The position numbers and the translations under genes were made by a program. From the NCBI RefSeq assembly GCF_030816235.1, contig NZ_JAUSXT010000001.1:3224001-3288000 (forward strand): a stretch of 64,000 nt of DNA. The letters are read 5' to 3'. The notes below the pieces were generated by a model. It was given only the letters and a program-made list of their open reading frames with translations. It did no database searches and had not been told where the DNA came from. Below are positions 1-64,000 of this stretch, piece after piece. Positions within the stretch are counted from its first letter, which is position 1. Each line of letters begins with the position of its first letter. The stretch comes from Microbacterium sp. W4I4 (lineage in GTDB: Bacteria; Actinomycetota; Actinomycetes; Actinomycetales; Microbacteriaceae).

Positions 1-1735
1 GGAGACGCAGGACCTGTCCGGCACCTACTCGCTGACGAACATCAACGCCGGGCTCCAGCTCGCCACGCTGGGCGGCGCGACCGCGAACGGCACGCCGGTC
101 GTGCAGGCGGATCCGGCCACGACGGCGGGACAGGTGTGGAAGCTCGCACCCGCCGGACACGGCCTCTACAAGGTCATCCACACGCCCAGTGGTCGAGTGC
201 TCTCCATCTCCGGCGCCGCCGCATCGAACGGTGCAGCTGCGGTGATCGAGGATGACAGCACTGCCGAGGCGCAGCTGTGGCAGCTCATTCCCGACGGCAA
301 GGGAAGCGTGCGCATGGCCAACTATGCGACGGGCAAGACGCTCGGGATCATGGGTATGAGCAAGAGTGACGGCGCAGCCGTCATCCAGTGGACCGACGGA
401 TCGCCGACATCGAACTGCCAGGCCGACGGCGCGCGTCAGCCGGGCAAGTTCGGAACGGCACTCGACTTCTGCAGGACGTCGTCCTATGGCTCCCTTCCGA
501 GCGGTATCGTCAGCAGCCTCAACGGCGACTGGTCGATCTCGACATGGATCAAGCCGGCCGCGCTCACGAGCTGGTCCCGCGTGTTCGACTTCGGAACCGG
601 TCAGAACGTCAACATGTTCCTCACGATGAACGCCGGTGGCGCAGGACCGCGATTCGCGATCTCGAACAACGGCGCCGGAGCGGAGCAGCGGCTGACCTAC
701 GGCGGGCAGAACTTCCCGCTGAACCAGTGGTCGAACATCGTCGTGACCGTCTCGGGTACGCAGGGAACCATGTATCTGAACGGCACCGTCGTCGCCACGA
801 ACAGCAACATGACCCTGAAGCCGTCTGCGCTGGGGAACACCAACCGGAACTATCTGGGTAAGTCTCAGTACAACGACCCGGCATACGACGGAGCGATCGA
901 CGACTTCGCGATCTACAACTCCGCGCTGACCGCCGAGGATGTGGCAGCCCTGGCCGCCGGCCGTGCCGCGGCAGGCAACGTCGCTCAGTACAAGTTCGAC
1001 GAGGCCGGCGGAGCAATGCTCCTCGACTCCTCGGGCAGCAACCGCAACGGGACCGTGGTCCTCGGCACCGGCGGATCCGCGACCAGCACGGCAACCGACG
1101 CGCAGACGGCGGACCGCTTCTGGAAGCTGACCCGTATGGACATCACTGCACCGGTGGTGACTGTGGTGTGCCCCGCGGATGCCGTGAACCTCGACGCGAC
1201 TGCCGTCGCGACGTGGACTGCGACCGACGAGGAGAACGGTTCGGGATTGGCCACGCCCGCGGAGGGCTCGATCGGGCTGGACACCTCGAGTGTCGGCGCG
1301 AAGACGGTCACGGTGCCGACAGCCACAGCGACGGATGCTGCGGGTAACAGCTCGACTGAGGTCAGCTGCGACTACAGCGTCGTCTACGACTGGTCGGGCT
1401 TCGCCCAGCCCGTCGATTCGGGTGACGTCGTCAACACGGTCAAGGCCGGGAGTGCGGTTCCGATCAAGTTCACGCTGAACGGCGATCAGGGACTCGACGT
1501 GCTGGCGGCGGGCTCGCCGTCCGTCCGGTTCGGGTCGTGCTCTGCGTCCGCCGCGGTGGACGCGATCGAGCAGACGGTCACGGCCAGCGCCAGCGGCCTG
1601 AAGTATGACGCGGATGCCGACCAGTACGTGTACGTGTGGAAGACGGACAAGTCCTGGGCCGGAGACTGCGCCACCTTCTCCCTGCAGCTGAGTGACGGGA
1701 CGACGCACACCGCGCTGTTCTCCTTCGGCAAGTAG
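1..1735 (+). CDS. Secreted modular protein (ricin-type lectin, LamG, PxKF), C-terminal part
   Basis: The reading frame is open from base 2, so the start and any catalytic domain lie outside the window. What remains begins in a ricin-type beta-trefoil repeat (GQVWKLAP, then AQLWQLIPDG), passes into a LamG/concanavalin-like domain over roughly the middle third (WSISTWIKP, NQWSNIVVTV, MYLNGTVV, YDGAIDDFAIYN), then an Ig-like segment, and ends in a PxKF-type domain (AVPIKFTLNGDQG, paired Cys). Such modules usually bind polysaccharide and sit behind a glycosidase. Next to a GH127 locus, a role in attacking plant or fungal glycan outside the cell is likely, but the enzyme class cannot be seen from this fragment. 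A strong hairpin follows the stop. Confidence 0.8.
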   Translation, partial: ETQDLSGTYSLTNINAGLQLATLGGATANGTPVVQADPATTAGQVWKLAPAGHGLYKVIHTPSGRVLSISGAAASNGAAAVIEDDSTAEAQLWQLIPDGKGSVRMANYATGKTLGIMGMSKSDGAAVIQWTDGSPTSNCQADGARQPGKFGTALDFCRTSSYGSLPSGIVSSLNGDWSISTWIKPAALTSWSRVFDFGTGQNVNMFLTMNAGGAGPRFAISNNGAGAEQRLTYGGQNFPLNQWSNIVVTVSGTQGTMYLNGTVVATNSNMTLKPSALGNTNRNYLGKSQYNDPAYDGAIDDFAIYNSALTAEDVAALAAGRAAAGNVAQYKFDEAGGAMLLDSSGSNRNGTVVLGTGGSATSTATDAQTADRFWKLTRMDITAPVVTVVCPADAVNLDATAVATWTATDEENGSGLATPAEGSIGLDTSSVGAKTVTVPTATATDAAGNSSTEVSCDYSVVYDWSGFAQPVDSGDVVNTVKAGSAVPIKFTLNGDQGLDVLAAGSPSVRFGSCSASAAVDAIEQTVTASASGLKYDADADQYVYVWKTDKSWAGDCATFSLQLSDGTTHTALFSFGK

Positions 1736-1752
1736 CAGCACGGCGAACCGAT

Positions 1753-1789
1753 GATGCGGTGCGCGACCTCACCGGTCGCGCACCGCATC
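1753..1789. terminator. Hairpin terminator between convergent genes
   Basis: A perfect 15-bp inverted repeat (GATGCGGTGCGCGAC and its complement) with a 7-nt loop lies between the lectin gene and the convergent LacI gene. It probably ends both transcripts. There is no long T tract, as is usual at this GC content. Confidence 0.7.
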
Positions 1790-1833
1790 TGCGTCGGACC
1801 GGCAGCGCAGCCTCACCGCGAGCGAATCGGGTG

Positions 1834-2850
1834 TCAGCCGCGCGGACGCGCGATGCTCCCGCGGTCGTGGATGACGGGGGCGATCAGCTCGACGTGCGCA
1901 GGCGAGGTCGACGGTCCTCGATCGATGCTCGCGACCAGGGCTTCGACTGCGCGTCTGCCCAATTCATCGGCGGCGCTGTCGACCGCCGAGTACGACAGCG
2001 AGAACATCCGCGCGAAATCGTCGGAGTAGCGTCCCACGACGGAGATGTCTCCGGGGCAGGTCAGCCCCCGCGATGCCAGCACGTTCGGGAGCGCGGCGGC
2101 TGCGGCCTCATTGTTCAGGAGCAGGCCCGTCGCCGACGGGTGCGCGTCGAGGAATCCGTTCAGGTCCCTGCCGACCTCGGGCTGACCGGCTGCGCCGTTG
2201 TAGTCGTGCAGGATGATGCCCAGCTCCTCGGCGCGCTCGCGCGCGCGATCGGCCAGGCGCCACACATAGGCGCCGCCGCGTTCCACGACGTGCAGGGGCT
2301 GCGAGACGAGGATCAGTTCGCGATGACCGTGGGCGAACATCTCGTCCACCATCATCGCGCCGGCGGCGGGGAAGTCGAGATCGAAGACATCGAGCCCATC
2401 CGGATCTCCGGGCAGTCCGACCAGCGCACCCGGTTGCGGCGCACCGCGCAGGACAGGAAGCCGATCGTCCTGCTCCGCGACGTTCAGGAGCACGAAGCCG
2501 TCGACCATGCGGGAAGCGGAGATGCGCAGAAGTGCACCTGCGCCGTCGTCCTCGGACACCAGAAGCGTGTCGTAGCCCAGCTCGCGTGCGCGATTGGTCA
2601 CTCCGAGGATGTAGTGCAGCATCGCCGGAGCGAACTCGTCGGAGAGGAATCGGCCCAGAAGGGCGATGACGCTCGTCCGCGATGTCGCGAGCGCACGGGC
2701 ACCGGCGTTCGGCGTGTAGCCGAGGTCGCGGACGGCCTCGGCGACCCGGGCGCGCACTTCGGGCGAGATCGTCCGCTTGCCGGAAAGTGCGTAGGACGCC
2801 GTGCTCCGTGATACCCCGGCGGCTCGGGCCACATCTCCGATGTTCACCAC
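1834..2850 (-). CDS. LacI-family transcriptional regulator (paralogue A)
   Basis: A 338-residue LacI/GalR repressor. The N-terminal helix-turn-helix reads IGDVARAAGVSRSTASYALSGKR, followed by the hinge motif YTPNAGARALATSR and a periplasmic-binding-protein-like sensor domain. It starts with GTG behind AAGGGGTGA. It is plainly paralogous to the regulator at 5084: the recognition helix is nearly identical and long blocks of the sensor core match (QPGALVGLP, DGLDVFDLDF). It lies downstream of and in the same direction as the GH127 gene but has its own operator-like palindrome at 2867-2880, so it probably represses itself. The ligand is not readable from sequence; a beta-L-arabinose-containing sugar is an inference from the neighbours. 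Confidence 0.92.
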   Translation of the reverse strand: MVNIGDVARAAGVSRSTASYALSGKRTISPEVRARVAEAVRDLGYTPNAGARALATSRTSVIALLGRFLSDEFAPAMLHYILGVTNRARELGYDTLLVSEDDGAGALLRISASRMVDGFVLLNVAEQDDRLPVLRGAPQPGALVGLPGDPDGLDVFDLDFPAAGAMMVDEMFAHGHRELILVSQPLHVVERGGAYVWRLADRARERAEELGIILHDYNGAAGQPEVGRDLNGFLDAHPSATGLLLNNEAAAAALPNVLASRGLTCPGDISVVGRYSDDFARMFSLSYSAVDSAADELGRRAVEALVASIDRGPSTSPAHVELIAPVIHDRGSIARPRG

Positions 2851-2866
2851 GTCACGTCACCCCTTA

Positions 2867-2880
2867 GCGAACCGATTCGC
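2867..2880. promoter_or_regulatory. Candidate LacI operator, copy 1
   Basis: GCGAACCGATTCGC, 17 bp before the start of LacI paralogue A. It shares the core CGAAYCGRTTCG with three other sites in the locus (4923, 5052, 6126). Centre-symmetric CG sites of this kind are typical LacI-family operators. Confidence 0.7.
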
Positions 2881-2934
2881 CTCAGAATAGCCCCAAAGAC
2901 GACGCAGGCCGAGGTCGCCCGGCCCGTGCTCGTG

Positions 2935-4869
2935 TCATCCGAGGTCGGATACCGGAATCCACACCCTCATCGTGGAGGGCCCACGGTTCGCCCAGCGGAA
3001 GTAGGGAATGAGATCGGCCTGCAGCGGCTCGCCGGCGGGTCTCTCGAGATCGCCGAACGGCCACGCGGCGGACTGCGAAGGATGGATGCGCAGGCGGACG
3101 CGTGCGCCGTCTGATCCGGTCGCCGGGGCACTCGCCGTATCGATGGTCACCCGGTCCACAGTGACGCCCTCGGGCAGGTCGACGTCCTCGAGTGCGAGCA
3201 CCAGAGGTCCGCTCTCCACGGCCACCTGACCGCGCACCGCATCGACAGACGGGTGCGGCCAGGTGAATCGGGGCTCGAGCGGAAGCACGAGCTCGACCGC
3301 GTCCGTGGTCCGGAACGCACGGGTGATGGCCACGGTGGCGCCGGTGATCGGAACCGCCTGGCCGTTGAAGGTGGCTGTGGCGGTCCGCGCGGCCCAGGCC
3401 GGAATCCGCAGCGTCAAGGTGGTCGGTGAGCCGACATCATGCGTCGGGACGATGGTGATCCTCTCGTCGAACGGATACCCCGTGGACACGCGGAAGGCGA
3501 CGCGCCGCCCATCCGGAAGAGTGGTGTCGAGCTGCATCGGCGCGTACTGGTGCACCTGGATGCCGTCGTCATCCGAAGTCGCGACATAGCCGGGGAGGCT
3601 GGCCAGCGTGCGGGCGATGTTCGTCGGGCAGCACGACACCTCGAACCACGGCGCGCGAAGGGTGGCCTCGGCCCGCTCGCTCAATCCGGGTTCGGATTCG
3701 CCCGTGCCTGCAGTGCGCTGGTGCAGGGTGTTCGCGTAGTAGAACGCCCGTCCGTCCTCCCGCGGCGAGACGAGGATGCCGTTCAGCAGTGTCCGCTCGA
3801 TCAGATCGGCGTACTTCGGCTCGCCGGTGCGCAGCAGCAGACGCCAGCTCAGCATGACCGAGCCGATGCTCGCGCACGTCTCCGCATAGGCGCGATCGGC
3901 GGGCAGCTCGTAGTCGTCACCGAACTCCTCGTTCTGGTGATGCGATCCCATGCCGCCCGTGATGTAGGTGCGACGAGCGACGGTGTTGGCCCACTGAGTC
4001 GTGATCGCATCCAGGAGCTCGTCATCATCGCCGTCGATCGCGACATCGGCGGCGCCGGCGGAGAGATAGAGCGCCCGCACGGCGTGCCCTCTCAGCACTG
4101 CGGCGTCGCGGACGGGCAGGTCGTCGAGGAAGTAGTCGTGGCCGTGGAAGAGCGTCGTCTTCAGCATCCCGTGTCCCCGCCGATCGACCAGAAGTGCGGC
4201 CAGTTCGAGGTAGCGGTCATCGCCCGTCGCGCGGGCGAACTCGGCGAGGGCCATCTCCACTTCAGGATGACCGCAGATCGCTGGCCTGCCCTCGGGCCCG
4301 AACTCCCGATACAGGTGATCTGCGACGCGACGGGCGATGCCGGGGAGCTCGTCGTCGTGCCCGGTGCGAAGTCGCGCCACGGCGGCTTGGATCAGGTGCC
4401 CGAAGCAGTACAGTTCGTGGCCCCACTCGAGATCGCTGTAACGGGCCGGCTGTCCCTCGCGTCCGAAGCTCGTGTGCAGGTAGCCGTCCGGTTCCTGTGC
4501 GGCGCCTATTCGGCGCACGAGGTCGCGATACCGCGACTCCAACACGTCATCGGAGCGGGTGCTGAGTTCCCAGGCCATCGCCTCGAGCAGCTTGTACACC
4601 TCGGAGTCCACGAACTCGATCCCGGCGTGCTCGCCGTCCGCCGTGCCCGCAGCGCGGTCGAAGTTGTCGATCCAGCCGATGCGGGACATCCAGCTGTGGC
4701 AATGATCGAGGATGACCTCTGCGTTGAGTTGATGGATCTCGCCCCAGAGGCCGTCCTGAAGGCGCACTTCATCCAGACCGAGCGGTCGAAGAACTCCATG
4801 TCTCGGCGCGACAGGTGCTATCGGCTGGATCGCAGGTGTCGCTGAGCGGGGCGTGATGTTGGCGGTCAC
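2935..4869 (-). CDS. GH127 beta-L-arabinofuranosidase
   Basis: About 644 residues. Family GH127 (formerly DUF1680) removes beta-L-arabinofuranose, for example from hydroxyproline-linked arabinooligosaccharides of plant cell-wall proteins. The zinc-thiolate catalytic set of the family is visible: Glu330 and Cys332 in AETCASIGS, and the Cys413-Cys414 pair in WFEVSCCPTN; the acidic NEEFGDD stretch precedes them. There is no signal peptide, so it should work in the cytoplasm on imported oligosaccharides. The frame stays open upstream, but GTG at 4869 with GAGG about 11 nt before it gives the expected N-terminus. It diverges from LacI paralogue B, and an operator-like palindrome lies 53 bp upstream. 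Confidence 0.9.
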   Translation of the reverse strand: MTANITPRSATPAIQPIAPVAPRHGVLRPLGLDEVRLQDGLWGEIHQLNAEVILDHCHSWMSRIGWIDNFDRAAGTADGEHAGIEFVDSEVYKLLEAMAWELSTRSDDVLESRYRDLVRRIGAAQEPDGYLHTSFGREGQPARYSDLEWGHELYCFGHLIQAAVARLRTGHDDELPGIARRVADHLYREFGPEGRPAICGHPEVEMALAEFARATGDDRYLELAALLVDRRGHGMLKTTLFHGHDYFLDDLPVRDAAVLRGHAVRALYLSAGAADVAIDGDDDELLDAITTQWANTVARRTYITGGMGSHHQNEEFGDDYELPADRAYAETCASIGSVMLSWRLLLRTGEPKYADLIERTLLNGILVSPREDGRAFYYANTLHQRTAGTGESEPGLSERAEATLRAPWFEVSCCPTNIARTLASLPGYVATSDDDGIQVHQYAPMQLDTTLPDGRRVAFRVSTGYPFDERITIVPTHDVGSPTTLTLRIPAWAARTATATFNGQAVPITGATVAITRAFRTTDAVELVLPLEPRFTWPHPSVDAVRGQVAVESGPLVLALEDVDLPEGVTVDRVTIDTASAPATGSDGARVRLRIHPSQSAAWPFGDLERPAGEPLQADLIPYFRWANRGPSTMRVWIPVSDLG

Positions 4870-4922
4870 GAACAGGGATTCCTCTTGGTCGGTGGAAGAA
4901 GGACGCCGGTCTGCTTGCACAG

Positions 4923-4936
4923 TCGAACCGGTTCGA
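4923..4936. promoter_or_regulatory. Candidate LacI operator, copy 2
   Basis: Perfect palindrome TCGAACCGGTTCGA, 53 bp upstream of the GH127 start in the 214-bp divergent spacer. It is identical to the copy at 6126-6139. Confidence 0.8.
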
Positions 4937-5051
4937 TTACAGTATCCACTCAGGACGTCGAACTCAACCGGAATTCGACGATCAAGTGTCCGAAAGGGAC
5001 ACGTTCGACGACATCGCACCGCGTGAGGCGGTGCGAGGGACAGGTTCTCAG

Positions 5052-5065
5052 TCGAATCGGTTCGA
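5052..5065. promoter_or_regulatory. Candidate LacI operator, copy 3
   Basis: TCGAATCGGTTCGA, 18 bp before the start of LacI paralogue B. It differs from the perfect copies at one central base. Its position suggests autorepression. Confidence 0.78.
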
Positions 5066-5083
5066 CGATGAACAGGAGGCGCC

Positions 5084-6088
5084 GTGGCCACGATAGGCGA
5101 CGTCGCACGTGCAGCGGGCGTCTCGCGCAGCACCGTCTCCTACGCATTGTCGGGCAAGCGTGCGATCTCCAGTGGTACCCGCGATCGCATCGAGACAGCC
5201 ATCGACCAGCTCGGATACACCCCGAACGCGGGCGCCCGCGCTCTGGCGACCTCCCAGACGATGGTCATCGGACTGTTCGTGCAGTTCTTCCGCGACGAAT
5301 TCTCGCCGGCCATGCTGCAGTACGTCCTTCCCATCTCGGACGCCGCGCGCGAGGAAGGATACGACATCCTGATGGTGACCGAAGACGACGGTCCGCGGGC
5401 GCTGCAGCGGATCACCGACTCGGACATGGTGGATGGTGTTCTGCTCCTGAACGTCGGCCACGATGACTCCCGAGTGGCGCCCTTGCGCGCCGCCAGGCAG
5501 CCGGGCGCCCTGGTCGGACTTCCTCGTGACACCGATGGGCTCGATGTGTTCGACTTGGATTTCGGCGAAGCGGCGCGGATGCTGGTGGACCACCTCTATC
5601 AGCTGGGGCATCGCGAGATCATCCTGATCGCGCCGCACGAGCACGTGATCGCGCGCGGCGGGGCGTATGCCTGGCGATTCCGTGAGGCCGCGCTCGAGCG
5701 CGGCGCACGCTACGGCCTGCGGATGTTCCCTTACTACGGCGAGACCGAGCAGCCTCGGATCGCGGAGGCGCTGAACGCCATCCTCGACGCGCGTCCCACG
5801 GCGACGGCGATCATCATCCACAACGATGCGATGATCGCCGGGCTCCCCTCCGTGCTGAACGCGCGGGGAGTGAGGGTTCCGGATGACCTGTCGGTCGTGG
5901 GGATCTTCGCCGAAGACTTCGGACGATTGTTCTCGCTGCCGTACACGGCGATCGAGACTTCGCCGGACAAACTGGGCCGCGCCGCGGTCCAGGCGCTCGT
6001 GCGGCGGATGAAGGATCACGATGCCGCCGGCATGCCTGTGGTCCGATTCATCGCACCCGAGCTGACGGATCGGGGAAGCACCCGCTGA
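5084..6088 (+). CDS. LacI-family transcriptional regulator (paralogue B)
   Basis: A 334-residue LacI/GalR repressor with helix-turn-helix IGDVARAAGVSRSTVSYALSGKR and hinge YTPNAGARALATSQ. The start is GTG with AGGAGG just upstream. It is a paralogue of the regulator at 1834 and lies between the divergent GH127 gene and the ABC importer. Because the DNA-contacting helices of the two paralogues are almost the same, both may compete for the four CGAAYCGRTTCG sites while answering to different ligands, since the sensor domains differ more. The effector is unknown. Confidence 0.92.
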   Translation: MATIGDVARAAGVSRSTVSYALSGKRAISSGTRDRIETAIDQLGYTPNAGARALATSQTMVIGLFVQFFRDEFSPAMLQYVLPISDAAREEGYDILMVTEDDGPRALQRITDSDMVDGVLLLNVGHDDSRVAPLRAARQPGALVGLPRDTDGLDVFDLDFGEAARMLVDHLYQLGHREIILIAPHEHVIARGGAYAWRFREAALERGARYGLRMFPYYGETEQPRIAEALNAILDARPTATAIIIHNDAMIAGLPSVLNARGVRVPDDLSVVGIFAEDFGRLFSLPYTAIETSPDKLGRAAVQALVRRMKDHDAAGMPVVRFIAPELTDRGSTR

Positions 6089-6125
6089 TCCGCACCTGCG
6101 GCGAGGAAGTCCGTCGCCGCGCGTC

Positions 6126-6139
6126 TCGAACCGGTTCGA
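6126..6139. promoter_or_regulatory. Candidate LacI operator, copy 4
   Basis: Perfect palindrome TCGAACCGGTTCGA, 45 bp before the binding-protein gene. It probably controls the whole importer-glycosidase operon. Confidence 0.8.
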
Positions 6140-6183
6140 CCAATCCCATGCAATTCCCGCACCACTTTTCAGAGAGGAACACA

Positions 6184-7425
6184 GTGGACAACACACGAAA
6201 GGCCCGCGCCGTCGGCGCTGTCATCGTCGCCATCGGCATCAGTGCCGCCACACTGACCGGATGCTCGACCTCGGCCGGCGGAGGAGGAGGCACGCCGTCC
6301 GCCGACTCGACCGAGTACACCCTGTGGGATCCGTATCCCGATCGTGACGCGTCGTCGACGTGGGCGAAAGCCATCGACGCGTGCGCGGCGGACATCGGCA
6401 TCACCATCAAGCGCAACGCGGGCAACACCGGTGACACGGTCAAAGACGTCACCACCGCAGCCGCGAACCTTCCCGACGTCGCCATGGTCGACAACCCCAA
6501 GGTCTCGACACTGGCGGACGCCGGCCTGCTGACGACCACCGAGGACAACGGGCTGGACGTCTCGAAGATCGAGAAGAACATCCTCAGCGCCGGCGAGATC
6601 GACGGAAAGTACTACGGTGTTCCGGTCGGAGCGAACACGCTCGGCCTGTACTACAACCCGACGGTGCTCGCAGCCGCCGGCGTGGACATCGCATCGGTCA
6701 AGGATGCCGCATCCCTCACTGCCGCGCTGGAGAAGGTCGTCGCTGCAGGCAAGAAGGGCATCACGTTCTCGGCGGTCGGGACCGAAGAGGGGACCTTCCA
6801 GTTCCTTCCGTGGTTCTGGGGCGCAGGTGCGGACCTGAAGAAGCTCGACTCGCCCGAGGCGGAGCAGGCTCTCGGCCTGTGGACCGACTGGGTGAAGCGG
6901 GGAATCGCGCCGAACTCGGTGCTCTCCAACACTCAGGGCACGAGTTGGGACGAGTTCATGACCGGCGACTTCGCCTTCGCCGAGAACGGCTCATGGTTCA
7001 AGTCCGCCGCAGATGATGCCGGCTACAAGTCGATCCAGGTGCCCGGCTTCGACGGGGGAGCCGCGCCGGCTCCGACCGGGGGCGAGTTCATCACCATCCC
7101 GGTGCAGAAGGACACGTCCCGCTACGCCACCTCGGTCAAGATCGTGGACTGCCTGAGCACGGGAGACACCGGTGCGACGGCGCTGGGGTATGTGGCGCCC
7201 ACCGCTGACGGCCAGAAGGCGCAGCTTGCAGCAGACGCGACGCTGGAGTTCTGGATCAGCGCCGTCGGCGATGCCAAGCCGCGCACGGCCGACAACCTCG
7301 GCATCTCGTACGGAGTCATCTCGGAGCAGCTGTACACCGCCGTTCAGAACGCGCTGAGCGGTGCAGCCGCACCGGCTGACGCGCTGAAGGACGCTCAGAC
7401 GACCGCAGCCGAGAAGCTGAAGTAG
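6184..7425 (+). CDS. Sugar ABC transporter substrate-binding lipoprotein
   Basis: About 413 residues, family 1 extracellular solute-binding protein. A short basic N-terminus and hydrophobic stretch lead to the lipobox LTGC, so it should be lipid-anchored outside the membrane. GTG at 6184 is preferred because AGAGAGG sits 6 nt upstream; an ATG at 6148 has no such site. The body has typical features of the family (GVPVGANTLGLYYNP; SWDEFMTGDFAFAENGSW). It is the first gene of an operon with two permeases and a glycosidase and follows a LacI operator. The cargo is probably an arabinose-containing oligosaccharide, by context only. Confidence 0.9.
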   Translation: MDNTRKARAVGAVIVAIGISAATLTGCSTSAGGGGGTPSADSTEYTLWDPYPDRDASSTWAKAIDACAADIGITIKRNAGNTGDTVKDVTTAAANLPDVAMVDNPKVSTLADAGLLTTTEDNGLDVSKIEKNILSAGEIDGKYYGVPVGANTLGLYYNPTVLAAAGVDIASVKDAASLTAALEKVVAAGKKGITFSAVGTEEGTFQFLPWFWGAGADLKKLDSPEAEQALGLWTDWVKRGIAPNSVLSNTQGTSWDEFMTGDFAFAENGSWFKSAADDAGYKSIQVPGFDGGAAPAPTGGEFITIPVQKDTSRYATSVKIVDCLSTGDTGATALGYVAPTADGQKAQLAADATLEFWISAVGDAKPRTADNLGISYGVISEQLYTAVQNALSGAAAPADALKDAQTTAAEKLK

Positions 7426-7475
7426 TCTGCGGCTCGCAGCAGGTCGATTCCCGCAGGTTCCGAAGGAGTATTCAG

Positions 7476-8522
7476 ATGTCAGCACCACCCTCCCCTGCGG
7501 AGACACCTGTGCTCGCGATCGCGGGGGAGGCCGCGTCCTCGATGGGCGCAGCCTCCTCCGCGCCGCGGCGCAGAGGAGAGTCCCCCGCCGCGCGGAGCGG
7601 CGGGGCCCGGCGCCGGCTGCGCCGCCGCGGGGCCCGGCGCCGGCTGCGCCGCCAGCTGATCGCGTGGGGGTTCATCGCCCCGGTGGCGGTCTACATGATC
7701 CTGTTCTACGCTTTTCCGCTGTATCAGAACCTGGACCTGAGCTTCCGGGAATACACGCTGCGCTCGTTCATCGACGGCACTGCACCCTTCGTGTGGTTCG
7801 AGAACTACGCGGAGATCCTGCAGAGCTCGGCGTTCATGCCGGCGCTCATCAACACCGGGGTGTTCACGATCGTCTCGATCGTGTTCCAGTACTCGATCGG
7901 GCTCGCCCTGGCCGTCTTCTTCTTCAAGAGGTTCCCGCTCGCCGCCACGCTGCGCGCACTGTTCCTCGTTCCGTGGCTGCTGCCGCTGCTGGTCTCCGCA
8001 TCGACCTGGGCGTGGATGCTCAACAGCGAGTCGGGGGTCGTAAACGCCGGACTCGCCCTCGTCGGCGTCCCTCAGATCAACTGGCTCACCTCTCCCCAAT
8101 GGGCGATGGTGTCCGTGCTCATCGCCAACATCTGGATCGGCATCCCGTTCAATCTCGTCATCCTGTACAGCGGCCTGCAGGGCATCCCGAACGACATCTA
8201 CGAGGCGGCCTCCCTCGACGGCGCGAACGGGTGGCAGACATTCTGGCGGATCACCTTCCCCCTCCTCCGCCCGGTCTCCGCGATCACCATCCTTCTCGGT
8301 CTCGTGTACACGCTGAAGGTCTTCGACATCATCTGGATCATGACGCGAGGCGGACCAGGCAATGCGTCGACGACATTCGCCATCTGGTCCTATCGCCTCG
8401 GCTTCGGCGGCGGCTCGCCTGAACTCAGCCCCGCAGCCGCAGTCGGCAACCTTCTGATCCTCATCGCCTTCGTCTTCGGTCTCATCTACATCCGGACTCA
8501 GCGCCGAATGGAGAACTCATGA
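7476..8522 (+). CDS. Sugar ABC transporter permease (MalF type)
   Basis: A 348-residue inner-membrane permease with six or so membrane segments and the EAA loop EAASLDGANGWQTFWRITFP that docks on the ATPase. It starts with ATG behind GAAGGAG. The cytoplasmic N-terminus is unusually long and arginine-rich; it includes a 9-residue unit GARRRLRR(R/Q) present twice through a 27-bp DNA duplication. The stop overlaps the next permease start (ATGA). No ATP-binding subunit is encoded nearby, so a shared MsiK/UgpC-type ATPase elsewhere is expected. Confidence 0.92.
   Translation: MSAPPSPAETPVLAIAGEAASSMGAASSAPRRRGESPAARSGGARRRLRRRGARRRLRRQLIAWGFIAPVAVYMILFYAFPLYQNLDLSFREYTLRSFIDGTAPFVWFENYAEILQSSAFMPALINTGVFTIVSIVFQYSIGLALAVFFFKRFPLAATLRALFLVPWLLPLLVSASTWAWMLNSESGVVNAGLALVGVPQINWLTSPQWAMVSVLIANIWIGIPFNLVILYSGLQGIPNDIYEAASLDGANGWQTFWRITFPLLRPVSAITILLGLVYTLKVFDIIWIMTRGGPGNASTTFAIWSYRLGFGGGSPELSPAAAVGNLLILIAFVFGLIYIRTQRRMENS
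7602..7655. repeat. 27-bp in-frame tandem duplication
   Basis: Two adjacent 27-bp units (7602-7628 and 7629-7655), 25 of 27 bases identical, each starting GGGGCCCGGCGCCGGCTGCG. They encode GARRRLRRR and GARRRLRRQ in the permease N-terminus. Confidence 0.85.
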
Positions 8523-9337
8523 TCTCGGTACGCCGCATCGCCAACACCGTCATCGGGCTGGTGCTGACCGCTCTCATGCTGTTTCCGCTGTACTGGATGG
8601 TGAACGTGTCGCTCACGCAGCCGACCGAGTTGCGCAAGGACCCGCCGAACCTCTTTCCCCTCAACCCCACGTTCGAGGGCTACCGCACGGTGCTCGACGA
8701 ACAGCTGCCGTTCCTGGGGACCAGCCTCATCATCGGCCTGGGAACCGTGATGCTCACGCTGATCCTCGCCGCGCCCGCGGGATTCGCGCTGGCAAAGCTC
8801 CGGCCTCGGGGTCGGACGGCAGTGGACTTCACGCTTCTGATCGCGCAGATGATCCCCAGCATCATCATGGCGATGGGCTTCTACCTGATCTTCTTCAACT
8901 GGGGCATCCTCGATACCGTTCCCGGCCTGATCCTCGCCGATTCGACCCTGGCGGTGCCGTTCGCGGTGCTCATCTTCACGGCGTTCATGTCCGGCATCCC
9001 GGATGAGCTGATGAATGCGGCGAAGATCGATGGCGCGTCGGAATGGCGCACCTTCCGATCGGTGATCCTGCCGGTGAGCCGCAACTCGATCGTCACCGTG
9101 TCGCTGTTCGCCTTCCTGTGGGCGTGGTCGGACTTCATCTTCGCCTCCACGCTCAATCGCGGCGGCGACTTCCAGCCGATCACGATGGGCATCTACAAGT
9201 ACATCGGCAACAACACGCAGGACTGGAACGCGATCATGGCGACGGCAGTGGTCGCATCCGTGCCCGCAGCGCTTCTGCTCATCGTCGCGCAACGGTACGT
9301 CGCCGCCGGAGTGACCGCCGGCGCGGTGAAGGACTGA
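8519..9337 (+). CDS. Sugar ABC transporter permease (MalG type)
   Basis: A 272-residue partner permease. The EAA-loop equivalent is NAAKIDGASEWRTFRSVILP. The start ATG overlaps the preceding stop by 4 nt, which implies translational coupling. Together with the MalF-type permease and the lipoprotein at 6184 it forms a carbohydrate uptake system of the CUT1 type. The next gene starts 2 nt after its stop. Confidence 0.92.
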   Translation: MISVRRIANTVIGLVLTALMLFPLYWMVNVSLTQPTELRKDPPNLFPLNPTFEGYRTVLDEQLPFLGTSLIIGLGTVMLTLILAAPAGFALAKLRPRGRTAVDFTLLIAQMIPSIIMAMGFYLIFFNWGILDTVPGLILADSTLAVPFAVLIFTAFMSGIPDELMNAAKIDGASEWRTFRSVILPVSRNSIVTVSLFAFLWAWSDFIFASTLNRGGDFQPITMGIYKYIGNNTQDWNAIMATAVVASVPAALLLIVAQRYVAAGVTAGAVKD

Positions 9338-9339
9338 GG

Positions 9340-11133
9340 ATGCCGATGCTGGAGTTCTCGCTGGACGAGGTGCCGTTCAGCATGCGCGGATCCTGGCTTT
9401 CCGTCTCCCGGGTCGTCGGACTGCATGTCCGATCGCCGCACGTGCACCTGGTCTCGCATCAGACCGGGATGCACGCTGTGCTCGCGATCCTGCCGCACGA
9501 TGGCGAGCTGCTGCTCGATGCGGTTCCCGCGGCCACGCCGCAGCGGCTGCGCTGGGAGGCGGCATCCGGTTTTATGGAGGCGGCCTTCGCGGATGCGAAC
9601 ACCGTGCGCCTGCGCGGCGAGGGCCTCTCGCTCCGACTCGAGGATGCCGCAGCAGGGCTCACCTCGTTCACCGGCAGCTACCTCTACACCTCGCCTTCCG
9701 ATGGATCGGCGGTCCTCACCTCGTACGAGACGGGAAGACGGTATCGGATCAGCAGGATCACCGGCGTCTTCGACGTCGTCGGCTCGGAGCTCCTGGGGGC
9801 CGGCGAGCGAGGCGTTCGCGCGGGCACAGACGGGGGGCCCTGGGAGGTCGCCGTCGAGGAGCTCGACTCCGAGTCTCCCGCTCCGGCGCGCATCGACGCG
9901 TTCGATCAGGTGGTCGCCGCGCGGCACACCGAGTTCCATGCGTACGCCGATGCCGTCGCCCCATTCCGCGCGGAGCATCCGGCCGCAACCCTCGCCGCAT
10001 ATGTCCTGTGGTCCGCGACCGTTCGCCCGCTCGGCTTCATCACCCGCGAGAGCGTCCTGATGTCGAAGCACTGGATGGACAAGGTGTGGAGCTGGGACCA
10101 CTGCTTCAACGCGCTCGCGCTCGCTCCATCGCATCCCGAGCTGGCGCTGGACCAGTTCCTCGTGGTGTTCGACCATCAGGCGGCGACCGGGGCCCTGCCA
10201 GACTCGATCACGCACTCGGAGGTGCTCTACAACTTCGTGAAGCCGCCCATCCACGGATGGGCGTTCGGGCTTCTGCGCGAGCGACTGGCTCGCCCCATTC
10301 CGCGGGACACTCTCATCGAGGTGTACTCCCGGCTCTCCGCATGGACCCGGTACTGGCTGGATTGCCGGCGCGCTCCAGGAAGCGTGCTGCCCTTCTACGA
10401 GCACGGCAACGACAGCGGCTGGGACAACTCCACCGTTTTCGACGCCGATCGGCTCATCGAAGCTCCGGACCTGGCCGCATTCCTCGTCCTGCAGCTGGAT
10501 GAACTCGCCCGTCTGGCCGACGAGATCGCACCGGACGATGCGGCGGGATGGCGCGAGGAGTCGGATGCTGTCGCAGCCGCGCTGGCGGAACAGCTGTGGG
10601 ATGGCGAGACGCTCTCCGCCCGCTCGGTGATCGGGAGAAGACCCGCATCCCGCACGAGCCTGCTGACGACCCTGCCCATCGTCGCCGCGCATCGCTTGTC
10701 TGCCGGGGCGGTCGCAACCCTGGTGGACCGGATCGACGCCCACCTGACCCGGTTCGGACTCGCGACCGAGCTCGTCGACTCCGAGCACTACACCGCAGAT
10801 GGCTACTGGCGCGGTCCGATCTGGGCGCCTTCGACGTCGATCATCGAGGCAGGTCTGCGGGCGGCGGGAGAAGTGGCGAGGGCGGACGAGATCAGCGAAC
10901 GATTCCGCCGGCTCTGCGAGCAGAGCGGGTTCGCCGAGAACTTCGATGCCCTGACCGGCGTAGGTCTTCGCGATCGCGCCTACACGTGGACGGCGAGCGT
11001 CTACCTCTCATTTGCCGAGGCCGCCTCTGAGCGCAACTCTCTCCCTGCTCGCCGAGATTCGGGAGGGGCTCGAACGGACGGACGTATGCCGCACCTGAAA
11101 GCTGACCCTTCACACACTGTCGGGGGACGGTGA
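9340..11133 (+). CDS. MGH1-like (alpha/alpha)6-barrel glycoside hydrolase
   Basis: About 597 residues from ATG 9340, which lies 2 nt after the permease stop with GAAGGA just before it; ATG 9346 is an alternative. The N-terminal part (to about residue 190) is a beta-rich domain. The C-terminal part matches the MGH1/GH63-like barrel often labelled glycogen debranching enzyme: KVWSWDHCFNALAL, GALPDSITHSEVLYNFVKPP, NDSGWDNSTVF and GYWRGPIWAPS. No signal peptide is seen. Its exact bond specificity cannot be told. As the last gene of the importer operon it should cut the imported oligosaccharide together with GH127. Confidence 0.8.
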   Translation: MPMLEFSLDEVPFSMRGSWLSVSRVVGLHVRSPHVHLVSHQTGMHAVLAILPHDGELLLDAVPAATPQRLRWEAASGFMEAAFADANTVRLRGEGLSLRLEDAAAGLTSFTGSYLYTSPSDGSAVLTSYETGRRYRISRITGVFDVVGSELLGAGERGVRAGTDGGPWEVAVEELDSESPAPARIDAFDQVVAARHTEFHAYADAVAPFRAEHPAATLAAYVLWSATVRPLGFITRESVLMSKHWMDKVWSWDHCFNALALAPSHPELALDQFLVVFDHQAATGALPDSITHSEVLYNFVKPPIHGWAFGLLRERLARPIPRDTLIEVYSRLSAWTRYWLDCRRAPGSVLPFYEHGNDSGWDNSTVFDADRLIEAPDLAAFLVLQLDELARLADEIAPDDAAGWREESDAVAAALAEQLWDGETLSARSVIGRRPASRTSLLTTLPIVAAHRLSAGAVATLVDRIDAHLTRFGLATELVDSEHYTADGYWRGPIWAPSTSIIEAGLRAAGEVARADEISERFRRLCEQSGFAENFDALTGVGLRDRAYTWTASVYLSFAEAASERNSLPARRDSGGARTDGRMPHLKADPSHTVGGR

Positions 11134-11143
11134 CGAACCGACC

Positions 11144-11527
11144 TCAGGCCCGGCGGTCGTAGTCCTGCTGCGATGCGACGACGTCGCCCAGGTGCTCGAT
11201 CGACCAATCCTGCAGGGCCCGCAGCGGCACCAGCAGCGTCTCGCCGGCCGGTGTGAGCGCGTACACGACGCGCACCGGCACCTCTGCGTGCACGGTGCGG
11301 CGCACCAGACCGTCGCGCTCGAGAGCGCGGAGCGTCTGCGTCAGCATCTTCTGCGAGACGCCCTCCACGCTGCGGCGCAGCTCGGAGAATCGTGCATCAC
11401 CCTGGCCGAGGACGCCGACGACGAGCACGGTCCAGCGGTCGCCGATGCGATCCAGGATGCGACGGGTGGGACAGTCCGCGCGATAGGGGTTTCCGGGATG
11501 GACCGGAGCCGAGATGCTGGTTACCAC
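11144..11527 (-). CDS. HxlR-family transcriptional regulator
   Basis: About 127 residues, a winged helix-turn-helix of the HxlR family: CPTRRILDRIGDRWTVLVV, SELRRSVEGVSQKMLTQTLRALERDGLV and VVYALTPAGETLL. The near N-terminal Cys (RADCPTRR) is the residue that senses reactive electrophiles in several members. GTG 11527 is chosen because GAAGAAGG sits 6 nt before it; a TTG at 11545 is the only other option. It diverges from a small NAD(P)-binding reductase, its likely target. Confidence 0.88.
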   Translation of the reverse strand: MVTSISAPVHPGNPYRADCPTRRILDRIGDRWTVLVVGVLGQGDARFSELRRSVEGVSQKMLTQTLRALERDGLVRRTVHAEVPVRVVYALTPAGETLLVPLRALQDWSIEHLGDVVASQQDYDRRA

Positions 11528-11572
11528 AAAGTGCCTTCTTCCCAAGAGCGACCTGCTCTCTTATCGTAACCA
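11518..11572. promoter_or_regulatory. Split inverted repeat between HxlR gene and reductase
   Basis: TGGTTAC (11518-11524) and GTAACCA (11566-11572) form a perfect 7-bp inverted pair 48 bp apart centre to centre. The first half overlaps the regulator's start codon region. These could be two half sites of an HxlR operator. Confidence 0.4.
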
Positions 11573-11613
11573 TTGGCTGCCGTTCGGAGCCAGTGTTCTA
11601 CAGAAGGAATTCC

Positions 11614-12261
11614 ATGTCGCGCATCATCGTCCTCGGCGGAACGGGCTACGCCGGATCCGCCATCGTCGCGGAGGCCGCCGCCCGCGGCCACGAGGTCACC
11701 TCGTTCAGCCGGACGCTTCCGGAACAGCAGACCCCCGGCGTGACCTACGTGCAGGGCGATGCCACCGACACGACCGCGCTCGCGAGGGTCGTCGACGGGG
11801 CGGATGCCGTGGTCGGCGCGCTCGCGCCGCGTGGCGCGCTCGCCGAGGATTTCCGGCACGTGTACGCGTCCATCGCACGGATCGCCGATGCGGCGGGCGT
11901 GCCGCTGCACGTGGTCGGCGGCTATTCGTCGCTGCGCCCTGCCCCCGGCGCTCCGCGCTTCGTCACTGACCTCAGCCACGCCCCGGCGGAGTTCCACGCC
12001 GAGCTGACCACGGTCTCGGCCCTGGTGTCCGATGACCTGCCTGCGACCCCCGAGAGTCTCGACTGGGTGTTCGTCAGCCCGGCCGGACGCTTCGGAGCCC
12101 ACGCCCCGGGCGAGCGTCTGGGGCGCTACCGCGTCGGTGACGATGTCGCGCTGCACCCCGAGGACGGCGGCGAGATCTCCGGTGCCGACTACGCCATCGG
12201 GTTCGTCGACCTGATCGAGCAGGCCGAGCACCACCGGGCGCACCTCAACCTCGCCTACTGA
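11614..12261 (+). CDS. NAD(P)-binding atypical SDR (NmrA/YwnB-like reductase)
   Basis: About 215 residues with the dinucleotide motif GGTGYAGS at the N-terminus, followed by a short Rossmann core (HVVGGYSSLRP; LDWVFVSPAGRFG). It belongs to the atypical SDR group that includes YwnB- and NmrA-like proteins. ATG 11614 has AGAAGGA upstream. It is divergent from an HxlR regulator, a common pairing in which the regulator responds to an electrophile or quinone and the reductase removes it. The substrate is not known. Confidence 0.85.
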   Translation: MSRIIVLGGTGYAGSAIVAEAAARGHEVTSFSRTLPEQQTPGVTYVQGDATDTTALARVVDGADAVVGALAPRGALAEDFRHVYASIARIADAAGVPLHVVGGYSSLRPAPGAPRFVTDLSHAPAEFHAELTTVSALVSDDLPATPESLDWVFVSPAGRFGAHAPGERLGRYRVGDDVALHPEDGGEISGADYAIGFVDLIEQAEHHRAHLNLAY

Positions 12262-12339
12262 GCGCCGCGCTGCGGCCGGGTGCTCGCGGAATCCCGCACG
12301 CACGTCGGGGAGCTTCCCGGCCGCGTAAGCTCAGGCATC

Positions 12340-12882
12340 ATGGCGACAGGCGCGACGATCCACACGTTCGATGTGCAGTTGGCGGATGTGGATCGCGGCG
12401 TGTACGACGATTTCACGCTGCGACTGGCACGGCATCCGTCCGAGACCGACACGTACATGCTCACCCGGCTGCTGGCCTACTGCCTCGAGTACGAGGAGGG
12501 CATCGCCTTCACCGAGGGCATCGCCGCGACCGATGAGCCGGCCGTGCTCGTGCGCGACCTCACCGGCCGTGTCACGGCGTGGATCGAGGTCGGCGCCCCC
12601 GACGCCGCCCGCCTGCACTTCGGCAGCAAGCTCGCCGATCGCACCGTGATCTACACGCACCGCGACCCCGCCAAGGTCATCGCGCAGTGGGCGGGAAAGA
12701 CCATCCACCAGGCGGATGCCATCGTTCTGCACAGCTTCGACGCCGGATTCCTCGACGAGGCGTCCGCGGCGCTGGCCCGACGCAACACCATGACCGTCTC
12801 GGTGACCGAGCAGCAGCTGTACCTCGAACTGAACGGCACGCACCTCAGTTCGGGTGTGCACGACCACGCGATCCAGTCATGA
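12340..12882 (+). CDS. YaeQ family protein
   Basis: 180 residues, the full family length. YaeQ proteins have a restriction-endonuclease-like fold of uncertain function. Recognisable blocks are TIHTFDVQLADVDRGVYDDFTLRLARHPSETD, LTRLLAYCLEY and the core GAPDAARLHFGSKLADRTVIYTH. The gene is probably leaderless: TAAGCT at 12326-12331 is followed by 8 nt and the ATG. It has no evident functional link to its neighbours. Confidence 0.88.
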   Translation: MATGATIHTFDVQLADVDRGVYDDFTLRLARHPSETDTYMLTRLLAYCLEYEEGIAFTEGIAATDEPAVLVRDLTGRVTAWIEVGAPDAARLHFGSKLADRTVIYTHRDPAKVIAQWAGKTIHQADAIVLHSFDAGFLDEASAALARRNTMTVSVTEQQLYLELNGTHLSSGVHDHAIQS

Positions 12883-12908
12883 TGGCGCCGGCATCCTCTG
12901 TCATGCGG

Positions 12909-12914
12909 TACCGT
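12909..12914 (+). promoter_or_regulatory. -10 element of the DAHP synthase leader transcript
   Basis: TACCGT, six bases before the leader-peptide ATG. This spacing would make the leader peptide the very first codons of the mRNA. Confidence 0.55.
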
Positions 12915-12920
12915 GTTCCC

Positions 12921-12980
12921 ATGATCACCCGTTGGTATGCGTATTTCGAGTCGGCTCTGGAGGGGCCGGCGCTGATCTAG
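12921..12980 (+). CDS. Aromatic-amino-acid leader peptide
   Basis: A 19-codon reading frame encoding MITRWYAYFESALEGPALI, 109 bp before the DAHP synthase gene. Residues 5-9 are Trp-Tyr-Ala-Tyr-Phe, covering all three aromatic end products of the shikimate route within five codons. The coding DNA itself contributes the first strand of the RNA switch described at 12951-13030. It appears leaderless (see the -10 element at 12909). This is the layout of ribosome-mediated attenuation, in which stalling at the aromatic codons reports shortage. Confidence 0.8.
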   Translation: MITRWYAYFESALEGPALI

Positions 12981-13030
12981 CGCATACCGACACCTTCAGA
13001 GCCGACAAGCCAGAGCATTTGCTCTGGCTT
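12951..13030 (+). promoter_or_regulatory. Attenuator of the DAHP synthase gene
   Basis: Segment 12951-12961 (TCGGCTCTGGA) can pair with 12995-13005 (11 bp with one G-T). Segment 13007-13016 pairs perfectly with 13021-13030 (AAGCCAGAGC, loop ATTT). The core GCTCTGG occurs twice (12954-12960, 13021-13027) and CAGAGC twice (12997-13002, 13011-13016), so the strands can swap partners. The first strand is inside the leader codons just past the aromatic cluster, so ribosome position decides the fold. Confidence 0.72.
13007..13030 (+). terminator. Attenuator terminator hairpin
   Basis: Perfect 10-bp stem with a 4-nt loop, followed by a weak pyrimidine run. It is the most stable element of the leader and lies 60 bp before the DAHP synthase start. 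Confidence 0.65.
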
Positions 13031-13089
13031 TCGCCGTTTCGGCGGGCTCTGCGCGGGTCCGTCACCATCCACAGGACAGGACACCGCTG

Positions 13090-14166
13090 ATGACCACCAC
13101 TCTCGCCCCGACGACCACCGACCTGCACGTCACCGGGTTCACGCCGATCCCGTCTCCCGCCGAGATCACCCGGATGCTGCCGATCGGCACCGAACGCTCC
13201 GCTCTCGTCTCCCGCAGCCGCGACGAGGTGCGCGCCGTGATGAACGGCACGGACGACCGGCTGCTCGTCGTGGTCGGCCCGTGCTCGATCCACGATCCCG
13301 AGGCAGGGCTGGAGTACGCCGGTCGTCTCGTCCGCGAAGCCGACCGCTTCGGCGACGACCTGCTGATCGTGATGCGCACCTACTTCGAGAAGCCTCGGAC
13401 CACGGTCGGCTGGAAGGGCCTCATCAACGACCCGCACCTCGACGGCAGCCACGACATCGAGAGCGGCCTGCGTCTGGCGCGCGGTTTCCTGCGCGACGTC
13501 ACCGCCCTGGGGCTGCCTGCGGGTACGGAGTTCCTCGAGCCGATCAGCCCGCAGTACACCGCCGACCTCATCACGTGGGGCGCGATCGGCGCGCGCACGA
13601 CCGAGAGCCAGATCCACCGGCAGCTGGCATCCGGCCTGTCCATGCCGATCGGATTCAAGAACGGCACCGACGGTGGGATCCAGGTCGCACTGGACGCCGC
13701 GTCGGCGGCATCCGCTCCGCAGGCCTTCCTCGGGATCGGCGCCGACGGGCGCGCCAGCCTCGTGGCCACCACCGGCAACCCCGACACGTCCGTGATCCTC
13801 CGCGGCGCATCGGATGGTCCGAACTACGGACGCGAGCACGTGCGTCGGGCATCCGAGCGCCTCGCCGCCGCAGGGCTCACCCCGCGCCTGGTCATCGACG
13901 CCAGCCACGGCAACAGCGGCAAGGACCATCTGCGTCAGGCGCAGGTCGCCTCAGAGCTCGCCGAGCAGATCGCCGTCGACGGGGCCGCGATCGCCGGCGT
14001 CATGCTGGAGAGCAATCTGGTCGCGGGTGCGCAGCGCCTCGATGTGACCGTGGGTCCTGCGAAGCTCGTGCCCGGGCAGAGCGTCACGGACGCCTGCATG
14101 GGATGGGATGCCACGGCCGCAGCGCTCGGTCAGCTCGCCGCATCCGTGCGGAGTCGACGCGGCTGA
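13090..14166 (+). CDS. 3-deoxy-7-phosphoheptulonate (DAHP) synthase, class I
   Basis: A 358-residue AroF/G/H-type enzyme that condenses phosphoenolpyruvate with erythrose 4-phosphate, the first step of the shikimate pathway, in the cytoplasm. Family landmarks are VVGPCSIHDP, MRTYFEKPRTTVGWKGLINDP, GFKNGTDG, and HGNSGKDH near the C-terminal metal site; length is normal. The E. coli-type isoform class cannot be assigned, so no symbol is given. Control by the upstream aromatic leader peptide suggests response to Trp, Tyr and Phe supply. Confidence 0.93.
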   Translation: MTTTLAPTTTDLHVTGFTPIPSPAEITRMLPIGTERSALVSRSRDEVRAVMNGTDDRLLVVVGPCSIHDPEAGLEYAGRLVREADRFGDDLLIVMRTYFEKPRTTVGWKGLINDPHLDGSHDIESGLRLARGFLRDVTALGLPAGTEFLEPISPQYTADLITWGAIGARTTESQIHRQLASGLSMPIGFKNGTDGGIQVALDAASAASAPQAFLGIGADGRASLVATTGNPDTSVILRGASDGPNYGREHVRRASERLAAAGLTPRLVIDASHGNSGKDHLRQAQVASELAEQIAVDGAAIAGVMLESNLVAGAQRLDVTVGPAKLVPGQSVTDACMGWDATAAALGQLAASVRSRRG

Positions 14167-14246
14167 GGCCCGGGATGCTCTGGGGTCAGGCGAAGATCAG
14201 TGATCTCACCGATCCGGATGATGACCCCCGATGCGACGCTGGCGGT

Positions 14247-14435
14247 GTGCACATCGACATCTGGCTGGACGGCACGGATCCCCCGGCGGGGCGCGTCGGC
14301 GGTGACGGCCACGAGCTGCCGTTCCGCGGCTGGATGGACATGATGGCCGCTTTAACGAGACTCCTCGACGCGGTGCGCGAAGCGGATGGCGATCTCGGTG
14401 CGCGAGCGCAGTCCGAGCTTGGCGAGGACGTTTGA
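14247..14435 (+). CDS. Small conserved-type hypothetical protein, overlapping convergent gene
   Basis: A frame of about 62 residues from GTG 14247 (an in-frame ATG lies at 14175). The segment HIDIWLDGTDPPAGRV, then LPFRGWMDMMAALTRLL, resembles small actinobacterial proteins with a DPPAGR motif and an F-x-GWLxLLxAL motif, so the first 45 residues look genuinely coding. The last 28 codons run antisense through the end of the LuxR gene, and the real stop may be mutated. Function unknown. Confidence 0.42.
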   Translation: MHIDIWLDGTDPPAGRVGGDGHELPFRGWMDMMAALTRLLDAVREADGDLGARAQSELGEDV

Positions 14436-17213
14436 CACATGCGTCTCCACCGTGCGTCGCGAGATGAACAGGCTCTGGGCGATCTCCAGATTCGTCTGGC
14501 CAGTGGCCACATGACCGGCGATCCGCTCCTCGGTGCGCGTGAGCGACTGCCAGCCGGATGTCGGACGGGATCGTGCCTGCGCGTGCACAGGCACGCCGGC
14601 CTGCCGGAAAGACGCGCGGGCTCGGGTCAGCTGATGATCCGCGCCGACCTCGGCGTAGGCGTGCAGGGCCGTGTCGGCGAGGCTCCCGCCGCGCGCGTCG
14701 TCGGCGGGCAGAGCCAGCGCGGCGAGCTCCGCGATGCGAGCATGATCGAGCAGGCGCGGCGTCGCCGACATCCGCTGCTCGGCTTCGATCAGCAGGGCGG
14801 CGTCGCCGGTGCTCAGGCCTGCCGTCGCGAGGGCTGTGGCCTGCAGATGCACGACCGACGGATTCTTCGCCGCGAGTCGGGCCACCAGCGCGACGACCTC
14901 ATCGACCTCGTCGGTCGAACGCGCGCGCCCTGCCGGGTCCGTCCGCGGATCGTGCGCCACCTGCTGCGACAGCTGGATCAGGTCGAGGGCCATCTCAGCG
15001 CAGTCCATCGCCATGTCCGCGTCGCTCAGTTCCTGCCACCCGCGTCGCAGCACCTCGAGCGTGGCCGCGGCGTCTCCGCGCGCACGCGCGGTCTGACTCA
15101 GGCCCAGCCATACCCAGGACCGACCGCGCCCTCCCCACAGATCCCTTCCGGGCACCGGGTCGAGCTGGGCGGCGGCGTCCAGCGCTGCTGCCGGGCCGCT
15201 CTGCTGCGCGATCACGTGCGCGCGGAGCCCCCGAACAGGCGGGTCGAGGCGGATCTCCATCGATCCGAGCAGCGCGCGGTGCGCCTCGAGCTCAGCGGCG
15301 ATGTCGGAAAGGTGACCGCTGTGGCTGCGCGCCTGCGCGGCGAGGGTGTGCGTGGCCAGGATTCCGGTGCGATACCCGAACTGCTCCGAGACCTGGAGTC
15401 CGCGATGCACGAGGGCGACGGACTCGGTCGAGCGGTCGACGTCGGCGAGGGCGATGGCCAGCAGTGCATGCGGGAACGCCTCGATGGCGGTCAGAGACGG
15501 ATGCCGGTCGGCGACGGAGACCGCCTCGGTCTGCAGAGTGATGGCTTCATCGAGCTCACCACGGCACGACGCGATCTGCCCCTGCAGTGCGAGGGCGTAC
15601 ACCCGGGCGCCGTGATTGCCGTGTTCGGCGGCCAGTTCCGCGCCCTCGCGGGCCGTTCTGCGCGCACCCTCCACATCGCCGAGCATGAACAGGGGCCAGC
15701 CTGCGAAGGCGAGGTGCGCCGCCCGCTCGGCCGGCTCGATGATCTGCACCGCGGCGTACCCCATGGCGCGCTCGTGGGCGGCGGTGTGCTCATGCTGCAT
15801 CAGCAGCGCGCGCAGCTCGATGGCGCGGAGCATCGTTCCCGCCTCGGTCGCTCCGGCGTGATCGAGCGCGCTCTCCGCGAGCCGGCCCGCCTCCTGCGCC
15901 CTGCCCGCGCTGAGCGCGGCGCGGGCCAGTCCCGCCGTGGCGCTGACGTGCATCGGATCGGCCGCGTCCGTGCCGGCGACCACACGGTCCCACAGCTCCA
16001 CGGCGATCAGGGGAGCCGCGGTCACCGTGCGCCGCGCCAGGCGCAGCAGCCAGGGCAGATCCGTTCCCGCGGTCGGCGCCTGCAGCAGGTGATCGGCGAC
16101 CGTCGCGGGCGACACATTCGCCGCGTCCAGCGTCACAGCGACTTCGCGGTGCAGCTCGGCGCGGACGGCGGCGGGCTGGTCGTGCAGCAGGACGTCCTGG
16201 ATCAACTGATGCCGGAACCCGAACGTGTCGTCGTCGATCTCTTCGATGAATCCGGCGGCGAACGACTCCCGCAGCAGGGGCAGGAGCTCGCTCATCGGCT
16301 GATCGGCGACCAGGCGCAGCTGCGACGGCGAGAACCGTGTGCCCAGGAGAGCGGCGGTGGTCAGCAGCTCCCGGGTCTGCGGACTCAGATGACTCAGATG
16401 GCGCATCATGATCGTCGCCAGCGAAGGGGACGGGCCGATCGGCGCATCCAGCAGCGCCTCGCCGCGCCCGCCGAGCGTGACGGCGCCGTCGCGCAGGAGC
16501 GCGCGGATCATCTCGGTGAGGAACAGCGGGTTGCCTCCCGCGGCCGTCGTGTAGCGTGCGAGTTCGCCCTCGACTCGTGCGCCGGTGAGATTCTCGGCGA
16601 TCGCCAGGCAGGTCTCCTCCGGCAGCGGGTCCAGCACGATCGAGTGCAGCAGCCCGCGCTCGCTGAGCACGCTGAGCAGACGATCGAGAGCCGGGACCGT
16701 CTCGTGCCTGGCCTGTGTGCGCAGAGAGGCGATGATCGCCAGCGGCAGCTGGTCGAGTGTGCGGCTGAGCCGGGTGAGCAGACGCAGCGACGCAGCATCG
16801 GCCCAGTGCAGATCCTCGAGCACCAGCAGCGCGGGCTCCCTGGCGACCTCCTCGATGATCGCCAGCAGGCGCTCACCGGCGATCTGCTCGCTCTGCTCCG
16901 CGGCGACGCGCTGATCGTCCTCGTCGAGCACGTCGGCCAGCGCATCCAGCAGCAGTCCGAACGGACGCCGCCGGTCCATGGCATCCGTCGCACCGCGCAG
17001 AATGCGCCTGCCCTGCGGCTCGCGTGCGAGCACCGCCTCGATCAGCGACGTCTTGCCGATGCCGACCTCGCCCTGCACGGAGACCACGAGTCCGCTCGAC
17101 GACCCGGGTCCGAGCGCCTCGATGACGCGCTCGACCTCGGCCTCCCGGCCCAGGAAGAGTCTTCCGGGCGGGACGGTGGGCAGGGCGGACACAGGCATGC
17201 TGATGGCCCCCAA
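14352..17213 (-). CDS. LuxR-family regulator with AAA ATPase domain (LAL type)
   Basis: About 953 residues from TTG 17213; ATG at 17198 is the other candidate. Layout: AAA-type ATPase with Walker A GEVGIGKTS (residues 48-56) and Walker B ALLVLEDLHWAD, a long helical TPR-like middle (about 370-860), and a C-terminal GerE/LuxR helix-turn-helix (LTRTEERIAGHVATGQTNLEIAQ, then RRTVETHVSNVLAKLGLRSRTE). These large regulators switch on ATP and an unknown inducer. It is divergent from the cyclase-ATPase gene at 17257, with only 43 bp between starts, so the two are probably co-regulated. Confidence 0.92.
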   Translation of the reverse strand: MGAISMPVSALPTVPPGRLFLGREAEVERVIEALGPGSSSGLVVSVQGEVGIGKTSLIEAVLAREPQGRRILRGATDAMDRRRPFGLLLDALADVLDEDDQRVAAEQSEQIAGERLLAIIEEVAREPALLVLEDLHWADAASLRLLTRLSRTLDQLPLAIIASLRTQARHETVPALDRLLSVLSERGLLHSIVLDPLPEETCLAIAENLTGARVEGELARYTTAAGGNPLFLTEMIRALLRDGAVTLGGRGEALLDAPIGPSPSLATIMMRHLSHLSPQTRELLTTAALLGTRFSPSQLRLVADQPMSELLPLLRESFAAGFIEEIDDDTFGFRHQLIQDVLLHDQPAAVRAELHREVAVTLDAANVSPATVADHLLQAPTAGTDLPWLLRLARRTVTAAPLIAVELWDRVVAGTDAADPMHVSATAGLARAALSAGRAQEAGRLAESALDHAGATEAGTMLRAIELRALLMQHEHTAAHERAMGYAAVQIIEPAERAAHLAFAGWPLFMLGDVEGARRTAREGAELAAEHGNHGARVYALALQGQIASCRGELDEAITLQTEAVSVADRHPSLTAIEAFPHALLAIALADVDRSTESVALVHRGLQVSEQFGYRTGILATHTLAAQARSHSGHLSDIAAELEAHRALLGSMEIRLDPPVRGLRAHVIAQQSGPAAALDAAAQLDPVPGRDLWGGRGRSWVWLGLSQTARARGDAAATLEVLRRGWQELSDADMAMDCAEMALDLIQLSQQVAHDPRTDPAGRARSTDEVDEVVALVARLAAKNPSVVHLQATALATAGLSTGDAALLIEAEQRMSATPRLLDHARIAELAALALPADDARGGSLADTALHAYAEVGADHQLTRARASFRQAGVPVHAQARSRPTSGWQSLTRTEERIAGHVATGQTNLEIAQSLFISRRTVETHVSNVLAKLGLRSRTEIAIRFAHRVEESR

Positions 17214-17256
17214 CTCTCTGCCCCCGTTAGCTGGATTCTAGCGATGGAGGAGACCC

Positions 17257-20200
17257 ATGTGGCCTGAATCGTCGGCGGAGGCCGATCGTGGTGACCCGTT
17301 CGCCCCGCGGCTCGTTCGCGAATGGCTCGCGCAGATGCCCGACGAGCGTCACCGCAGCCTGCCGGGAACCATGATCTTCGCGGACATCTCCGGCTTTACG
17401 CGGCTCACCGAGCGGCTGGCGCGACAGGGCAGAGTCGGCGCCGAGCTGCTCAGCGACACCCTCGACCTGACCTTCACGCGGCTGCTCGAACCCGCGTTCG
17501 ACGACGACGCCGACCTGCTGAAGTGGGGCGGGGACGCCGTGCTGCTGTTCGTGCGCGGAGCCGAGCATGCAGCTCGCGCGGCACGCATCGCGCATGGCAT
17601 GCGCGCGGCGCTGCGCACCCTCGTCCGCGATCGCATCCTCCCGGTTCCCGCGCAGCTGCGCATGTCGATCGGCATCCGCACCGGAGTGTTCGACATGTTC
17701 TTCGTCGGCGACCCCGCCAGCCATCGCGAGCTGATCGTCGGCGGACCGGACATCACTCGACTCGTCGCCATCGAGCAGACGTGCGACGCCGGTCGGATCC
17801 TGGTCTGCGCCGACACCGCCGACCTGCTGCCGTCACGGCTGCTCGGCGACGCGCACGACGTCGGCGGGGACAGGGAGGGACGGATGCTGCGCACGGCGCC
17901 CTCCGGGGCACGCCGCCCGCCGCGGACTCCCGTCGGGCCCGGCCCGTCGGTGCTGCCGACGCTGCCTCCCGGCATCCGCGCACAGGTCCTCTCGGGGCCC
18001 GGCGAGCCCGAGCACCGGCCGGTTGCGATCGGGTTCGTGCAGTTCACCGGCACCGACGCCCTGCTGCAGGACGCGGAGCGCGCGGCCGACGCCGTCGCGG
18101 CGCTGGTCGAAACCGTGCAGCGCGCCTGTCTGCGGCACGGCGTGACCTTCTTCGAGACCGACATCGCCGCGGACGGCGGGAAGATCATGCTCATCGCGGG
18201 GGCTCCGCGCAGCGCGGGCCGGGATGCCGCGCGGATGCTGTCGGTCGCGCGGCAGATCGCCGATCACACCGGTCCGCTGCAGGTGCGGGTCGGCGTGTCC
18301 ACCGGCCCCGTGTTCGCCGGCGAGCTGGGGCCGGCGCTGCGGCGGGCGTACTCGGTCAAGGGCGATGCCGTGAACCTCGCCGCCCGGCTGCTCGGTCGGG
18401 CGCAGCCAGGGCAGGTGGTGGCCACTGCGGATGCCGTCAGCACTGCCCGTCTGCGCTTGCAGGCGGTGCCGATCGAGCCGTTCCTGGTGAAGGGCAAACG
18501 CGTCCCCGTGCACGCCCTGACGGTGCTGCACGTCGACGAGCAGACCTCCGACGCTCGGGGGGAGACGCCGTTCGTCGGCAGATCCGCCGAGATCGCCGTG
18601 CTGCGCGCGGCGCTGGCTGCGGCATCCGATCATCGAGGCAGCGTGATCGACGTCGTCGGCGAACCGGGCATCGGCAAGACGCGGCTCGTCGCCGAAGCGG
18701 GAGCGCCGGACGGCATCCGGTCACTGGTGACCAGCGCGAGCGGCTATGAGGCGGATGCTCCCTATGCGGCCGTCGGGGGTCTGCTGCGCGCGGCCCTCGG
18801 CATCGCCCCGCACGACGAGTCGGATGCCGTGGCATCACGCCTGTCCCAGACCGTGCATGCCGAGCGGCCGGACCTGCTGCCGTGGCTGCCGCTGATCGGC
18901 GTTCCTCTCGGCGTCGAGCTGCCCTCGACCCGTGACGTCGATGAGCTGGACCCTCGCTTCCGACGCGGGCGCATCGAAGACGCGGTCGTCGCACTGCTTG
19001 CGAGCCTGCTCCCCGCGCCCACGGTGCTGATCTTCGAGGACACGCATCTGCTCGACGAGGCGTCCGACTCGCTGCTGCTGCGTCTCGAGTCTGAGGCGCA
19101 TCGGCATCCGTGGTGCGTGATCGCGACCCGCCGGGAGGTGCCCGTCGGCCATGTGCCGCGGCTGCAGGAACCGGCCGACCGCCGCATCGCGCTCGCCGCG
19201 ATGCCGCATGAGCTCGCGCGTGCCCTCGTCGAGCAGGCGGCCGGATCGGTGCGGCAGAGCCGCCATGCGCTCGAGGCGATCGTGGAGCGCGGGCAGGGCA
19301 ACCCCCTGTTCCTCACCTCGCTTGCGACCAGGCAGTCGGGTTCGACGACTGAGGAGGAGCTGCCCGGATCGGTGGAGGCGGTGCTGCTCGTCGACATCGA
19401 CCGTCTCGACACCGCCGACCGTGCGCTGCTGCGGCTCGCCGCGGTGCTCGGCACCCGCTTCGATCCGCGATTCCTCGCACGGCTGCGAGATGCGGGTGCT
19501 GAGACGCGCCTGAGCGCCGAGGACATCGCCGATCGGCTGGCGGAGTTCGTGCGTCCGGTCGATGACGGCGACCTGGAGTTCCGACACGCGATGGTGCGCG
19601 ACGTCGCCTACGCGGGCCTGCCGTTCCGGCTGCGGCGCAGACTCCACGAGCAGGTGGCGCTCGCCTGGGAGAACGCGGCCGACCAGTCGTCGTCCTCCGA
19701 ACGGCTGAGTCTGCACTTCCATGCCGCCGGCTTGCACGAGCGGGCATGGGTGCATTCGCTGCATGCGGGGGAGCAGGCCCGGGGCAAGTACGCCTACGCG
19801 CAGGCGGCGGCCTTCTTCGCCCGAGCCATCGACGCCGCGATGCACCTGCCGCAGATCCCGCGTGCGGATCGGGCGGCGGCCTTCTCGTCCCTCGGCGACA
19901 GCCTCGACATGGCGGGGGATGCGACGGGCGCCCTGACGGCACTGCGCCGCGCACGGCGCGAACTCGCGGGGGACCCGGTCGCGACCGGGGACCTGCTCTA
20001 CCGCGAGGCCCGTATCACGCAGCGTCTGGGACGCTACCGGGCGGCGATGGCTCAGTTGACGCGCGCGTTGCGCATGCTCGAGGAGAGCGTCGGCGCTGAG
20101 GCCGATGCGGTGCGCGCACAGCTCGCCACCCGCTACGGGTTCTGCCTGCACCTGCAGAGTCGTGCGCGCGATGCCGTGCGCTGGAGCCGCCTCGGAGTGG

Positions 20201-21045
20201 AATGGGCGGAGGCGTCGGGTGACCGCTCCGTGCTCGCGCACGCCTGCAACGCGCTGCACCTCGCCTACGGCGCGTCGGCGCTGGACGAGGACCGGCCGTA
20301 CGGGCAGATCGCGCTGGGCCTGTACGAGCGGCTCGACGACCTGAGCGGCCAGGCGCTCACTCTGAACAACCTCGCCATCGACGCGTACAACGGCGGCGAG
20401 TGGAACGACGCGATCAGCGCCTTCGCCCGGTCGGGCGAGACCTTCCGCCGTCTGGGCGACGAGGCCAACGAGGCGACCGCGCTGTACAACACGGCTGACG
20501 TGCTGGTCGCCCAGGGCCGGCACGGCGAGGCGCTGCCGGTGCTGCAGGCGGCCCTGCGGCTGGCTCGCCGCGTCGATGACGAGGAGCTCGTCGGCCTGGT
20601 GCTGCGCGAACAGGCCAGGGCCGAGGCCGGCGTCGGAGACAGCTCCGTCGCCTGGCCGCTGTTCGACGAGGCGCGCGCGGTGCTCGCCGGGTTGGAGCTC
20701 GCCACCGAGGTGGCGCTGCTGGACGCGGCGCGTGCGGAGGCGCTGACGGATGCCGGGGATGCCGAGCAGGCACTGGCGCTCATCGACGACACGATCCGGG
20801 CCGCGCGGCTGCGGGCCGCCGACACGCTGGCTCGGCTGCATCGCATCCGCGCCCAGGTGCTCGTCTCCCAGGGTGAATCCTCGCAGGCCGCCGAGGCCGC
20901 GCGCGAGGGACTGGCCCGCACCACGGGCGGCTACGGGGGCTACGAACCGGCGCTGCTGCAGCTCGCGCTGGCCGAGGCCACCGGCGACGACGAACTGCAG
21001 TCGCAGTCCCGGCGCACGCTGCGCGACCTCGGTGTCGTCGTCTGA
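17257..21045 (+). CDS. Class III adenylate/guanylate cyclase with AAA ATPase and TPR domains
   Basis: 1262 residues. Two cyclase homology domains come first. Domain 1 (about 38-200) has the metal aspartates Asp43 (FADISGFT) and Asp93 with Lys89 (LLKWGGD) but lacks the Asn-x3-Arg pair. Domain 2 (about 255-420) lacks the first metal Asp (GFVQFTG) but has Asn373 and Arg377 (KGDAVNLAAR). The two halves together would build one active site, the arrangement of mammalian soluble cyclase. An AAA domain follows (GEPGIGKTR near 468; IFEDTHLLDEAS near 592), then TPR-like repeats to the end. The cyclic nucleotide made and the stimulus are unknown. A cNMP-binding protein is encoded 1.1 kb downstream. Confidence 0.88.
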   Translation: MWPESSAEADRGDPFAPRLVREWLAQMPDERHRSLPGTMIFADISGFTRLTERLARQGRVGAELLSDTLDLTFTRLLEPAFDDDADLLKWGGDAVLLFVRGAEHAARAARIAHGMRAALRTLVRDRILPVPAQLRMSIGIRTGVFDMFFVGDPASHRELIVGGPDITRLVAIEQTCDAGRILVCADTADLLPSRLLGDAHDVGGDREGRMLRTAPSGARRPPRTPVGPGPSVLPTLPPGIRAQVLSGPGEPEHRPVAIGFVQFTGTDALLQDAERAADAVAALVETVQRACLRHGVTFFETDIAADGGKIMLIAGAPRSAGRDAARMLSVARQIADHTGPLQVRVGVSTGPVFAGELGPALRRAYSVKGDAVNLAARLLGRAQPGQVVATADAVSTARLRLQAVPIEPFLVKGKRVPVHALTVLHVDEQTSDARGETPFVGRSAEIAVLRAALAAASDHRGSVIDVVGEPGIGKTRLVAEAGAPDGIRSLVTSASGYEADAPYAAVGGLLRAALGIAPHDESDAVASRLSQTVHAERPDLLPWLPLIGVPLGVELPSTRDVDELDPRFRRGRIEDAVVALLASLLPAPTVLIFEDTHLLDEASDSLLLRLESEAHRHPWCVIATRREVPVGHVPRLQEPADRRIALAAMPHELARALVEQAAGSVRQSRHALEAIVERGQGNPLFLTSLATRQSGSTTEEELPGSVEAVLLVDIDRLDTADRALLRLAAVLGTRFDPRFLARLRDAGAETRLSAEDIADRLAEFVRPVDDGDLEFRHAMVRDVAYAGLPFRLRRRLHEQVALAWENAADQSSSSERLSLHFHAAGLHERAWVHSLHAGEQARGKYAYAQAAAFFARAIDAAMHLPQIPRADRAAAFSSLGDSLDMAGDATGALTALRRARRELAGDPVATGDLLYREARITQRLGRYRAAMAQLTRALRMLEESVGAEADAVRAQLATRYGFCLHLQSRARDAVRWSRLGVEWAEASGDRSVLAHACNALHLAYGASALDEDRPYGQIALGLYERLDDLSGQALTLNNLAIDAYNGGEWNDAISAFARSGETFRRLGDEANEATALYNTADVLVAQGRHGEALPVLQAALRLARRVDDEELVGLVLREQARAEAGVGDSSVAWPLFDEARAVLAGLELATEVALLDAARAEALTDAGDAEQALALIDDTIRAARLRAADTLARLHRIRAQVLVSQGESSQAAEAAREGLARTTGGYGGYEPALLQLALAEATGDDELQSQSRRTLRDLGVVV

Positions 21046-21052
21046 TCACGCA

Positions 21053-21092
21053 TCGACGGGCTCGGCCGCGCATGCGCCGCCGAGCCCGTCGA
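21053..21092. terminator. Bidirectional terminator hairpin
   Basis: Perfect 14-bp inverted repeat (TCGACGGGCTCGGC) around a 12-nt loop, between the convergent ends of the cyclase gene and the secreted-protein gene. Confidence 0.75.
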
Positions 21093-21099
21093 AGGGTGA

Positions 21100-22092
21100 T
21101 CAGATCATTCCGCGCACGTCGTGCAGGAAGAGGACGACCAGTCGCAGGTCGCCGGCGTTCAGGCGGCTGCTGGAGACGACGTCGGTGCAGAACGTCTGAT
21201 CGGCTCCGATGATGCCCTTCGCGGGGCACAGCGGGGCGATCGTCAGTGCCCCGGTCGCCGACTCCGACCACTGCGCCCGGTAGGACGCCACCCCGCCCTT
21301 GCCGCACAGCGTCTTGTCGCAGTAGATCGACATGCTCGCCGGGGCCGTCCGGGTGTACAGGTCGGCACCGTCAGGGCCGGTCAGGTCTCCCAGGAACTGC
21401 GTGACCAGGCTGCGGGCCGTGCAGGTCGCGCCGGTCGGGCATGCGCCCAGGCTCAGCGCCGTGCCGCCGGTCGCGCCGCGCGGCAGGGTGACGACGCCGC
21501 ACATCGGGTGCGCCGCGTCCACGACCGCGCAGCCCGCGGCATCGGCTCCCGCCGTGCCGTTCTTCAGCGCGGGGCTCTGACCGTCGATGAGCGTCAGGCT
21601 CAGATCGACCGGGAACGCGGCGGCGACGCCCGAGACCGTCGGCGGCACCGTGGTGTGCTCCGGCGGCGTCGCGGTGATCGAGGCCGTCACGGTCAGTGCG
21701 GCCGTCGCCTGCGAGTACGAGGTCGAGATGTGCAGGCTCGACGCGCCGGCGGGCAGCGTGGCGGTCGTGGTCTGCAGCACGCCCGGCCCGGTGGCGGTGA
21801 GGGTCACCGTGGCCGGGTACTCGTACACGGCGGGCATGCCACCCGCATCCGTCAACGAGACACCCACGTCGAACGGCGTGCCGACGGCCGCGAGCACAGC
21901 GGGAAGCGACCCGGACGGCAGGGTGCCCAGCGACGCCGCGATGGCGGGGTCGGTGGTGACCGTGACGGTGGCGGCGGTCGGCAGCGGGGGCGGCGGGTCG
22001 GCGGACGCCATCTGCGGCGCGACCAGCGCCGACAGGGCGAGCGCCGCCACGGCGATCAGCGAGCGGGTGATCCGCAGGCGACGGTGCGACAT
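21100..22092 (-). CDS. Secreted protein with Ig-like segments, unknown function
   Basis: 330 residues from ATG 22092, which has GAGGAG upstream. A Sec signal peptide is clear (MSHRRLRITRSLIAVAALAL, cleavage after MASA). The frame is open far upstream but the signal peptide fixes the start. The middle is Thr/Val-rich and resembles repeated Ig-like beta domains (AATVTVTTDP, YPATVTLTATGPGVL). The C-terminal part has several Cys (CPTGATC, IYCDKTLCG, PLCPAKG) that probably form disulphides. I do not recognise the family. It is convergent with the cyclase gene and divergent from the MFS-cNMP-patatin gene. Confidence 0.72.
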   Translation of the reverse strand: MSHRRLRITRSLIAVAALALSALVAPQMASADPPPPLPTAATVTVTTDPAIAASLGTLPSGSLPAVLAAVGTPFDVGVSLTDAGGMPAVYEYPATVTLTATGPGVLQTTTATLPAGASSLHISTSYSQATAALTVTASITATPPEHTTVPPTVSGVAAAFPVDLSLTLIDGQSPALKNGTAGADAAGCAVVDAAHPMCGVVTLPRGATGGTALSLGACPTGATCTARSLVTQFLGDLTGPDGADLYTRTAPASMSIYCDKTLCGKGGVASYRAQWSESATGALTIAPLCPAKGIIGADQTFCTDVVSSSRLNAGDLRLVVLFLHDVRGMI

Positions 22093-22206
22093 GGGGGACT
22101 CCTCGGTGGGTGAACAGGCGGTGATCTCAGCCTGTCCTCGCGCGCACGGGAAAAGATCCGTGAGTTCACTGAGGTTTACGCTCCCCCGGCCCGAGAAGCT
22201 GGCGGA

Positions 22207-25200
22207 ATGATGTTGCAGTCTGCCCGCCGGGGCGTGTCCGAGTCGCGCGAGCCCGGTGCCGTCGTGCGGCGGGGACGGGTACCTGAGCGGACCGTGCTGC
22301 TGGTGGCCTCGTTCGGGGCGCTGCTGGCGTTCCTCGACGCGACCATCGTCAACATCGCGTTTCCCAGCATCCGCGAGTCGTTCCCCGACGAGTCGATCAG
22401 TGAAATCTCCTGGGTGCTGAACGCGTACAACATCGTGTTCGCCGCGTTCATGATCGTGTTCGGCCGACTCTGCGACCTTCTGGGGAGGCGCCGGGTCTAC
22501 CTGCTGGGGGTGGCCGTCTTCACGATCTCGTCGCTGGTGTGCGCGTTGGCGCCGTCGCTCGGTGTGCTGGTGGGGGCGAGGATCGTGCAGGCGCTGGGTG
22601 CCGCGATGCTCGTGCCCGCCTCGCTCGCCGTGGTGATCGACGGGTTCCCCGCGGCGAGGCGGGCGCGGGCCGTGGGCCTGTGGTCGGCGGCCGCCGCGGT
22701 CGCATCGGGGCTGGGGCCACCGATCGGGGGCGCGCTGGTCGAGGCGGGCGGCTGGCAGTGGGCGTTCTGGGTGAACCTGCCGCTGGGGGCGCTCGCCTGG
22801 TGGCTGGGGCGGCGTCAGCTGGTGAACAGCCGCGCCCCCGGCCGCCGTCGGATGCCGGACCTGCGCGGCGCCCTGCTGCTGGCGGGCTCGCTGGGGCTGA
22901 TCAACGCCGCCATCATCAAGGGCGACGACTGGGGCGCGGCCAGCCTGATGCTGTGGCTCGTGGTCGGCGGGGCGGTGGTGCTGTTCGGCGGGTTCATCCT
23001 GAGCTCGATGAGGCACCGCTCGCCCGTGCTCGACCTGGCGATGATGCGCAATCGCTCGTTCCTGGTCGCGAACATCGCCACGCTCGTCGCGGGGGTCGGC
23101 TTCTTCGCGTACATGCTGGGCAACGTGCTGTGGCTGCAGTACGTCTGGCAGTACACGCTCCTCGAGGCGGGGCTAGCGCTGGTGCCCGGGGCGCTGGTCG
23201 CGGCCCTCGTTGCGGGACTGCTCGAGCCGATCGCCGCCCGGGTCGGCTACCGCTGGATCATCGCGGGCGGCTTCGTCGTCTGGGCGCTCGGCTACGTCTG
23301 GTACGTGACGGTGGTGGGGACCACGCCGAACTTCCTTGCGGAGTGGCTGCCAGGGCAGATCATCAGCGGCATCGGGGTGGGTGCGACCCTGCCGCTGCTG
23401 GCGGCATCGACGCTGGCGACGCAGCCCGACGGGAAGTACGCCACGGCATCCGCGGTGATCTCCAGCGCCCGCCAGATCGGCGGCACGATCGGCGTCGCGC
23501 TGCTGGTCGTCATCCTCGGCACTCCCACTGCGGCGACCGTCGTGCAGGATCTGCGCGACGGCTGGACGATGAGCATCTACGCGTTCGCGGCCGGCGCCGT
23601 GATCACCCTGTTCCTCGGGCGGGTGGATCACGGCGGTCACGTCGCGGCGACGGATGCCGAGGAGCGGCCCTCACCGCTGCGGATGCCGGATGCCGCACGG
23701 TCGGTGGTGCTGCGCCGGGCGATCCCGACGCCGGAGGAGTCGCTGTTCGGGCGCCTGCCGGAACCGGCGCGGGAGCGGCTGCGCGCGGATGCCCCGCGGC
23801 GCACGGTGCCCGCGGGGGAGTGGCTGCTTCGGCAGGGCGAGAGCGCCGACTCGATGTTCGTCGTGATCTCGGGGCGCGCCGAGGTCGTGATCGACGACGA
23901 GGTGGTGCGGGAGATCGGCCCCGGTGCGGTCGTCGGCGAGCTGGCGCTCTTCACGGACGGGCCCCGCTCGGCATCGATCCGCGCCCGCCGGGACTGCCAG
24001 GTGCTGGAGGTGTCGCGCGAGCTGCTGCAGCACACGATCGGCGAGGATGCCGGGGCGCTGTCCGCGCTGGTCACCGCCCTTGCGGGCCAGCTCGCCGAGG
24101 CCAGTCCGCCCGCCGCACGGACGGCATCGCGCCCGCGGTTGATCGCCGTCGTGGGTGCCGGTGCGGGCGCCCCGGTGCAGGCCGTGGCAGGCATGCTGCA
24201 CCGCGGTCTCTCGGCGCACCTGAGGGTGGCGCTGCTGTCCGGCGCGCACACCCCCGAACAGGTCGATCGCGCCGAGGCGGACAGTGAACGCGTGATGCTC
24301 GTCGCCGACGGCTCGGATGAGGTGTGGGTGGGGCGCTGCGCACGGGAGGCGGATGCCGTCGTGCTGGTGGCCCGCGCGGAAGACATCCCGCCCGAGGCCT
24401 TGCCGACGATGACCTCCCGGCCGGAGCTCGTGCTGGTCGGTGCGCCGGGGCGCGCGGTCAGGCAGATCTGGCTGGATGCCGTGGACCCGTGGCGGGTGAG
24501 CGAGATCACGATGAACGACGCCGGATCGCCGGGGCGACCGCCGGAGGGCATCCGGGGTCTGATCGACCGGCTCGCGGGGCGCTCACTGGCGCTGGTGCTC
24601 GGCGGTGGCGGGGCCAGGGCCCTGACTCACGTCGGCGTGCTGATGGAGCTGGAGGAGGCCGGGCTGCGCGTCGACCGCATCGCCGGATCCAGCATGGGCG
24701 CGGTGGTCAGCGGCTACTACGCGACGGGCGCGTCCGCCGCCGAGCTCGGCGCAGTCACGTACCGCGAGTTCGTCCGCGAGGACATGCTGGGCGACTACGG
24801 GCTGCCGCGCACCTCGCTCGCCCGCGGACGGCGCGTGCACCGGGCGCTCGTGCGCTGCTTCGGCGACCTGAACATCGAGGAGCAGCCCCGCGGCTTCCGC
24901 TGCGTCAGCACCGACCTGCTCACCCGTGCCCCCGTGATGCATCGCCGGGGACCGATGGGGCAGGCGATCAAGTCGTCGGCACGGCTCCCGGTGCTGTTCA
25001 CCCCGATCCCCAGCGAGGGGCGGCTGCTCGTCGACGGGGGAGTGCTCGACAACCTGCCGGTCGACACGATGGTCGAGCGCGATGAGGGTCCCGTGGTCGC
25101 GGTGAACATCTCGATGGGTGGCGGCGGTCACGTCCGCGCGCCCGGCGAGGCGCCGCGCCCGGTGCGGATCCCACCGCTGGGCGAGACCATGCTGCGCACC

Positions 25201-25383
25201 CTGATGATCGGCGGAGGCGGGGCGGCCGAGGCGCAGAACCTGGGCGCCTGGGTGATCACCCCGCACTCGATGGGGGTGGGGCTGCTGGAGTTCCACCAGT
25301 TCGACCGGATGGTCGAGGCGGGTCGGGCCGCCGCCCGCGACCTGCTGGATCAGGCGGGTGGGGAGCTGTTCGCGAGTCGGTGA
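22207..25383 (+). CDS. MFS transporter - cNMP-binding - patatin phospholipase fusion
   Basis: 1058 residues in one frame. Residues about 25-475 are a DHA2-type MFS transporter (FLDATIVNIAFPSI; GRLCDLLGRRRVYLLG; LVPASLAVVIDGF). Residues about 510-630 are a cyclic-nucleotide-binding domain with the phosphate cassette GELALFTDGPRSASIRA, keeping the Glu and Arg needed to hold cNMP. The rest ends in a patatin-like lipase: oxyanion GGGGAR (799-804), GSSMG with Ser829, and DGG with Asp943, so the dyad is intact. Similar three-part proteins exist in mycobacteria (Rv3239c/Rv3728 type). Near a cyclase gene, cAMP control of membrane lipid hydrolysis or efflux is an attractive inference. Confidence 0.92.
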   Translation: MMLQSARRGVSESREPGAVVRRGRVPERTVLLVASFGALLAFLDATIVNIAFPSIRESFPDESISEISWVLNAYNIVFAAFMIVFGRLCDLLGRRRVYLLGVAVFTISSLVCALAPSLGVLVGARIVQALGAAMLVPASLAVVIDGFPAARRARAVGLWSAAAAVASGLGPPIGGALVEAGGWQWAFWVNLPLGALAWWLGRRQLVNSRAPGRRRMPDLRGALLLAGSLGLINAAIIKGDDWGAASLMLWLVVGGAVVLFGGFILSSMRHRSPVLDLAMMRNRSFLVANIATLVAGVGFFAYMLGNVLWLQYVWQYTLLEAGLALVPGALVAALVAGLLEPIAARVGYRWIIAGGFVVWALGYVWYVTVVGTTPNFLAEWLPGQIISGIGVGATLPLLAASTLATQPDGKYATASAVISSARQIGGTIGVALLVVILGTPTAATVVQDLRDGWTMSIYAFAAGAVITLFLGRVDHGGHVAATDAEERPSPLRMPDAARSVVLRRAIPTPEESLFGRLPEPARERLRADAPRRTVPAGEWLLRQGESADSMFVVISGRAEVVIDDEVVREIGPGAVVGELALFTDGPRSASIRARRDCQVLEVSRELLQHTIGEDAGALSALVTALAGQLAEASPPAARTASRPRLIAVVGAGAGAPVQAVAGMLHRGLSAHLRVALLSGAHTPEQVDRAEADSERVMLVADGSDEVWVGRCAREADAVVLVARAEDIPPEALPTMTSRPELVLVGAPGRAVRQIWLDAVDPWRVSEITMNDAGSPGRPPEGIRGLIDRLAGRSLALVLGGGGARALTHVGVLMELEEAGLRVDRIAGSSMGAVVSGYYATGASAAELGAVTYREFVREDMLGDYGLPRTSLARGRRVHRALVRCFGDLNIEEQPRGFRCVSTDLLTRAPVMHRRGPMGQAIKSSARLPVLFTPIPSEGRLLVDGGVLDNLPVDTMVERDEGPVVAVNISMGGGGHVRAPGEAPRPVRIPPLGETMLRTLMIGGGGAAEAQNLGAWVITPHSMGVGLLEFHQFDRMVEAGRAAARDLLDQAGGELFASR

Positions 25384-25392
25384 GGCCGACCG

Positions 25393-26796
25393 TCAGCGCA
25401 CCGGACCGGGGGTGGCCGGGGCCACGGCATCCGTCTCGGCCGGCTCGGCAGGATTGCGGCGGATGCCGATCCACGACACCACGCCGCCGACGGCGAACAG
25501 CGTCGCGGTCACCCAGGCGGCGCTGTGGAAGCCGTCGAGGTCGAGCGCGCCGCCGACGATGGTCGACAGCAGCGCGACGACCAGGAGACCCGCGACGCGG
25601 GAGACCGCATTGTTGACGGCGGACGCGATGCCGCTGCGGCTCTCGTCGATCGCGCCGAGGATGGCCGAGGTGAGCGGGGCGACGGTGAGGGCGAGCCCGA
25701 GTCCGAGCACGATCATGGCCGGAAGCACCTGCCACCAGTAGTCGAAGTCGGTGCCGACGGTGAGCAGCAGCAGCGCGCCGACCGCCATCAGGAGCGGTCC
25801 GACCGTCATGAACAGTCGCGGGCCGAGCTTTCCCGCCCACGCGCCTGCACGGGAGCTGAGCAGGATCATCAGGATCGTGATCGGCAGGCTCGCCATGCCG
25901 GCGGCTGTCGCGGGCAGGCCGGGGCCCTGCTGCAGGTAGACGCCGATCACGAAGCCGTTCAGCGACAGCGCCGCATAGACGAACAGCGTCGACAGGTTGC
26001 CCCAGCCGAAGTTGCGCACCCGGAACAGAGAGAGCGGCAGCAGCGGAGCATCCGACCGCCTCTGCCGGATCAGGAAGACGGCCGTCAGGATGATGCCGGC
26101 GATGCCGGGCATCCAGATCGCGGGGGACGCCCAACCCAGCCGCTCCTGCTCGATGAGCGCGAAGACCAGCGCGCCCAGGCCCAGCGCGCACAATGCGCCG
26201 CTGACCCAGTCCACCCGGACCGTCCGCACATGCTGAGGCAGGCGCAGCCGGCCCAGCATGATCAGGTTGACGGCGATCGGCAGGACGTTGATCAGGAACA
26301 CGAATCGCCAGGACAGCAGGTCGACGAACAGTCCGCCCATCAGGGGGCCGATCAGCTGCGCGCCCGTGGTGAACGCCGTCCACACGCCGATCGCGCGCGA
26401 CTGCACCTCGCCGCGCATAGTCGCGGTGATCAGGGCCAGCGAACTCGGCACCAGCAGGGCGCCCGCCGCACCCTGTGCGGCGCGGGCGATGATCAGCACG
26501 AGCGGATCCGGCGCGAGGGCGACGGCGACGGATGCCACGCCGAAGGCGATCAGCCCGATGCGCATCACAGTCACGCGTCCGTACGCGTCGGACACCGAAC
26601 CCGCGAGCAGGATGAGTGCGCTCAGCGTGATCAGGTAGGAGTCCACCACCCACTGCTGGGTCACTATGCCGCCGCCCAGTTCGCGGCTGATCGCCGGGAG
26701 CGCCACGGTGACCACCGTGCCGTCGAGGAACGTCACGAACGAGGCGAGGATCGCGACGGAGACGACCAGGCGCTGCAGCGGGGTGAACGGTGTCAC
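25393..26796 (-). CDS. MFS transporter, DHA2 (14-TM drug efflux) type
   Basis: About 467 residues from GTG 26796. Motifs of the EmrB/QacA-type branch are present: SFVTFLDGTVVTVALPAI in helix 1, GSVSDAYGRVTVMRIG after helix 2, and LVPSSLALITA. Fourteen hydrophobic stretches fit the DHA2 topology. The frame extends to 26898 but that extension is Arg-rich and unlike the family. It is a proton-driven exporter of unknown cargo. It ends 9 bp from the convergent end of the MFS-cNMP-patatin gene. Confidence 0.88.
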   Translation of the reverse strand: MTPFTPLQRLVVSVAILASFVTFLDGTVVTVALPAISRELGGGIVTQQWVVDSYLITLSALILLAGSVSDAYGRVTVMRIGLIAFGVASVAVALAPDPLVLIIARAAQGAAGALLVPSSLALITATMRGEVQSRAIGVWTAFTTGAQLIGPLMGGLFVDLLSWRFVFLINVLPIAVNLIMLGRLRLPQHVRTVRVDWVSGALCALGLGALVFALIEQERLGWASPAIWMPGIAGIILTAVFLIRQRRSDAPLLPLSLFRVRNFGWGNLSTLFVYAALSLNGFVIGVYLQQGPGLPATAAGMASLPITILMILLSSRAGAWAGKLGPRLFMTVGPLLMAVGALLLLTVGTDFDYWWQVLPAMIVLGLGLALTVAPLTSAILGAIDESRSGIASAVNNAVSRVAGLLVVALLSTIVGGALDLDGFHSAAWVTATLFAVGGVVSWIGIRRNPAEPAETDAVAPATPGPVR

Positions 26797-26945
26797 AGCC
26801 CGACTGTACTGCAGCCCTGGGACGGTGGGGCGGGTCGCGCGGATTCGCCCATCGACGCCGGCAGCGCACCGGCGTACCCTGGCGTCAGGCGGGTCCACCT
26901 GCCCGCCCGCAGCCGGCGAGAGCCGATGACGAGGAGCGGTGTGCG

Positions 26946-27347
26946 ATGGACTCGATGATGATGGACGCCATGTCCAAGGACATGAAGATGCCGGGCATGG
27001 AGATGATGGACATGGCCGCCATGCAGGCGTGCATGGATGCGTGCGCCGCCTGCGAACAGGCCTGCACGGTGTGCTCGACGCAGACGATGGACTGCGCTCC
27101 GGCGTGCATGAACTGCGCCGACATGTGCAACACCATGATGCGCTCCATGCTGCGGATGCAGGGCATGACCCCGGCTGTGATGATGTCGATGCTCGACGCC
27201 TGCATCGCCATGTGCCAGATGTGCATGGAGGAGTGCATGGAGCACGCCGAGCACAGCGACGTCTGCCGGATGTGCGCTCAGGCGTGCAAGGCCTGCATGG
27301 ACGCCTGTACCGCGATGCGCGAGTCGATGATGAAGATGGCTTCCTGA
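26946..27347 (+). CDS. Met/Cys-rich four-helix-bundle copper-binding protein (DUF326/Csp-like)
   Basis: 133 residues, with about one quarter Met and 18 Cys, mostly as CxxxC and CxxC along predicted helices (QACMDACAACEQACTVC; CADMCNTMM; CIAMCQMCMEEC; CAQACKACMDAC). This spacing is that of copper storage proteins, whose cysteines line the core of a four-helix bundle and hold Cu(I). No signal peptide is seen, so it should act in the cytoplasm. ATG 26946 has GAGGAG upstream. The N-terminal Met-rich run (MDSMMMDAMSKDMKMPGMEM) is an unusual extra that may also bind copper. Confidence 0.85.
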   Translation: MDSMMMDAMSKDMKMPGMEMMDMAAMQACMDACAACEQACTVCSTQTMDCAPACMNCADMCNTMMRSMLRMQGMTPAVMMSMLDACIAMCQMCMEECMEHAEHSDVCRMCAQACKACMDACTAMRESMMKMAS

Positions 27348-27368
27348 CGAGATCCGCAGTTCAGAAGA

Positions 27369-27713
27369 TCAGCGCGCGACGTTGAACTGCACGGCGCCCA
27401 CGGCCAGCACGGCGTAGTCGCGGTGCAGGGCGACGGGAGTGCCTGCGGCGGCCTCGAGGGCCGCGCCCCCGGCGTTCCAGACGGTCGCGAGCTCGCCGTC
27501 CAGCGTGCGCAGGATCACGACTCCGGATGCCGCATCGGCATCCTCCACGAGCGCATCCACCCAGCCGAGCGGGGTCGCCGACGCCATCCGCGCCTGGATC
27601 AGGTGCAGGGCGTGGCCGGGAGCGAACGAGGAGCAGGCATAGCCGTGGGCGCACATGCACGCAGCATCCTGACGCACCTCAAGGGGCGAAAGGCGGGTCT
27701 GCGGCGTGGTCAC
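27369..27713 (-). CDS. Hypothetical protein, convergent with the copper-binding gene
   Basis: About 114 residues from GTG 27713 behind AGAGGAG. A Cys cluster near the N-terminus (AACMCAHGYACSSF) could bind metal. The rest is a small alpha/beta domain (LHLIQARMASATPLGWVDALV; GVVILRTLDGELATVWN). I do not recognise the family. Its location suggests but does not prove a link to metal handling. Confidence 0.6.
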   Translation of the reverse strand: MTTPQTRLSPLEVRQDAACMCAHGYACSSFAPGHALHLIQARMASATPLGWVDALVEDADAASGVVILRTLDGELATVWNAGGAALEAAAGTPVALHRDYAVLAVGAVQFNVAR

Positions 27714-27803
27714 GGTCGTCTCCTCTGGATCGGTTGATCCGAGGCTACGACCGGGATGTCACCCTGTCGATCCGCGGCGAAACGCGGCGAAACATGCTGG
27801 GCG

Positions 27804-28379
27804 TCAGCTGAACCCGCCCAGGATTACGATGCATGGGCCGATGACGATCAGCCACGCCGCCGCGGCGATGATCAGGATGCCCGTGGCGTAGGAGCGAGTC
27901 GCCCGGAAGAACATCATCACGATCGCCGCGATCGCGATCAACAGGAAGGGCCACAGCAGCCCGAGGATGCCGCCGTTGCCGCTCAGCATGTTGACGGATG
28001 CGAACATCGCGACGACTGCGAGGACATGCGCGACGACTCCTATCGCGATCCCGATCCCCAGTCCCGCGCCGAAGCTCAGTCCCTTCCGTTCGGGGACAGG
28101 TGGCGTCCAGGCGCCGGGTGCGTAGCCCATCGGTCCGGGCTGGGGCTGGCCGGACTGCTGCCACTGGCCGGGAACCTGAGGACCGGCGGCGTATGGATTG
28201 CCCGGCGCCTGCGGGATCGGGGGAAGGCCGGGCGGCGGCGGTGATCCCGCGTCACCCGGAACGGATGCCGCACCGGGAGGCGTCGCGTCCTCCGGCGGCA
28301 CGACCGGCTCGGAGGCTGCCGCTGAGTCGTCGCGGGGATCCTCCGGGGGTGGAACGGGCTGGTCAGGCGTGCTGTCCAT
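27804..28379 (-). CDS. Proline-rich membrane protein (DUF4190-like tail)
   Basis: About 191 residues from ATG 28379, chosen because GAGGAG precedes it. The first half is disordered and rich in Pro, Gln and Gly (PPPPGLPPIPQAPGNPYAAGP). The second half has three hydrophobic helices (IGIAIGVVAHVLAVVAMFA; LLWPFLLIAIAAIVMMFF; GILIIAAAAWLIVIG). It is the last gene of a four-gene operon with the radical SAM and Lgt-like genes and overlaps the Lgt-like gene by 17 bp. Function unknown; cytoplasmic Pro-rich tails of this type often serve as docking segments. Confidence 0.75.
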   Translation of the reverse strand: MDSTPDQPVPPPEDPRDDSAAASEPVVPPEDATPPGAASVPGDAGSPPPPGLPPIPQAPGNPYAAGPQVPGQWQQSGQPQPGPMGYAPGAWTPPVPERKGLSFGAGLGIGIAIGVVAHVLAVVAMFASVNMLSGNGGILGLLWPFLLIAIAAIVMMFFRATRSYATGILIIAAAAWLIVIGPCIVILGGFS

Positions 28380-29181
28380 CGCGCACTCTCCTCTCATCGG
28401 TCACGGCACCGGCGACGCGGAAGCGTCCGGTGCGCAGCATCCAGATCATTCTGGCCGCCAGCAGCGGAATCGTCACCAGCAGGAACAGCTGCGGCCGGGT
28501 GAGTCCCATCCACGCGATCTCGTTCCCGCGCACGAACTCCACGGCGAAGCGGAACACCGCGTACGCGGCGATGTACAGCGTGAGCGTCTCGCCGGCGGCG
28601 ATGCGGCGGTGGCGCAGCCAGAACCACAGCACCACGAAGGCGGCCAGGTGGAAGACGATCTCGTACACGAAGCTCGGGTGCAGCGGCACTCCCGCAGGCG
28701 AGCCGGTTCGGGTGGCGGCATCCGCATCCAGCACGATGCCCCACGAGGCGCCTGTCGGTGTGCCGGGCTGCTCGGTGAGCAGGCAGCCGATGCGTCCGAT
28801 CGCCATCGCCAGCGCGACGGCAGGGGCGAACAGGTCGCCGCTGCGCTCAGGGTAGCCGCAGAGCTTCTTGGCGACGTGCACGCCCAGCCAGGCGCCGACC
28901 AGTGCCGAGAGCATCGAGGCGTTGCCGCGCGCGAGCTGGTCGATCAGGCTGAGGTTCTGCGACGGGTCGAGATGCTGTGCCCACGTGCCCAGCCGTGACA
29001 GCACGGCGGCGCCGATCAGTGCCCCGAGCACGAGGTACGCGATGCGATGATCCGTCACCCGACGGCGGCGCTTCTCGACCAGGAAGACGAGGCCGGCGGC
29101 GGTCAGACCCAGGGCGACGAACGTGGAATGCGTGTCCAGGGCGGGCAGCCAGGGCGCGAGGTCGCTCAGGGTCGGGAACAT
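28363..29181 (-). CDS. Lgt-like (prolipoprotein diacylglyceryl transferase family) membrane enzyme
   Basis: 272 residues with about seven membrane helices. The Lgt signature region is recognisable (AMAIGRIGCLLTEQPGTPTGASWG, then LHPSFVYEI and FAVEFVRGNEI near the C-terminus). I do not see the HGG motif of housekeeping Lgt at the expected place, which reads LSALVGAWLG. It lies inside a radical SAM operon: the start is 1 bp after the preceding stop and the end overlaps the next gene. It may therefore be a specialised paralogue that moves a lipid group onto another acceptor rather than the essential lipoprotein enzyme. Confidence 0.8.
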   Translation of the reverse strand: MFPTLSDLAPWLPALDTHSTFVALGLTAAGLVFLVEKRRRRVTDHRIAYLVLGALIGAAVLSRLGTWAQHLDPSQNLSLIDQLARGNASMLSALVGAWLGVHVAKKLCGYPERSGDLFAPAVALAMAIGRIGCLLTEQPGTPTGASWGIVLDADAATRTGSPAGVPLHPSFVYEIVFHLAAFVVLWFWLRHRRIAAGETLTLYIAAYAVFRFAVEFVRGNEIAWMGLTRPQLFLLVTIPLLAARMIWMLRTGRFRVAGAVTDERRVRDGQHA

Positions 29182-29182
29182 G

Positions 29183-29494
29183 TCAGCCCGCCAGCATCCG
29201 GACCCACAGCATGACCCAGAACGGGATCGCGACGGCGGCGCCGAGGGCGATCACCGACAGGTAGGCCAGCACCAGTCGGGTGTCGCCCAGCTTGCACTTC
29301 GAGCGCAGCAGCCCGCCTCGGCGGGCCTTCGCATATCCGGCGATCGCGATCAGGGCGAAGCCGAGCACGGCGATCGGACCCAGCACGGCGGAGATCAGCG
29401 CGATGGTGGTGAACACGCACAGTCGCAGCGGATCGAACGGCGGTGCCGGGTGACCGACGGCCGCGTCGAACTGGTTGAGCGGGGGAGTGGTCAT
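29183..29494 (-). CDS. Small membrane protein in the radical SAM operon
   Basis: 103 residues. The start ATG at 29494 overlaps the radical SAM stop (ATGA), and the stop is 1 bp before the Lgt-like start. Two hydrophobic regions (LCVFTTIALISAVLGPIAVL; LVLAYLSVIALGAAVAIPFW) flank a basic loop RRGGLLRSKCKLG. This layout resembles small DUF4190-type membrane proteins. Function unknown; the tight coupling suggests it assists its two neighbours. Confidence 0.75.
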   Translation of the reverse strand: MTTPPLNQFDAAVGHPAPPFDPLRLCVFTTIALISAVLGPIAVLGFALIAIAGYAKARRGGLLRSKCKLGDTRLVLAYLSVIALGAAVAIPFWVMLWVRMLAG

Positions 29495-31123
29495 CCGGAC
29501 ACCACCGGCAGGCGCGTACGCCCGCCCGTCTCGCGCACCTCGGTACTGATGGATGCCGGCCGACCTGTCGCGGTGGAGATGCGCGTGCGGCTGAGCGGCG
29601 CCCAAGCCTGCAGTGCGCAGAACGGGGCGCACTGGTGCGCGTTCGTCGTCTCGTTGACCGTCGCCACGTGCACGCAGCACTGGATCAGCCGCTCCTCGAT
29701 CATCGTGTTGATGTCCATGAACGGCTTCACCGTGATGCGCAGCACCCGGTCGGCGAGCATCGCCCGCATCCGCTTGTGCTGACCCGGCAGCTTCGATGCC
29801 GCGAGCGTCGCGAGGGTGCCGACCCCGAGGTCGCAGTTCACGCAGATGTCGCGCCAGATGTCGCCCATCGACGGATGCGAGAGCGAGGACTGCTCGCTGA
29901 GCAGATCCATCAGCGAGCTCTTCACGACGTCGCGGATCGCCTTGTTCATGTTCGAGTCGGCGATGCGGTTGGCGATCAGGTCGGGGTTCAGGTCGAGGAA
30001 CTCCTTCAACCGGCTCGTGTCCGATCAGCCCGACCAGCGACTTCCAGTCGCCCGAGTCGTCCTTGAGGAAGTAGCCCACCGAGCAGCAGTGCGGGTGGCT
30101 GCAGGGCAGAGCGGTCAGGTCGCGCCAGGTGATCTCGTCGCCGGTCTGCGGCCCGATCCGGGCCAGCACGCCGGTATGCGTGAGCCGGTCGTTCGGGTCG
30201 ATGCCGGAGCTTCGTCCCGAGCCGAACACCGGCTGGATGGTCACACCGCCCACGTACGGCGTCGCCTGCGCTCGCCGGATGACCGCGCCGATCTCGTGGT
30301 CGTTCACCCCGAGGGTGGCGGTCATCGTCAGGGTGGTGAAGACCCCGGCATCCGACAGCCGCTCCAGCGCCCGCTCCTTGAACCGGCGGATGTCCGCGCC
30401 GCGGTGGAACGCGACGGACGCAGCCTCCTCGCCGTCGTACTGCAGGTAGATCTCCACCCGCTCGCGGTGCTTCTCGAGGAAGCGCACGAACTCGTCGTCG
30501 TTGGCGATGCGCAGCCCGTTGGAGTTCAGCAGGATGCGCACGATGGGCCGGGCGACGAGGTGCTCGATGAGCTGCTCCAGCCACGGGTACAGGGTCGGCT
30601 CGCCGCCCGAGAGCATCAGCACGTCGATGCGGTCGTTCTCACGGGCCAGTTTCGCGTCGACGGAGGCCAGCACCTCGGCGAGAGGGGCGACCGAGGACGC
30701 GGCGGGGCTCGACTCCGCGAAGCAGGTGGGGCATTTCAGGTTGCAGTGGTCGGTGATGTCCTCGAGGAGGATGCAGGTGTGCTGGGTCTGCATCTCGGGC
30801 AGGCCGTCCTCGTACGCCTGCGGGATGGGCTTGAAGTTGCCGGCGGTGTCGGGGGTGTGCACCTTGGTCGGCGCCGTCCACTGCTCCAGGTACCGCAGGA
30901 TCTCGGTGCTCTCGTCGTACATCGTCGAGATGAGGCCGTGCTCGGGGCATCCGCGCTCCAGCCACACCGTGCCGTCGCGGTCGGCGAGCCAGCCCGACAG
31001 GCGGCGCACCTCGCTGAGCGGCTGGTCCGGCTTCTCCTCGTGACACTTCGGACAGAATGCGTTCACGTATCTGTGGATGCGGTGATCGCGCAACGGCATG
31101 CCCGCTCCTGGCTTCTGTGCCAT
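29491..31123 (-). pseudogene. Radical SAM protein, tetraether lipid synthase (Tes/MJ0619)-like, frameshifted
   Basis: Starts at ATG 31123 behind GAGGGGG. N-terminal Cys pairs FCPKCHEE and RGCPEHG, the radical SAM cluster motif CNLKCPTCFAESS, SGGEPTLYPWL, IYLQYDGEE and ALPCSHPHCCSVGYF are seen. A second frame from about 30009 continues with CVNCDLGVG, IEERLIQCCVHVATV and QCAPFCALQAW. These features match the MJ0619/Tes group, which joins lipid chains by radical chemistry in archaea. The frame breaks at 30010-30013: removing one base gives GHERLKEFLDLNPD without a gap. About 543 residues when repaired. It heads an operon with two membrane proteins and an Lgt-like enzyme. Confidence 0.78.
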
Positions 31124-31180
31124 GAGACCCCCTCGTTGCCACTCAGAGTAGCCGGGACCCGGCGGCGTACACTGTTCGAC

Positions 31181-31255
31181 GTGCTGTTCATGGAGGGCGC
31201 CCGCGTGGCGCGAGAGGTGATCGTCGGTGCGTCGCGCACCGACGGCAGAGGCTGA
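31181..31255 (+). CDS. Possible leader peptide upstream of the FBP gene
   Basis: A 24-codon frame from GTG 31181, seven bases after the -10-like TACACT (31168-31173), so possibly leaderless. It ends 124 bp before the FBP-domain gene, and its last codons contain the hairpin at 31222-31244. Antibiotic-type resistance genes are often controlled by such pairs. No homologue is recognised, and the evidence is positional. Confidence 0.35.
   Translation: MLFMEGARVAREVIVGASRTDGRG
31222..31244 (+). promoter_or_regulatory. Hairpin in the FBP gene leader
   Basis: Perfect 10-bp inverted repeat CGTCGGTGCG / CGCACCGACG with a 3-nt loop. It lies inside the candidate leader frame and about 135 bp before the FBP start. 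It could be an attenuator or a terminator. Nothing else is visible in the 256-bp divergent spacer apart from two -10-like elements. Confidence 0.45.
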
Positions 31256-31379
31256 GAGCGATCCGGCGGCGGAACCCCCGTCACCGGAGAATCGTCGCAC
31301 CCCGGCATCCGGTCTGAGGATGCCGTCCTCCACGCACTCTCCCGCACGCCGTGCGGCAACGAACCGAAAGCACTTCCTC

Positions 31380-31862
31380 ATGCGTCCCATCGACGAGCGC
31401 GCCATCCGCGCCTCCTTCCGCAACGCCTCCCGCAAAGAGGTCAGTTCCCTCACCCTGCCGGCCGACTTCGCCGAGCTCGACTTCGATCGCCTCGACTATC
31501 TCGGCTGGTACGACCCGAAGATGCCCCGCCGGGCGTACGTCGTCGCCGAGGTCGACGGCGAGCCGATGGGCGTGCTGCTGCAGCGCGCCGAGCAGCGCAC
31601 CGCCAGGCGGGCGCAGTGCTCGTGGTGCGATGACGTCACCCTCCGCAACGACGTGCAGTTCTTCGCCGCCCGCAAGGCGGGTTCGGCCGGCCGCAACGGC
31701 GACACCATCGGCACGCTGGTGTGTGCCAACTTCGGCTGCTCCGCCAACGTGCGAAAGCTGCCACCGCTGGCCTACGAGGGCTACGACCGTGAGCTCGCGC
31801 GCGAACTGCGGATGCTGCGCCTCGGCGAGCACGTGACGGCGTTCCTGCGCGAGCTCGGCTGA
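31380..31862 (+). CDS. FBP (FusB/EF-G-binding type) zinc-finger protein
   Basis: 160 residues. The C-terminal treble-clef zinc finger typical of the FBP/FusB group is visible as CSWCDD and, about 40 residues later, CANFGC. The N-terminal part has the family motif around AIRASFRNASRKEVSSLTLP. FusB-type proteins bind elongation factor G and free it from ribosomes stalled by fusidic acid; many actinobacteria carry relatives of unknown physiological role. The gene diverges from the radical SAM operon and has a long leader with a hairpin. Confidence 0.82.
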   Translation: MRPIDERAIRASFRNASRKEVSSLTLPADFAELDFDRLDYLGWYDPKMPRRAYVVAEVDGEPMGVLLQRAEQRTARRAQCSWCDDVTLRNDVQFFAARKAGSAGRNGDTIGTLVCANFGCSANVRKLPPLAYEGYDRELARELRMLRLGEHVTAFLRELG

Positions 31863-31884
31863 CCCGCCCGTTCTTGCCGGATGC

Positions 31885-31934
31885 TGGATCAGAAGTGCAT
31901 CGGAACCGCGAGTCTCCGATGCGCTTCTGATCCA
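31885..31934. repeat. 20-bp inverted repeat (stem-loop)
   Basis: Arms 31885-31904 and 31915-31934 match at 19 of 20 positions (TGGATCAGAAGTGCATCGGA), with a 10-nt loop. It lies between two genes on the plus strand and could terminate the FBP transcript, although its length and lack of a T run are more like a palindromic repeat element. Confidence 0.6.
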
Positions 31935-31975
31935 CGTCGGGGGAATACCCGGCGGAGCACGACGTTGCCGGTGAC

Positions 31976-32617
31976 ATGACCACATTGGGAATCATCGGAG
32001 CAGGACACATCGGCAGCCAGGTCGCTCGAGCGGCGGTGACGGCCGGGTACGACGTGGTGATCGCGAACTCCCGCGGTCCCGAGACCCTGGCGGACCTCAT
32101 CGCCGAGCTGGGGCCGAAGGCGAGCGCGGCCACGGCTGAAGAGGCCGGCCGTGCCGGCGAGGTGGTCGTCGTGACCGTGCCGCTGCGCGCGATCGAGCAG
32201 GTTCCCGTCGAGCCGCTCGCCGGCAAGATCGTGCTCGACACGAACAACTACTACTTCGAGCGGGACGGCCACATCGACGCGCTGGACCGCGGCGAGACGA
32301 CCACCTCGGAGATCGTTCAGCGTCACCTTCCGACCTCCCGGGTCGTCAAGGCGTTCAACCACATCCTCTGGGGAGATATCACCACGGATGGGGCTCCGGC
32401 CGGCAGCCCGAACCGCCGCGCACTTGCCACGGCCGGTGACGACGCGGAGGCCGTCGCCTTCGTCACCCGCCTCTACGACGAGTTCGGCTTCGACACCGTG
32501 AACATCGGCCCGCTCAGCGAGTCGTGGCGCGTCGAGCGCGACCGTCCTGCATACGTCGTGCGTCAGAACGCCGAGGAGCTCACCGCGAACCTCGCGAAAG
32601 CGAACCGACTGCCCTGA
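31976..32617 (+). CDS. NADPH-dependent F420 reductase-like protein
   Basis: 213 residues with an N-terminal dinucleotide fold (LGIIGAGHIGSQVARAAV) and the motif VIANSRGPETL, as in NADP-binding reductases of the F420:NADPH oxidoreductase/NPR group. AFNHI near residue 123 is also typical. It is a cytoplasmic oxidoreductase of unknown substrate. No neighbouring gene indicates a pathway. Confidence 0.82.
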   Translation: MTTLGIIGAGHIGSQVARAAVTAGYDVVIANSRGPETLADLIAELGPKASAATAEEAGRAGEVVVVTVPLRAIEQVPVEPLAGKIVLDTNNYYFERDGHIDALDRGETTTSEIVQRHLPTSRVVKAFNHILWGDITTDGAPAGSPNRRALATAGDDAEAVAFVTRLYDEFGFDTVNIGPLSESWRVERDRPAYVVRQNAEELTANLAKANRLP

Positions 32618-32633
32618 CCTCGGGCATGCGGCG

Positions 32634-32667
32634 GGGGACCGCGCCGGTTAAGCGGCGGTTGGTCCCC
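32634..32667 (+). terminator. Hairpin between reductase and HupE genes
   Basis: GGGGACC (32634-32640) pairs with GGTCCCC (32661-32667), with further pairing inside (GCCG/CGGC). It lies 17 bp after the reductase stop and probably terminates its transcript. Confidence 0.55.
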
Positions 32668-32723
32668 ACGTCGCCGGCCGTTCACCCGGCATCGGGAGGA
32701 TCCAGTGACTCTGAAGGAGCCTG

Positions 32724-33947
32724 ATGCCACCCTCCGCCGACACTCGGCCCGCCGCACCCTCCGTCCTGCGACTCGTGGTCGCCCTGCTGCTCGCCGGAAT
32801 GGGGATGCTGCTGGCAGCTCCCGCAGCATCCGGTCACGGCTTCAGCTCGGTCGTCTACGCCGAGGCGACCCAGCAGGACGGCGCGATGCACGTCGACCTC
32901 GCCCTGGAGTACGACCTGCTGGTCGTCACCGTCGCCGAGAACCAGGATGATCCCGACCTCTTCGAGGACGGGATGGCGGTGTGGAAGACCGGTGACGAGG
33001 CGGCGGCACTGCAGAAGCACTCCGACTCGCTGGTCGAGTACGTCTCCGACCGATTCCGAGTCGAGGCCGCAGGAGTCGCCTGCACCCCCGTCCTCGACGG
33101 CGAGCCGGGTGCCACGGTCCGTCAGGACGTGCCCTACGCGACGCTGCCGCTGCGATTCGACTGCCCGTCCGCCGGATCGCACGTCTTCACCAGCGGGCTG
33201 TTCCCCGACGATGAGGGCTACGTCACCGGAACGGTGACGCTGCTGGACTACGACCTCAGTGCCGCGCGCACCGGCAATGTCTCCCTCGACTCCCAGACGC
33301 CGAGCTTCGACACGTCCGAGCCCGTGCTCGAGCGGATGTGGCGCTTCTTCGTGCTCGGCGCCGAGCACCTGCTGTTCGGCATCGATCACATCCTCTTCCT
33401 GCTCGCGCTGATCGTCGGATCGTGGCGCCTGCGCGACATCGTGCTGGCGGCGACGGCGTTCACCGTCGCGCACTCCGTGACGTTCATCCTCGCCGCGCTC
33501 GGGGTCGTGTCGCTGCCCGACGCGATCGTCGAGCCCGTCATCGCCCTCTCCATCGCCGTCGTCGCGATCTGGTACCTGTGGCGCGTCTGGCTGGACCGTC
33601 GTACGCCGGATGCCGGGGTCGAGCGCACCAGGAGGACGGGCCACGACCGGGCGGACACCGCCCGTCTGGCGGTCGTGTTCGCGTTCGGGCTGATGCACGG
33701 ACTCGGATTCGCCGGTGCGCTCGGCATCGACGAGCCGTTCTCGTGGGGCCTGCTCGGCTCACTGCTCGTCTTCAACGTCGGACTCGAGATCGCGCAGGTC
33801 GCGATCATCGTCGTGGTGTTCCCGCTGCTGCTGATGCTGCGCCGCCGGGCGCCGCGCACGGGGCTCGTCGTCGGCGTGCTCGTCGCCGCAGGGGTCGCCG
33901 TGATGGGCCTGATCTGGTTCGTCGAGCGGCTCGTCGCCCTCGGCTGA
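32724..33947 (+). CDS. HupE/UreJ-family membrane protein
   Basis: 407 residues. A signal peptide (ending near AAPAASGHG) is followed by an extracytoplasmic beta domain to about residue 190, then six or so membrane helices with the family motif GAEHLLFGIDHILFLLALI and FGLMHGLGFAGALG. Two His-rich helices of this kind are taken to pass metal ions such as nickel or cobalt in HupE/UreJ proteins. The N-terminal domain makes it the longer HupE type. ATG 32724 has AAGGAG upstream. No urease or hydrogenase gene is near, so the metal is unknown. Confidence 0.85.
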   Translation: MPPSADTRPAAPSVLRLVVALLLAGMGMLLAAPAASGHGFSSVVYAEATQQDGAMHVDLALEYDLLVVTVAENQDDPDLFEDGMAVWKTGDEAAALQKHSDSLVEYVSDRFRVEAAGVACTPVLDGEPGATVRQDVPYATLPLRFDCPSAGSHVFTSGLFPDDEGYVTGTVTLLDYDLSAARTGNVSLDSQTPSFDTSEPVLERMWRFFVLGAEHLLFGIDHILFLLALIVGSWRLRDIVLAATAFTVAHSVTFILAALGVVSLPDAIVEPVIALSIAVVAIWYLWRVWLDRRTPDAGVERTRRTGHDRADTARLAVVFAFGLMHGLGFAGALGIDEPFSWGLLGSLLVFNVGLEIAQVAIIVVVFPLLLMLRRRAPRTGLVVGVLVAAGVAVMGLIWFVERLVALG

Positions 33948-33956
33948 CGGATGCCG

Positions 33957-34667
33957 TCAGCGGACGTCGATGACGATGCCGGTGAGGCCGTGAACGACGG
34001 CGGCGGCGCCGGCGGCCGCGGCGCGCTCGGCTGCGGAGGCGGTGTACGCGTCCACCACATCGGCATCCGCCGGGTTCGCCACTTCGGATCCGCGGGTGGA
34101 GGCTCCCGCCCACACCGCAGCCGTGACGTTCTCGGTCGGCTCGGGCAGTTGTGCGCCGATCAGCAGGAACTGCTCATCGAGGTGGCTGGCCGTGACCAGC
34201 GCGAGCGCGTCGACCAGGGCCGGGCTCGCCGACACGATCAGGTCGGCATGCAGATCCATCGCCTCGGAGATCGCCGCCACTTCCTCGTCCGGTGACGCGG
34301 CCCGCACGGACTTCAGGCTCGCGCCCTGCTCGTGCGCCCAGCGTCGCACGCCGTCCGCGAGGGCTGCGCTCGTGGGGTCGTGGTCCGCCTCCAGCAGCAC
34401 CACGCGGTAGCCGGCGGCGACCTCGGCTCCGGCCCAGCTGTCCGGCTGCGGTGTGATGGTCGCGGCCGGTGACGGCATGGCATCCGGAGCCAGGAAAGCA
34501 GCGGGCAGGCTGCTCGAGACCGGCGCGCTGTCGCGCGGCGTCGACCAGTCGTCGACGCTGCTGCATCCCGCAGTCATCAGGGTCAGCGCGGTCACGGCCG
34601 TCGTGGCGGCGGCGGTCAGCGCGAAGCGCTTCCGAGCACGCCGGATGTCGGATGCGAAGGAGGTCAC
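33957..34667 (-). CDS. Lipoprotein with BMP/PnrA-like ligand-binding domain
   Basis: About 236 residues from GTG 34667. A hydrophobic stretch ends in the lipobox TAGC, predicting a membrane-anchored lipoprotein. The rest resembles the BMP (PnrA-like) periplasmic-binding fold: AALADGVRRWAHEQGASL, HADLIVSASPALVDALALV, EQFLLIGAQLPEPTENVTA. It is shorter than usual solute-binding proteins and stands alone, without transporter genes, so it may sense or bind rather than import. It is divergent from the secreted phosphatase. Confidence 0.68.
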   Translation of the reverse strand: MTSFASDIRRARKRFALTAAATTAVTALTLMTAGCSSVDDWSTPRDSAPVSSSLPAAFLAPDAMPSPAATITPQPDSWAGAEVAAGYRVVLLEADHDPTSAALADGVRRWAHEQGASLKSVRAASPDEEVAAISEAMDLHADLIVSASPALVDALALVTASHLDEQFLLIGAQLPEPTENVTAAVWAGASTRGSEVANPADADVVDAYTASAAERAAAAGAAAVVHGLTGIVIDVR

Positions 34668-34859
34668 ATCCTCGTTTCTACCCGACTCGATCCGTGCGGA
34701 AGCCGGTGGGAGGCCCCTGTCACCGGATGCCGGGGAAGAGTTCGGCCCGTGTTCACTGAGCAGTCATCCGGGGCGGCCAGCCTATCGATCAGCTGAGATC
34801 GGTTCGACCGACTCGGCCTTCTGCACGCCACGCATCACCTGAACAAGGAGCTCCCTCTG

Positions 34860-36437
34860 ATGAAGGCATCGTCCCGCGCCCTCGGCGCACCCGCCCCCAC
34901 GCTGAAGCGGCGCGCCGCCATCGGCGTCTTCGCCGCAGCAGCCTGCGCCGCGATGGTGTTCGGCGGCGTCGTCGCAGGCGCCGCCGCAGCCGAGTCCACC
35001 GATACCAGCGGCATCATCCTGCTCGCCGGCGCCGATGAGTCCCAGCGCGTCGTCAACTGGTACTCGTCCACCGGTGACGCCCAGGTCGTTCAGGTCGCCG
35101 AAGCCAAGTCGGTCAAGGGCGGCGTCTTCCCCGCGAGCGCATTCCAGTTCGACGCCGTGGTCAGCGCCAACACCGTGAACGGCGGCTTCAACGGGCACGC
35201 CGTGCTCTCGGGTCTCTCCGGGAACAAGAAGTACGTCTACCGCGTCGGCTCCGCCGGGCACTGGTCTCAGAGCTACGAGTTCGCCACGAGCAACGACAAG
35301 AACAGCAACTTCGACTTCCTGTTCTTCGGCGACCCGCAGATCGGCTCGTCGGGCGACATCGCCGCCGACGGCGAGGGCTGGCAGGCCACCCTCGCCACCG
35401 CCGGAATCCTCGACCCGCAGGCGCAGCTGTTCGTCTCGGGCGGTGACCAGGTGAACAAGGCCAACGCCGAGGCCGAGTGGGACGCGTTCCTTGCTCCCGA
35501 CGAACTGCGCTCCACCCCGTGGGCCGCGACCATCGGAAACCACGATGTGGGCGGCAAGGCCTACGAGCAGCACCTGTGGACGCCCAACACCGATCGTTCG
35601 CCGCAGTTCTACCGCTCCGGCGATCTCACCACCCAGTCGGGCGGCAACTACTGGTTCACCTACAAGGACGTGCTGTTCATCGACCTGAACAGCAACGCCT
35701 ACTCGGCGAGTGGCGCCGACGGAGTGGACGCGGATGAGGCGCACATCGGCTACGTGCGCGACGTGATCGAGGAGCAGGGCGCGAGCGCGAAGCACACCGT
35801 GCTCGTCTACCACCACTCGATCTACTCGCCCGCCTCGCACGCGAACGACGGCGACAACCAGAAGCGCCGTCAGGACTTCCCGACCGCGTTCTCGGAGCTC
35901 GGCGTCGACCTGGTGCTGCAGGGACACGACCACGCCTACTCGCGCTCCTACCTGCTGCGCAACGGCCAGAAGGCTGACGCGAACGAGCAGCCCGGCCAGG
36001 AGACGGTCTTCCAGGGCCCCGGCGGAGTCATCTACGTCACCGCGAACTCGGCATCCGGTTCGAAGTACTACGACCTGACGGCGCCGCGTGAGGGCTCGGA
36101 TTTCGGTCCCGACCCGCTGAACCCGAAGAACCACTACGCGAACTCGGTCGAGAACCAGGACCACGTGCGCACCTACGTCAAGGTCGAGGTGCGTGACGGT
36201 CACCTCGCCGTGCAGAACATCATCGCCGGCGACTGCGAGACGGCGAACCCCGCCGTCGCGCGCGGCAAGGTCGGCTGGTGCGGTCCCGACGAGGGCGCCG
36301 GCGCCGAGATGGAGGTCGGCACCGCGCAGGACTCGGTCGTCATCCACAAGTACAAGGACGACGGCGTCGCCGGTGCCGAGAGCACCGTCGACTCGGTCCG
36401 CTCCGACGAGCAGGGCACGGTCACCTCGATCCGCTGA
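34860..36437 (+). CDS. Secreted purple-acid-phosphatase-like metallophosphoesterase
   Basis: 525 residues with a signal peptide (cleavage near AGAAAA). An N-terminal fibronectin-like domain (VVNWYSSTGDAQVVQVAEA) precedes the metallophosphoesterase core, whose metal-binding motifs are all present: FFGDPQIG, GGDQV, GNHD, VYHHS and GHDHAYSR. It is exported and should release phosphate from organic phosphates outside the cell. ATG 34860 has AAGGAG upstream. The next gene encodes a DUF916-like surface protein on the same strand; a functional link is not evident. Confidence 0.9.
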   Translation: MKASSRALGAPAPTLKRRAAIGVFAAAACAAMVFGGVVAGAAAAESTDTSGIILLAGADESQRVVNWYSSTGDAQVVQVAEAKSVKGGVFPASAFQFDAVVSANTVNGGFNGHAVLSGLSGNKKYVYRVGSAGHWSQSYEFATSNDKNSNFDFLFFGDPQIGSSGDIAADGEGWQATLATAGILDPQAQLFVSGGDQVNKANAEAEWDAFLAPDELRSTPWAATIGNHDVGGKAYEQHLWTPNTDRSPQFYRSGDLTTQSGGNYWFTYKDVLFIDLNSNAYSASGADGVDADEAHIGYVRDVIEEQGASAKHTVLVYHHSIYSPASHANDGDNQKRRQDFPTAFSELGVDLVLQGHDHAYSRSYLLRNGQKADANEQPGQETVFQGPGGVIYVTANSASGSKYYDLTAPREGSDFGPDPLNPKNHYANSVENQDHVRTYVKVEVRDGHLAVQNIIAGDCETANPAVARGKVGWCGPDEGAGAEMEVGTAQDSVVIHKYKDDGVAGAESTVDSVRSDEQGTVTSIR

Positions 36438-36511
36438 CCTGCGTCACCATCACCGGGCCGGGAGGGCGTGCATGCGTCCTCCCGGCCCACCCCCGTCTCC
36501 GAAAGAACCTC

Positions 36512-37501
36512 ATGGACTCTCCCTCCTCCTCGCGCCGGATGATCCCCGCGCTCGCCGCGATCGCACCGCTCCTGCTCGGCGGACTGCTCGTGCCGGCGGC
36601 ATCCGCGGCATCCGACCTCGGCTGGGAGGTCTCGACCGTCGACGGCGAGCACGGCGCGGACCGGACGAACTACGAGTACACGGTGGAACCCGGCGTGCAG
36701 GTGGATGACAGCATCCGCATCTCCAACACCGGAACGGATGCCGTGACGATCGGCGTCTACCCGGCCGACGGTTTCACGACGCGATCCGGTGAGTTCGATC
36801 TGCGCACCCGCGAGAGCGGTGCGGAGGCGATCGGCGCATGGCTCTCCCTCGAGACCGATCAGGTGTCCCTGGAGCCAGGGATGTCCGCAGAGGTGCCGTT
36901 CCGCATCCGGGTTCCGAAGGGCGCCGGCGGGGAGTACGTCGGCGGTATCGTAACGACGGATGCCACAGCGACGGATGCCGTGGAGCGCCGCGAAGCCGTA
37001 CGGGTGCGCCTGCACGTCGGCTCCTCGTTCCGCCCGGCGCTGACCGTGGGCGACGTGCACATCGACTACGCGCCCGCACCACTCGGCGCAGGACGGGCCA
37101 CGGTCACCTACACGGTGCGCAACGCCGGTGACACGGTGATCTCCGCCGAGCAGTCGATCGCGGTGGCGGGCCCGTTCGGCATCGCCTCGCGCCGCGCGGG
37201 CGACTACCAGTCGACGCCTCAGCTGCTGCCAGGCGAGAGCTGGACGATGTCCGCCGACATCGACGGGGTGCTGCCGCTCGCCGTGCTCACCGCGACCGTG
37301 TCGGCCGTGCCGCTCTACATCGACGCCGCCGGATCCACCGGACCACTGCGGGCGATCGAGCAGACCGGGGTCGGCGCGGCCGTGCCCTGGGCGCTGCTCG
37401 GCGCCGTGGTCATCGTGGTGATGCTGCTGCTGTGGTGGACGAGACGACGGCGAGCACGTGCTGCCACGCCGGTGTCGTCAGTCGATCCGACAGCGCCGTG
37501 A
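36512..37501 (+). CDS. DUF916-like cell-surface protein with C-terminal membrane anchor
   Basis: 329 residues: signal peptide (ending AASAASDL), two Ig-like domains as in DUF916/WxL-associated surface proteins (YEYTVEPGVQVDDSIRISNT; ATVTYTVRNAGDTVIS), and one C-terminal helix (AVPWALLGAVVIVVMLLLWW) with a basic tail. It probably sits on the outer face of the membrane. ATG 36512 is set by the signal peptide. The last 92 bp overlap the end of the convergent PaaX-like gene. Confidence 0.82.
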   Translation: MDSPSSSRRMIPALAAIAPLLLGGLLVPAASAASDLGWEVSTVDGEHGADRTNYEYTVEPGVQVDDSIRISNTGTDAVTIGVYPADGFTTRSGEFDLRTRESGAEAIGAWLSLETDQVSLEPGMSAEVPFRIRVPKGAGGEYVGGIVTTDATATDAVERREAVRVRLHVGSSFRPALTVGDVHIDYAPAPLGAGRATVTYTVRNAGDTVISAEQSIAVAGPFGIASRRAGDYQSTPQLLPGESWTMSADIDGVLPLAVLTATVSAVPLYIDAAGSTGPLRAIEQTGVGAAVPWALLGAVVIVVMLLLWWTRRRRARAATPVSSVDPTAP

Positions 37502-38372
37502 ACACCTCAGCACTGCGGGCGCCCGGCCAGTCTGTGGGCAGCAGCGAGGCCGGCAGGCCCGGATCCGTGTAGGGCAGCACGCGCCAGCTGTCGATCAGAT
37601 GCACGTGGGCGGCGAACGGCGCGGCGGTGTCCAGTGCGTCGACGGATGCCAGGAACCGCTCGTGTTCGGCGCGCAGCGCCTCCAGGTCCCACCAGCTCCG
37701 CGCGGCATCGGCGAGCGGCTGCGCGGGTCGGGGATCGGCGGTGCGGAACAGCGTCGCGAACTCGCGGGCTCCGATCTCCTCCAGGAGTGCCTCGACCTCG
37801 GCATCCAGGTGCCCGGGCAGGATCCACAGGCCGGCAGATACAGCACCCGCGCCGATGAACTGCAGTCGTCGTCGCAGTTGGTGACGCAGGTCGCGCCGCG
37901 TCTCGGGAACGGTGGCCGACACCAGCATCCACTCGTCTCCCGGCTGCATGGTGCGCACGGTGAAGATGCGGTCGTCGCCGCGCTCCAGCATCCCGGTCGC
38001 GGCGGGGTTCAGCGCGTGGCCGCCGCTGTCGCTCGACAGCAGCAGGCCGCGCTGCTTGAGTCGGGTGATGGCCGTGCGCGCCTGCGGAGCCGGGATGCCG
38101 AGATCTCCCGCCAGCTGCACCAGCGCACTCGGCGCGATCTCGCCGCCCAGGGGTCGCAGGTACAGGCCGATGAACGTGCGCAGCAGCGAGGTGGCGCTGC
38201 CCGGGCGGGCGTCGATGTCGTCGAGCACCACCTCGGCGTGCCCTGTTTCGGCGTGCTCTTCGTCCTCGCCCCTGCTGGTCACCGCGGCCCCTGCTGATTT
38301 ACGAGAATGAGCAGGGGCGGTGACGGTGAGCAGGGGCGGCGACTCCGAGGCCCGCGCGGGAAGGTCGGTCAT
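37410..38372 (-). CDS. PaaX-like transcriptional regulator of the kynurenine operon
   Basis: 320 residues. A winged-helix N-terminal domain (TFIGLYLRPLGGEIAPSALV; PAPQARTAITRLKQRGLL) is followed by the PaaX central and C-terminal regions (WMLVSATVPETRRDLRHQLRRRLQFIGAGAVSAGLWILP). PaaX represses phenylacetate genes in E. coli; here the gene is the last in a kynA-amidohydrolase-kynU operon, with its start overlapping the kynU stop (ATGA), so control of tryptophan breakdown is likely. It has a disordered N-terminal extension of about 50 residues. Confidence 0.85.
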   Translation of the reverse strand: MTDLPARASESPPLLTVTAPAHSRKSAGAAVTSRGEDEEHAETGHAEVVLDDIDARPGSATSLLRTFIGLYLRPLGGEIAPSALVQLAGDLGIPAPQARTAITRLKQRGLLLSSDSGGHALNPAATGMLERGDDRIFTVRTMQPGDEWMLVSATVPETRRDLRHQLRRRLQFIGAGAVSAGLWILPGHLDAEVEALLEEIGAREFATLFRTADPRPAQPLADAARSWWDLEALRAEHERFLASVDALDTAAPFAAHVHLIDSWRVLPYTDPGLPASLLPTDWPGARSAEVFTALSDRLTTPAWQHVLAVVSSTTAAASPR

Positions 38373-39661
38373 GCCAGTGCGTCGCGGACGGCGAGGATGC
38401 CGCGCAGCGTCTCTTCATGCGACGTGCTCAGCGGCGACAGGCCCAGGCGGATGCCGTCGGGGAAGCGGAAGTCGGGGATGACCCCGTCCGCCCACAGAGT
38501 CTTCGTGACCTCCTGGAACGAATCGTGCCCGATCGTGATGTGCCCGCCGCGCTGCGATGCCTTGCGCGTGCTCAGCAGCCGCACGCCCAGCGGTGCGAGC
38601 AGCTCGTCGTAGGCGCGCACGGCGAAGTCGGTCAGCGAGACCGACTTGGCGCGCACGGCCGCGATCCCCGATTCGGCGATGAGGTCGAGCACCCCCTGCA
38701 TGGCCAGCATCGACATCACCGGCGGGGTGCCGCTGAGCAGCTGACGGATGCCGCCGACCGGCGCGTACTCCGGACCCATCGCGAAGATGTCGGCCGCACC
38801 CCACCAGCCGTGGATCGGCTGCGTCAGCACACCCTGGTGCTCGGCGCGCAGATACGCGAACGCGGGAGAGCCGGGCCCGCCGTTGAGGTACTTGTACGTG
38901 CAGCCGACGGCGATATCGACGCCCCACTCGTCCAGCTGCATCGGCACGACGCCGACGGAGTGGCACAGGTCCCAGAGCATCAGCGCGCCCGCGTCCTTCA
39001 CGATCTTCGTGATCGACTGCATGTCCGCCAGCGCACCGGAGCGGTAGTCCACATGGCTCAGCACGACGAGCGCGGTGCGGTCCGAGACCACGGCGGCGAC
39101 GTCCTCGGCGGTGACGCCGGCCACGGCATCCGGCTCCACCCAGCGCAGGGTCGCGCCGGTCTCCTGCGCGACGCCGGCGGCGATGAACCGGTCGGTGGGG
39201 AAGTTCCCCGCCTCGATGACGATCTCATCCCGGCCCGGACGGGCAGCGATGGCGGCGCGAATCATCTTGTACAGCAGCACGCTCGTCGAGTCCGCGACGA
39301 CGGTCTGACCGGCGGCGGCTCCCAACGCGACCTCGGCGATGCGGTCGCCGAGCACCATCGGCAGCTCCATCCACTGCTCGTCCCACGAGCGGATCAGCCG
39401 CGTGCCCCAGTCGTCGCGGATGAACGCGCCGACTCTGTCGGGCAGGTCCTTCAGCGGGCGGCCCAGCGAGTTGCCGTCGAGATAGGCGGTCACACCAGGG
39501 GCGTCGCCGAATGCCCGCAGATGGTGCGCGAGCGGGTCGGCCCCGTCGAGTCGACGGGCCTCGCTGAGCAGGTCGGGCGAACTGATGCCGGCCACGCGGC
39601 GATGCTCGTCCTCATGGGACTCGGGCGTGCGGGACTCGGGCGATTCGGGTGCTGCGGTCAT
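38369..39661 (-). CDS. kynU: Kynureninase
   Basis: 430 residues, a PLP enzyme that cleaves kynurenine to anthranilate and alanine. Seen are YLDGNSLGRPL, the PLP-phosphate region ADSTSVLLYKM, SHVDYRSGALADM, LWDLCHSVG, and the PLP lysine in GCTYKYLNGGPGSPAF. The N-terminal 25 residues are an acidic extension. It is in an operon: 1 bp after the amidohydrolase stop and overlapping the PaaX-like start. Confidence 0.95.
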   Translation of the reverse strand: MTAAPESPESRTPESHEDEHRRVAGISSPDLLSEARRLDGADPLAHHLRAFGDAPGVTAYLDGNSLGRPLKDLPDRVGAFIRDDWGTRLIRSWDEQWMELPMVLGDRIAEVALGAAAGQTVVADSTSVLLYKMIRAAIAARPGRDEIVIEAGNFPTDRFIAAGVAQETGATLRWVEPDAVAGVTAEDVAAVVSDRTALVVLSHVDYRSGALADMQSITKIVKDAGALMLWDLCHSVGVVPMQLDEWGVDIAVGCTYKYLNGGPGSPAFAYLRAEHQGVLTQPIHGWWGAADIFAMGPEYAPVGGIRQLLSGTPPVMSMLAMQGVLDLIAESGIAAVRAKSVSLTDFAVRAYDELLAPLGVRLLSTRKASQRGGHITIGHDSFQEVTKTLWADGVIPDFRFPDGIRLGLSPLSTSHEETLRGILAVRDALA

Positions 39662-39662
39662 G

Positions 39663-40634
39663 TCAGGCCTCCAGATCGGCGGGGGTGAGCGGACGGGCGA
39701 ACAGAGGGTCGCCGGCGGGAAGGAAGAGCGGGTGTGCGTCAGGGGAGAGGGGAGCCAGGGCCTGCAGCAGGCGCATGCCGTCGACGCCGGCCTCGCGCAG
39801 GGCTTCGACCTCGGCGGCGTTCAGCTCGACGGGAGTGTCGCCGTTGCCCATGTCGGTGCCGTAGAGGATCGTGCCGCCGGCAGCGGCGAAGCGGCGCACG
39901 TTGTCGATCGCGATGGCGCGGTGCGGGCCGTCGTGCACCGCGAGCGTGGAGATCCACTGCACGGATGCCGCCTGATCGGCGATCTCATCTTCGGCGAGGC
40001 GCTCGCTGAACGGCGCGTGCGCCAGCCGGGTCGCGCCCAATCGCGCTGCGCGCTGCGCCTGGCCCGCGCCCTCGGCGTGCGCGACGACCGGCAGGCGGTG
40101 GGATGCTGCAGCCGCGACGATCGCGCGGAAGGTCGCGTCGTCGAGCACGGGGCCGGCCGCGCTGTTCAGTGCGGCCTTGATGAGGGATGCCCCTGCGGCG
40201 GCGGCCTCGTCCACCGCGGCGGCCGCGCTCGCGGCATCCGGAATCTCTCGCACGGAACCCGCCGGCGCCCAGGTGCGATCTGACGGATACCCACCGGGCG
40301 CGGTCAGGAACGCGCCCGCGTACTCGATGACGGCGCCGCGGATGGAAAGTGCAGGTTCCGGGGTGCTCTCGCCGACGTTTTCCATCCGTGACGCATCGGG
40401 ACGGATGGAAAGTGCAGGCGCGAGGGGTGTTTCACCAGCATTTTCCATCCGTGCCGCCCGCGCCAGGTCGCGCAGCACCACGGGGTTTCCGCCGAGATCG
40501 ACCACGCGACCGAGCCGCGAACCGGCCAGCCGGGTGTGGTCGACCAGCTGCAGGTGCACGTGATGGTCGGTGAAGCGGCCCGTGATGATGCCGCCGTCGA
40601 CGGGGTGGATGCCGACTGGGCGGATGTCGATCAC
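39663..40634 (-). CDS. Amidohydrolase-superfamily protein in the kynurenine operon
   Basis: About 323 residues from GTG 40634, which overlaps the kynA stop (GTGA). Metal-site motifs of the superfamily are present: HHVHLQ near the N-terminus, VVAHAEG, RLAHAPFS and YGTDMGNG. Its place between kynA and kynU, with no cyclase-type KynB in view, makes it a candidate N-formylkynurenine deformylase; this is inference. Residues from about 62 to 99 are an inserted double repeat (RMENAGETPLAPALSIR, RMENVGESTPEPALSIR) from two palindromic DNA units, not expected in the fold. Confidence 0.78.
   Translation of the reverse strand: MIDIRPVGIHPVDGGIITGRFTDHHVHLQLVDHTRLAGSRLGRVVDLGGNPVVLRDLARAARMENAGETPLAPALSIRPDASRMENVGESTPEPALSIRGAVIEYAGAFLTAPGGYPSDRTWAPAGSVREIPDAASAAAAVDEAAAAGASLIKAALNSAAGPVLDDATFRAIVAAAASHRLPVVAHAEGAGQAQRAARLGATRLAHAPFSERLAEDEIADQAASVQWISTLAVHDGPHRAIAIDNVRRFAAAGGTILYGTDMGNGDTPVELNAAEVEALREAGVDGMRLLQALAPLSPDAHPLFLPAGDPLFARPLTPADLEA
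40339..40451. repeat. Two palindromic 50-bp units at 63-bp period inside a gene
   Basis: Units 40339-40388 and 40402-40451 both start CGGATGGAAAGTGCAGG and end TTTTCCATCCG; the 10-bp ends CGGATGGAAA and TTTCCATCCG are inverted repeats of each other. The 63-bp period keeps the reading frame (21 codons). They form the odd insertion in the amidohydrolase. Confidence 0.85.
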
Positions 40635-41485
40635 CGCCCGATCTCGGTGCGCACGCTGTACAGCTCGGGGAAGAACGTCAGGCTCAGAGCGCGCTGCAGG
40701 AAATCGACGCCGGTCGAGCCGCCGGTGCCCTTCTTCATGCCGATCGTGCGGGACACGGTGCGCAGGTGCCGGAAGCGCCAGAACTGGAAGTTGTCCTCGA
40801 GATCGACGAGCTCCTCGCACGCCTCGTACAACTCCCAGTGCTCCTGCGTGTTCTCGTACACCTCGCGGATCACGGGGATCAGCTCGTCCGTCTCGCGGTA
40901 CGGCTGGCGCACGTCGCGCTCGAGGATGGATGCCGGGATCGGCAGCCCGCGGCGTGCCGCCAGGCGCAGGAACTCGTCGTACAGGGTGGGCCGCTCCCAT
41001 TCCGCGGTGAGCAGTGCGAGGTTCTCGGGGTGGTCGCGGAACAGCCCCAGCATCTTCTCGTTCTTGTTGCCGAGCGCGAACTCGACGCCGCGGTACTGCA
41101 CTGACTGGAAGCCGGAGGCGTTGCCGAGGAATCCGCGGAACTCGGCGTACTCGGTGGGGGTGAGCGTGGCCAGCACCGACCACTGCCGGGTCATGACGTC
41201 CTGAATGTGCTTGATGCGCGCGACCGGCTTGAGGGCTCCGCGCAGGTCATCGGCGGCGAGCAGGTCCCGCGCGCGGCCGAGCTCGTGCAGCATCAGCTTG
41301 AGCCACAGCTCGGTGGTCTGGTGCTGGATGATGAACAGCATCTCGTCGTGGTGCTCGGGGGTCGAGACCGGATGCTGTGAGCCGAGCAGTCTGTCGAGGT
41401 CGAGGTACGACCCGTAGGTCATCTTGTCCTTGAGGTCGGTGACGATGCCCTCTTCGAGTGCGCGCTCGTTCGCTTCGTTGCCCAT
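40631..41485 (-). CDS. kynA: Tryptophan 2,3-dioxygenase
   Basis: 284 residues, heme enzyme that opens the indole ring of tryptophan to N-formylkynurenine. Landmarks: MTYGSYLDLDRLL, HDEMLFIIQHQTTELWLKLMLHEL, NASGFQSVQYRGVEF and the heme-side FRHLRTVSRTIGMKKGTGGS. The frame is open upstream, but ATG 41485 fits both the protein and the promoter: TATCGT lies 7 nt before it, so the mRNA is probably leaderless. First gene of the kynA-amidohydrolase-kynU-PaaX operon. Confidence 0.95.
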   Translation of the reverse strand: MGNEANERALEEGIVTDLKDKMTYGSYLDLDRLLGSQHPVSTPEHHDEMLFIIQHQTTELWLKLMLHELGRARDLLAADDLRGALKPVARIKHIQDVMTRQWSVLATLTPTEYAEFRGFLGNASGFQSVQYRGVEFALGNKNEKMLGLFRDHPENLALLTAEWERPTLYDEFLRLAARRGLPIPASILERDVRQPYRETDELIPVIREVYENTQEHWELYEACEELVDLEDNFQFWRFRHLRTVSRTIGMKKGTGGSTGVDFLQRALSLTFFPELYSVRTEIGR

Positions 41486-41492
41486 GACCGCG

Positions 41493-41521
41493 ACGATATC
41501 ACTATCATGGCGACCGTCACA
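41493..41521 (-). promoter_or_regulatory. kynA: Candidate promoter of the kynA operon
   Basis: On the minus strand TGTGAC (41521-41516) and TATCGT (41498-41493) are separated by 17 bp, and the -10 ends 7 nt before the kynA ATG. This fits a leaderless transcript separate from the isochorismatase gene upstream. Confidence 0.55.
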
Positions 41522-41542
41522 ACGGTGAAATGGGCCCCGCTC

Positions 41543-41626
41543 CGTCGAGAGCACGGGACCTCGCCGAACGCACGGGACCTTCGCGCGAAGACGCCGTGCG
41601 CTCGGCGACATGTCGTGCTCTCGACG
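41543..41626. repeat. Long imperfect palindrome (33-bp arms)
   Basis: Arms 41543-41575 and 41594-41626 share a perfect 13-bp outer stem (CGTCGAGAGCACG) and most of the inner bases, with an 18-nt loop. The left arm region also holds GCACGGGACC twice. It lies between the isochorismatase stop and the kynA promoter and may terminate the upstream transcript or be a mobile palindromic unit. Confidence 0.7.
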
Positions 41627-41635
41627 CGTGAGGGG

Positions 41636-42214
41636 TCAGGGCATCGCGAGGATCTCCGCCGTCGTCGCGAGCGTGATCTGCGGCGGGTACAGACCGAGTA
41701 CGTGCAGCGCGGCGGCCTGGTTCTCAGTCGTCGATCCCGCGCATGCGTCGGTCGCGATCGTGATGCGGGCTCCGGCGTCCGCTCCGGGCAGCGCGGTCGA
41801 CAGGACGCAGCAGTCCGTCGACACCCCGGTCAGCACGACGTGCGCGCCCGGGCCCACAACCGCTTCGAGCTGCGCACCCCACTTGCCGAACGTGGGCAGG
41901 TCGAGCGTCGGATGCGGGGACAGTCCGACCGCGTCCGGCACCAGGTCGTAGAGCGGATCGGATGCCGGCTTGTCGGCGAACGGCCAGGCGGCGAAGTACT
42001 CACCCCACGACGTGGAGCGGTCGGCGGTCGGCATCCAGCGCGTCACGAGCACGCGCTCGCCGAACGCATCGGCGAGACGGCGGATGTTCACCATCGCCTC
42101 CGCGAAGAACGGGGATCCCCATTCCGAATCCGGCGAGGCGAAGATGTTCTGCGGATCGATGACGACCAGCCAGCGCCCTTCGGCAGGCTCAGGGACCCGT
42201 CCTCGGCCGCTCAC
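41636..42214 (-). CDS. Isochorismatase-family cysteine hydrolase
   Basis: About 192 residues from GTG 42214, overlapping the permease stop (GTGA). The catalytic triad of the family is visible: Asp in LVVIDPQN, Lys in FGKWGAQL and Cys in TGVSTDCCVLST. Members cleave C-N or vinyl-ether bonds (nicotinamide, carbamoyl compounds, isochorismate). Translational coupling to an NCS1 permease suggests the two handle one imported heterocyclic or amide compound. Residues 5-11 (GRVPEPAEG region) come from a dispersed DNA repeat at 42176-42197. Confidence 0.88.
   Translation of the reverse strand: MSGRGRVPEPAEGRWLVVIDPQNIFASPDSEWGSPFFAEAMVNIRRLADAFGERVLVTRWMPTADRSTSWGEYFAAWPFADKPASDPLYDLVPDAVGLSPHPTLDLPTFGKWGAQLEAVVGPGAHVVLTGVSTDCCVLSTALPGADAGARITIATDACAGSTTENQAAALHVLGLYPPQITLATTAEILAMP
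42176..42197 (-). repeat. Dispersed repeat GGTCCCTGAGCCTGCCGAAG, copy 1
   Basis: Reads GGTCCCTGAGCCTGCCGAAG plus GG on the minus strand, at the 5' end of the isochorismatase gene, where it is translated as VPEPAEG. A second copy at 46137 differs at two of 22 bases. Confidence 0.65.
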
Positions 42215-43669
42215 GCGTCGGCCTCCTGGCGGCGGATCTTCCCCGCCCGCGCGAACCAGGTCACGATGAACGACAGCACCAGGGCGAGGAAGACCCCCAG
42301 GTTCGCGTAGGCCCATTCGCCGTCCTTGCCGCCGATGAGGGGCAGCAGGTAGCCCTGCCAGTTGTTCCACGCGGCCTCATCGGCGAACAGGTTGATGACG
42401 AAGCCCCACCCGATGATCGAAGTGACGACCATGGTGATGATCGAGGTCCAATCCCAGGCGCCGTAGCGGCCGTTCGCGTCGAACAGGGCGCTCTCGTCGT
42501 AGTCCTTGCGGCGGGCGCAGGATGTCGGCGATGAGGATGCCGGCCCAGGAGGCCAGCGGCACGCCGAGCGTGATCAGGAACGACTGGAACGGTCCGAGGA
42601 AGCCCTGGTCGCCGAACACGACGAGAATCGTCACGATCGTGAGGATGACACCGTCGATGCCCGCCGCGGCGGGGCGGGGAATGCGGATGCCGAGGCTGAG
42701 CAGCGTCAGGCCCGAGGAGTAGATGCCCAGCACCGCGCCGGAGACCAGAGCGAGCACGGCGGTGACGAGGAACGGCACGAGCACCCAGATCGGCAGGATG
42801 ACAGCCAGCGCGCCGATGGGGTCGGCGCCCACTGCGTCGAGCAGCTTGTCGTCGGAGCCGGCCAGCAGCACGCCGAAGATGACGAGGATGACCGGGGCGA
42901 TCGCACCGCCGAACGTGTTCCAGAACACGATGGCGCCGTCCGACGCGGTGCGCTTCTGATAGCGCGACCAGTCGGCGGCGATGTTGATCCAGCCCAGCCC
43001 GAATCCGGTCATGACCATCACGAGGGCGCCGATCACCTGGCCGAGGTTGCCGTCGGGCTTCGCCATCACCGCCGCGAAGTCGATGTCGCCGGCCGCGAGG
43101 ATCACGTAAAGGACCGTGACCACGCCGGTGATCCAGGTGAGCACCGACTGCAGCTTCATGATCGCGTGGTAGCCGAGCACGGAGGCCGTGACGATGAGAG
43201 CCGCGACGATCACGGTGGCGATGATCTTCAGCATCACGCTCTCGCCGTCACCGCCGAGCTGCGTGATGACGGTGGCCGTTGCGAGCACGGCCAGGATCGC
43301 CAGGAACGTCTCCCAGCCGATCGAGGTCAGCCATGACACGATGCCGGGCACCTTCTGCCCGTGCACGCCGAAGGCGGCGCGCGAGAGGACCATGGTGGGC
43401 GTGGATCCCCGCTTGCCGGCGATCGCGATCAGCCCGCACAGGAAGAACGACACCACGATTCCGACGATCGAGACGAGCGTGGCCTGCCAGAACGAGATGC
43501 CGAAGCCGAGCACGAACGAGCCGTAGCTCATGCCGAACACGGACACGTTCGCCGCGAACCACGGCCAGAACAGGTCGCGTGGCCGGGCGGTCCGCTGGGA
43601 TTCGGGGATGATCTCGATACCGGCGTGCTCGATCAGCGCGGTCGTCGAGGCCTCTGAGGTCGCGGACAT
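42211..43669 (-). pseudogene. NCS1-family nucleobase/cation symporter, frameshifted
   Basis: Starts at ATG 43669, with GGAGG 5 nt upstream. The first frame encodes NCS1 features (FWPWFAANVSVFGMSYGSFVLGFG; GFGLGWINIAADWSRYQ; FLGPFQSFLITLGVPLASWAGILIADILR) and breaks after ADILR. The next frame resumes with RRKDYDESALFDANGRYGAWDW and runs to the true C-terminus (IGWGFVINLF, then RRQEADA). The break is a run of three G at 42513-42515 (CCC on the coding strand); removing one base restores a normal permease of about 485 residues. It should import a purine-, pyrimidine- or hydantoin-like compound. Confidence 0.85.
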
Positions 43670-43759
43670 GGGTGCCTCCATGATGTCGGGATGGTGCTCA
43701 TCCTGGCACCAGTCGCGCGTACGCGCGAGAGGCGGGCCGGAGTAATGGTCGAGCCGACC

Positions 43760-44164
43760 TCAGCGGGACAGCTCGGCGATCAGCCGCTCGACCCGGCGGC
43801 GGATCTCGTCGCGGATCGGGCGGACCGCGTCGATGCCCTGCCCTGCCGGGTCGTCGAGCTCCCAGTCCTCGTAGCGCTTGCCGGGGAAGATCGGGCAGGC
43901 ATCGCCGCAGCCCATGGTGATCACGACGTCGGCCTGCTTCACAGCATCCACCGTGAGCAGCTTCGGCTCGCCGTCGGTGATGTCGATCCCGGCTTCGCCC
44001 ATCGCCTCGACCGCGATCGGGTTGATCCGGTCCTTCGGCTCGGAGCCCGCCGAGCGCACGTCGATGCGGTCTCCGGCGAGGTGCTGCAGGAAGCCGGCGG
44101 CCATCTGCGATCGCCCCGCGTTGTGGACGCAGACGAACAGTACGGTCGGTGTGGAATCGGTCAT
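43760..44164 (-). CDS. arsC: Arsenate reductase, low-molecular-weight phosphatase type
   Basis: 134 residues. The P-loop CVHNAGRSQ (Cys-x5-Arg) is at the N-terminus, and the resolving-cysteine region is MGCGDACPIFPGKRYEDWEL. It reduces As(V) to As(III) using thioredoxin or mycothiol. Its start overlaps the aquaporin stop (ATGA), so the two are one operon. Confidence 0.92.
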   Translation of the reverse strand: MTDSTPTVLFVCVHNAGRSQMAAGFLQHLAGDRIDVRSAGSEPKDRINPIAVEAMGEAGIDITDGEPKLLTVDAVKQADVVITMGCGDACPIFPGKRYEDWELDDPAGQGIDAVRPIRDEIRRRVERLIAELSR

Positions 44165-44856
44165 GAGATCTCCTCGGGAGCGGCGGGACGACTGAACAGG
44201 GCGGCCGTGAGCAGGATGCCGATGATGGCGCCCACGAGCTGCGCGGCGACGAACGCCGAGGCGGACAGCGGCGAGATGCCGGCGAACGTGTCGCTGAACA
44301 CGCGTCCGAGGGTCACAGCGGGGTTGGCGAACGAGGTGGAGCTGGTGAACCAGTAGGCCGCGCCAATGTATCCGCCGACGGCGATGGCGATAGCGAGGAG
44401 GCTCTGAGAGGCGCGCACCATGCCGGCGATCAGCAGGGTCAGACCGGCGGTGGCCACCACCTCGCCGAGCAGTGTTCCCGCACCGGCGCGGTCATGGGTG
44501 GAAATCGCCGCGGGAACCTCGAACATCGCGTTCGCGAGCAGTGCCCCGCCGATGCCGCCGGCCAGCTGGGCGATGACGTACAGCACGAGCTCGGCGGGCT
44601 TCAGCCCGTCGCGGCGACGCAGGACGGCGTCGGCCAGGGAGATCACCGGGTTGAAGTGTGCCCCGGAGACCGGCCCGAACAGCAGGATCAGGGCGGCGAG
44701 CCCCAGGGCCGTCGCGACGGAGTTCTCGAGCAGGCGCAGGCCAGGATCCGTGCTCAGTCGCGCGGCCGCGATGCCCGAGCCGACGACGATGGCGACGAGC
44801 GCGCCGGTGCCGAGGAACTCGGCCGACGCGCGACGGAGCTGATTCGTGTGTGTCAT
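44161..44856 (-). CDS. MIP-family channel (AqpS-like aquaglyceroporin) of the arsenic operon
   Basis: About 231 residues from ATG 44856 (an ATG at 44877 overlaps the -10 element and is less likely). Six helices and both half-helix motifs are present: HFNPVIS and FANPAVT, with the first and last residues as usual for MIP proteins. Coupled to arsC, it probably lets As(III) leave the cell, as AqpS does in rhizobia. No ArsB or Acr3 pump is encoded here. Confidence 0.85.
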   Translation of the reverse strand: MTHTNQLRRASAEFLGTGALVAIVVGSGIAAARLSTDPGLRLLENSVATALGLAALILLFGPVSGAHFNPVISLADAVLRRRDGLKPAELVLYVIAQLAGGIGGALLANAMFEVPAAISTHDRAGAGTLLGEVVATAGLTLLIAGMVRASQSLLAIAIAVGGYIGAAYWFTSSTSFANPAVTLGRVFSDTFAGISPLSASAFVAAQLVGAIIGILLTAALFSRPAAPEEIS

Positions 44857-44865
44857 GTCGTGGAC

Positions 44866-44897
44866 ATCTTGACTCATCCGATTGCCTCAGTCAAGAT
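44866..44897. promoter_or_regulatory. Symmetric divergent promoter/operator of the ars genes
   Basis: ATCTTGACT (44866-44874) and AGTCAAGAT (44889-44897) are perfect inverted repeats. Each arm holds TTGACT on one strand and CAAGAT on the other, so both strands read TTGACT-17 bp-CAAGAT: two face-to-face promoters. Start codons lie 9 nt (minus) and 7 nt (plus) after the -10, so both mRNAs look leaderless. A second perfect pair ATTGCCTCA/TGAGGCAAT (44881-44889, 44898-44906) overlaps the plus start and is a likely ArsR site. Confidence 0.72.
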
Positions 44898-44904
44898 TGA
44901 GGCA

Positions 44905-45579
44905 ATGGATGCTGAGGAAGATCGTGAACTGGAGGCTCGAGCGCGACGCCACGCCGCGCTCGCCGAGCCCGTGCGCCTGCGGATCGTGGATCTGCTGGCA
45001 CTGGGCGATCTGTCGCCGACGGAGCTCGGCCGGCGGCTGGGGTTGACGTCCAATCTGCTCGCGCACCATCTGAATGTGCTGGAAGCCGAGGGGCTCGTCA
45101 GGCGCGATCGTTCGGAAGGCGATGGCCGCCGCAGCTATGTGCGACTCGACGCGCACAGCCTGATCGATCCGACACCCGCCCGAACGGTCACCGCGCCCCG
45201 CGTCGTCTTCGTCTGCACCGCGAACTCCGCGCGGTCCCAGCTTGCGCAGGCCCTGTGGGGCGCTGCGAGTCCGGTTCCCGCGCTGAGCGCCGGCACGCAT
45301 CCGGCGGACCGGGTCGCTCCCGCTGCCATCGACGTCGCCGCCCGCCACGGCCTGGATCTCACTCAGGCGGTGCCGCGACTCGTCGACGATCGGATCACGG
45401 CATCCGACCTGATCATCACCGTCTGCGACCGCGCACACGAGGAGTACCCCGCGACTTCACTGCATTGGTCCGTGCCGGACCCGGTGCGGGTCGGAACGCG
45501 GGCGGCGTTCGACGAGGCCTTCTCCGAACTCGAGACCCGCGTCTCATGGCTCGCGCCGCTGGTCCGTCTCGCAGCCTGA
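44905..45579 (+). CDS. ArsR-type regulator fused to arsenate reductase/LMW phosphatase domain
   Basis: 224 residues. Residues 1-90 are an ArsR winged helix (LAEPVRLRIVDLLALGDLSPTELGRRLGLTSNLLAHHLNVLEAEGLVRRD). Residues about 97-224 are a low-molecular-weight phosphatase/ArsC domain with P-loop CTANSARSQ and ITVCDRAHEE. Such fusions occur in actinobacterial ars loci. The usual ArsR metal-binding cysteines are not seen in the N-terminal part, so the reductase domain may supply the sensing. Divergent from the aquaporin-arsC operon. Confidence 0.9.
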   Translation: MDAEEDRELEARARRHAALAEPVRLRIVDLLALGDLSPTELGRRLGLTSNLLAHHLNVLEAEGLVRRDRSEGDGRRSYVRLDAHSLIDPTPARTVTAPRVVFVCTANSARSQLAQALWGAASPVPALSAGTHPADRVAPAAIDVAARHGLDLTQAVPRLVDDRITASDLIITVCDRAHEEYPATSLHWSVPDPVRVGTRAAFDEAFSELETRVSWLAPLVRLAA

Positions 45580-45596
45580 CCGAGCGGCCGTGGACG

Positions 45597-46901
45597 TCAG
45601 CCGGCGAAGAACGCGCGGGCGACGCGCGAGAGGTCGTGCAGGTCGCTGACTCCGGCGAGCTCACGGGCCGAGTGCATCGACAGGATCGGGATGCCGACAT
45701 CCACCGTGCGGATGCCGAGACGCGTCGCCGTGATCGGGCCGATCGTCGAGCCGCACGGCACCGCGTTGTTCGACACGAACTCCTGCGAGGAGACCCCCGC
45801 CTGCTCGCACCAGCCCGACCAGGCGGCGGCGCCGACGGCATCCGTCGCGTAGCGCTGGTTGGCGTTGATCTTCAGGATCGGACCCGAGCCGAGTACCGGC
45901 TGCACGACCGGGTCGTGCTTGTGCGCGAAGTTGGGGTGCACCGAGTGGCCCACGTCGCTGGAGACGTGCCATGAGGCCGCGAGCGCGCGGCGCTGCTCGT
46001 CCGCATCCGCTCCGAGACCGGAGTACAGCCGGGCCAGGACATCTTCGAGGAACGGTCCGGCAGCTCCCGAGCGCGACGCCGAGCCGAGTTCCTCGTGGTC
46101 GAAGGCGGCCAGGATCGGAATGACGCCCGGCGCCTGGGTCCCTGAGCCCGTCGAAGGGCCGGCAGCCTCGATCAGTGCGACCACGCCGGCGTGCACCGAG
46201 GCCAGGTCGTCGAGCCGGCCCGAGGCGAAGAACGCGTCGTCCTTGCCGAACACAGCACCGCGGGCGGCATCCGCCACCACCGCGTCATAGCCGCGGATCT
46301 CGGCGACCTCGACGCCGGCGGCTGCGGCGAGCTCGGCGAGGATGTCGGCGGATGCCGCATCTCCCAGCCCCCACACCGGCTGCGTGCCGGTCTGCTTGTC
46401 GAGGGAGAGTCCGTCGTTGACTCCGCGGTCCAGATGGATCGCCAGCTGCGGCAGGCGCAGCAGCGCCCCGGTCGCCGCCAACACGACCCGGCCGTCCGCC
46501 AGGGCCAGGCGCCCGGCCAGACGCAGCTCCCGGTCGAGCCAGGAGTTCAGCAGGGGTCCGCCGTAGACCTCGACCGCCGCCTGCAGCCACCCGTGGGAAC
46601 CGGTGCTCGCCTTCGGCTTGAGCTTGAAGCCGGGGGAGTCGGTGTGCGCGCCCAGCACGTGCACGGGTGTGGTCGCCGCGGCATCCGTCGGAACGACCCA
46701 GCCGATCGCCGCGCCGTCGCGCACGACGACGAAGCGTCCGCCCGGCTGCGTCGGCCAGGCGTCGGTCTCGTCGAGACGGGTGAACCCGGCATCCTCGAGC
46801 CTGCGGGCGACCTCCTCCGCGGCGTGATAGCTCGACGGCGAGGCGGCGACGAAGTCCGCGAGATCGGAGGCGTGGGCGAGGGCGGCAGAGCTGACGGGCA
46901 T
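45597..46901 (-). CDS. M18-family aminopeptidase (aspartyl aminopeptidase type)
   Basis: 434 residues, a cytoplasmic zinc aminopeptidase that removes N-terminal acidic residues. Metal and catalytic motifs: LGAHTDSPGFKLKP, SGRLDDLAS, AAFDHEELGS and ILSMHSARE near the C-terminus. A short insertion GPSTGSGT (near residue 250) matches the dispersed DNA repeat at 46137-46160 and is probably tolerated in a loop. Convergent with the ArsR-ArsC gene. Confidence 0.93.
   Translation of the reverse strand: MPVSSAALAHASDLADFVAASPSSYHAAEEVARRLEDAGFTRLDETDAWPTQPGGRFVVVRDGAAIGWVVPTDAAATTPVHVLGAHTDSPGFKLKPKASTGSHGWLQAAVEVYGGPLLNSWLDRELRLAGRLALADGRVVLAATGALLRLPQLAIHLDRGVNDGLSLDKQTGTQPVWGLGDAASADILAELAAAAGVEVAEIRGYDAVVADAARGAVFGKDDAFFASGRLDDLASVHAGVVALIEAAGPSTGSGTQAPGVIPILAAFDHEELGSASRSGAAGPFLEDVLARLYSGLGADADEQRRALAASWHVSSDVGHSVHPNFAHKHDPVVQPVLGSGPILKINANQRYATDAVGAAAWSGWCEQAGVSSQEFVSNNAVPCGSTIGPITATRLGIRTVDVGIPILSMHSARELAGVSDLHDLSRVARAFFAG
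46137..46160 (+). repeat. Dispersed repeat GGTCCCTGAGCCCGTCGAAG, copy 2
   Basis: Twenty of 22 bases match the copy at 42176-42197. Here it is inside the M18 aminopeptidase gene and is read in another frame as GPSTGSGT. Confidence 0.65.
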
Positions 46902-46950
46902 GCCTTCGATGGTAGTCCGGCGGTTCGCGTGGGCTCGCCGCGCCCCGGCG

Positions 46951-47607
46951 TCAGTGGAAGTCGACGAGCCCCGCGTGCGCGGCGGCGACGAGGATCTGCA
47001 CCCGATCGCGCACGTGCCACTTCGACATGATGCGGCCGAGATGCGCCTTGACCGTGCCCTCGGAGACGATCAGCGATTGCGCGATCTCGAGGTTGGACAT
47101 GCCTCGGGCGAGACGATCGAGCACCTCGGCCTCACGGTCCGTCAGCGGCTCCAATGCCTCGGCCGCACCGTGAGCCGGCGCCGTGTCGCGCACATGGTTG
47201 ACGAGCATCGCGGCGATGCGCGGCGAGAGGGAGCTCGCGCCGCTGTGGACTTCGCGGACGCCGTCGAGGATGATCTCGGCGCTGGAGTCCTTGAGCAGAT
47301 AGCCGGATGCCCCGGCGCTCAGCATCGGCAGCACGGTGTCGCTGCCGTCGAGGGTGGTCACGGCGAGGATTCGGACGTCGGGCCAGCGCTCGCTGATGGC
47401 GGCGGTGGCCTGGATGCCGTTCATCTCAGGCATCTGCACGTCCATCATCACCACGTCGACGCTCTGGCGCTCGAGGAAGGCGATTGCCTCGATCCCGTTG
47501 TCGGCCTGCCCCACGACTTCGATCTCCGGCCCGCGCGCGACGAAGTGCGAGAGCGCCGAGCGCACCAGTGGGTCGTCGTCGACGATGAGAACGCGGATGT
47601 CCGGCAT
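46951..47607 (-). CDS. NarL/LuxR-type response regulator
   Basis: 218 residues. Receiver domain with acidic pocket VDDD, phospho-acceptor Asp in VVMMDVQMPEMNG, and KDSS; C-terminal LuxR helix-turn-helix (LTDREAEVLDRLARGMSNLEIAQ, then SEGTVKAHLGRIMSKW). It is divergent from the histidine kinase at 47838 and a 15-residue peptide gene, and is surely the kinase's partner. TGGACN4GTCCA boxes in the shared spacer are its probable targets. Confidence 0.93.
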   Translation of the reverse strand: MPDIRVLIVDDDPLVRSALSHFVARGPEIEVVGQADNGIEAIAFLERQSVDVVMMDVQMPEMNGIQATAAISERWPDVRILAVTTLDGSDTVLPMLSAGASGYLLKDSSAEIILDGVREVHSGASSLSPRIAAMLVNHVRDTAPAHGAAEALEPLTDREAEVLDRLARGMSNLEIAQSLIVSEGTVKAHLGRIMSKWHVRDRVQILVAAAHAGLVDFH

Positions 47608-47650
47608 GACTGAAGCCTAACGGCGTGCACGGCTCCGACAGGGGTCGATG

Positions 47651-47664
47651 TGGACCTTTGTCCA
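47651..47664. promoter_or_regulatory. Candidate response-regulator box 1
   Basis: Palindrome TGGACCTTTGTCCA, 43 bp upstream of the response regulator start and about 95 bp before the peptide gene. It shares the pattern TGGACN4GTCCA with box 3. Confidence 0.65.
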
Positions 47665-47726
47665 TCGAGGTCTGGCCTGAGAGGCGATGCGCTTTCCGGT
47701 CGCAGTCGAGAAGATCAATAGGTACT

Positions 47727-47740
47727 TGGACAAACGACCA
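47727..47740. promoter_or_regulatory. Candidate response-regulator box 2 (imperfect)
   Basis: TGGACAAACGACCA, 18 bp before the peptide start codon. One arm matches TGGAC; the other reads GACCA instead of GTCCA. Confidence 0.5.
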
Positions 47741-47758
47741 GTGAATGAGGTGAATCAC

Positions 47759-47806
47759 ATGTCCATCTGGGAACTGCTCGCACGCGCACTCGGTATCTTC
47801 CGCTAA
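47759..47806 (+). CDS. 15-residue amphipathic peptide upstream of the sensor kinase
   Basis: ATG 47759 to TAA 47806 encodes MSIWELLARALGIFR. GAGGTGA, 5 nt before the ATG, is one of the best ribosome-binding sites in the window. The sequence would form a short amphipathic helix with Trp and Phe on one side and two Arg. It lies between response-regulator boxes and the kinase gene. It could be a secreted signal, a membrane-active peptide or a translation-coupling leader. A GC hairpin follows its stop (47808-47831). Confidence 0.55.
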   Translation: MSIWELLARALGIFR

Positions 47807-47807
47807 A

Positions 47808-47831
47808 GGTACCCCCTCGAATAGGGGATAC
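47808..47831 (+). promoter_or_regulatory. Hairpin between peptide and kinase genes
   Basis: GTACCCCCT and AGGGGATAC can pair with one G-T, around CGAAT. It separates the peptide gene from the kinase start at 47838 and may set the expression ratio by partial termination or by covering the ribosome-binding region. Confidence 0.45.
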
Positions 47832-47837
47832 TGAAGC

Positions 47838-48980
47838 ATGTCCTTCGGTCTGGCTGCCAGGGAAGACTCCGGCACACTTCGCCTGACTCGAGGCGAGAAG
47901 CTCAGCTCCATCGAGCGGATCGCGCTCCTGGTGGGCATCGGCATCTTCATCGCCATCGACGTCGTCGGGATCTTCATGGTCCCTTCAGACAACGTCGCTT
48001 CCTCGATTCTGAGCATCTCGGCCACCGCGGTGTTCACCCTTTATCTCTGGTCCCCGGTCACCGCGACAGCCGTGCTGGGGGTCGTGTTCGCCCTCTCCTT
48101 CTTCGCCGGCACTGATACGTCTGTGCTGCTCGCCGGAACCGTCGCCGCCGGAATGGTCATGCGTCTGGGTTCCACAGCGCTGGTCCTCGCGTACGCGGGC
48201 GGCTTCCTCGTCGCCACCGCCGTCGTCGCATACGGTGACCCCGCGGTCCCCGTCAATGTCGGCATCTATCTGCTCATCGCAGCCATCGCCGGCGCCGTCG
48301 GCTTCACACTGCGACTGGCGTCCGATCGGGGTCATAGTCTCGAGAAGCGGCTCGCCGAGAGCGCCGAGCAGGAACGTCAAGCCGTCCTCGCCGAGCGGCG
48401 CTGGATCGCCGGCGAACTGCACGACAGCATCGCCCACCACCTGACGGTCGTGGCGCTGCACGTGCAGATGCTCGACGATCCGGTCTCCCTCCCGGGATCG
48501 CAGGAAGCGATCCGCGTCGCGGCGCGCAAGGCCATGGCAGACCTCCGTTTCGTCATCGAGCTCGCCGATGACGGCCCCCGCACCCGGGGCATGCAGGCGG
48601 GAGACCTCACGCAGGCGATCGACGAGGCGCGCTCCGAGATCGCATCAGCCGGGCACGTCGTCCGAGTGGACGGCGACGCCGGTGACGAGCGCATCCCGAG
48701 GGTGGCGGAGATCGCGTTCGCGCGAATCGTCCGCGAATCCGCAACCAACATCCTCAAGCACGCGGGGCCAGGCGAGGTGGACATCTGTCTGCAGGTCGAC
48801 GATGAGCTCGTGGAGCTGACGATCACAAGCCCGCTTCCCGACACCCCGCGCCGGGATCTGCCGTCCAGCGGCACCGGGTTGAACCGGATGGCGGAGCGCG
48901 TTCTCGGCGCGAGTGGCGAGTTCAGCGCGGGTGCCGGGGACGGGCAGTGGCAGGTGCTCGCACGCCTCCCGCTCTCGTGA
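47838..48980 (+). CDS. Membrane sensor histidine kinase (HisKA_3/NarX type)
   Basis: 380 residues. About six hydrophobic segments fill residues 28-175, with no large external domain, so the stimulus is probably sensed in or at the membrane. The dimerisation helix has the phospho-His in RRWIAGELHDSIAHHLTV. The ATPase domain keeps the N box (RESATNILKHA) and GTGLNRMAERV, but its other glycine box is weak. Divergent from its response regulator. Confidence 0.9.
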   Translation: MSFGLAAREDSGTLRLTRGEKLSSIERIALLVGIGIFIAIDVVGIFMVPSDNVASSILSISATAVFTLYLWSPVTATAVLGVVFALSFFAGTDTSVLLAGTVAAGMVMRLGSTALVLAYAGGFLVATAVVAYGDPAVPVNVGIYLLIAAIAGAVGFTLRLASDRGHSLEKRLAESAEQERQAVLAERRWIAGELHDSIAHHLTVVALHVQMLDDPVSLPGSQEAIRVAARKAMADLRFVIELADDGPRTRGMQAGDLTQAIDEARSEIASAGHVVRVDGDAGDERIPRVAEIAFARIVRESATNILKHAGPGEVDICLQVDDELVELTITSPLPDTPRRDLPSSGTGLNRMAERVLGASGEFSAGAGDGQWQVLARLPLS

Positions 48981-48992
48981 TCGACCAAACGC

Positions 48993-49006
48993 TGGACGAA
49001 AGTCCA
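48993..49006. promoter_or_regulatory. Candidate response-regulator box 3
   Basis: Palindrome TGGACGAAAGTCCA, 12 bp after the kinase stop. A -10-like TATAGG follows at 49029-49034. No convincing gene starts between here and the terminator at 49090, so it could drive a small RNA. Confidence 0.6.
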
Positions 49007-49089
49007 TATGAGTCTCGCCCTTCGGCCCTATAGGTCCCGCTGCGGCCGGTCGTAGCCTGGAGTTCCCCAGATAAAGCGTCCCCAGCGCT

Positions 49090-49141
49090 GCGATCGCGGG
49101 CGTGATATATCGGCTTCTAGACCCGATGCGCCTGCGATCGC
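49090..49141. terminator. Bidirectional terminator between kinase and yidC
   Basis: Arms 49090-49102 and 49129-49141 pair at 12 of 13 positions, with an inner ATCGG/CCGAT stem. A T-rich run (GTTTCTGTTTCC) follows on the plus strand. Both flanking genes converge here. Confidence 0.7.
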
Positions 49142-49175
49142 GTTTCTGTTTCCAGGCGGATCGCCCACTGAACGC

Positions 49176-49916
49176 TCACACGGGCAATGGGTAACGCCGG
49201 CGCAGCAGCGCACGCTGCACGAGCGTCCAGGTCACGGTGACGACGAGGTACAGCGCTGCGGCCAGTGGAACGAACGTCGCGAACACCGCCGTCAGGTAAT
49301 GCAGGCCGTTCATCAGGCTCAGCATCCCGGGGGAGGCCAGCGGGCCCTCGGCCGGAACCTGCGGGCGGAACGCGCGTCGGGTGATGTCGGCGATCACGAT
49401 GATGATCAGCAGCACCGCGCCCCATACGAGACCGGTCGGCAGGTCCAGCCCACCGCTGCCCAGCGCGTGCAGCAGCGAGGTGCCCAGCGGTGCCCCGAAG
49501 AGCTCGTGCGTCAGCAGCTCGTTCGCGTGCCCGGCGATCTGCGGGCGCAGGAACAGCGTGTAGAGCGTACCGACGACGGCCGCCTGCACCAGCAGTGGCA
49601 GGCAGCCGGCCAAGGGGGAGGCCTGCTCGTCGCGGTACAGGGCCATCGTCTCGCGCTGCAGCCGTTCACGATCCTTGCCAAGGCGTTTCTGCAGGTCGCG
49701 CATCTTGGGGGCCAGGCGCGCGCGCATCTGCTCCGCCTTGGCCTGGGAGACGCCGACCGGGATGAGTGCACAGCGCACCAGGAGTGTGACGAGGATCACA
49801 GCCATTGCCGATGCGGCAGTATCGGCCAGCGGCTCGAGCAGGGTGGAGAGGGAGAGCAGCGCGTTGTATGCGCCGTCGAGAAGAAGGGTCAGTGGAGGAA
49901 AGGCGAAGGTGTCCAT
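49176..49916 (-). CDS. yidC: YidC/Oxa1-family membrane protein insertase
   Basis: 246 residues with five hydrophobic segments and the family core (VTLLVRCALIPVGVSQAKAEQMRARLAPKM; ALYRDEQASPLAGCLPLLVQAAVVGTLYTLF), including the conserved membrane Arg in TLLVRC. It is shorter than the housekeeping actinobacterial YidC and not beside rnpA/rpmH, so it is probably a second copy. A DUF6412 gene lies 84 bp upstream on the same strand. Confidence 0.88.
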   Translation of the reverse strand: MDTFAFPPLTLLLDGAYNALLSLSTLLEPLADTAASAMAVILVTLLVRCALIPVGVSQAKAEQMRARLAPKMRDLQKRLGKDRERLQRETMALYRDEQASPLAGCLPLLVQAAVVGTLYTLFLRPQIAGHANELLTHELFGAPLGTSLLHALGSGGLDLPTGLVWGAVLLIIIVIADITRRAFRPQVPAEGPLASPGMLSLMNGLHYLTAVFATFVPLAAALYLVVTVTWTLVQRALLRRRYPLPV

Positions 49917-50000
49917 CGGTGAGTCCGTTCGCAGTGGCGGGAAGGGTCGGCGAGAAGCCGCGTTCCCGTCCTCAGCGTCGGTCGCGAGAGGACATCGGGG

Positions 50001-50285
50001 TCACGCGGCTTGCGCGACTCCCGGTGCTCGCGGACGCGGATGCCCGGCGGCATCCGGATCGCTCTGCGAGAGGAGGGTGGAGACATCGATGGCCCGGCGA
50101 GGGTGCGGGGTGGAGCGGATGCCGAAGAGCGGCGAGACCAGCGTCACGGCGATGGCGATCACGGCGACCGCGACCAGCACGGCGGCGACGCCCAGCATTC
50201 CGCCGGCCTCCAGGCCCGAGGGGAGCGGGACGACGCCGAGCGCCGTCAGCGAGAGCAGCAGCAGCGCGTTGATCGACTCGATCAT
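50001..50285 (-). CDS. DUF6412 membrane protein
   Basis: 94 residues from ATG 50285, with AAAGGGGG upstream. Two hydrophobic segments (INALLLLSLTALGVVPLP; GVAAVLVAVAVIAIAVTLVS) are followed by the conserved tail RRAIDVSTLLSQSDPDAAGHPRPRAPG. This family is regularly found just upstream of a short YidC in actinobacteria, as here. Function unknown, presumably assisting insertion. Confidence 0.82.
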   Translation of the reverse strand: MIESINALLLLSLTALGVVPLPSGLEAGGMLGVAAVLVAVAVIAIAVTLVSPLFGIRSTPHPRRAIDVSTLLSQSDPDAAGHPRPRAPGVAQAA

Positions 50286-50342
50286 CCGGTCCCCCTTTCC
50301 TGGGACGAGGCTAGCACCCGGCGGACCTGGCCCGGAAAGGAT

Positions 50343-50381
50343 GTCAACCCCCTCGGCGCCCGAGATGTCGGATGCGAGCAT
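50343..50381 (+). promoter_or_regulatory. GTCAAC-27-nAnnnT promoter, site 1
   Basis: GTCAACCCCC at 50343-50352 and the -10-like GAGCAT at 50376-50381. The transcript would start about 26 bp before the gene at 50414. Confidence 0.7.
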
Positions 50382-50413
50382 CGTGGCATCCGACAGTGAG
50401 GAGGAGGATTCTC

Positions 50414-50617
50414 ATGACCGACCCCGAGATCCATACCTGGTGGCCCGGCCTGACCGCCGAGGCGAAGTACACGCTGGATGCGATGGATGGCGAGATCATC
50501 CCCGACCTGGTGCGCGACGAGATCGAGCAGCTCACCGGAAGCCGGATGTCACGGGACGAGCGCCTGAACATCGCGGACCGGGACTTCATCCGCACCCAGC
50601 GCGAAGCTGTCGATTGA
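50414..50617 (+). CDS. Small conserved-type protein, unknown function
   Basis: 67 residues from ATG 50414 behind GAGGAGG. Acidic and helical (TWWPGLTAEAKYTLDAMDGEIIPDLVRDEIEQLTG, ending RDFIRTQREAVD). No membrane segment or known motif. It is a single gene driven by a GTCAAC-class promoter and so is likely part of the stress-type regulon of this island. Confidence 0.75.
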   Translation: MTDPEIHTWWPGLTAEAKYTLDAMDGEIIPDLVRDEIEQLTGSRMSRDERLNIADRDFIRTQREAVD

Positions 50618-50626
50618 CGTCATCCG

Positions 50627-51121
50627 TCATCCGTCTTTGACCTCCTGGGTGCGGACCGTGTCCTGGCCCGCACGTTCGGCGGGATAGTCGGGCCGCTCAG
50701 GCTGCGGCAGCTGGTCGGAGAGTTCACCGCCCTCGCGTCCGCCGAACGGACGGCCGTGATCGGCGTATTCCGCCCGCCCGAAGACGAGGGTCCACTCGCC
50801 CAGGGTGAACCGGGCGCCGGTGCGCAGCACCTCGGTGCGCTCGCCCTCGTGGTCCGGCTCCGAGCTGGCATTCATCTCGCCCGCTCCGTGCAGGGTGAGC
50901 ACGTACTCGTCGCGGTCGTCGTGAACGATCGTGGCGTGCACGGCATCCGTGCCCTGCAGCATCAGGTCGCTGCCCTGCCCCGATCCGATCGTGACCTCGT
51001 CCGCCGTGAGATCGAAGACGGAACGATCCTCGCCGCTGCGAGAGACCAGCAGGTGCGGCGCGCCCGACCCCCATTCGGCATGGGTGGTCATCGCGCTGTC
51101 GACCTCGGTCCGCCCGGTCAT
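50627..51121 (-). CDS. FHA-domain protein
   Basis: 164 residues. A forkhead-associated fold is seen in about residues 20-120 (LTADEVTIGSGQGSDLMLQGTDAVHATIVHDD; TGARFTLGEWTLVFGRAEYADHG). The usual phosphothreonine-binding Arg (IGR) is Ser (IGS), so phosphopeptide binding may be lost, although the VHA histidine remains. The C-terminal tail is disordered. Its start overlaps the CBS gene stop (ATGA). Confidence 0.82.
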   Translation of the reverse strand: MTGRTEVDSAMTTHAEWGSGAPHLLVSRSGEDRSVFDLTADEVTIGSGQGSDLMLQGTDAVHATIVHDDRDEYVLTLHGAGEMNASSEPDHEGERTEVLRTGARFTLGEWTLVFGRAEYADHGRPFGGREGGELSDQLPQPERPDYPAERAGQDTVRTQEVKDG

Positions 51122-51543
51122 GGCTGCCCCTCGCGTGAGATGTGCTCGACGGTGTCGCCGGTGGTGTCGGGGTCGAGGCTGCGTGCGATGTCGGCCTGGC
51201 TGACGATGCCCACCAGCCGCTGCTCGTCGATCACGGGCACCCGCCGCACCTGGTGCTCGCGCATGAGCTCGAGCACGCTCGCGATGTCGTCGTCGGCCTG
51301 AGCGGTCAGGGGCGAGCCCTCCGCGAACCGTCCGGCGTTGGTGGTGTCGGGGTCGTAGCCGTCGGCGATGCCTTTCACGACGATGTCGCGGTCGGTCAGC
51401 ATCCCCTTGAGTCGTCCGTCCTCGCCGCAGATGGGCAGTGCGCCCACGTCGAGATCGCGCATCAGCTCGGCGGCGATCGTGAGAGCGTCGTTCTCTCCGA
51501 CGCACTGGGCGCCCGCGGTCATGATGTCGCGCGTCAGGGTCAT
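51118..51543 (-). CDS. CBS-domain pair protein
   Basis: 141 residues, two tandem CBS motifs (IMTAGAQCVGENDALTIAAELM, LKGMLTDRDIVVKGIA; SVLELMREHQVRRVPVIDEQRLVGIVSQADIARSL). Stand-alone CBS pairs bind adenosine nucleotides and often serve as energy or stress sensors. First gene of an operon with the FHA gene, read from a GTCAAC-class promoter at 51635. Confidence 0.9.
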   Translation of the reverse strand: MTLTRDIMTAGAQCVGENDALTIAAELMRDLDVGALPICGEDGRLKGMLTDRDIVVKGIADGYDPDTTNAGRFAEGSPLTAQADDDIASVLELMREHQVRRVPVIDEQRLVGIVSQADIARSLDPDTTGDTVEHISREGQP

Positions 51544-51596
51544 GGCCCTGCTCCTCTCCTGCCTTTTCGGCGTTCGTTTCCTGTCGTCTGGTCACG

Positions 51597-51635
51597 ACGC
51601 TAGCCAGAGCTCTCTCCGACGCTAATGGGGTTGAC
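51597..51635 (-). promoter_or_regulatory. GTCAAC-27-nAnnnT promoter, site 2 (CBS-FHA operon)
   Basis: On the minus strand, GTCAACCCC (51635-51627) and -10 TAGCGT (51602-51597) with 27 nt after GTCAAC. It is back to back with site 3; the two GTCAACCCC motifs form an inverted repeat 16 bp apart. Confidence 0.75.
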
Positions 51636-51651
51636 AGCGCCCTGCATGCTC

Positions 51652-51690
51652 GTCAACCCCCTTCTCGCAGGCGCAGGAGACGGCCACCCT
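51652..51690 (+). promoter_or_regulatory. GTCAAC-27-nAnnnT promoter, site 3
   Basis: GTCAACCCCC (51652-51661) and -10-like CACCCT (51685-51690), upstream of the 34-residue membrane peptide gene and DUF6766 gene. Confidence 0.65.
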
Positions 51691-51746
51691 TCAGAGGCGG
51701 ACGAGCTCCGCAGGGGCCGGTGGTCCCGAGGACGAGAGGACCGGAG

Positions 51747-51851
51747 ATGCAGCAGAATCCGAGTGGCGCCCTGACGATGTTCTGGATCTGGATGGGCACG
51801 GTCATCGTCGGCTTCCTGGCGATGATCGTGATCCTCGTGAGCGGCAGGTGA
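51747..51851 (+). CDS. 34-residue membrane peptide
   Basis: ATG 51747 to TGA 51851 encodes a peptide with one hydrophobic helix (MFWIWMGTVIVGFLAMIVIL) after a polar MQQNPSGALT. AGAGGA lies upstream. It ends just before the DUF6766 gene, so the two are probably translated together. Function unknown. Confidence 0.65.
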   Translation: MQQNPSGALTMFWIWMGTVIVGFLAMIVILVSGR

Positions 51852-51856
51852 GTCGG

Positions 51857-52534
51857 ATGCTTCGCACGCTGCGTGACAACGCGTTGAGTCTGTTCTTCTT
51901 GGCCCTGTTCGTGCTGGCGCTGTTCGGGCAGTCGATCGCGGGATTCCTGAGGACGAACGAGGAGCTGTCTCAGCACGCGATGCCTCAACAGGGATATCTC
52001 GAGTTCGTCTTCTCCAGCGACTTCGTCGTCGACGTCGCGGAGAACTGGCAGTCCGAGTTCCTGCAGTTCCTGCTGTTCATCGTCGCGACCGTCTGGCTCG
52101 TGCAGCGCGGCTCACCGGAGTCGAAGCAGCCGGGTGACGAGGGAGCAAGCAGCGACAAGGATCAGAAGGTCGGACCGTACGCCCCGGAGGATGCACCCGC
52201 GGGAGCGAAAGTCACGGGCTGGCGTCGCGTGGTGTACGAGAACTCCCTCGCCATCGTGATGGGGGCGATCTTCTTCGTGTCCTGGCTGATGCAGTCGCTC
52301 AGCGGCGTGGTCGTGATGAATCAGGAGAACGCCGAGCACGGCGAGGCACCGCTGACCTGGCTGCAGTATGTGGCATCGCCGGAATTCTGGGATCGCACGC
52401 TCCAGAACTGGCAGAGCGAGTTCCTCGCGGTCGGGACGATGGTGACGTTCTCGATCTTCCTGCGCCAGCGCTCGTCCGCGGAGTCGAAGCCGGTCGGCGC
52501 GCCGCACGTGGTGTCGTCGGAGTCGTCCGAGTGA
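51857..52534 (+). CDS. DUF6766 membrane protein
   Basis: About 225 residues from ATG 51857 (AGGTGAG just upstream); GTG 51848 overlapping the previous stop is possible. Four hydrophobic helices are arranged in two similar halves (NALSLFFLALFVLALFGQSI ... WQSEFLQFLLFIVATVWLVQRGS; NSLAIVMGAIFFVSWLMQSL ... WQSEFLAVGTMVTFSIFLRQRSS). The repeat shows an internal duplication. Function unknown; the family is widespread in actinobacteria. Confidence 0.82.
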   Translation: MLRTLRDNALSLFFLALFVLALFGQSIAGFLRTNEELSQHAMPQQGYLEFVFSSDFVVDVAENWQSEFLQFLLFIVATVWLVQRGSPESKQPGDEGASSDKDQKVGPYAPEDAPAGAKVTGWRRVVYENSLAIVMGAIFFVSWLMQSLSGVVVMNQENAEHGEAPLTWLQYVASPEFWDRTLQNWQSEFLAVGTMVTFSIFLRQRSSAESKPVGAPHVVSSESSE

Positions 52535-52546
52535 CGCGGCGGGGGA

Positions 52547-52855
52547 TCACTCCCCGTCGAGGTGCTCCTCCAGCAGCATGATGCCGCCGCTGGAGTTCGC
52601 CGAATGCGCCATCGCGGTGATCCACTCGGCGCTCAGTTCCGGGCTGTCCGGGTCGCCGAACACGAATCGGAGCGGGATCGAGGGGTGCAGCCAGATCGTC
52701 GTGCGCCCGGGGTTCTCATCGCTCGGGTGCCGCCACGACAGGGTGAAGCTCTCGTTGCGCCGCAGTTTCGTGGCGATCACCACTTTCAGGTGCGCGAGAG
52801 CCCGATCTTCGATGACGATCGGCTCCGGGTCGTTTCCATAGAACAGCTGGCCCAT
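52547..52855 (-). CDS. DUF7882-type protein, paralogue 1
   Basis: 102 residues: MGQLFYGNDPEPIVIEDRAL, LKVVIATKLRRNESFTLSWRH, TTIWLHPSIPLRFVF and WITAMAHSANSSGGI. The family is small, cytoplasmic and common in Microbacteriaceae, sometimes mislabelled as DNA ligase. It is divergent from its paralogue at 52936. The start is fixed by a leaderless arrangement: TAACCT ends 7 nt before the ATG within an 18-bp palindrome. Confidence 0.8.
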   Translation of the reverse strand: MGQLFYGNDPEPIVIEDRALAHLKVVIATKLRRNESFTLSWRHPSDENPGRTTIWLHPSIPLRFVFGDPDSPELSAEWITAMAHSANSSGGIMLLEEHLDGE

Positions 52856-52873
52856 GGGGCTAAGGTTAGCCCC
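52856..52873. promoter_or_regulatory. 18-bp palindrome at the DUF7882 start
   Basis: GGGGCTAAGGTTAGCCCC, directly adjoining the start codon at 52855. It contains the minus-strand -10 TAACCT, so a protein bound here would block that promoter. Confidence 0.6.
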
Positions 52874-52935
52874 GACGGCCCGTGCGGGCCAGGCATACTC
52901 CTAGTCCACGACGAAGAGAGGGCGCGGGCGAGATC

Positions 52936-53271
52936 ATGGGAAAGTTCATCTATGACGCCTCGGTCAAGACCGACATCGAGGACCGGGCGCTCACACATCT
53001 GCAGCTCGTGATCTCGGCGAAGCTGCGCCGCGGGGAGCCGTTCCCGTTCAGCTGGCGGGAGGACCCGAGTGTCGGCGGCGGACGCACGACCGTCTGGGTG
53101 CACGCCGGCAGCTCGCTGGTCTTCAAGTACTTCGGCAGTCGTCAGCCGGCCATCAATCGTGCGTGGATCGAGGCGCTCGCCTTCACCGCCAACACCCCGA
53201 GCGGGCTGCATCTCGTTCCGGAGCCGCCCGAGGACCAGGTTCCCGGTCCCGAGGTGCACAACGGCGTCTGA
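52936..53271 (+). CDS. DUF7882-type protein, paralogue 2
   Basis: 111 residues: MGKFIYDASVKTDIEDRAL, LQLVISAKLRRGEPFPFSWRE, TTVWVHAGSSLVFKYFG and WIEALAFTANTPSGLHL. It shares the whole domain plan with the divergent gene at 52547, so the two arose by duplication. ATG 52936 begins the conserved MGK block. Function unknown. Confidence 0.8.
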   Translation: MGKFIYDASVKTDIEDRALTHLQLVISAKLRRGEPFPFSWREDPSVGGGRTTVWVHAGSSLVFKYFGSRQPAINRAWIEALAFTANTPSGLHLVPEPPEDQVPGPEVHNGV

Positions 53272-53319
53272 CGCCTCAGCTTCCGTCCGCCCTTCCCATA
53301 GGCAGGGACCCCCTCTCTC

Positions 53320-53358
53320 GTCAACCCCCGCGCGCCCCGGGCCTCGTACTCGTAGCGT
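53320..53358 (+). promoter_or_regulatory. GTCAAC-27-nAnnnT promoter, site 4
   Basis: GTCAACCCCC (53320-53329) and -10 TAGCGT (53353-53358), 64 bp upstream of the SRPBCC gene. The bases around the -10 (CGTAGCGTCGGAG) resemble those of site 2. Confidence 0.75.
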
Positions 53359-53383
53359 CGGAGGCGACGAGAGGAATGGACGT

Positions 53384-53848
53384 ATGGAGAAGGTCACTGC
53401 CGAGATCGAGGTGGATGCCCCCGTGCACCGTGTCTACGAGCGGTGGGCGCGTCTGGAGGAGCTGCCGTCATTCATGTCGATGGTCGAGGAGGTGACGCGC
53501 ACCGGTGGTGAAGACGTCACCCACTGGGTCGTCCGAGTCGCGGGGGTGCGTCGCGAGTTCGACGCCCGCACGACCGAGCTGGTTCCCGACGAGAGGATCT
53601 CGTGGGCGAGCATCGACGAGGAGATGCACGCCGGCACCGTGCGCTTCATGCCGATCGACGCCGAACGCACACGCGTCGCCGTCGAGCTCGGCTGGGCGCC
53701 GAAGTCGTTCGTCGAGAAGGCCGGAGCGGCGCTGAACATCGATCGAGCGGCGATCGAGGCCGATCTCCGCCACTTCAAGGAGCAGATCGAGGACGACGCA
53801 TCCGGCGCGGACTTCGTCGAAGGACGCGATCCCGACCTGCTGATCTGA
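53384..53848 (+). CDS. SRPBCC-family (polyketide cyclase-like) protein
   Basis: 154 residues, a START/SRPBCC hydrophobic-cavity fold (VTAEIEVDAPVHRVYERWARLEELPSFMS; TTELVPDERISWASIDE; TRVAVELGWAPKSFVEKAG). Such cyclase/dehydrase-like proteins with this N-terminus are common in actinobacterial stress regions, sometimes near membrane-lipid genes. ATG 53384 follows AGAGGA. First gene of an operon with an LLM oxidoreductase and a GH13 enzyme. Confidence 0.85.
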   Translation: MEKVTAEIEVDAPVHRVYERWARLEELPSFMSMVEEVTRTGGEDVTHWVVRVAGVRREFDARTTELVPDERISWASIDEEMHAGTVRFMPIDAERTRVAVELGWAPKSFVEKAGAALNIDRAAIEADLRHFKEQIEDDASGADFVEGRDPDLLI

Positions 53849-53870
53849 TCCGGCGGCGGGTGATGCGCTG

Positions 53871-54830
53871 ATGACGAGCATCGGGTTCCACGCCTCGCAC
53901 GAACAGCGCGCCCCGAGCCGGCTGCTGCGCGATGTCGTGCGCGCGCAGCAGGTCGGATTCGACGAGGTGATGTGCTCCGACCACATGGCACCCTGGCTGA
54001 CCGCCCAGGGCGAGTCCGGTTTCGCGTGGTCCTGGCTGGGCGCGGCGCTGGCGACCACCACGGTGCCGATCGGCGTGGTGACCGCCCCGGGACAGCGGTA
54101 TCACCCGACGGTGCTCGCCCAGGCGGCAGCCACGCTGGAGGAGATGTTCCCCGGGCGGTTCTGGGCGGCGCTCGGCAGCGGAGAGGCGCTGAACGAGCAC
54201 GTCACCGGCGTCCCCTGGCCGAGCAAGCAGGAGCGGGATGCCCGGTTGCTGGCGTGCGCCACGGTGATGCGGAGGCTGCTGTCGGGGCAGAGGGTGAGCG
54301 TCGACGGGCCGGTGCGCGTTCATGACGCGCGGCTGTGGAGTCTTCCGGCCACGCCGCCCCCGCTGCGCGCGGCCGCGATCAGCCCGCACACGGCGACGCT
54401 GGTCGCCCCCTGGGCCGACGGCCTCATCACCGTCGGCGCCGATCCGGCATCCACCCGCGAGACGAGGGAGGCCTTCCGGGATGCCGGTGGTCGGGGGCCT
54501 CTGCTGCTGCAGATCCATCTGAGTCTCGAGGACTCGGACGAGGGCGCCCTGGCGTCGGCGCACGAGCAGTGGGCGCAGGCGACCGTGCCGCCGGAGCTGA
54601 TGTGGGAGCTCGAGCAGCCCGAGGACTTCGAGGAGTTCGCCCGTCCGACCGAGGACCGGCTGCGCCAGAGCATCGTCATCGGCTCGAACGCGGGCGAGGT
54701 CGCCGGGCGGATCGCCGCCGCCGCGTCGGGCTTCGACGCGGTGTTCCTGCACCAGGTCGGGCCGGATCAGTCCGCATTCCTGGACCGATGCGAGGCCGAG
54801 CTGCTTCCGGCGCTGCGGAGGATGCTGTGA
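53871..54830 (+). CDS. LLM-class flavin/F420-dependent oxidoreductase (TIGR03885-like)
   Basis: 319 residues, luciferase-like TIM barrel (IGFHASHEQRAPSRLLRDVVRAQQVGFDEVMCSDHMAPW; RFWAALGSGEALNEHVTG). The sub-group is regularly encoded beside a GH13 trehalose-synthase-like gene, as here. The substrate is unknown. Its stop overlaps the start of the next gene (GTGA). Confidence 0.87.
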   Translation: MTSIGFHASHEQRAPSRLLRDVVRAQQVGFDEVMCSDHMAPWLTAQGESGFAWSWLGAALATTTVPIGVVTAPGQRYHPTVLAQAAATLEEMFPGRFWAALGSGEALNEHVTGVPWPSKQERDARLLACATVMRRLLSGQRVSVDGPVRVHDARLWSLPATPPPLRAAAISPHTATLVAPWADGLITVGADPASTRETREAFRDAGGRGPLLLQIHLSLEDSDEGALASAHEQWAQATVPPELMWELEQPEDFEEFARPTEDRLRQSIVIGSNAGEVAGRIAAAASGFDAVFLHQVGPDQSAFLDRCEAELLPALRRML

Positions 54831-56467
54831 ATCCCGCAGACACCAGTGACCTGTGGTGGCGCACCTCGGTGATCTACTGCCTCGACGTCGAGACCTTCCA
54901 GGACTCGGACGGAGACGGCTGTGGGGATTTTCCCGGACTCTCCCGGCGCATCGACGACCTCGCGGCCCTGGGTGTGACCTGCATCTGGCTGATGCCCTTC
55001 CAGCCCACCCCGAACCGCGACGACGGCTATGACATCTCCGACTTCTACGGTGTGGATCGACGGCTCGGCGACCTCGGTCACGTGACCGACATGATCCGGA
55101 TCGCCCACAACCGCGGCATCCGGGTCGTCATGGACCTCGTGGTCAATCACACCTCCGATCGGCATCCGTGGTTCGTCTCGGCTCGTCGCTCCCGCGACTC
55201 GAGGCACCGCGACTACTACGTGTGGCGCGACCGCCCGCCGAGGGGCGAGCAGAAGGTGGTCTTCCCCGGCGAGGAGTCCAGCGTGTGGGAATTCGACGAA
55301 CGCACCCGTCAGTACTTCCAGCACAGCTTCTACCGGCACCAGCCCGACCTGAACCTCGCCAACCCGCAGGTGCGGGCGGAGATCGCCCGCGTCATCGGTT
55401 TCTGGCTCGGACTCGGAATCGACGGGTTCCGGGTGGATGCGGTGCCCTTCCTCATCACGCGCGAGGGCATCGCCGACACGCACGACCCGCATTCCTTCCT
55501 GAGGGAGCTTCACCGCTGCGCGGGAAGGCGCCAGGGATCCGCTCTGCTTCTCGGAGAGGTGGGCCTGCCGCACGAGGACCAGATCGAGTACTTCGGCGAG
55601 GGGGGCACCGAGCTGGACATGCAGTTCGACTTCCTCACCGCCGAGACGATCTTCCTGGCGCTCGCGCGCCAGGAGGCCACACCGCTCGCCCGCGTGCTCG
55701 CCTCGCGGCCCCGGGTCGATGAGCGCCAGGGCTGGGCGATGTTCCTGCGAAACCACGACGAGCTGTCGCTGGAGCTGCTGAGCGAGAAGGAGCGCGAAGA
55801 GGTGTTCGCGGCCTTCGCGCCCGAAGAGCACCAGCGCGTCTACGGCCGCGGGATCGTGCGCAGACTCGCGCCGATGCTCGACGACGACCCGCGCAGGCTC
55901 CGCCTCGCGTACAGCTTGCTGTTCTCCCTGCCCGGAGCGCCGATGCTCTTCTACGGCGAGGAGATCGGCATGGGAGAGCTCGACGGGGACCTCGGCCGCG
56001 AGGCGGTGCGCGGACCCATGCAGTGGGATGCCGGACCCAAGGGCGGCTTCACGACCGCCCGGCGCTCACGCCGCCGCATCGCCACCGGAGGATACGGTCC
56101 TGCCCACGTGAATGTCCACGACCAGAGGCGCGACCCGGACTCACTGTGGTCGTTCATCTCCGTGCTCACCGCACGGTACCGCTCGACGCCGGAGATCGCG
56201 TGGGGCGACCTCGAAGTGCTCGATGCGGGGGACTCGCGCGTTCTCGTGCACGAGGCGACCTTCGGGGAGGTCAGCTTCATCGCACTGCACAATTTCTCCC
56301 CGGAGCCAGTGACCATCTCACTGAGGGAACTGCCCGAGGGGCGCACCGCCACCGTGCTGGTGGAGCATGCCGGAAGCACTCCCCAGGGCGAGCACACCCG
56401 CCAGCACCTGGGCGGCTACGGCTTCCGCTGGCTGCGGACGTCGGCGGCATCGGCATCCGCCGCCTGA
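54827..56467 (+). CDS. GH13 alpha-amylase family enzyme (trehalose synthase-like)
   Basis: About 546 residues from GTG 54827, overlapping the previous stop. All four GH13 regions are present: DLVVNHTS, GFRVDAVPF (nucleophile Asp), LLGEVG (acid/base Glu) and RNHDE. The pattern YCLDVETFQDSDGDGCGDFPGL resembles trehalose synthase and alpha-glucosidases. It is cytoplasmic (no signal peptide). Conversion of maltose to trehalose or hydrolysis of alpha-glucosides are both possible. A protective role under osmotic or drying stress fits the surrounding genes. Confidence 0.88.
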   Translation: MNPADTSDLWWRTSVIYCLDVETFQDSDGDGCGDFPGLSRRIDDLAALGVTCIWLMPFQPTPNRDDGYDISDFYGVDRRLGDLGHVTDMIRIAHNRGIRVVMDLVVNHTSDRHPWFVSARRSRDSRHRDYYVWRDRPPRGEQKVVFPGEESSVWEFDERTRQYFQHSFYRHQPDLNLANPQVRAEIARVIGFWLGLGIDGFRVDAVPFLITREGIADTHDPHSFLRELHRCAGRRQGSALLLGEVGLPHEDQIEYFGEGGTELDMQFDFLTAETIFLALARQEATPLARVLASRPRVDERQGWAMFLRNHDELSLELLSEKEREEVFAAFAPEEHQRVYGRGIVRRLAPMLDDDPRRLRLAYSLLFSLPGAPMLFYGEEIGMGELDGDLGREAVRGPMQWDAGPKGGFTTARRSRRRIATGGYGPAHVNVHDQRRDPDSLWSFISVLTARYRSTPEIAWGDLEVLDAGDSRVLVHEATFGEVSFIALHNFSPEPVTISLRELPEGRTATVLVEHAGSTPQGEHTRQHLGGYGFRWLRTSAASASAA

Positions 56468-56604
56468 GCCTCAGTCTCGTCGGTCTGGTCGTGCTCGTCG
56501 GGGTCGGCCGCCCCCGGATTCGCCACGTCCTCATCCACGGCGTCGTCGTCGGGTCGCTGCGGCTGCACGTGCTCCGGCATCATGCCCTGGTCGATGCCGC
56601 TCAT
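56416..56604 (-). CDS. Small acidic disordered protein
   Basis: 62 residues, very rich in Asp, Glu, Ala and Gln (DDDAVDEDVANPGAADPDEH). It starts at ATG 56604, overlapping the stop of the upstream acidic gene (ATGA), and its last 52 bp lie antisense to the end of the GH13 gene. No domain is recognised. It may be a hydrophilin-like stress protein. Confidence 0.55.
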   Translation of the reverse strand: MSGIDQGMMPEHVQPQRPDDDAVDEDVANPGAADPDEHDQTDETEAQAADADAADVRSQRKP

Positions 56605-56837
56605 GACCGTTCCTCGTCCTCGAGCACCGGCCCTGACGCGCCATCCGATCGCAGATCGTCCGGGGCATCGCCCGAGTGCTGTGCTCCGTCGCCCTCGGCG
56701 AGGTCTCCCTGGCCGTCCTCGCCCAGCTCCGCGTCGAGTGGCGCGTCGCCCTGACTGTCGGGCTGCAGATCGGGCCGGCCGACGACGGCGGCGTCCGGCT
56801 CGGGAGTGTCGCCGGCGGCATCCATGGAATCGGTCAT
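56601..56837 (-). CDS. Small acidic disordered protein
   Basis: 78 residues from ATG 56837, with AGAGGA 8-10 nt upstream (ATG 56843 is too close to it). About a third of residues are Asp, Glu or Gly (LDAELGEDGQGDLAEGDGAQ). No Cys or membrane segment. It is first in a two-gene operon with the gene at 56416 and is read from a GTCAAC-class promoter. Function unknown. Confidence 0.58.
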   Translation of the reverse strand: MTDSMDAAGDTPEPDAAVVGRPDLQPDSQGDAPLDAELGEDGQGDLAEGDGAQHSGDAPDDLRSDGASGPVLEDEERS

Positions 56838-56861
56838 CAGCATTTCCTCTCGTGATCTGCC

Positions 56862-56900
56862 AGTGTCCGGCGACCGTGGCGGAAGGGGCAGGGTGTTGAC
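56862..56900 (-). promoter_or_regulatory. GTCAAC-27-nAnnnT promoter, site 5 (acidic proteins)
   Basis: On the minus strand, GTCAACACCC (56900-56891) and -10 GACACT (56867-56862), 27 nt after GTCAAC. It is 63 bp from the start at 56837. Confidence 0.6.
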
Positions 56901-56963
56901 ATCCTCTGGAACGAGGGGTACCGACGCCGGCATCCCGGCCGCCTGCCTTCTCGGCCCGTGACT

Positions 56964-57002
56964 GTCAACCCCCTGGCCGCCTGCGAGCACATCGCCGAAG
57001 CT
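56964..57002 (+). promoter_or_regulatory. GTCAAC-27-nAnnnT promoter, site 6 (SDR gene)
   Basis: GTCAACCCCC (56964-56973) and -10-like GAAGCT (56997-57002), 77 bp before the SDR start. A more ordinary TTGACA-17-TACCGA pair lies at 56896-56924. Confidence 0.65.
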
Positions 57003-57040
57003 GTGCAGACCAGCTTCCGAGACGCGACGAGAGGTGCGAT

Positions 57041-57926
57041 ATGACCGACAGCACACCCGATCCACGCCACGAGCATCGCGAGGAGGGGTTTCCTCCGCAG
57101 GAGCAGGATCAGCCCGGGCACACCGGCAGAACCGCACCCACGCCGGATCACGGCGAGGACTCGTACACCGGCAATGACCGCCTTCACGGCAGGAAGGCCC
57201 TGATCACCGGGGGTGACTCCGGGATCGGCCGTGCGGTGGCGATCGCGTTCGCACGCGAAGGCGCCGACGTCGCGATCGTGCATCTTCCGGAGGAGCAGAA
57301 AGGACGCCGACACCACGGTCGGGCTCATCGAAAAGGCAGGCCGGACCGGACTCAGCCTTCCCGGCGACCTGCGAGAGGAGTCGTTCGCCACCGACGCCGT
57401 ACGGCAGGCGCGAGAGCGACTCGGGGGACTCGACGTGCTGGTGCTCAACGCCGGATACCAGCACGACATCGACGGTTTCGGGTCGCTGGTGACCGAGGAT
57501 ATGCGCCGGGTCTTCGACACGAACCTCTGCGGCACGATCTTCACAGCACGGGCGGCCTACCCGGACCTCGAGCCAGGTGCCAGCATCATCGTCACCGCAT
57601 CCATTCAGGCCTACAACCCTTCGCCGGGGCTCATCGACTACGCCATGACCAAAGCGGCGCAGGTCGCATTCGTGAAGGCCCTCGCCGAGGAGGCGGGCAA
57701 GCGCGGCATCCGCGTCAACGCCGTCGCCCCCGGGCCGATCTGGACGCCGCTGATCCCCGCCACCGGCTGGGATGACGAGAAGATCGCGAGCTTCGGCGCG
57801 GACACCCCGCTCGGCCGGGCAGGGCAGCCGGCGGAGCTCGCCGGCGCCTACGTGTATCTGGCCTCGTCCGAATCCTCGTACACCTCGGGCAGCGTCGTCG
57901 CTGTGACAGGAGGAAAACCGCTGTGA
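57041..57926 (+). pseudogene. SDR-family oxidoreductase (YghA/glucose-dehydrogenase-like), frameshifted
   Basis: A 50-residue polar N-terminus ([20 protein letters not shown]) precedes the Rossmann motif [23 protein letters not shown], then IVHLPEEQK. The frame breaks at 57302-57303 and resumes as [14 protein letters not shown], with LNAGYQ and the catalytic YAMTKAA. Removing one G from the GG restores a 294-residue protein of the type found in stress-induced actinobacterial genes. The stop overlaps the next start (GTGA). It is either a sequencing error or a very recent mutation. Confidence 0.85.
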
Positions 57927-58237
57927 GCACGCTGATCTCCGACCCTCCGAGCGCCTCGACGCCGCACGGCGACTGGGAGCTGACCCCCATCGGCCGCGGC
58001 AGCTGGCGCATCTGCGATCTTGCACGACGTCAGGCCGACGCGGACTGCCTGATCGCCTATGTCGAGCGCAACACCACCGGATCCCTCGATGTGCTGTGGC
58101 TGCGCCGGCCGTGTCCGCGCAGCACGCGCTTCCATGATTTCGACGAGCTGTACGCCGCGCTCGATGCGGCTGTCGCCGCAGCATCCGATCGATCCGCCTC
58201 TCCGTCGCCGATCCGGCACCTGCCTCCCCGCCGCTGA
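57923..58237 (+). CDS. Hypothetical protein following the SDR gene
   Basis: 104 residues from GTG 57923, coupled to the SDR stop. The central part (WELTPIGRGSWRICDLARRQADADCLIAYVER; VLWLRRPCPRSTRFHDFDELYAALDAA) looks like a small alpha/beta domain. The ends are disordered. Family not recognised. Confidence 0.7.
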   Translation: MSTLISDPPSASTPHGDWELTPIGRGSWRICDLARRQADADCLIAYVERNTTGSLDVLWLRRPCPRSTRFHDFDELYAALDAAVAAASDRSASPSPIRHLPPRR

Positions 58238-58338
58238 GCGGGCCCCGAGTCCTTCCGCCGCACCCGCCGCCGCCGACCCTCCCCCCGACCGGCGGCGGGA
58301 GCGGCGGAAGTGGTGGTGCACGGGCGTAGCCTCGGTGC

Positions 58339-59379
58339 ATGACTGATCTGTGCGCGCTGCTCGGCATCCGGCATCCGATCGTGCTCGCCCCCTTCGGCGG
58401 GCTGTCCTCCGTGGCGCTCACGACAGCGGTGAGCGCGGCCGGCGGGCTCGGGTCGTACGGGCTGTACGGCTACGACGCGGACCGGATCTGCACGACGGCG
58501 GCAGCGTTGCGCGGATCCGGTCCGTACGCGCTCAACATCTGGCTGCCGACCGGCGATGAGGTCATACCCGGTCCCGAGCACGACACCTATGCGGCGGCGC
58601 TCGCGGACTTCTTCGCCGAGGTCGGGATCGAACCGCCAGCGCGGCCCGAACGGTATCTGCCGCCGCTCGATGAGCAGCTGGATGCGATCTGGGAAGCCGC
58701 ACCGGCCGTGCTCAGCGTGGTGTTCGGCGTGCCTTCGGCCGGGATCGTAGAGGAGGCGCACCGCCGGGGCATCCGCGTTCTCGGCACAGCCACCACGGTC
58801 GCCGAGGCCGTCGCGCTGGAAGCAGGAGGAGTCGACGCCGTCGTCGCGACCGGCGCCGAGGCCGCGGGGCACAGGGTGTCGTTCCTGAAACCGGCGGAGG
58901 CGTCGCTGGTCGGGCTGGTCTCGCTCGTGCCTCAGGTGGCGGATGCCGTCAGCATCCCGGTCATCGCCGCCGGGGGCATCGGCGATCGTCGAGGCGTCGC
59001 CGCGGCGTTCGCGCTCGGCGCCTCGGGTGTGCAGGTGGGCACATCGTTCCTCGCCACGGCGGAGTCCGCCGCGAACGATGCGCACCGGGCCGCCATCCGC
59101 TCGACATCGGCGGATGGCAGTGTGCTCACGCGGGCGATGAGCGGGCGTCTCGCGCGAGGAGCCCGCAACCGCGCGGTCACCGCGATCGAGGAGTCCGGAG
59201 CGATCGCGCCGTTCCCCGCGCAGAACTGGCTGACCGGCCGCTTCCGCGCCGTCGCCGGGAAGCGCGGTCTCGGCGAGCTGCAGTCGCTGTGGCTCGGGCA
59301 GTCCGCGCCGCTCGCGCGGTGGGATGCCGCAGCCGAGGTCTTCGCCGAGCTGCTGGCGGGCGTGCCCGCGGTCGACTGA
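58339..59379 (+). CDS. Nitronate monooxygenase-like flavoprotein
   Basis: 346 residues, FMN TIM barrel of the 2-nitropropane dioxygenase group: HPIVLAPFGG, LSVVFGVPS, GVDAVVATGAEAAGHR, PVIAAGGIGDRRGVAAAFALGASGVQVGTSFL. It oxidises nitronates or related acids in the cytoplasm. The mRNA is probably leaderless: TAGCCT ends 6 nt before the ATG. Convergent with purU. Confidence 0.88.
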   Translation: MTDLCALLGIRHPIVLAPFGGLSSVALTTAVSAAGGLGSYGLYGYDADRICTTAAALRGSGPYALNIWLPTGDEVIPGPEHDTYAAALADFFAEVGIEPPARPERYLPPLDEQLDAIWEAAPAVLSVVFGVPSAGIVEEAHRRGIRVLGTATTVAEAVALEAGGVDAVVATGAEAAGHRVSFLKPAEASLVGLVSLVPQVADAVSIPVIAAGGIGDRRGVAAAFALGASGVQVGTSFLATAESAANDAHRAAIRSTSADGSVLTRAMSGRLARGARNRAVTAIEESGAIAPFPAQNWLTGRFRAVAGKRGLGELQSLWLGQSAPLARWDAAAEVFAELLAGVPAVD

Positions 59380-59382
59380 GAG

Positions 59383-60246
59383 TTACAGGATGACGGTCGA
59401 GCGGCCGTGCACGATCACACGATCCTCGGCGTGCCACTTCACCGCACGCGCCAGCACGAAGCGCTCCACATCGGCGCCGCGGCGCTGCAGCTCGGCGGCG
59501 GACTCGGCGTGCGTGACGCGCGTGACGTCCTGCTCGATGATCGGGCCCTCGTCGAGGTCGGCCGTGGCGTAGTGCGCGGTCGCGCCGATCAGCTTCACAC
59601 CCCGGTCCTTCGCCCTGGCGTACGGGTTGGCGCCGATGAACGCCGGCAGGAAGGAGTGGTGGATGTTGATCACCGGCGCGCCGACCCGCTCGATGAAATC
59701 ATCGGTGAGGATCTGCATGTACCGGGCCAGCACGACCAGGTCGACGTTGCCCTGCAGCAGCTCCAGCTGGCGAGCCTCCATCTCGGCCTTGGCATCCGGA
59801 CCCTCGCCGCGGGGGACGTGCACGAACGGGACCCCGAAGGAGCGCACCGATGCGGCGAGGTCGGGGTGGTTGGAGACCACCATGGTCACGTCGATGTCCA
59901 GCTCACCGCGCTGCGTGCGCCACAGCAGCTCCATCAGGCAGTGGTCGTACTTCGACACGAAGATCGCGACTCGCTTGCGGGTGGACGTGTCGTGCAGCGA
60001 CCACTCCATCGCGAAGCGCTCCGCGACCTCGGAGAGAGACGCCTCCAGTGCAGGTCGCTTCGTCGCGAGTCCGTCCAGATGGATCACCGTGCGCTGGAAG
60101 AAGCGACCGCCCACCTCATCAGTGGAGTGCTGATCGAGCGAGATGATGTTCGCCCCGTGCGACGCCAGCACTCCGGCGACGGCCGCGACGATGCCGGGCT
60201 GGTCGTCGCAGGCGATGAGAAGGCGTGCGGTGTCGGTCTGCGGCAT
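59383..60246 (-). CDS. purU: Formyltetrahydrofolate deformylase
   Basis: 287 residues from ATG 60246 with AGGAG upstream. N-terminal ACT domain (ARLLIACDDQPGIVAAVAGVLASHGANI) and a formyl-transferase-like catalytic domain with KYDHCLMELL, NIHHSFLPAF and EGPIIEQDV, carrying the Asn-His-Asp set of the family. It hydrolyses 10-formyl-THF to formate and THF and so balances the one-carbon pool. Confidence 0.94.
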   Translation of the reverse strand: MPQTDTARLLIACDDQPGIVAAVAGVLASHGANIISLDQHSTDEVGGRFFQRTVIHLDGLATKRPALEASLSEVAERFAMEWSLHDTSTRKRVAIFVSKYDHCLMELLWRTQRGELDIDVTMVVSNHPDLAASVRSFGVPFVHVPRGEGPDAKAEMEARQLELLQGNVDLVVLARYMQILTDDFIERVGAPVINIHHSFLPAFIGANPYARAKDRGVKLIGATAHYATADLDEGPIIEQDVTRVTHAESAAELQRRGADVERFVLARAVKWHAEDRVIVHGRSTVIL

Positions 60247-60348
60247 GGATGCTCCTGAGCTGGGCGTTCTCTCGATTCTGCCCGTCACGTGTCGTGGGTG
60301 CGAATCGTCTGCTCGTCGTGGCCCGGCCTAGCGGGTGCGGGGTCCGGC

Positions 60349-60387
60349 GGCAATCCCCTTCCCGCCGCCGACGACACTCTCTACCGT
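60349..60387 (+). promoter_or_regulatory. GTCAAC-27-nAnnnT promoter variant, site 7 (corA)
   Basis: GGCAATCCCC (60349-60358), two mismatches to GTCAACCCCC, and -10 TACCGT (60382-60387) at the same 27-nt distance. The -10 ends 6 nt before ATG 60394. Confidence 0.55.
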
Positions 60388-60393
60388 GGGGAC

Positions 60394-61392
60394 ATGCTTC
60401 GACCGGTGCAGAACGGAGATGACGAGATGACCGATGCCGCACAGGAGCCGACGCGCGCCCCGGTCATCCTGATCAACCCTGCCGCTCCGGAGATCGACGA
60501 TCTCGCGGCGCGCTTCGATCTGCATCCGCTCATCGCCGAAGATCTGCGGGCGGGCAGACAGCAGCCCAAGTTCGAGCGCATCGGCGCGCATCTGTATCTG
60601 TCCCTGTGGGATCTGAACTCCGAGCGGCCGGATGACGCGCCTGGCTCGCCCAGCGAACTCGCCTTGATCTTCGACCAGCATCAGCTCCTGCTCGTGCAGC
60701 GCGGCCCTCGCGAAGAGCTGCGTGATCTGAATGCGGTGCTTTCGGCTCCCGGCGTCGTGCCCGTGACCTCTACGATCTCGGCGGTGCACCGGATCCTCGA
60801 TGTCGTCGTCTCGAACTTCGTCGAGCTCGGTGCGGCCATCGAGCGCGAACTCGACTCCGTGGAGGAAGAGGTGTTCGACAGCCGCGTGCGCGAGGACTAC
60901 CGGCGCATCTACCGGCTGCGTCAGCGCATCGGACAGATCGATCGTGCGGCATCCGGTCTCGCCGAGGCGGTGCGCTCGGCGCAAGCGGAGGTCCAGGCGA
61001 TCACGGAGCCGGAGCCGGAGCTGCGGCCCTACTTCATCCACCTGGAGCACGATGCGATCGGCATCGCCCACCTTGCGGCGGCCGAGCATGCGGCGCTGGA
61101 TGCCGTCGTGTCGAGCCATCAGAGCAACGTGTCCACCCGGCAGAACCGGGACATGCGCACGATCTCCGCCTGCGCGGCGCTGCTGGCCATCCCGACCGTG
61201 ATCGCCGGGATCTACGGGATGAACTTCAAGAACATGCCGCTGCTCGGTTGGGGGCTCGGCTGGCTCATCATGATCGGCATCATGATGGTGATCGATGTCT
61301 CGGTGTACCTCCTGTTCCGACGTCGCGGGTGGCTCGGCGGTGCGCCGGCGGCGCGCAGCGATGGCGATGGCGACGGCGAAGCCCGCACCTGA
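60394..61392 (+). CDS. corA: CorA-family magnesium/cobalt transporter
   Basis: About 332 residues from ATG 60394, which a -10 (TACCGT) 6 nt upstream would make leaderless; ATG 60427 with GGAG upstream is the alternative. The long cytoplasmic N-terminal domain (LAARFDLHPLIAEDLRAGRQQPKFERIGAHLYLSLW) ends in the stalk helix and two C-terminal membrane helices with the pore motif GIYGMNFKNMP. It forms a pentameric Mg2+ channel. It is the only transporter in the GTCAAC-type group. Confidence 0.92.
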   Translation: MLRPVQNGDDEMTDAAQEPTRAPVILINPAAPEIDDLAARFDLHPLIAEDLRAGRQQPKFERIGAHLYLSLWDLNSERPDDAPGSPSELALIFDQHQLLLVQRGPREELRDLNAVLSAPGVVPVTSTISAVHRILDVVVSNFVELGAAIERELDSVEEEVFDSRVREDYRRIYRLRQRIGQIDRAASGLAEAVRSAQAEVQAITEPEPELRPYFIHLEHDAIGIAHLAAAEHAALDAVVSSHQSNVSTRQNRDMRTISACAALLAIPTVIAGIYGMNFKNMPLLGWGLGWLIMIGIMMVIDVSVYLLFRRRGWLGGAPAARSDGDGDGEART

Positions 61393-61463
61393 CTCGCCGG
61401 CCGACGGACGCCGACGGTGCGTGGGGAGTCGGTCATGCGGGATAACACCGGAATTCGGGTGAA

Positions 61464-61502
61464 GTCAACCCCCGCGACCGGGACACCGTGGGCTGGCATG
61501 CT
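61464..61502 (+). promoter_or_regulatory. GTCAAC-27-nAnnnT promoter, site 8
   Basis: GTCAACCCCC (61464-61473) and -10-like CATGCT (61497-61502), 54 bp before the membrane peptide gene at 61556. Confidence 0.68.
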
Positions 61503-61555
61503 CGGGCAACATGCAATGCGGGCCCCGCGCTGCAGATCGATCGAAGGAGCAGGTC

Positions 61556-61723
61556 ATGAACATCGCGCTCATAGTCATCATCGTCATCGCGGTCATCGTC
61601 GCGATCGTCTCCGGATTGAACGCCGCACTGAGCTGGCTGCTCTGGGTCGCGTTGATCGTCGGCGTGATCGCCCTGATCGCGTTCCTGATCCGTGTCCTCA
61701 GCGGGCGCAACACCAGCGTCTGA
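61556..61723 (+). CDS. Small two-helix membrane protein
   Basis: 55 residues from ATG 61556, with GAAGGAG upstream. Almost entirely hydrophobic (MNIALIVIIVIAVIVAIVSG; WLLWVALIVGVIALIAFLIR), ending SGRNTSV. It is a single gene with a GTCAAC-class promoter. Function unknown; small proteins of this kind are frequent in envelope-stress regulons. Confidence 0.78.
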   Translation: MNIALIVIIVIAVIVAIVSGLNAALSWLLWVALIVGVIALIAFLIRVLSGRNTSV

Positions 61724-61774
61724 GAGACGCAGCGCGGGCCGTCCGCCCGTGACCTCCGGCGTTAGCCTGGTGGC

Positions 61775-62233
61775 ATGGACACGACGGTCTCGCTGCTCGC
61801 CGATGCGCGTCGGCGACTGGCCGGAGCGCCGAAGGAGAGTCTGGGCCTGCTGCGCACGTCGCGCTGGCGCGGCGACCGCATCGTGCGGGCCGGAGAGGCC
61901 TGGCATCTCGGGGTGCTCTTGCTCACGGACGATGTGGTGCTCGCGACCGGTGAGATCCTGCGTGCGGCCGAGGAGGTGCGCCGCGGCTACACCGCGGACT
62001 CGTCGCGCGCGCGTGCCGAGCGGCGCGCGCAGGCCAGACGCGGTGGCTTCGCCGAGGGCGAGGTGCTGCACATCGATTGGCAGGTGCTGGACGCAGACGC
62101 AGTGGATGCCGGTGCGGCATCCGGTCCTCTCGCGCTGCTCGACGGAGCGCCGGGGGTGCGCTGGTCGCCGAACGGTGGACTGATCCCGCTGGCCGGGTAT
62201 CTCGACGAGAAGATCGGATTGCTGCGGGGTTGA
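61775..62233 (+). CDS. Conserved-type hypothetical protein
   Basis: 152 residues. Probably leaderless: TAGCCT ends 6 nt before ATG 61775. The sequence (LRTSRWRGDRIVRAGEAWHLGVLLLTDDVVLATGEILRA; RAERRAQARRGGFAEGEVLHIDW) resembles an actinobacterial family of unknown function. Cytoplasmic; no motif suggests an activity. Confidence 0.78.
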   Translation: MDTTVSLLADARRRLAGAPKESLGLLRTSRWRGDRIVRAGEAWHLGVLLLTDDVVLATGEILRAAEEVRRGYTADSSRARAERRAQARRGGFAEGEVLHIDWQVLDADAVDAGAASGPLALLDGAPGVRWSPNGGLIPLAGYLDEKIGLLRG

Positions 62234-62242
62234 GCGGCGGGT

Positions 62243-63004
62243 CTACGTCCGGAAGTGCGAGGCGCCGTTCAGATCGAGGACGGCCCCTGACGCCCAGACG
62301 GCCTCAGGTGAGGTCAGGTAGAGCACCGCGTTCGCGACCTCTTCCGGTGTGCCGACCCGGTGGAACGGACTCTGGTCGCGGATGCTGTCGCCGGCGGGCC
62401 CGGTCAGCTTCGGAGTCTGCCGCTCGGTCGCGATGAATCCGGCGGCGACCGAGGTGACGGAGATGCCGTGCGGGGCGAGCGAGGCTGCCATGGTCTGGCC
62501 GAATGCGTGCAGTCCGGCCTTCGAGGCGGCGTAGGCCGGATGATCCGGCTCGCCGCGGAATGCGCCGCGCGATCCGATGTTCACCACGGCACCGGGCCTG
62601 CGCTGATCGATGAGGTGCTGGGCGACCAACATCGTGATGTTGGCCGCGCCCACGAGATTCACATCGATCATCTGACGCCAGGCCTGCTGCCATTCCGTGT
62701 AGGACGTGCCGACGGCCGGGTGACGATTGCCGACATTCGGCGCGACGGCGGCGTTGTTGACGAGGATGTCGATCGATCCCAGCGTGGAGACGGCGGTCGC
62801 GACGATGGTCTGCGCGGCCGCGGCATCGGCGATGTCTCCGCGGACGAGCACGTGGCCGCTGCCTGGCAGCGAATCCAGCGTCTCCTGCGCGGCAGCGGCG
62901 TCCGAGCCGAAATGCACGGCTACGACGTCGCCGCGCCGTGCGAGGGCCTGCGCGATAGCCCGCCCGATGCCCCGGGAAGCGCCGGTCACGAGAGCGTTGG
63001 TCAT
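62243..63004 (-). CDS. SDR-family oxidoreductase
   Basis: 253 residues, classical SDR: cofactor motif TGASRGIGRAI, NNAAVAP, and the catalytic YAASKAG; C-terminal GAVLDLNG. ATG 63004 follows GAGGATC. It is a cytoplasmic NAD(P)-dependent dehydrogenase. It lies 86 bp downstream of the HisD-family gene on the same strand, so the two may be in one catabolic operon acting on a polyol or sulfonate, but this is only inference. Confidence 0.9.
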   Translation of the reverse strand: MTNALVTGASRGIGRAIAQALARRGDVVAVHFGSDAAAAQETLDSLPGSGHVLVRGDIADAAAAQTIVATAVSTLGSIDILVNNAAVAPNVGNRHPAVGTSYTEWQQAWRQMIDVNLVGAANITMLVAQHLIDQRRPGAVVNIGSRGAFRGEPDHPAYAASKAGLHAFGQTMAASLAPHGISVTSVAAGFIATERQTPKLTGPAGDSIRDQSPFHRVGTPEEVANAVLYLTSPEAVWASGAVLDLNGASHFRT

Positions 63005-63090
63005 GCTCGATCCTCGATTCCGCTGTCCTCGGCTCGATGCCGTCCTCGGCGCGGCACAGTGCGCCGAGGACAGCATCGCAGAGAGGGGTC

Positions 63091-64000
63091 TCAGTTGCGG
63101 TAGCGATCCAGTCGCATCTGCGCGGTGGCTTCGTGCGCGGCCATGCCCTCCGAAGCTGAGATCGTGACGACGGCGTCGGCGAGCAGTGGCGTCGCCTCCT
63201 TCTCGATGCGCTGGTAGGTCAGCGGCTTCAGATAGCGAGAGACCGAGAGCCCGGCGCTGTGCTTCGCGCCGCCTGCGGTGGGCAGTGTGTGATTCGTGCC
63301 GGCCATGCCCTTGTCGGAGTAAGCCACCGTGCTCCACGGGCCGAGGAAGATCGAGCCGTAATTGCGCAGAGCGTCGTGGTACCACGCGTCGTCGGCGGTG
63401 ATGACCTCGAGATGCTCCGGGGCGAGATCGTCCATGAGCGCTGCGGCGACCTCGCGGCTGTCGGCCACTGTGACCGAGCCGTAGTCGCGCCAGGCCGGGC
63501 CGCAGATGTCGCGAGTAGCGATGGTCGTCAGCTGACGCTCCACAGCGGCGATGACGTCGTGACCATGCTGCTCGTCGGTCGTCACGAGTGCTGCGGGCGA
63601 GTTCGGCCCGTGCTCGGCCTGCCCGAGAAGGTCCGCGGCGACGAGCTCGGGAGAAGCGGTCTCGTCGGAGAGGACGGCGACCTCGGACGGTCCGGCGAGC
63701 AGGTCGATCGCCACCCGCCCGAACAACTGGCGCTTGGCCTCTGCGACGAAGGCGTTGCCCGCGCCCACCAGCATGTCGACGGGAAGGTCATCGATGAGTC
63801 CGAATGCCATGGCGGCGAGCGCCTGGACTCCACCGATCAGGAACACGCGGTCGGCGCCGGAGACGTGGGCGGTGTACAGGACGGCGTCGTTCGGGCCGCC
63901 GTCGGGCTGAGGGGGAGTGCAGGCGATGACGTGCGGGACGCCGGCGGCTTTGGCGACGCCCACGGTCATGAAGGCGCTGGCGGTGAGGGGGAAGCGTCCG
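63091..64000 (-). CDS. HisD-family dehydrogenase, C-terminal part
   Basis: The frame runs off the right edge; about 303 residues are visible. Histidinol dehydrogenase family features: GAGNAFVAEAKRQLFG, LLAGPSEVAVLSDE, the metal and active-site GQAEHGPNS, DLAPEHLEV with the catalytic Glu-His, and GGAKHSAGLSVSRYLKPLTYQRI near the end. The last motif is closer to catabolic relatives such as sulfopropanediol dehydrogenase than to biosynthetic HisD. No other his genes are in view and an SDR gene follows, so a catabolic role is favoured. The N-terminal domain is outside the window. Confidence 0.85.
   Translation of the reverse strand, partial: GRFPLTASAFMTVGVAKAAGVPHVIACTPPQPDGGPNDAVLYTAHVSGADRVFLIGGVQALAAMAFGLIDDLPVDMLVGAGNAFVAEAKRQLFGRVAIDLLAGPSEVAVLSDETASPELVAADLLGQAEHGPNSPAALVTTDEQHGHDVIAAVERQLTTIATRDICGPAWRDYGSVTVADSREVAAALMDDLAPEHLEVITADDAWYHDALRNYGSIFLGPWSTVAYSDKGMAGTNHTLPTAGGAKHSAGLSVSRYLKPLTYQRIEKEATPLLADAVVTISASEGMAAHEATAQMRLDRYRN

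Follow-up and report, generated by a model that had tools for sequence, protein, structure and literature searches.

Eight sites in a 64,000-nt stretch of the Microbacterium sp. W4I4 genome (the window) join a GTCAAC-like element to a promoter hexamer at a constant distance. Which genes do such promoters serve, and what kind of factor reads the element?

Elements, hexamers and targets in the window

The earlier note reported eight such sites, and all eight were recovered (Table 1). The hexamer stands exactly 27 nt past GTCAAC, or its variant GGCAAT, in 8/8, and the nAnnnT pattern (A at position 2, T at position 6) is present in every one. The layout thus holds throughout, but the wording of the motif does not: GTCAACCCCC is exact in only five of the eight, and the departures are GTCAACCCCA at 51635 (minus strand), GTCAACACCC at 56900 (minus strand) and GGCAATCCCC at 60349. 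GTCAAC occurs 22 times in the window; nAnnnT follows at 27 nt in all seven GTCAAC sites listed by the note and in 1 of the remaining 15 copies.

Table 1 Putative promoter elements and their targets in the window.
Feature	Position	Strand	Remark
Activator element GTCAACCCC, exact (putative)	50343..50351	+	
-10 hexamer GAGCAT	50376..50381	+	27 nt after GTCAAC
Target: small protein, 67 aa	50414..50617	+	RBS-led
FHA-like protein ORF beside CBS target	50627..51595		FHA by eye and from earlier note; Pfam match only sub-cut-off
Target: CBS-domain protein, then FHA-like protein	51118..51543	-	
-10 hexamer TAGCGT	51597..51602	-	
Activator element GTCAACCCC (putative)	51627..51635	-	
Activator element GTCAACCCC (putative)	51652..51660	+	divergent from 51635 site
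-10 hexamer CACCCT	51685..51690	+	
Target: DUF6766 membrane protein	51848..52534	+	E 3.7e-92
Activator element GTCAACCCC (putative)	53320..53328	+	
-10 hexamer TAGCGT	53353..53358	+	
Target: SRPBCC protein	53384..53848	+	first gene of its series
Luciferase-like ORF after SRPBCC gene	53871..54830		
Alpha-amylase-like ORF after SRPBCC gene	54335..56467		
Target: small acidic protein, 80 aa	56604..56843	-	
-10 hexamer GACACT	56862..56867	-	
Activator element variant GTCAACACC (putative)	56892..56900	-	
Activator element GTCAACCCC (putative)	56964..56972	+	
-10 hexamer GAAGCT	56997..57002	+	
Target: general-stress-type short-chain dehydrogenase	57041..57926	+	frame broken in W4I4 genome
Activator element variant GGCAATCCC (putative)	60349..60357	+	
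-10 hexamer TACCGT	60382..60387	+	leaderless, ATG 6 nt past hexamer
Target: CorA-family transporter	60394..61392	+	E 3.5e-45
Activator element GTCAACCCC (putative)	61464..61472	+	
-10 hexamer CATGCT	61497..61502	+	
Target: small membrane protein, 55 aa	61556..61723	+	

Several of these targets recur elsewhere. CBS and FHA-like proteins are targets in further genomes, a protein similar to the DUF6766 target is one in another genome (G014), small acidic proteins are repeated targets among the genomes compared, and orthologs of the dehydrogenase carry the motif in other genomes. By eye, the 55-aa membrane protein looks like the commonest target cluster (a 54-aa MNILLI... protein). A Pfam search with the longer ORF around the 67-aa target (50372-50617) gave no match.

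Spacing of the element and identity of the hexamer

The whole genome holds 35 copies of GTCAACCCC and 6 of a reversed-letter control. Each of 15 genomes from other families showed the same excess, so the counts by themselves diagnose nothing and were discarded as evidence for a regulon. The spacing to the hexamer is a different matter. Set beforehand as the test that could refute the architecture, it gave a peak at 27 nt: nAnnnT lies at exactly this distance in 11 of the 35 genomic sites, whereas none of the 49 other spacings between 10 and 59 nt is seen in more than 3 (P for at least 11 of 35 at 27 nt, about 1e-10 to 1e-11). For TAnnnT the counts are 5/35 at 27 nt, one at 26 nt and none elsewhere. 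Among 34 classified sites, 24 have no hexamer at 27 nt, and 20 of these fall inside genes as called by a rough gene caller; one of the 11 sites with the spacing (L010) has no convincing downstream gene. In two genomes of other families nAnnnT at 27 nt was seen in 0/20 and 0/20 sites and at 26 nt in 1/20 each, with other spacings reaching 4/20 and 3/20. Collected sites show 26 nt in 6/102 and 28 nt in 3/102, a minority that resembles the variation of sigma spacers.

The position of the start codons identifies the hexamer as a -10 element. Among 80 non-redundant sites collected by pattern only (101 before removal of near-duplicates), ATG lies 6 nt past the hexamer in 17 and 7 nt in 9, and no other offset between 0 and 19 is seen more than once. 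In the pooled promoters (194 reduced to 164 in the same way) the fraction at 6 or 7 nt is 56/164. Many of these promoters are thus predicted to be leaderless, with an ordinary -10 and a start about 7 nt downstream, the distance given in the earlier note, here judged by leaderless ATG rather than by RNA. This would place GTCAACCCC at about -45 to -37.

The element adjoins the -35 position at a fixed distance, as in a class II promoter. No consensus -35 stands between the motif and the -10; the sole -35 base with clear conservation is a T at its first position, present in 8 of 13 W4I4 sites. In column statistics no strongly conserved block appeared between this T and the -10, and no palindrome, repeat or clear second half-site stood out; the site reads as one asymmetric 9-10-mer. 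In the pooled promoters a T was enriched 20 nt ahead of the motif (55/155, z 6.2). This signal shrinks in the pattern-only set (21/80, z 1.8), which weakens the idea of an alpha-CTD contact there, and it was not used as support. Since model or pattern searches that demand the layout supplied most of the collected promoters, the perfect form of these is in part built in; the genomic spacing, the SDR orthologs, the other-family controls and the pattern-only ATG offsets are free of this bias.

Distribution and the general stress targets

The layout is nearly restricted to one family, Microbacteriaceae. A scan of 84,980 species located the consensus promoter in 101 stretches, and 74 of the 80 exact-consensus records listed (of the 101) belong to this family. 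Regulon promoters are present in 21 of 22 Microbacterium genomes. A search with a motif model found matches at E ≤ 0.01 in at least 32 of 79 genomes (77 candidates scored); an order-wide search gave at least 7/248, a figure that says nothing on absence since 24 of thousands of candidates were scored per genome. Outside W4I4, 29 of 36 matches were read and 28 had the layout, the other being a short locus (L079). Of the Microbacterium matches to E 0.038 that had no locus assigned, 60 were read (all but G019:C6 and G020:C72), and 58 had the layout at 26-28 nt; the loci L084-L111 and L118-L120 stand outside this count. Weak matches in other families numbered eight, in 6 of 14 genomes. Six were read, five of them with 8-9 of the 9 element positions; none of these five has nAnnnT at 27 nt (L115 has it at 26), and L114, which does, matches 5 of 9 positions. 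For orthologs of the general-stress SDR (30 loci, 8 without the anchor peptide left out), motif and -10 lie upstream in 7 of the 21 other-genus loci assessed. With W4I4 the count is 8/22, against a mean of 1.3/22 for shuffled motifs. Two viral contigs with the pattern are alike at their start, and the gene caller found no genes on them.

Target clustering and pooled promoter statistics left out 9 of the 101 scan loci, as unrelated or unplaced records (L239, L257, L276, L280, L293, L312) or for want of a near gene (L318, L322, L331); L276 has an SRPBCC target. The target set (n = 191, duplicates kept, start choice favouring leaderless or RBS-led ATG) forms 76 clusters. Pfam scans of 20 representatives identified Dps-type ferritin, CsbD, DJ-1, PNPOx, lipocalin, trehalose-P synthase, CBS, DUF892 and topoisomerase IB, and CBS/FHA-like proteins and general-stress dehydrogenases also belong to the set. 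The stress-type character of the targets proposed from the window is strongly supported in W4I4 and in its relatives, and the promoters are best read as serving a general stress regulon. Inspection of the 76 clusters by eye revealed no regulator gene, and hence no autoregulatory clue, and no shared regulator was recognisable by eye among the recurrent neighbours of 116 loci. DUF7882 was weighed as a candidate for the factor, as it lies in clusters with targets at 18 loci and occurs mostly in Microbacteriaceae (7 of the 9 genomes that have it, of 119). It was rejected: its predicted secondary structure lacks an obvious helix-turn-helix, and nothing in the PDB matched at E ≤ 0.001.

The putative activator and its rivals

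We believe, with a probability of roughly 80%, that these sites are general stress regulon promoters at which a putative activator bound to GTCAACCCC recruits the primary sigma holoenzyme. A DNA-binding activator would read GTCAACCCC(C) from about -45 to -37, an asymmetric and probably monomer-sized site, and would sit directly upstream of the weak -35 with its single conserved T. It would there touch sigma region 4 and recruit the holoenzyme, which would use the TAGCGT-like -10. The activator nature of the factor, the use of sigma-A and the contact with region 4 are what we infer from the promoter sequences; likely inducers would be drying, osmotic or oxidative stress, or stationary phase. 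A class II-type site beside a degenerate -35, one of two options in the earlier note, gains support from the spacing, the leaderless starts and the -35 T.

WhiB7 promoters have a TAnnnT-type -10. The proposed arrangement resembles these WhiB7/sigma-A promoters of mycobacteria and streptomycetes, in which the primary sigma is used and the factor binds an element immediately ahead of the -35. The WhiB7 element is AT-rich and answers antibiotic stress, whereas here a GC-rich nine-base element precedes general stress genes; the place upstream of the -35 holds GTCAACCCC and no AT-rich element, and neither of the two Wbl genes found carries the RGRP AT-hook of a WhiB7-type Wbl. PafBC, in the mycobacterial DNA damage response, adapts the primary sigma holoenzyme to promoters of a special kind, as is proposed here, through a specific motif at -26. 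GTCAACCCC lies farther upstream, and the column statistics show no strongly conserved block at -26 of the kind that a PafBC-type motif would give. Class II activation of the CRP/FNR or response-regulator type shares the fixed phase and the predicted footprint that overlaps or abuts the -35; in contrast, no palindrome or repeat stood out in the asymmetric site here. CsbD, Dps, the general-stress SDR, lipocalin and trehalose synthesis are also in the target sets of sigma-B (Bacillus), RpoS and EcfG. There an alternative sigma or its partner is in control, whereas here the promoter is of primary-sigma type and no SigBFG match exceeded the curated TIGR02980 cut-off in the W4I4 genome.

The strong conservation of the motif and the lack of a consensus -35 would also suit the second option of the earlier note, in which GTCAACCCC is itself the -35 of an atypical alternative sigma; the spacer would then be very long. 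At 27 nt, or 23 nt counted from where the C-run ends, the distance goes far past normal sigma spacers, about 15-19 nt for ECF sigma factors, and is too long for one sigma factor. The hexamer is TAnnnT-like, which we take to be an ordinary actinobacterial -10, the T is enriched at the normal -35 start, and the sigma factors read in the W4I4 genome are of primary, FliA-like and ECF types (by eye; 11 of 12 matches read, all but L200). We consider this reading very unlikely. About as improbable is a repressor operator or direct repeat half-site, with promoters that are constitutive without the element: position alone cannot separate activation from repression, but an activator accords better with the constant phase relative to the -10 and with the absence of both a good -35 and a clear second half-site. 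That the layout is an artefact of chance or coding, from Val-Asn-Pro codons and hexamers picked by eye, would agree with the hexamer-less sites inside called genes and with the excess of GTCAACCCC in other families. The 27-nt peak refutes it, the family restriction, the empty 27-nt counts in other families and the leaderless offsets also oppose it, and we give it next to no weight.

A Wbl iron-sulphur protein is one candidate for the factor: either of the two encoded in the W4I4 genome might, bound to sigma-A region 4, read GTCAACCCC next to the -35, much as WhiB7 reads its AT-rich element, and a Wbl-sigma complex would suit the asymmetric site. We regard this as unlikely. Both proteins look ordinary, with the usual C-terminus, and are presumably WhiB1- and WhiB2-type; such proteins are widespread in Actinomycetota, whereas the layout occurs almost only in Microbacteriaceae. 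No Wbl gene was spotted in the target set, and the sequence specificity of WhiB3 is low. Adjoining the cluster here, at 46951-48980, are a divergent NarL-type response regulator and histidine kinase, a system that lies near stress genes in G002 and G014. An ortholog of the regulator (at least 67% identity) is present in only 7/22 Microbacterium genomes, against regulon promoters in 21/22, and two more have a homolog at about 50% identity; the adjacent system is thereby refuted as the common regulator and can practically be dismissed.

Returning to the putative activator, we tentatively suggest, at somewhat less than even odds, that Microbacteriaceae lost or never had a sigma-B-type sigma, and that their general stress response runs through an activator, specific to the family, monomer-like and not a Wbl protein, that docks at GTCAACCCC on sigma region 4. 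If true, this would be a new class of master regulator, an activator doing the job of sigma-B in other Gram-positives. In line with the earlier note, the open-access literature searched yielded no regulon with such an architecture, nor a description of the general stress organisation of Microbacteriaceae, a family that lives in soil, on leaves and in insects and includes members that withstand drying very well. From the motif, regulon members and predicted starts, many of them leaderless, can be listed at once for dozens of named species, and the search for the stress-response factor is reduced to a one-step pull-down. GTCAACCCC looks like the docking site of a general stress master switch in many Microbacteriaceae, and may show an activator in the role held elsewhere by sigma-B, RpoS or EcfG.

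Spacing of element and hexamer in Microbacterium sp. W4I4

The eight promoters proposed in the earlier note are present as described, except that only five carry the full GTCAACCCCC and the other three hold near variants. Within the window, GTCAAC occurs 22 times. The seven GTCAAC sites of that note all have nAnnnT at 27 nt, against one of the 15 others. A scan of the single-contig genome that contains the window (3,835,514 bases) bore out the proposed spacing preference. GTCAACCCC is found 35 times, and nAnnnT follows at 27 nt in 11 of these; none of the 49 other spacings from 10 to 59 has it in more than 3. An additional locus, L017, has TAGCCT at 26 nt from the element. We read 34 of the 35 sites as loci, the remaining one being site 61464 of the window; 24 of the 34 have no hexamer at 27 nt, and 20 of those 24 lie inside called genes (rough gene caller).

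Outside the window, the targets at exact GTCAACCCC sites encode a DUF72 protein, a short-chain dehydrogenase (SDR), a CinA-like protein and CsbD (SDR and CinA assigned by eye). Locus L010 has element and hexamer at 27 nt and no convincing gene. The sequence model (A1, R1) was built from 13 sites and added two weaker-scoring promoters, namely CGCAACCCCC-27-TATCGT of a lipocalin gene (E 0.74) and ACCACCCC-24-TAGCCT of a trehalose-phosphate synthase gene (E 0.31). Among 102 collected sites, the spacing is 26 nt in six and 28 nt in three.

Promoter anatomy and candidate regulators

In the pooled set (164 non-redundant sites), an ATG starts 6 nt past the hexamer in 39, 7 nt in 17 and 8 nt in 4, and the remaining offsets from 0 to 16 hold 0–2 each. 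Because the last column of the model is the first base of the ATG at 6 nt, the count was redone on sites found by exact pattern, which are free of such bias. In this set of 80 non-redundant sites, the ATG lies at 6 nt in 17 and at 7 nt in 9, with 0–1 at all remaining offsets from 0 to 19 and a next peak of 6 sites at 20 nt. Judged from sequence, the peaks at 6–7 nt would mark leaderless transcripts. They would place +1 seven nt after the hexamer, and hence the element at about -45 to -37. With a 17-nt spacer, the -35 position opens with T in 8 of this genome's 13 sites and in 67 of the 93 collected, where the column lies inside the models; there is otherwise little -35 conservation. A T 20 nt (two helical turns) upstream of GTCAACCCC was demoted, as it scored z 6.2 in the pooled set (55/155) and z 1.8 in the pattern-only set (21/80).

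In mechanism, these promoters would most resemble WhiB7/sigma-A or class II activation (PMC10245118). The WhiB7 regulon itself was rejected on the sequence of the element and because no WhiB7-type protein was found in the genome, which encodes two WhiB-like proteins. PafBC differs in position, its own motif lying at -26 (PMC11804915). The genome gave 12 sigma-70 region-2 matches; the 11 proteins recovered are, by eye, one primary sigma factor, one FliA-like and the rest ECF types. SigBFG (TIGR02980) exceeds its cut-off in 45 of 198 genomes of the order and in none of the 14 Microbacteriaceae entries listed, 13 of which score at primary-sigma background. Unlike these 13, a sigma factor of Microbacterium genome G091 reaches 216 bits against a cut-off of 234. 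A neighbouring response regulator was excluded as the common regulator, since only 7 of 22 Microbacterium genomes encode it with at least 67% identity. Neither the targets nor the recurrent neighbours included a recognisable regulator (by eye, apart from Pfam searches), and the top matches listed from the open-access literature include no description of the motif or of a Microbacteriaceae stress regulon.

A separate observation concerns the 15-codon ORF MSIWELLARALGIFR, which has a ribosome-binding site. By eye, similar 15-residue ORFs occupy the equivalent place in G002 (L184) and G021 (L188). It is possibly a peptide signal of the NarL-type two-component system.

Coordinates of individual features
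Feature	Location	Strand	Context
15-codon ORF	window 47759-47806	+	between divergent NarL-type response regulator and histidine kinase
DUF7882 gene	window 52547-52855	-	within stress cluster, divergent pair
DUF7882 gene	window 52882-53271	+	within stress cluster, divergent pair
General-stress SDR gene	window 57041-57926	+	interrupted by a frame change
Sigma factor	G091:C11:453851-454525		

Taxonomic range

R1 matches at E<=0.01 occur in at least 32 of 79 Microbacterium genomes, with few candidates scored per genome. The comparison with related Microbacterium suggested earlier gave matches to R2, a model of 42 sequences, in 21 of 22 genomes at E<=0.1. Of 14 genomes from other families, six gave weak matches to R2, eight in all. 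Six of these matches were inspected: five combine a near-perfect element with no nAnnnT at 27 nt (in one it lies at 26 nt), and the element of the sixth is poor. GTCAACCCC sites of two genomes from other families served as a spacing control (20 of 39 in G024, 20 of 35 in G026). None of these 40 has nAnnnT at 27 nt; one site in each genome has it at 26 nt, and other spacings reach 4/20 and 3/20.

Thirty ortholog loci of the general-stress SDR were fetched, of which 22, including that of W4I4, were assessable. Eight of the 22 have an element of at least 7/9 bases with a -10 at 26–28 nt; shuffled motifs gave a mean of 1.3/22, with a maximum of 9 among 300 shuffles. An exact scan of 84,980 species for GTCAACCCCCT-N22-TAGCGT, which has its spacing fixed and so tests taxonomic restriction rather than spacing, returned 101 stretches. 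Among the 80 records listed, 74 belong to Microbacterium, Agromyces, Leifsonia, Salinibacterium, Klugiella, Protaetiibacter, Homoserinibacter, Compostimonas or Microcella. Five of these nine genera were checked as Microbacteriaceae, and we take the remaining ones to belong there too.

Target genes

By eye, topoisomerase IB-like genes in Agromyces and others and LigD-type polymerase genes in Agromyces (L267 cluster) lie near motif-bearing stress genes (L241, L245, L259, L267 and related loci); at Salinibacterium L241, topoisomerase IB is itself a leaderless target. DUF7882 is multi-copy and mostly found in Microbacteriaceae, being present in 9 of 119 genomes of the order, 7 of them in the family. 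It clusters with regulon genes at 18 loci, and its predicted fold had no PDB match at E<=0.001. The SDR gene with the frame change has single-frame orthologs in other genomes.

The 191 target genes, taken after removal of nine scan loci and with duplicates retained, fall into 76 clusters. A 54-aa membrane protein forms the biggest (19), ahead of Dps (16), the general-stress SDR (13) and DJ-1 (8); CBS, FHA-like, DUF7218/Rho_N, SRPBCC, FMN reductase and CsbD proteins also recur. These targets make up a general stress set, in line with the stress-type character first suggested from the window.
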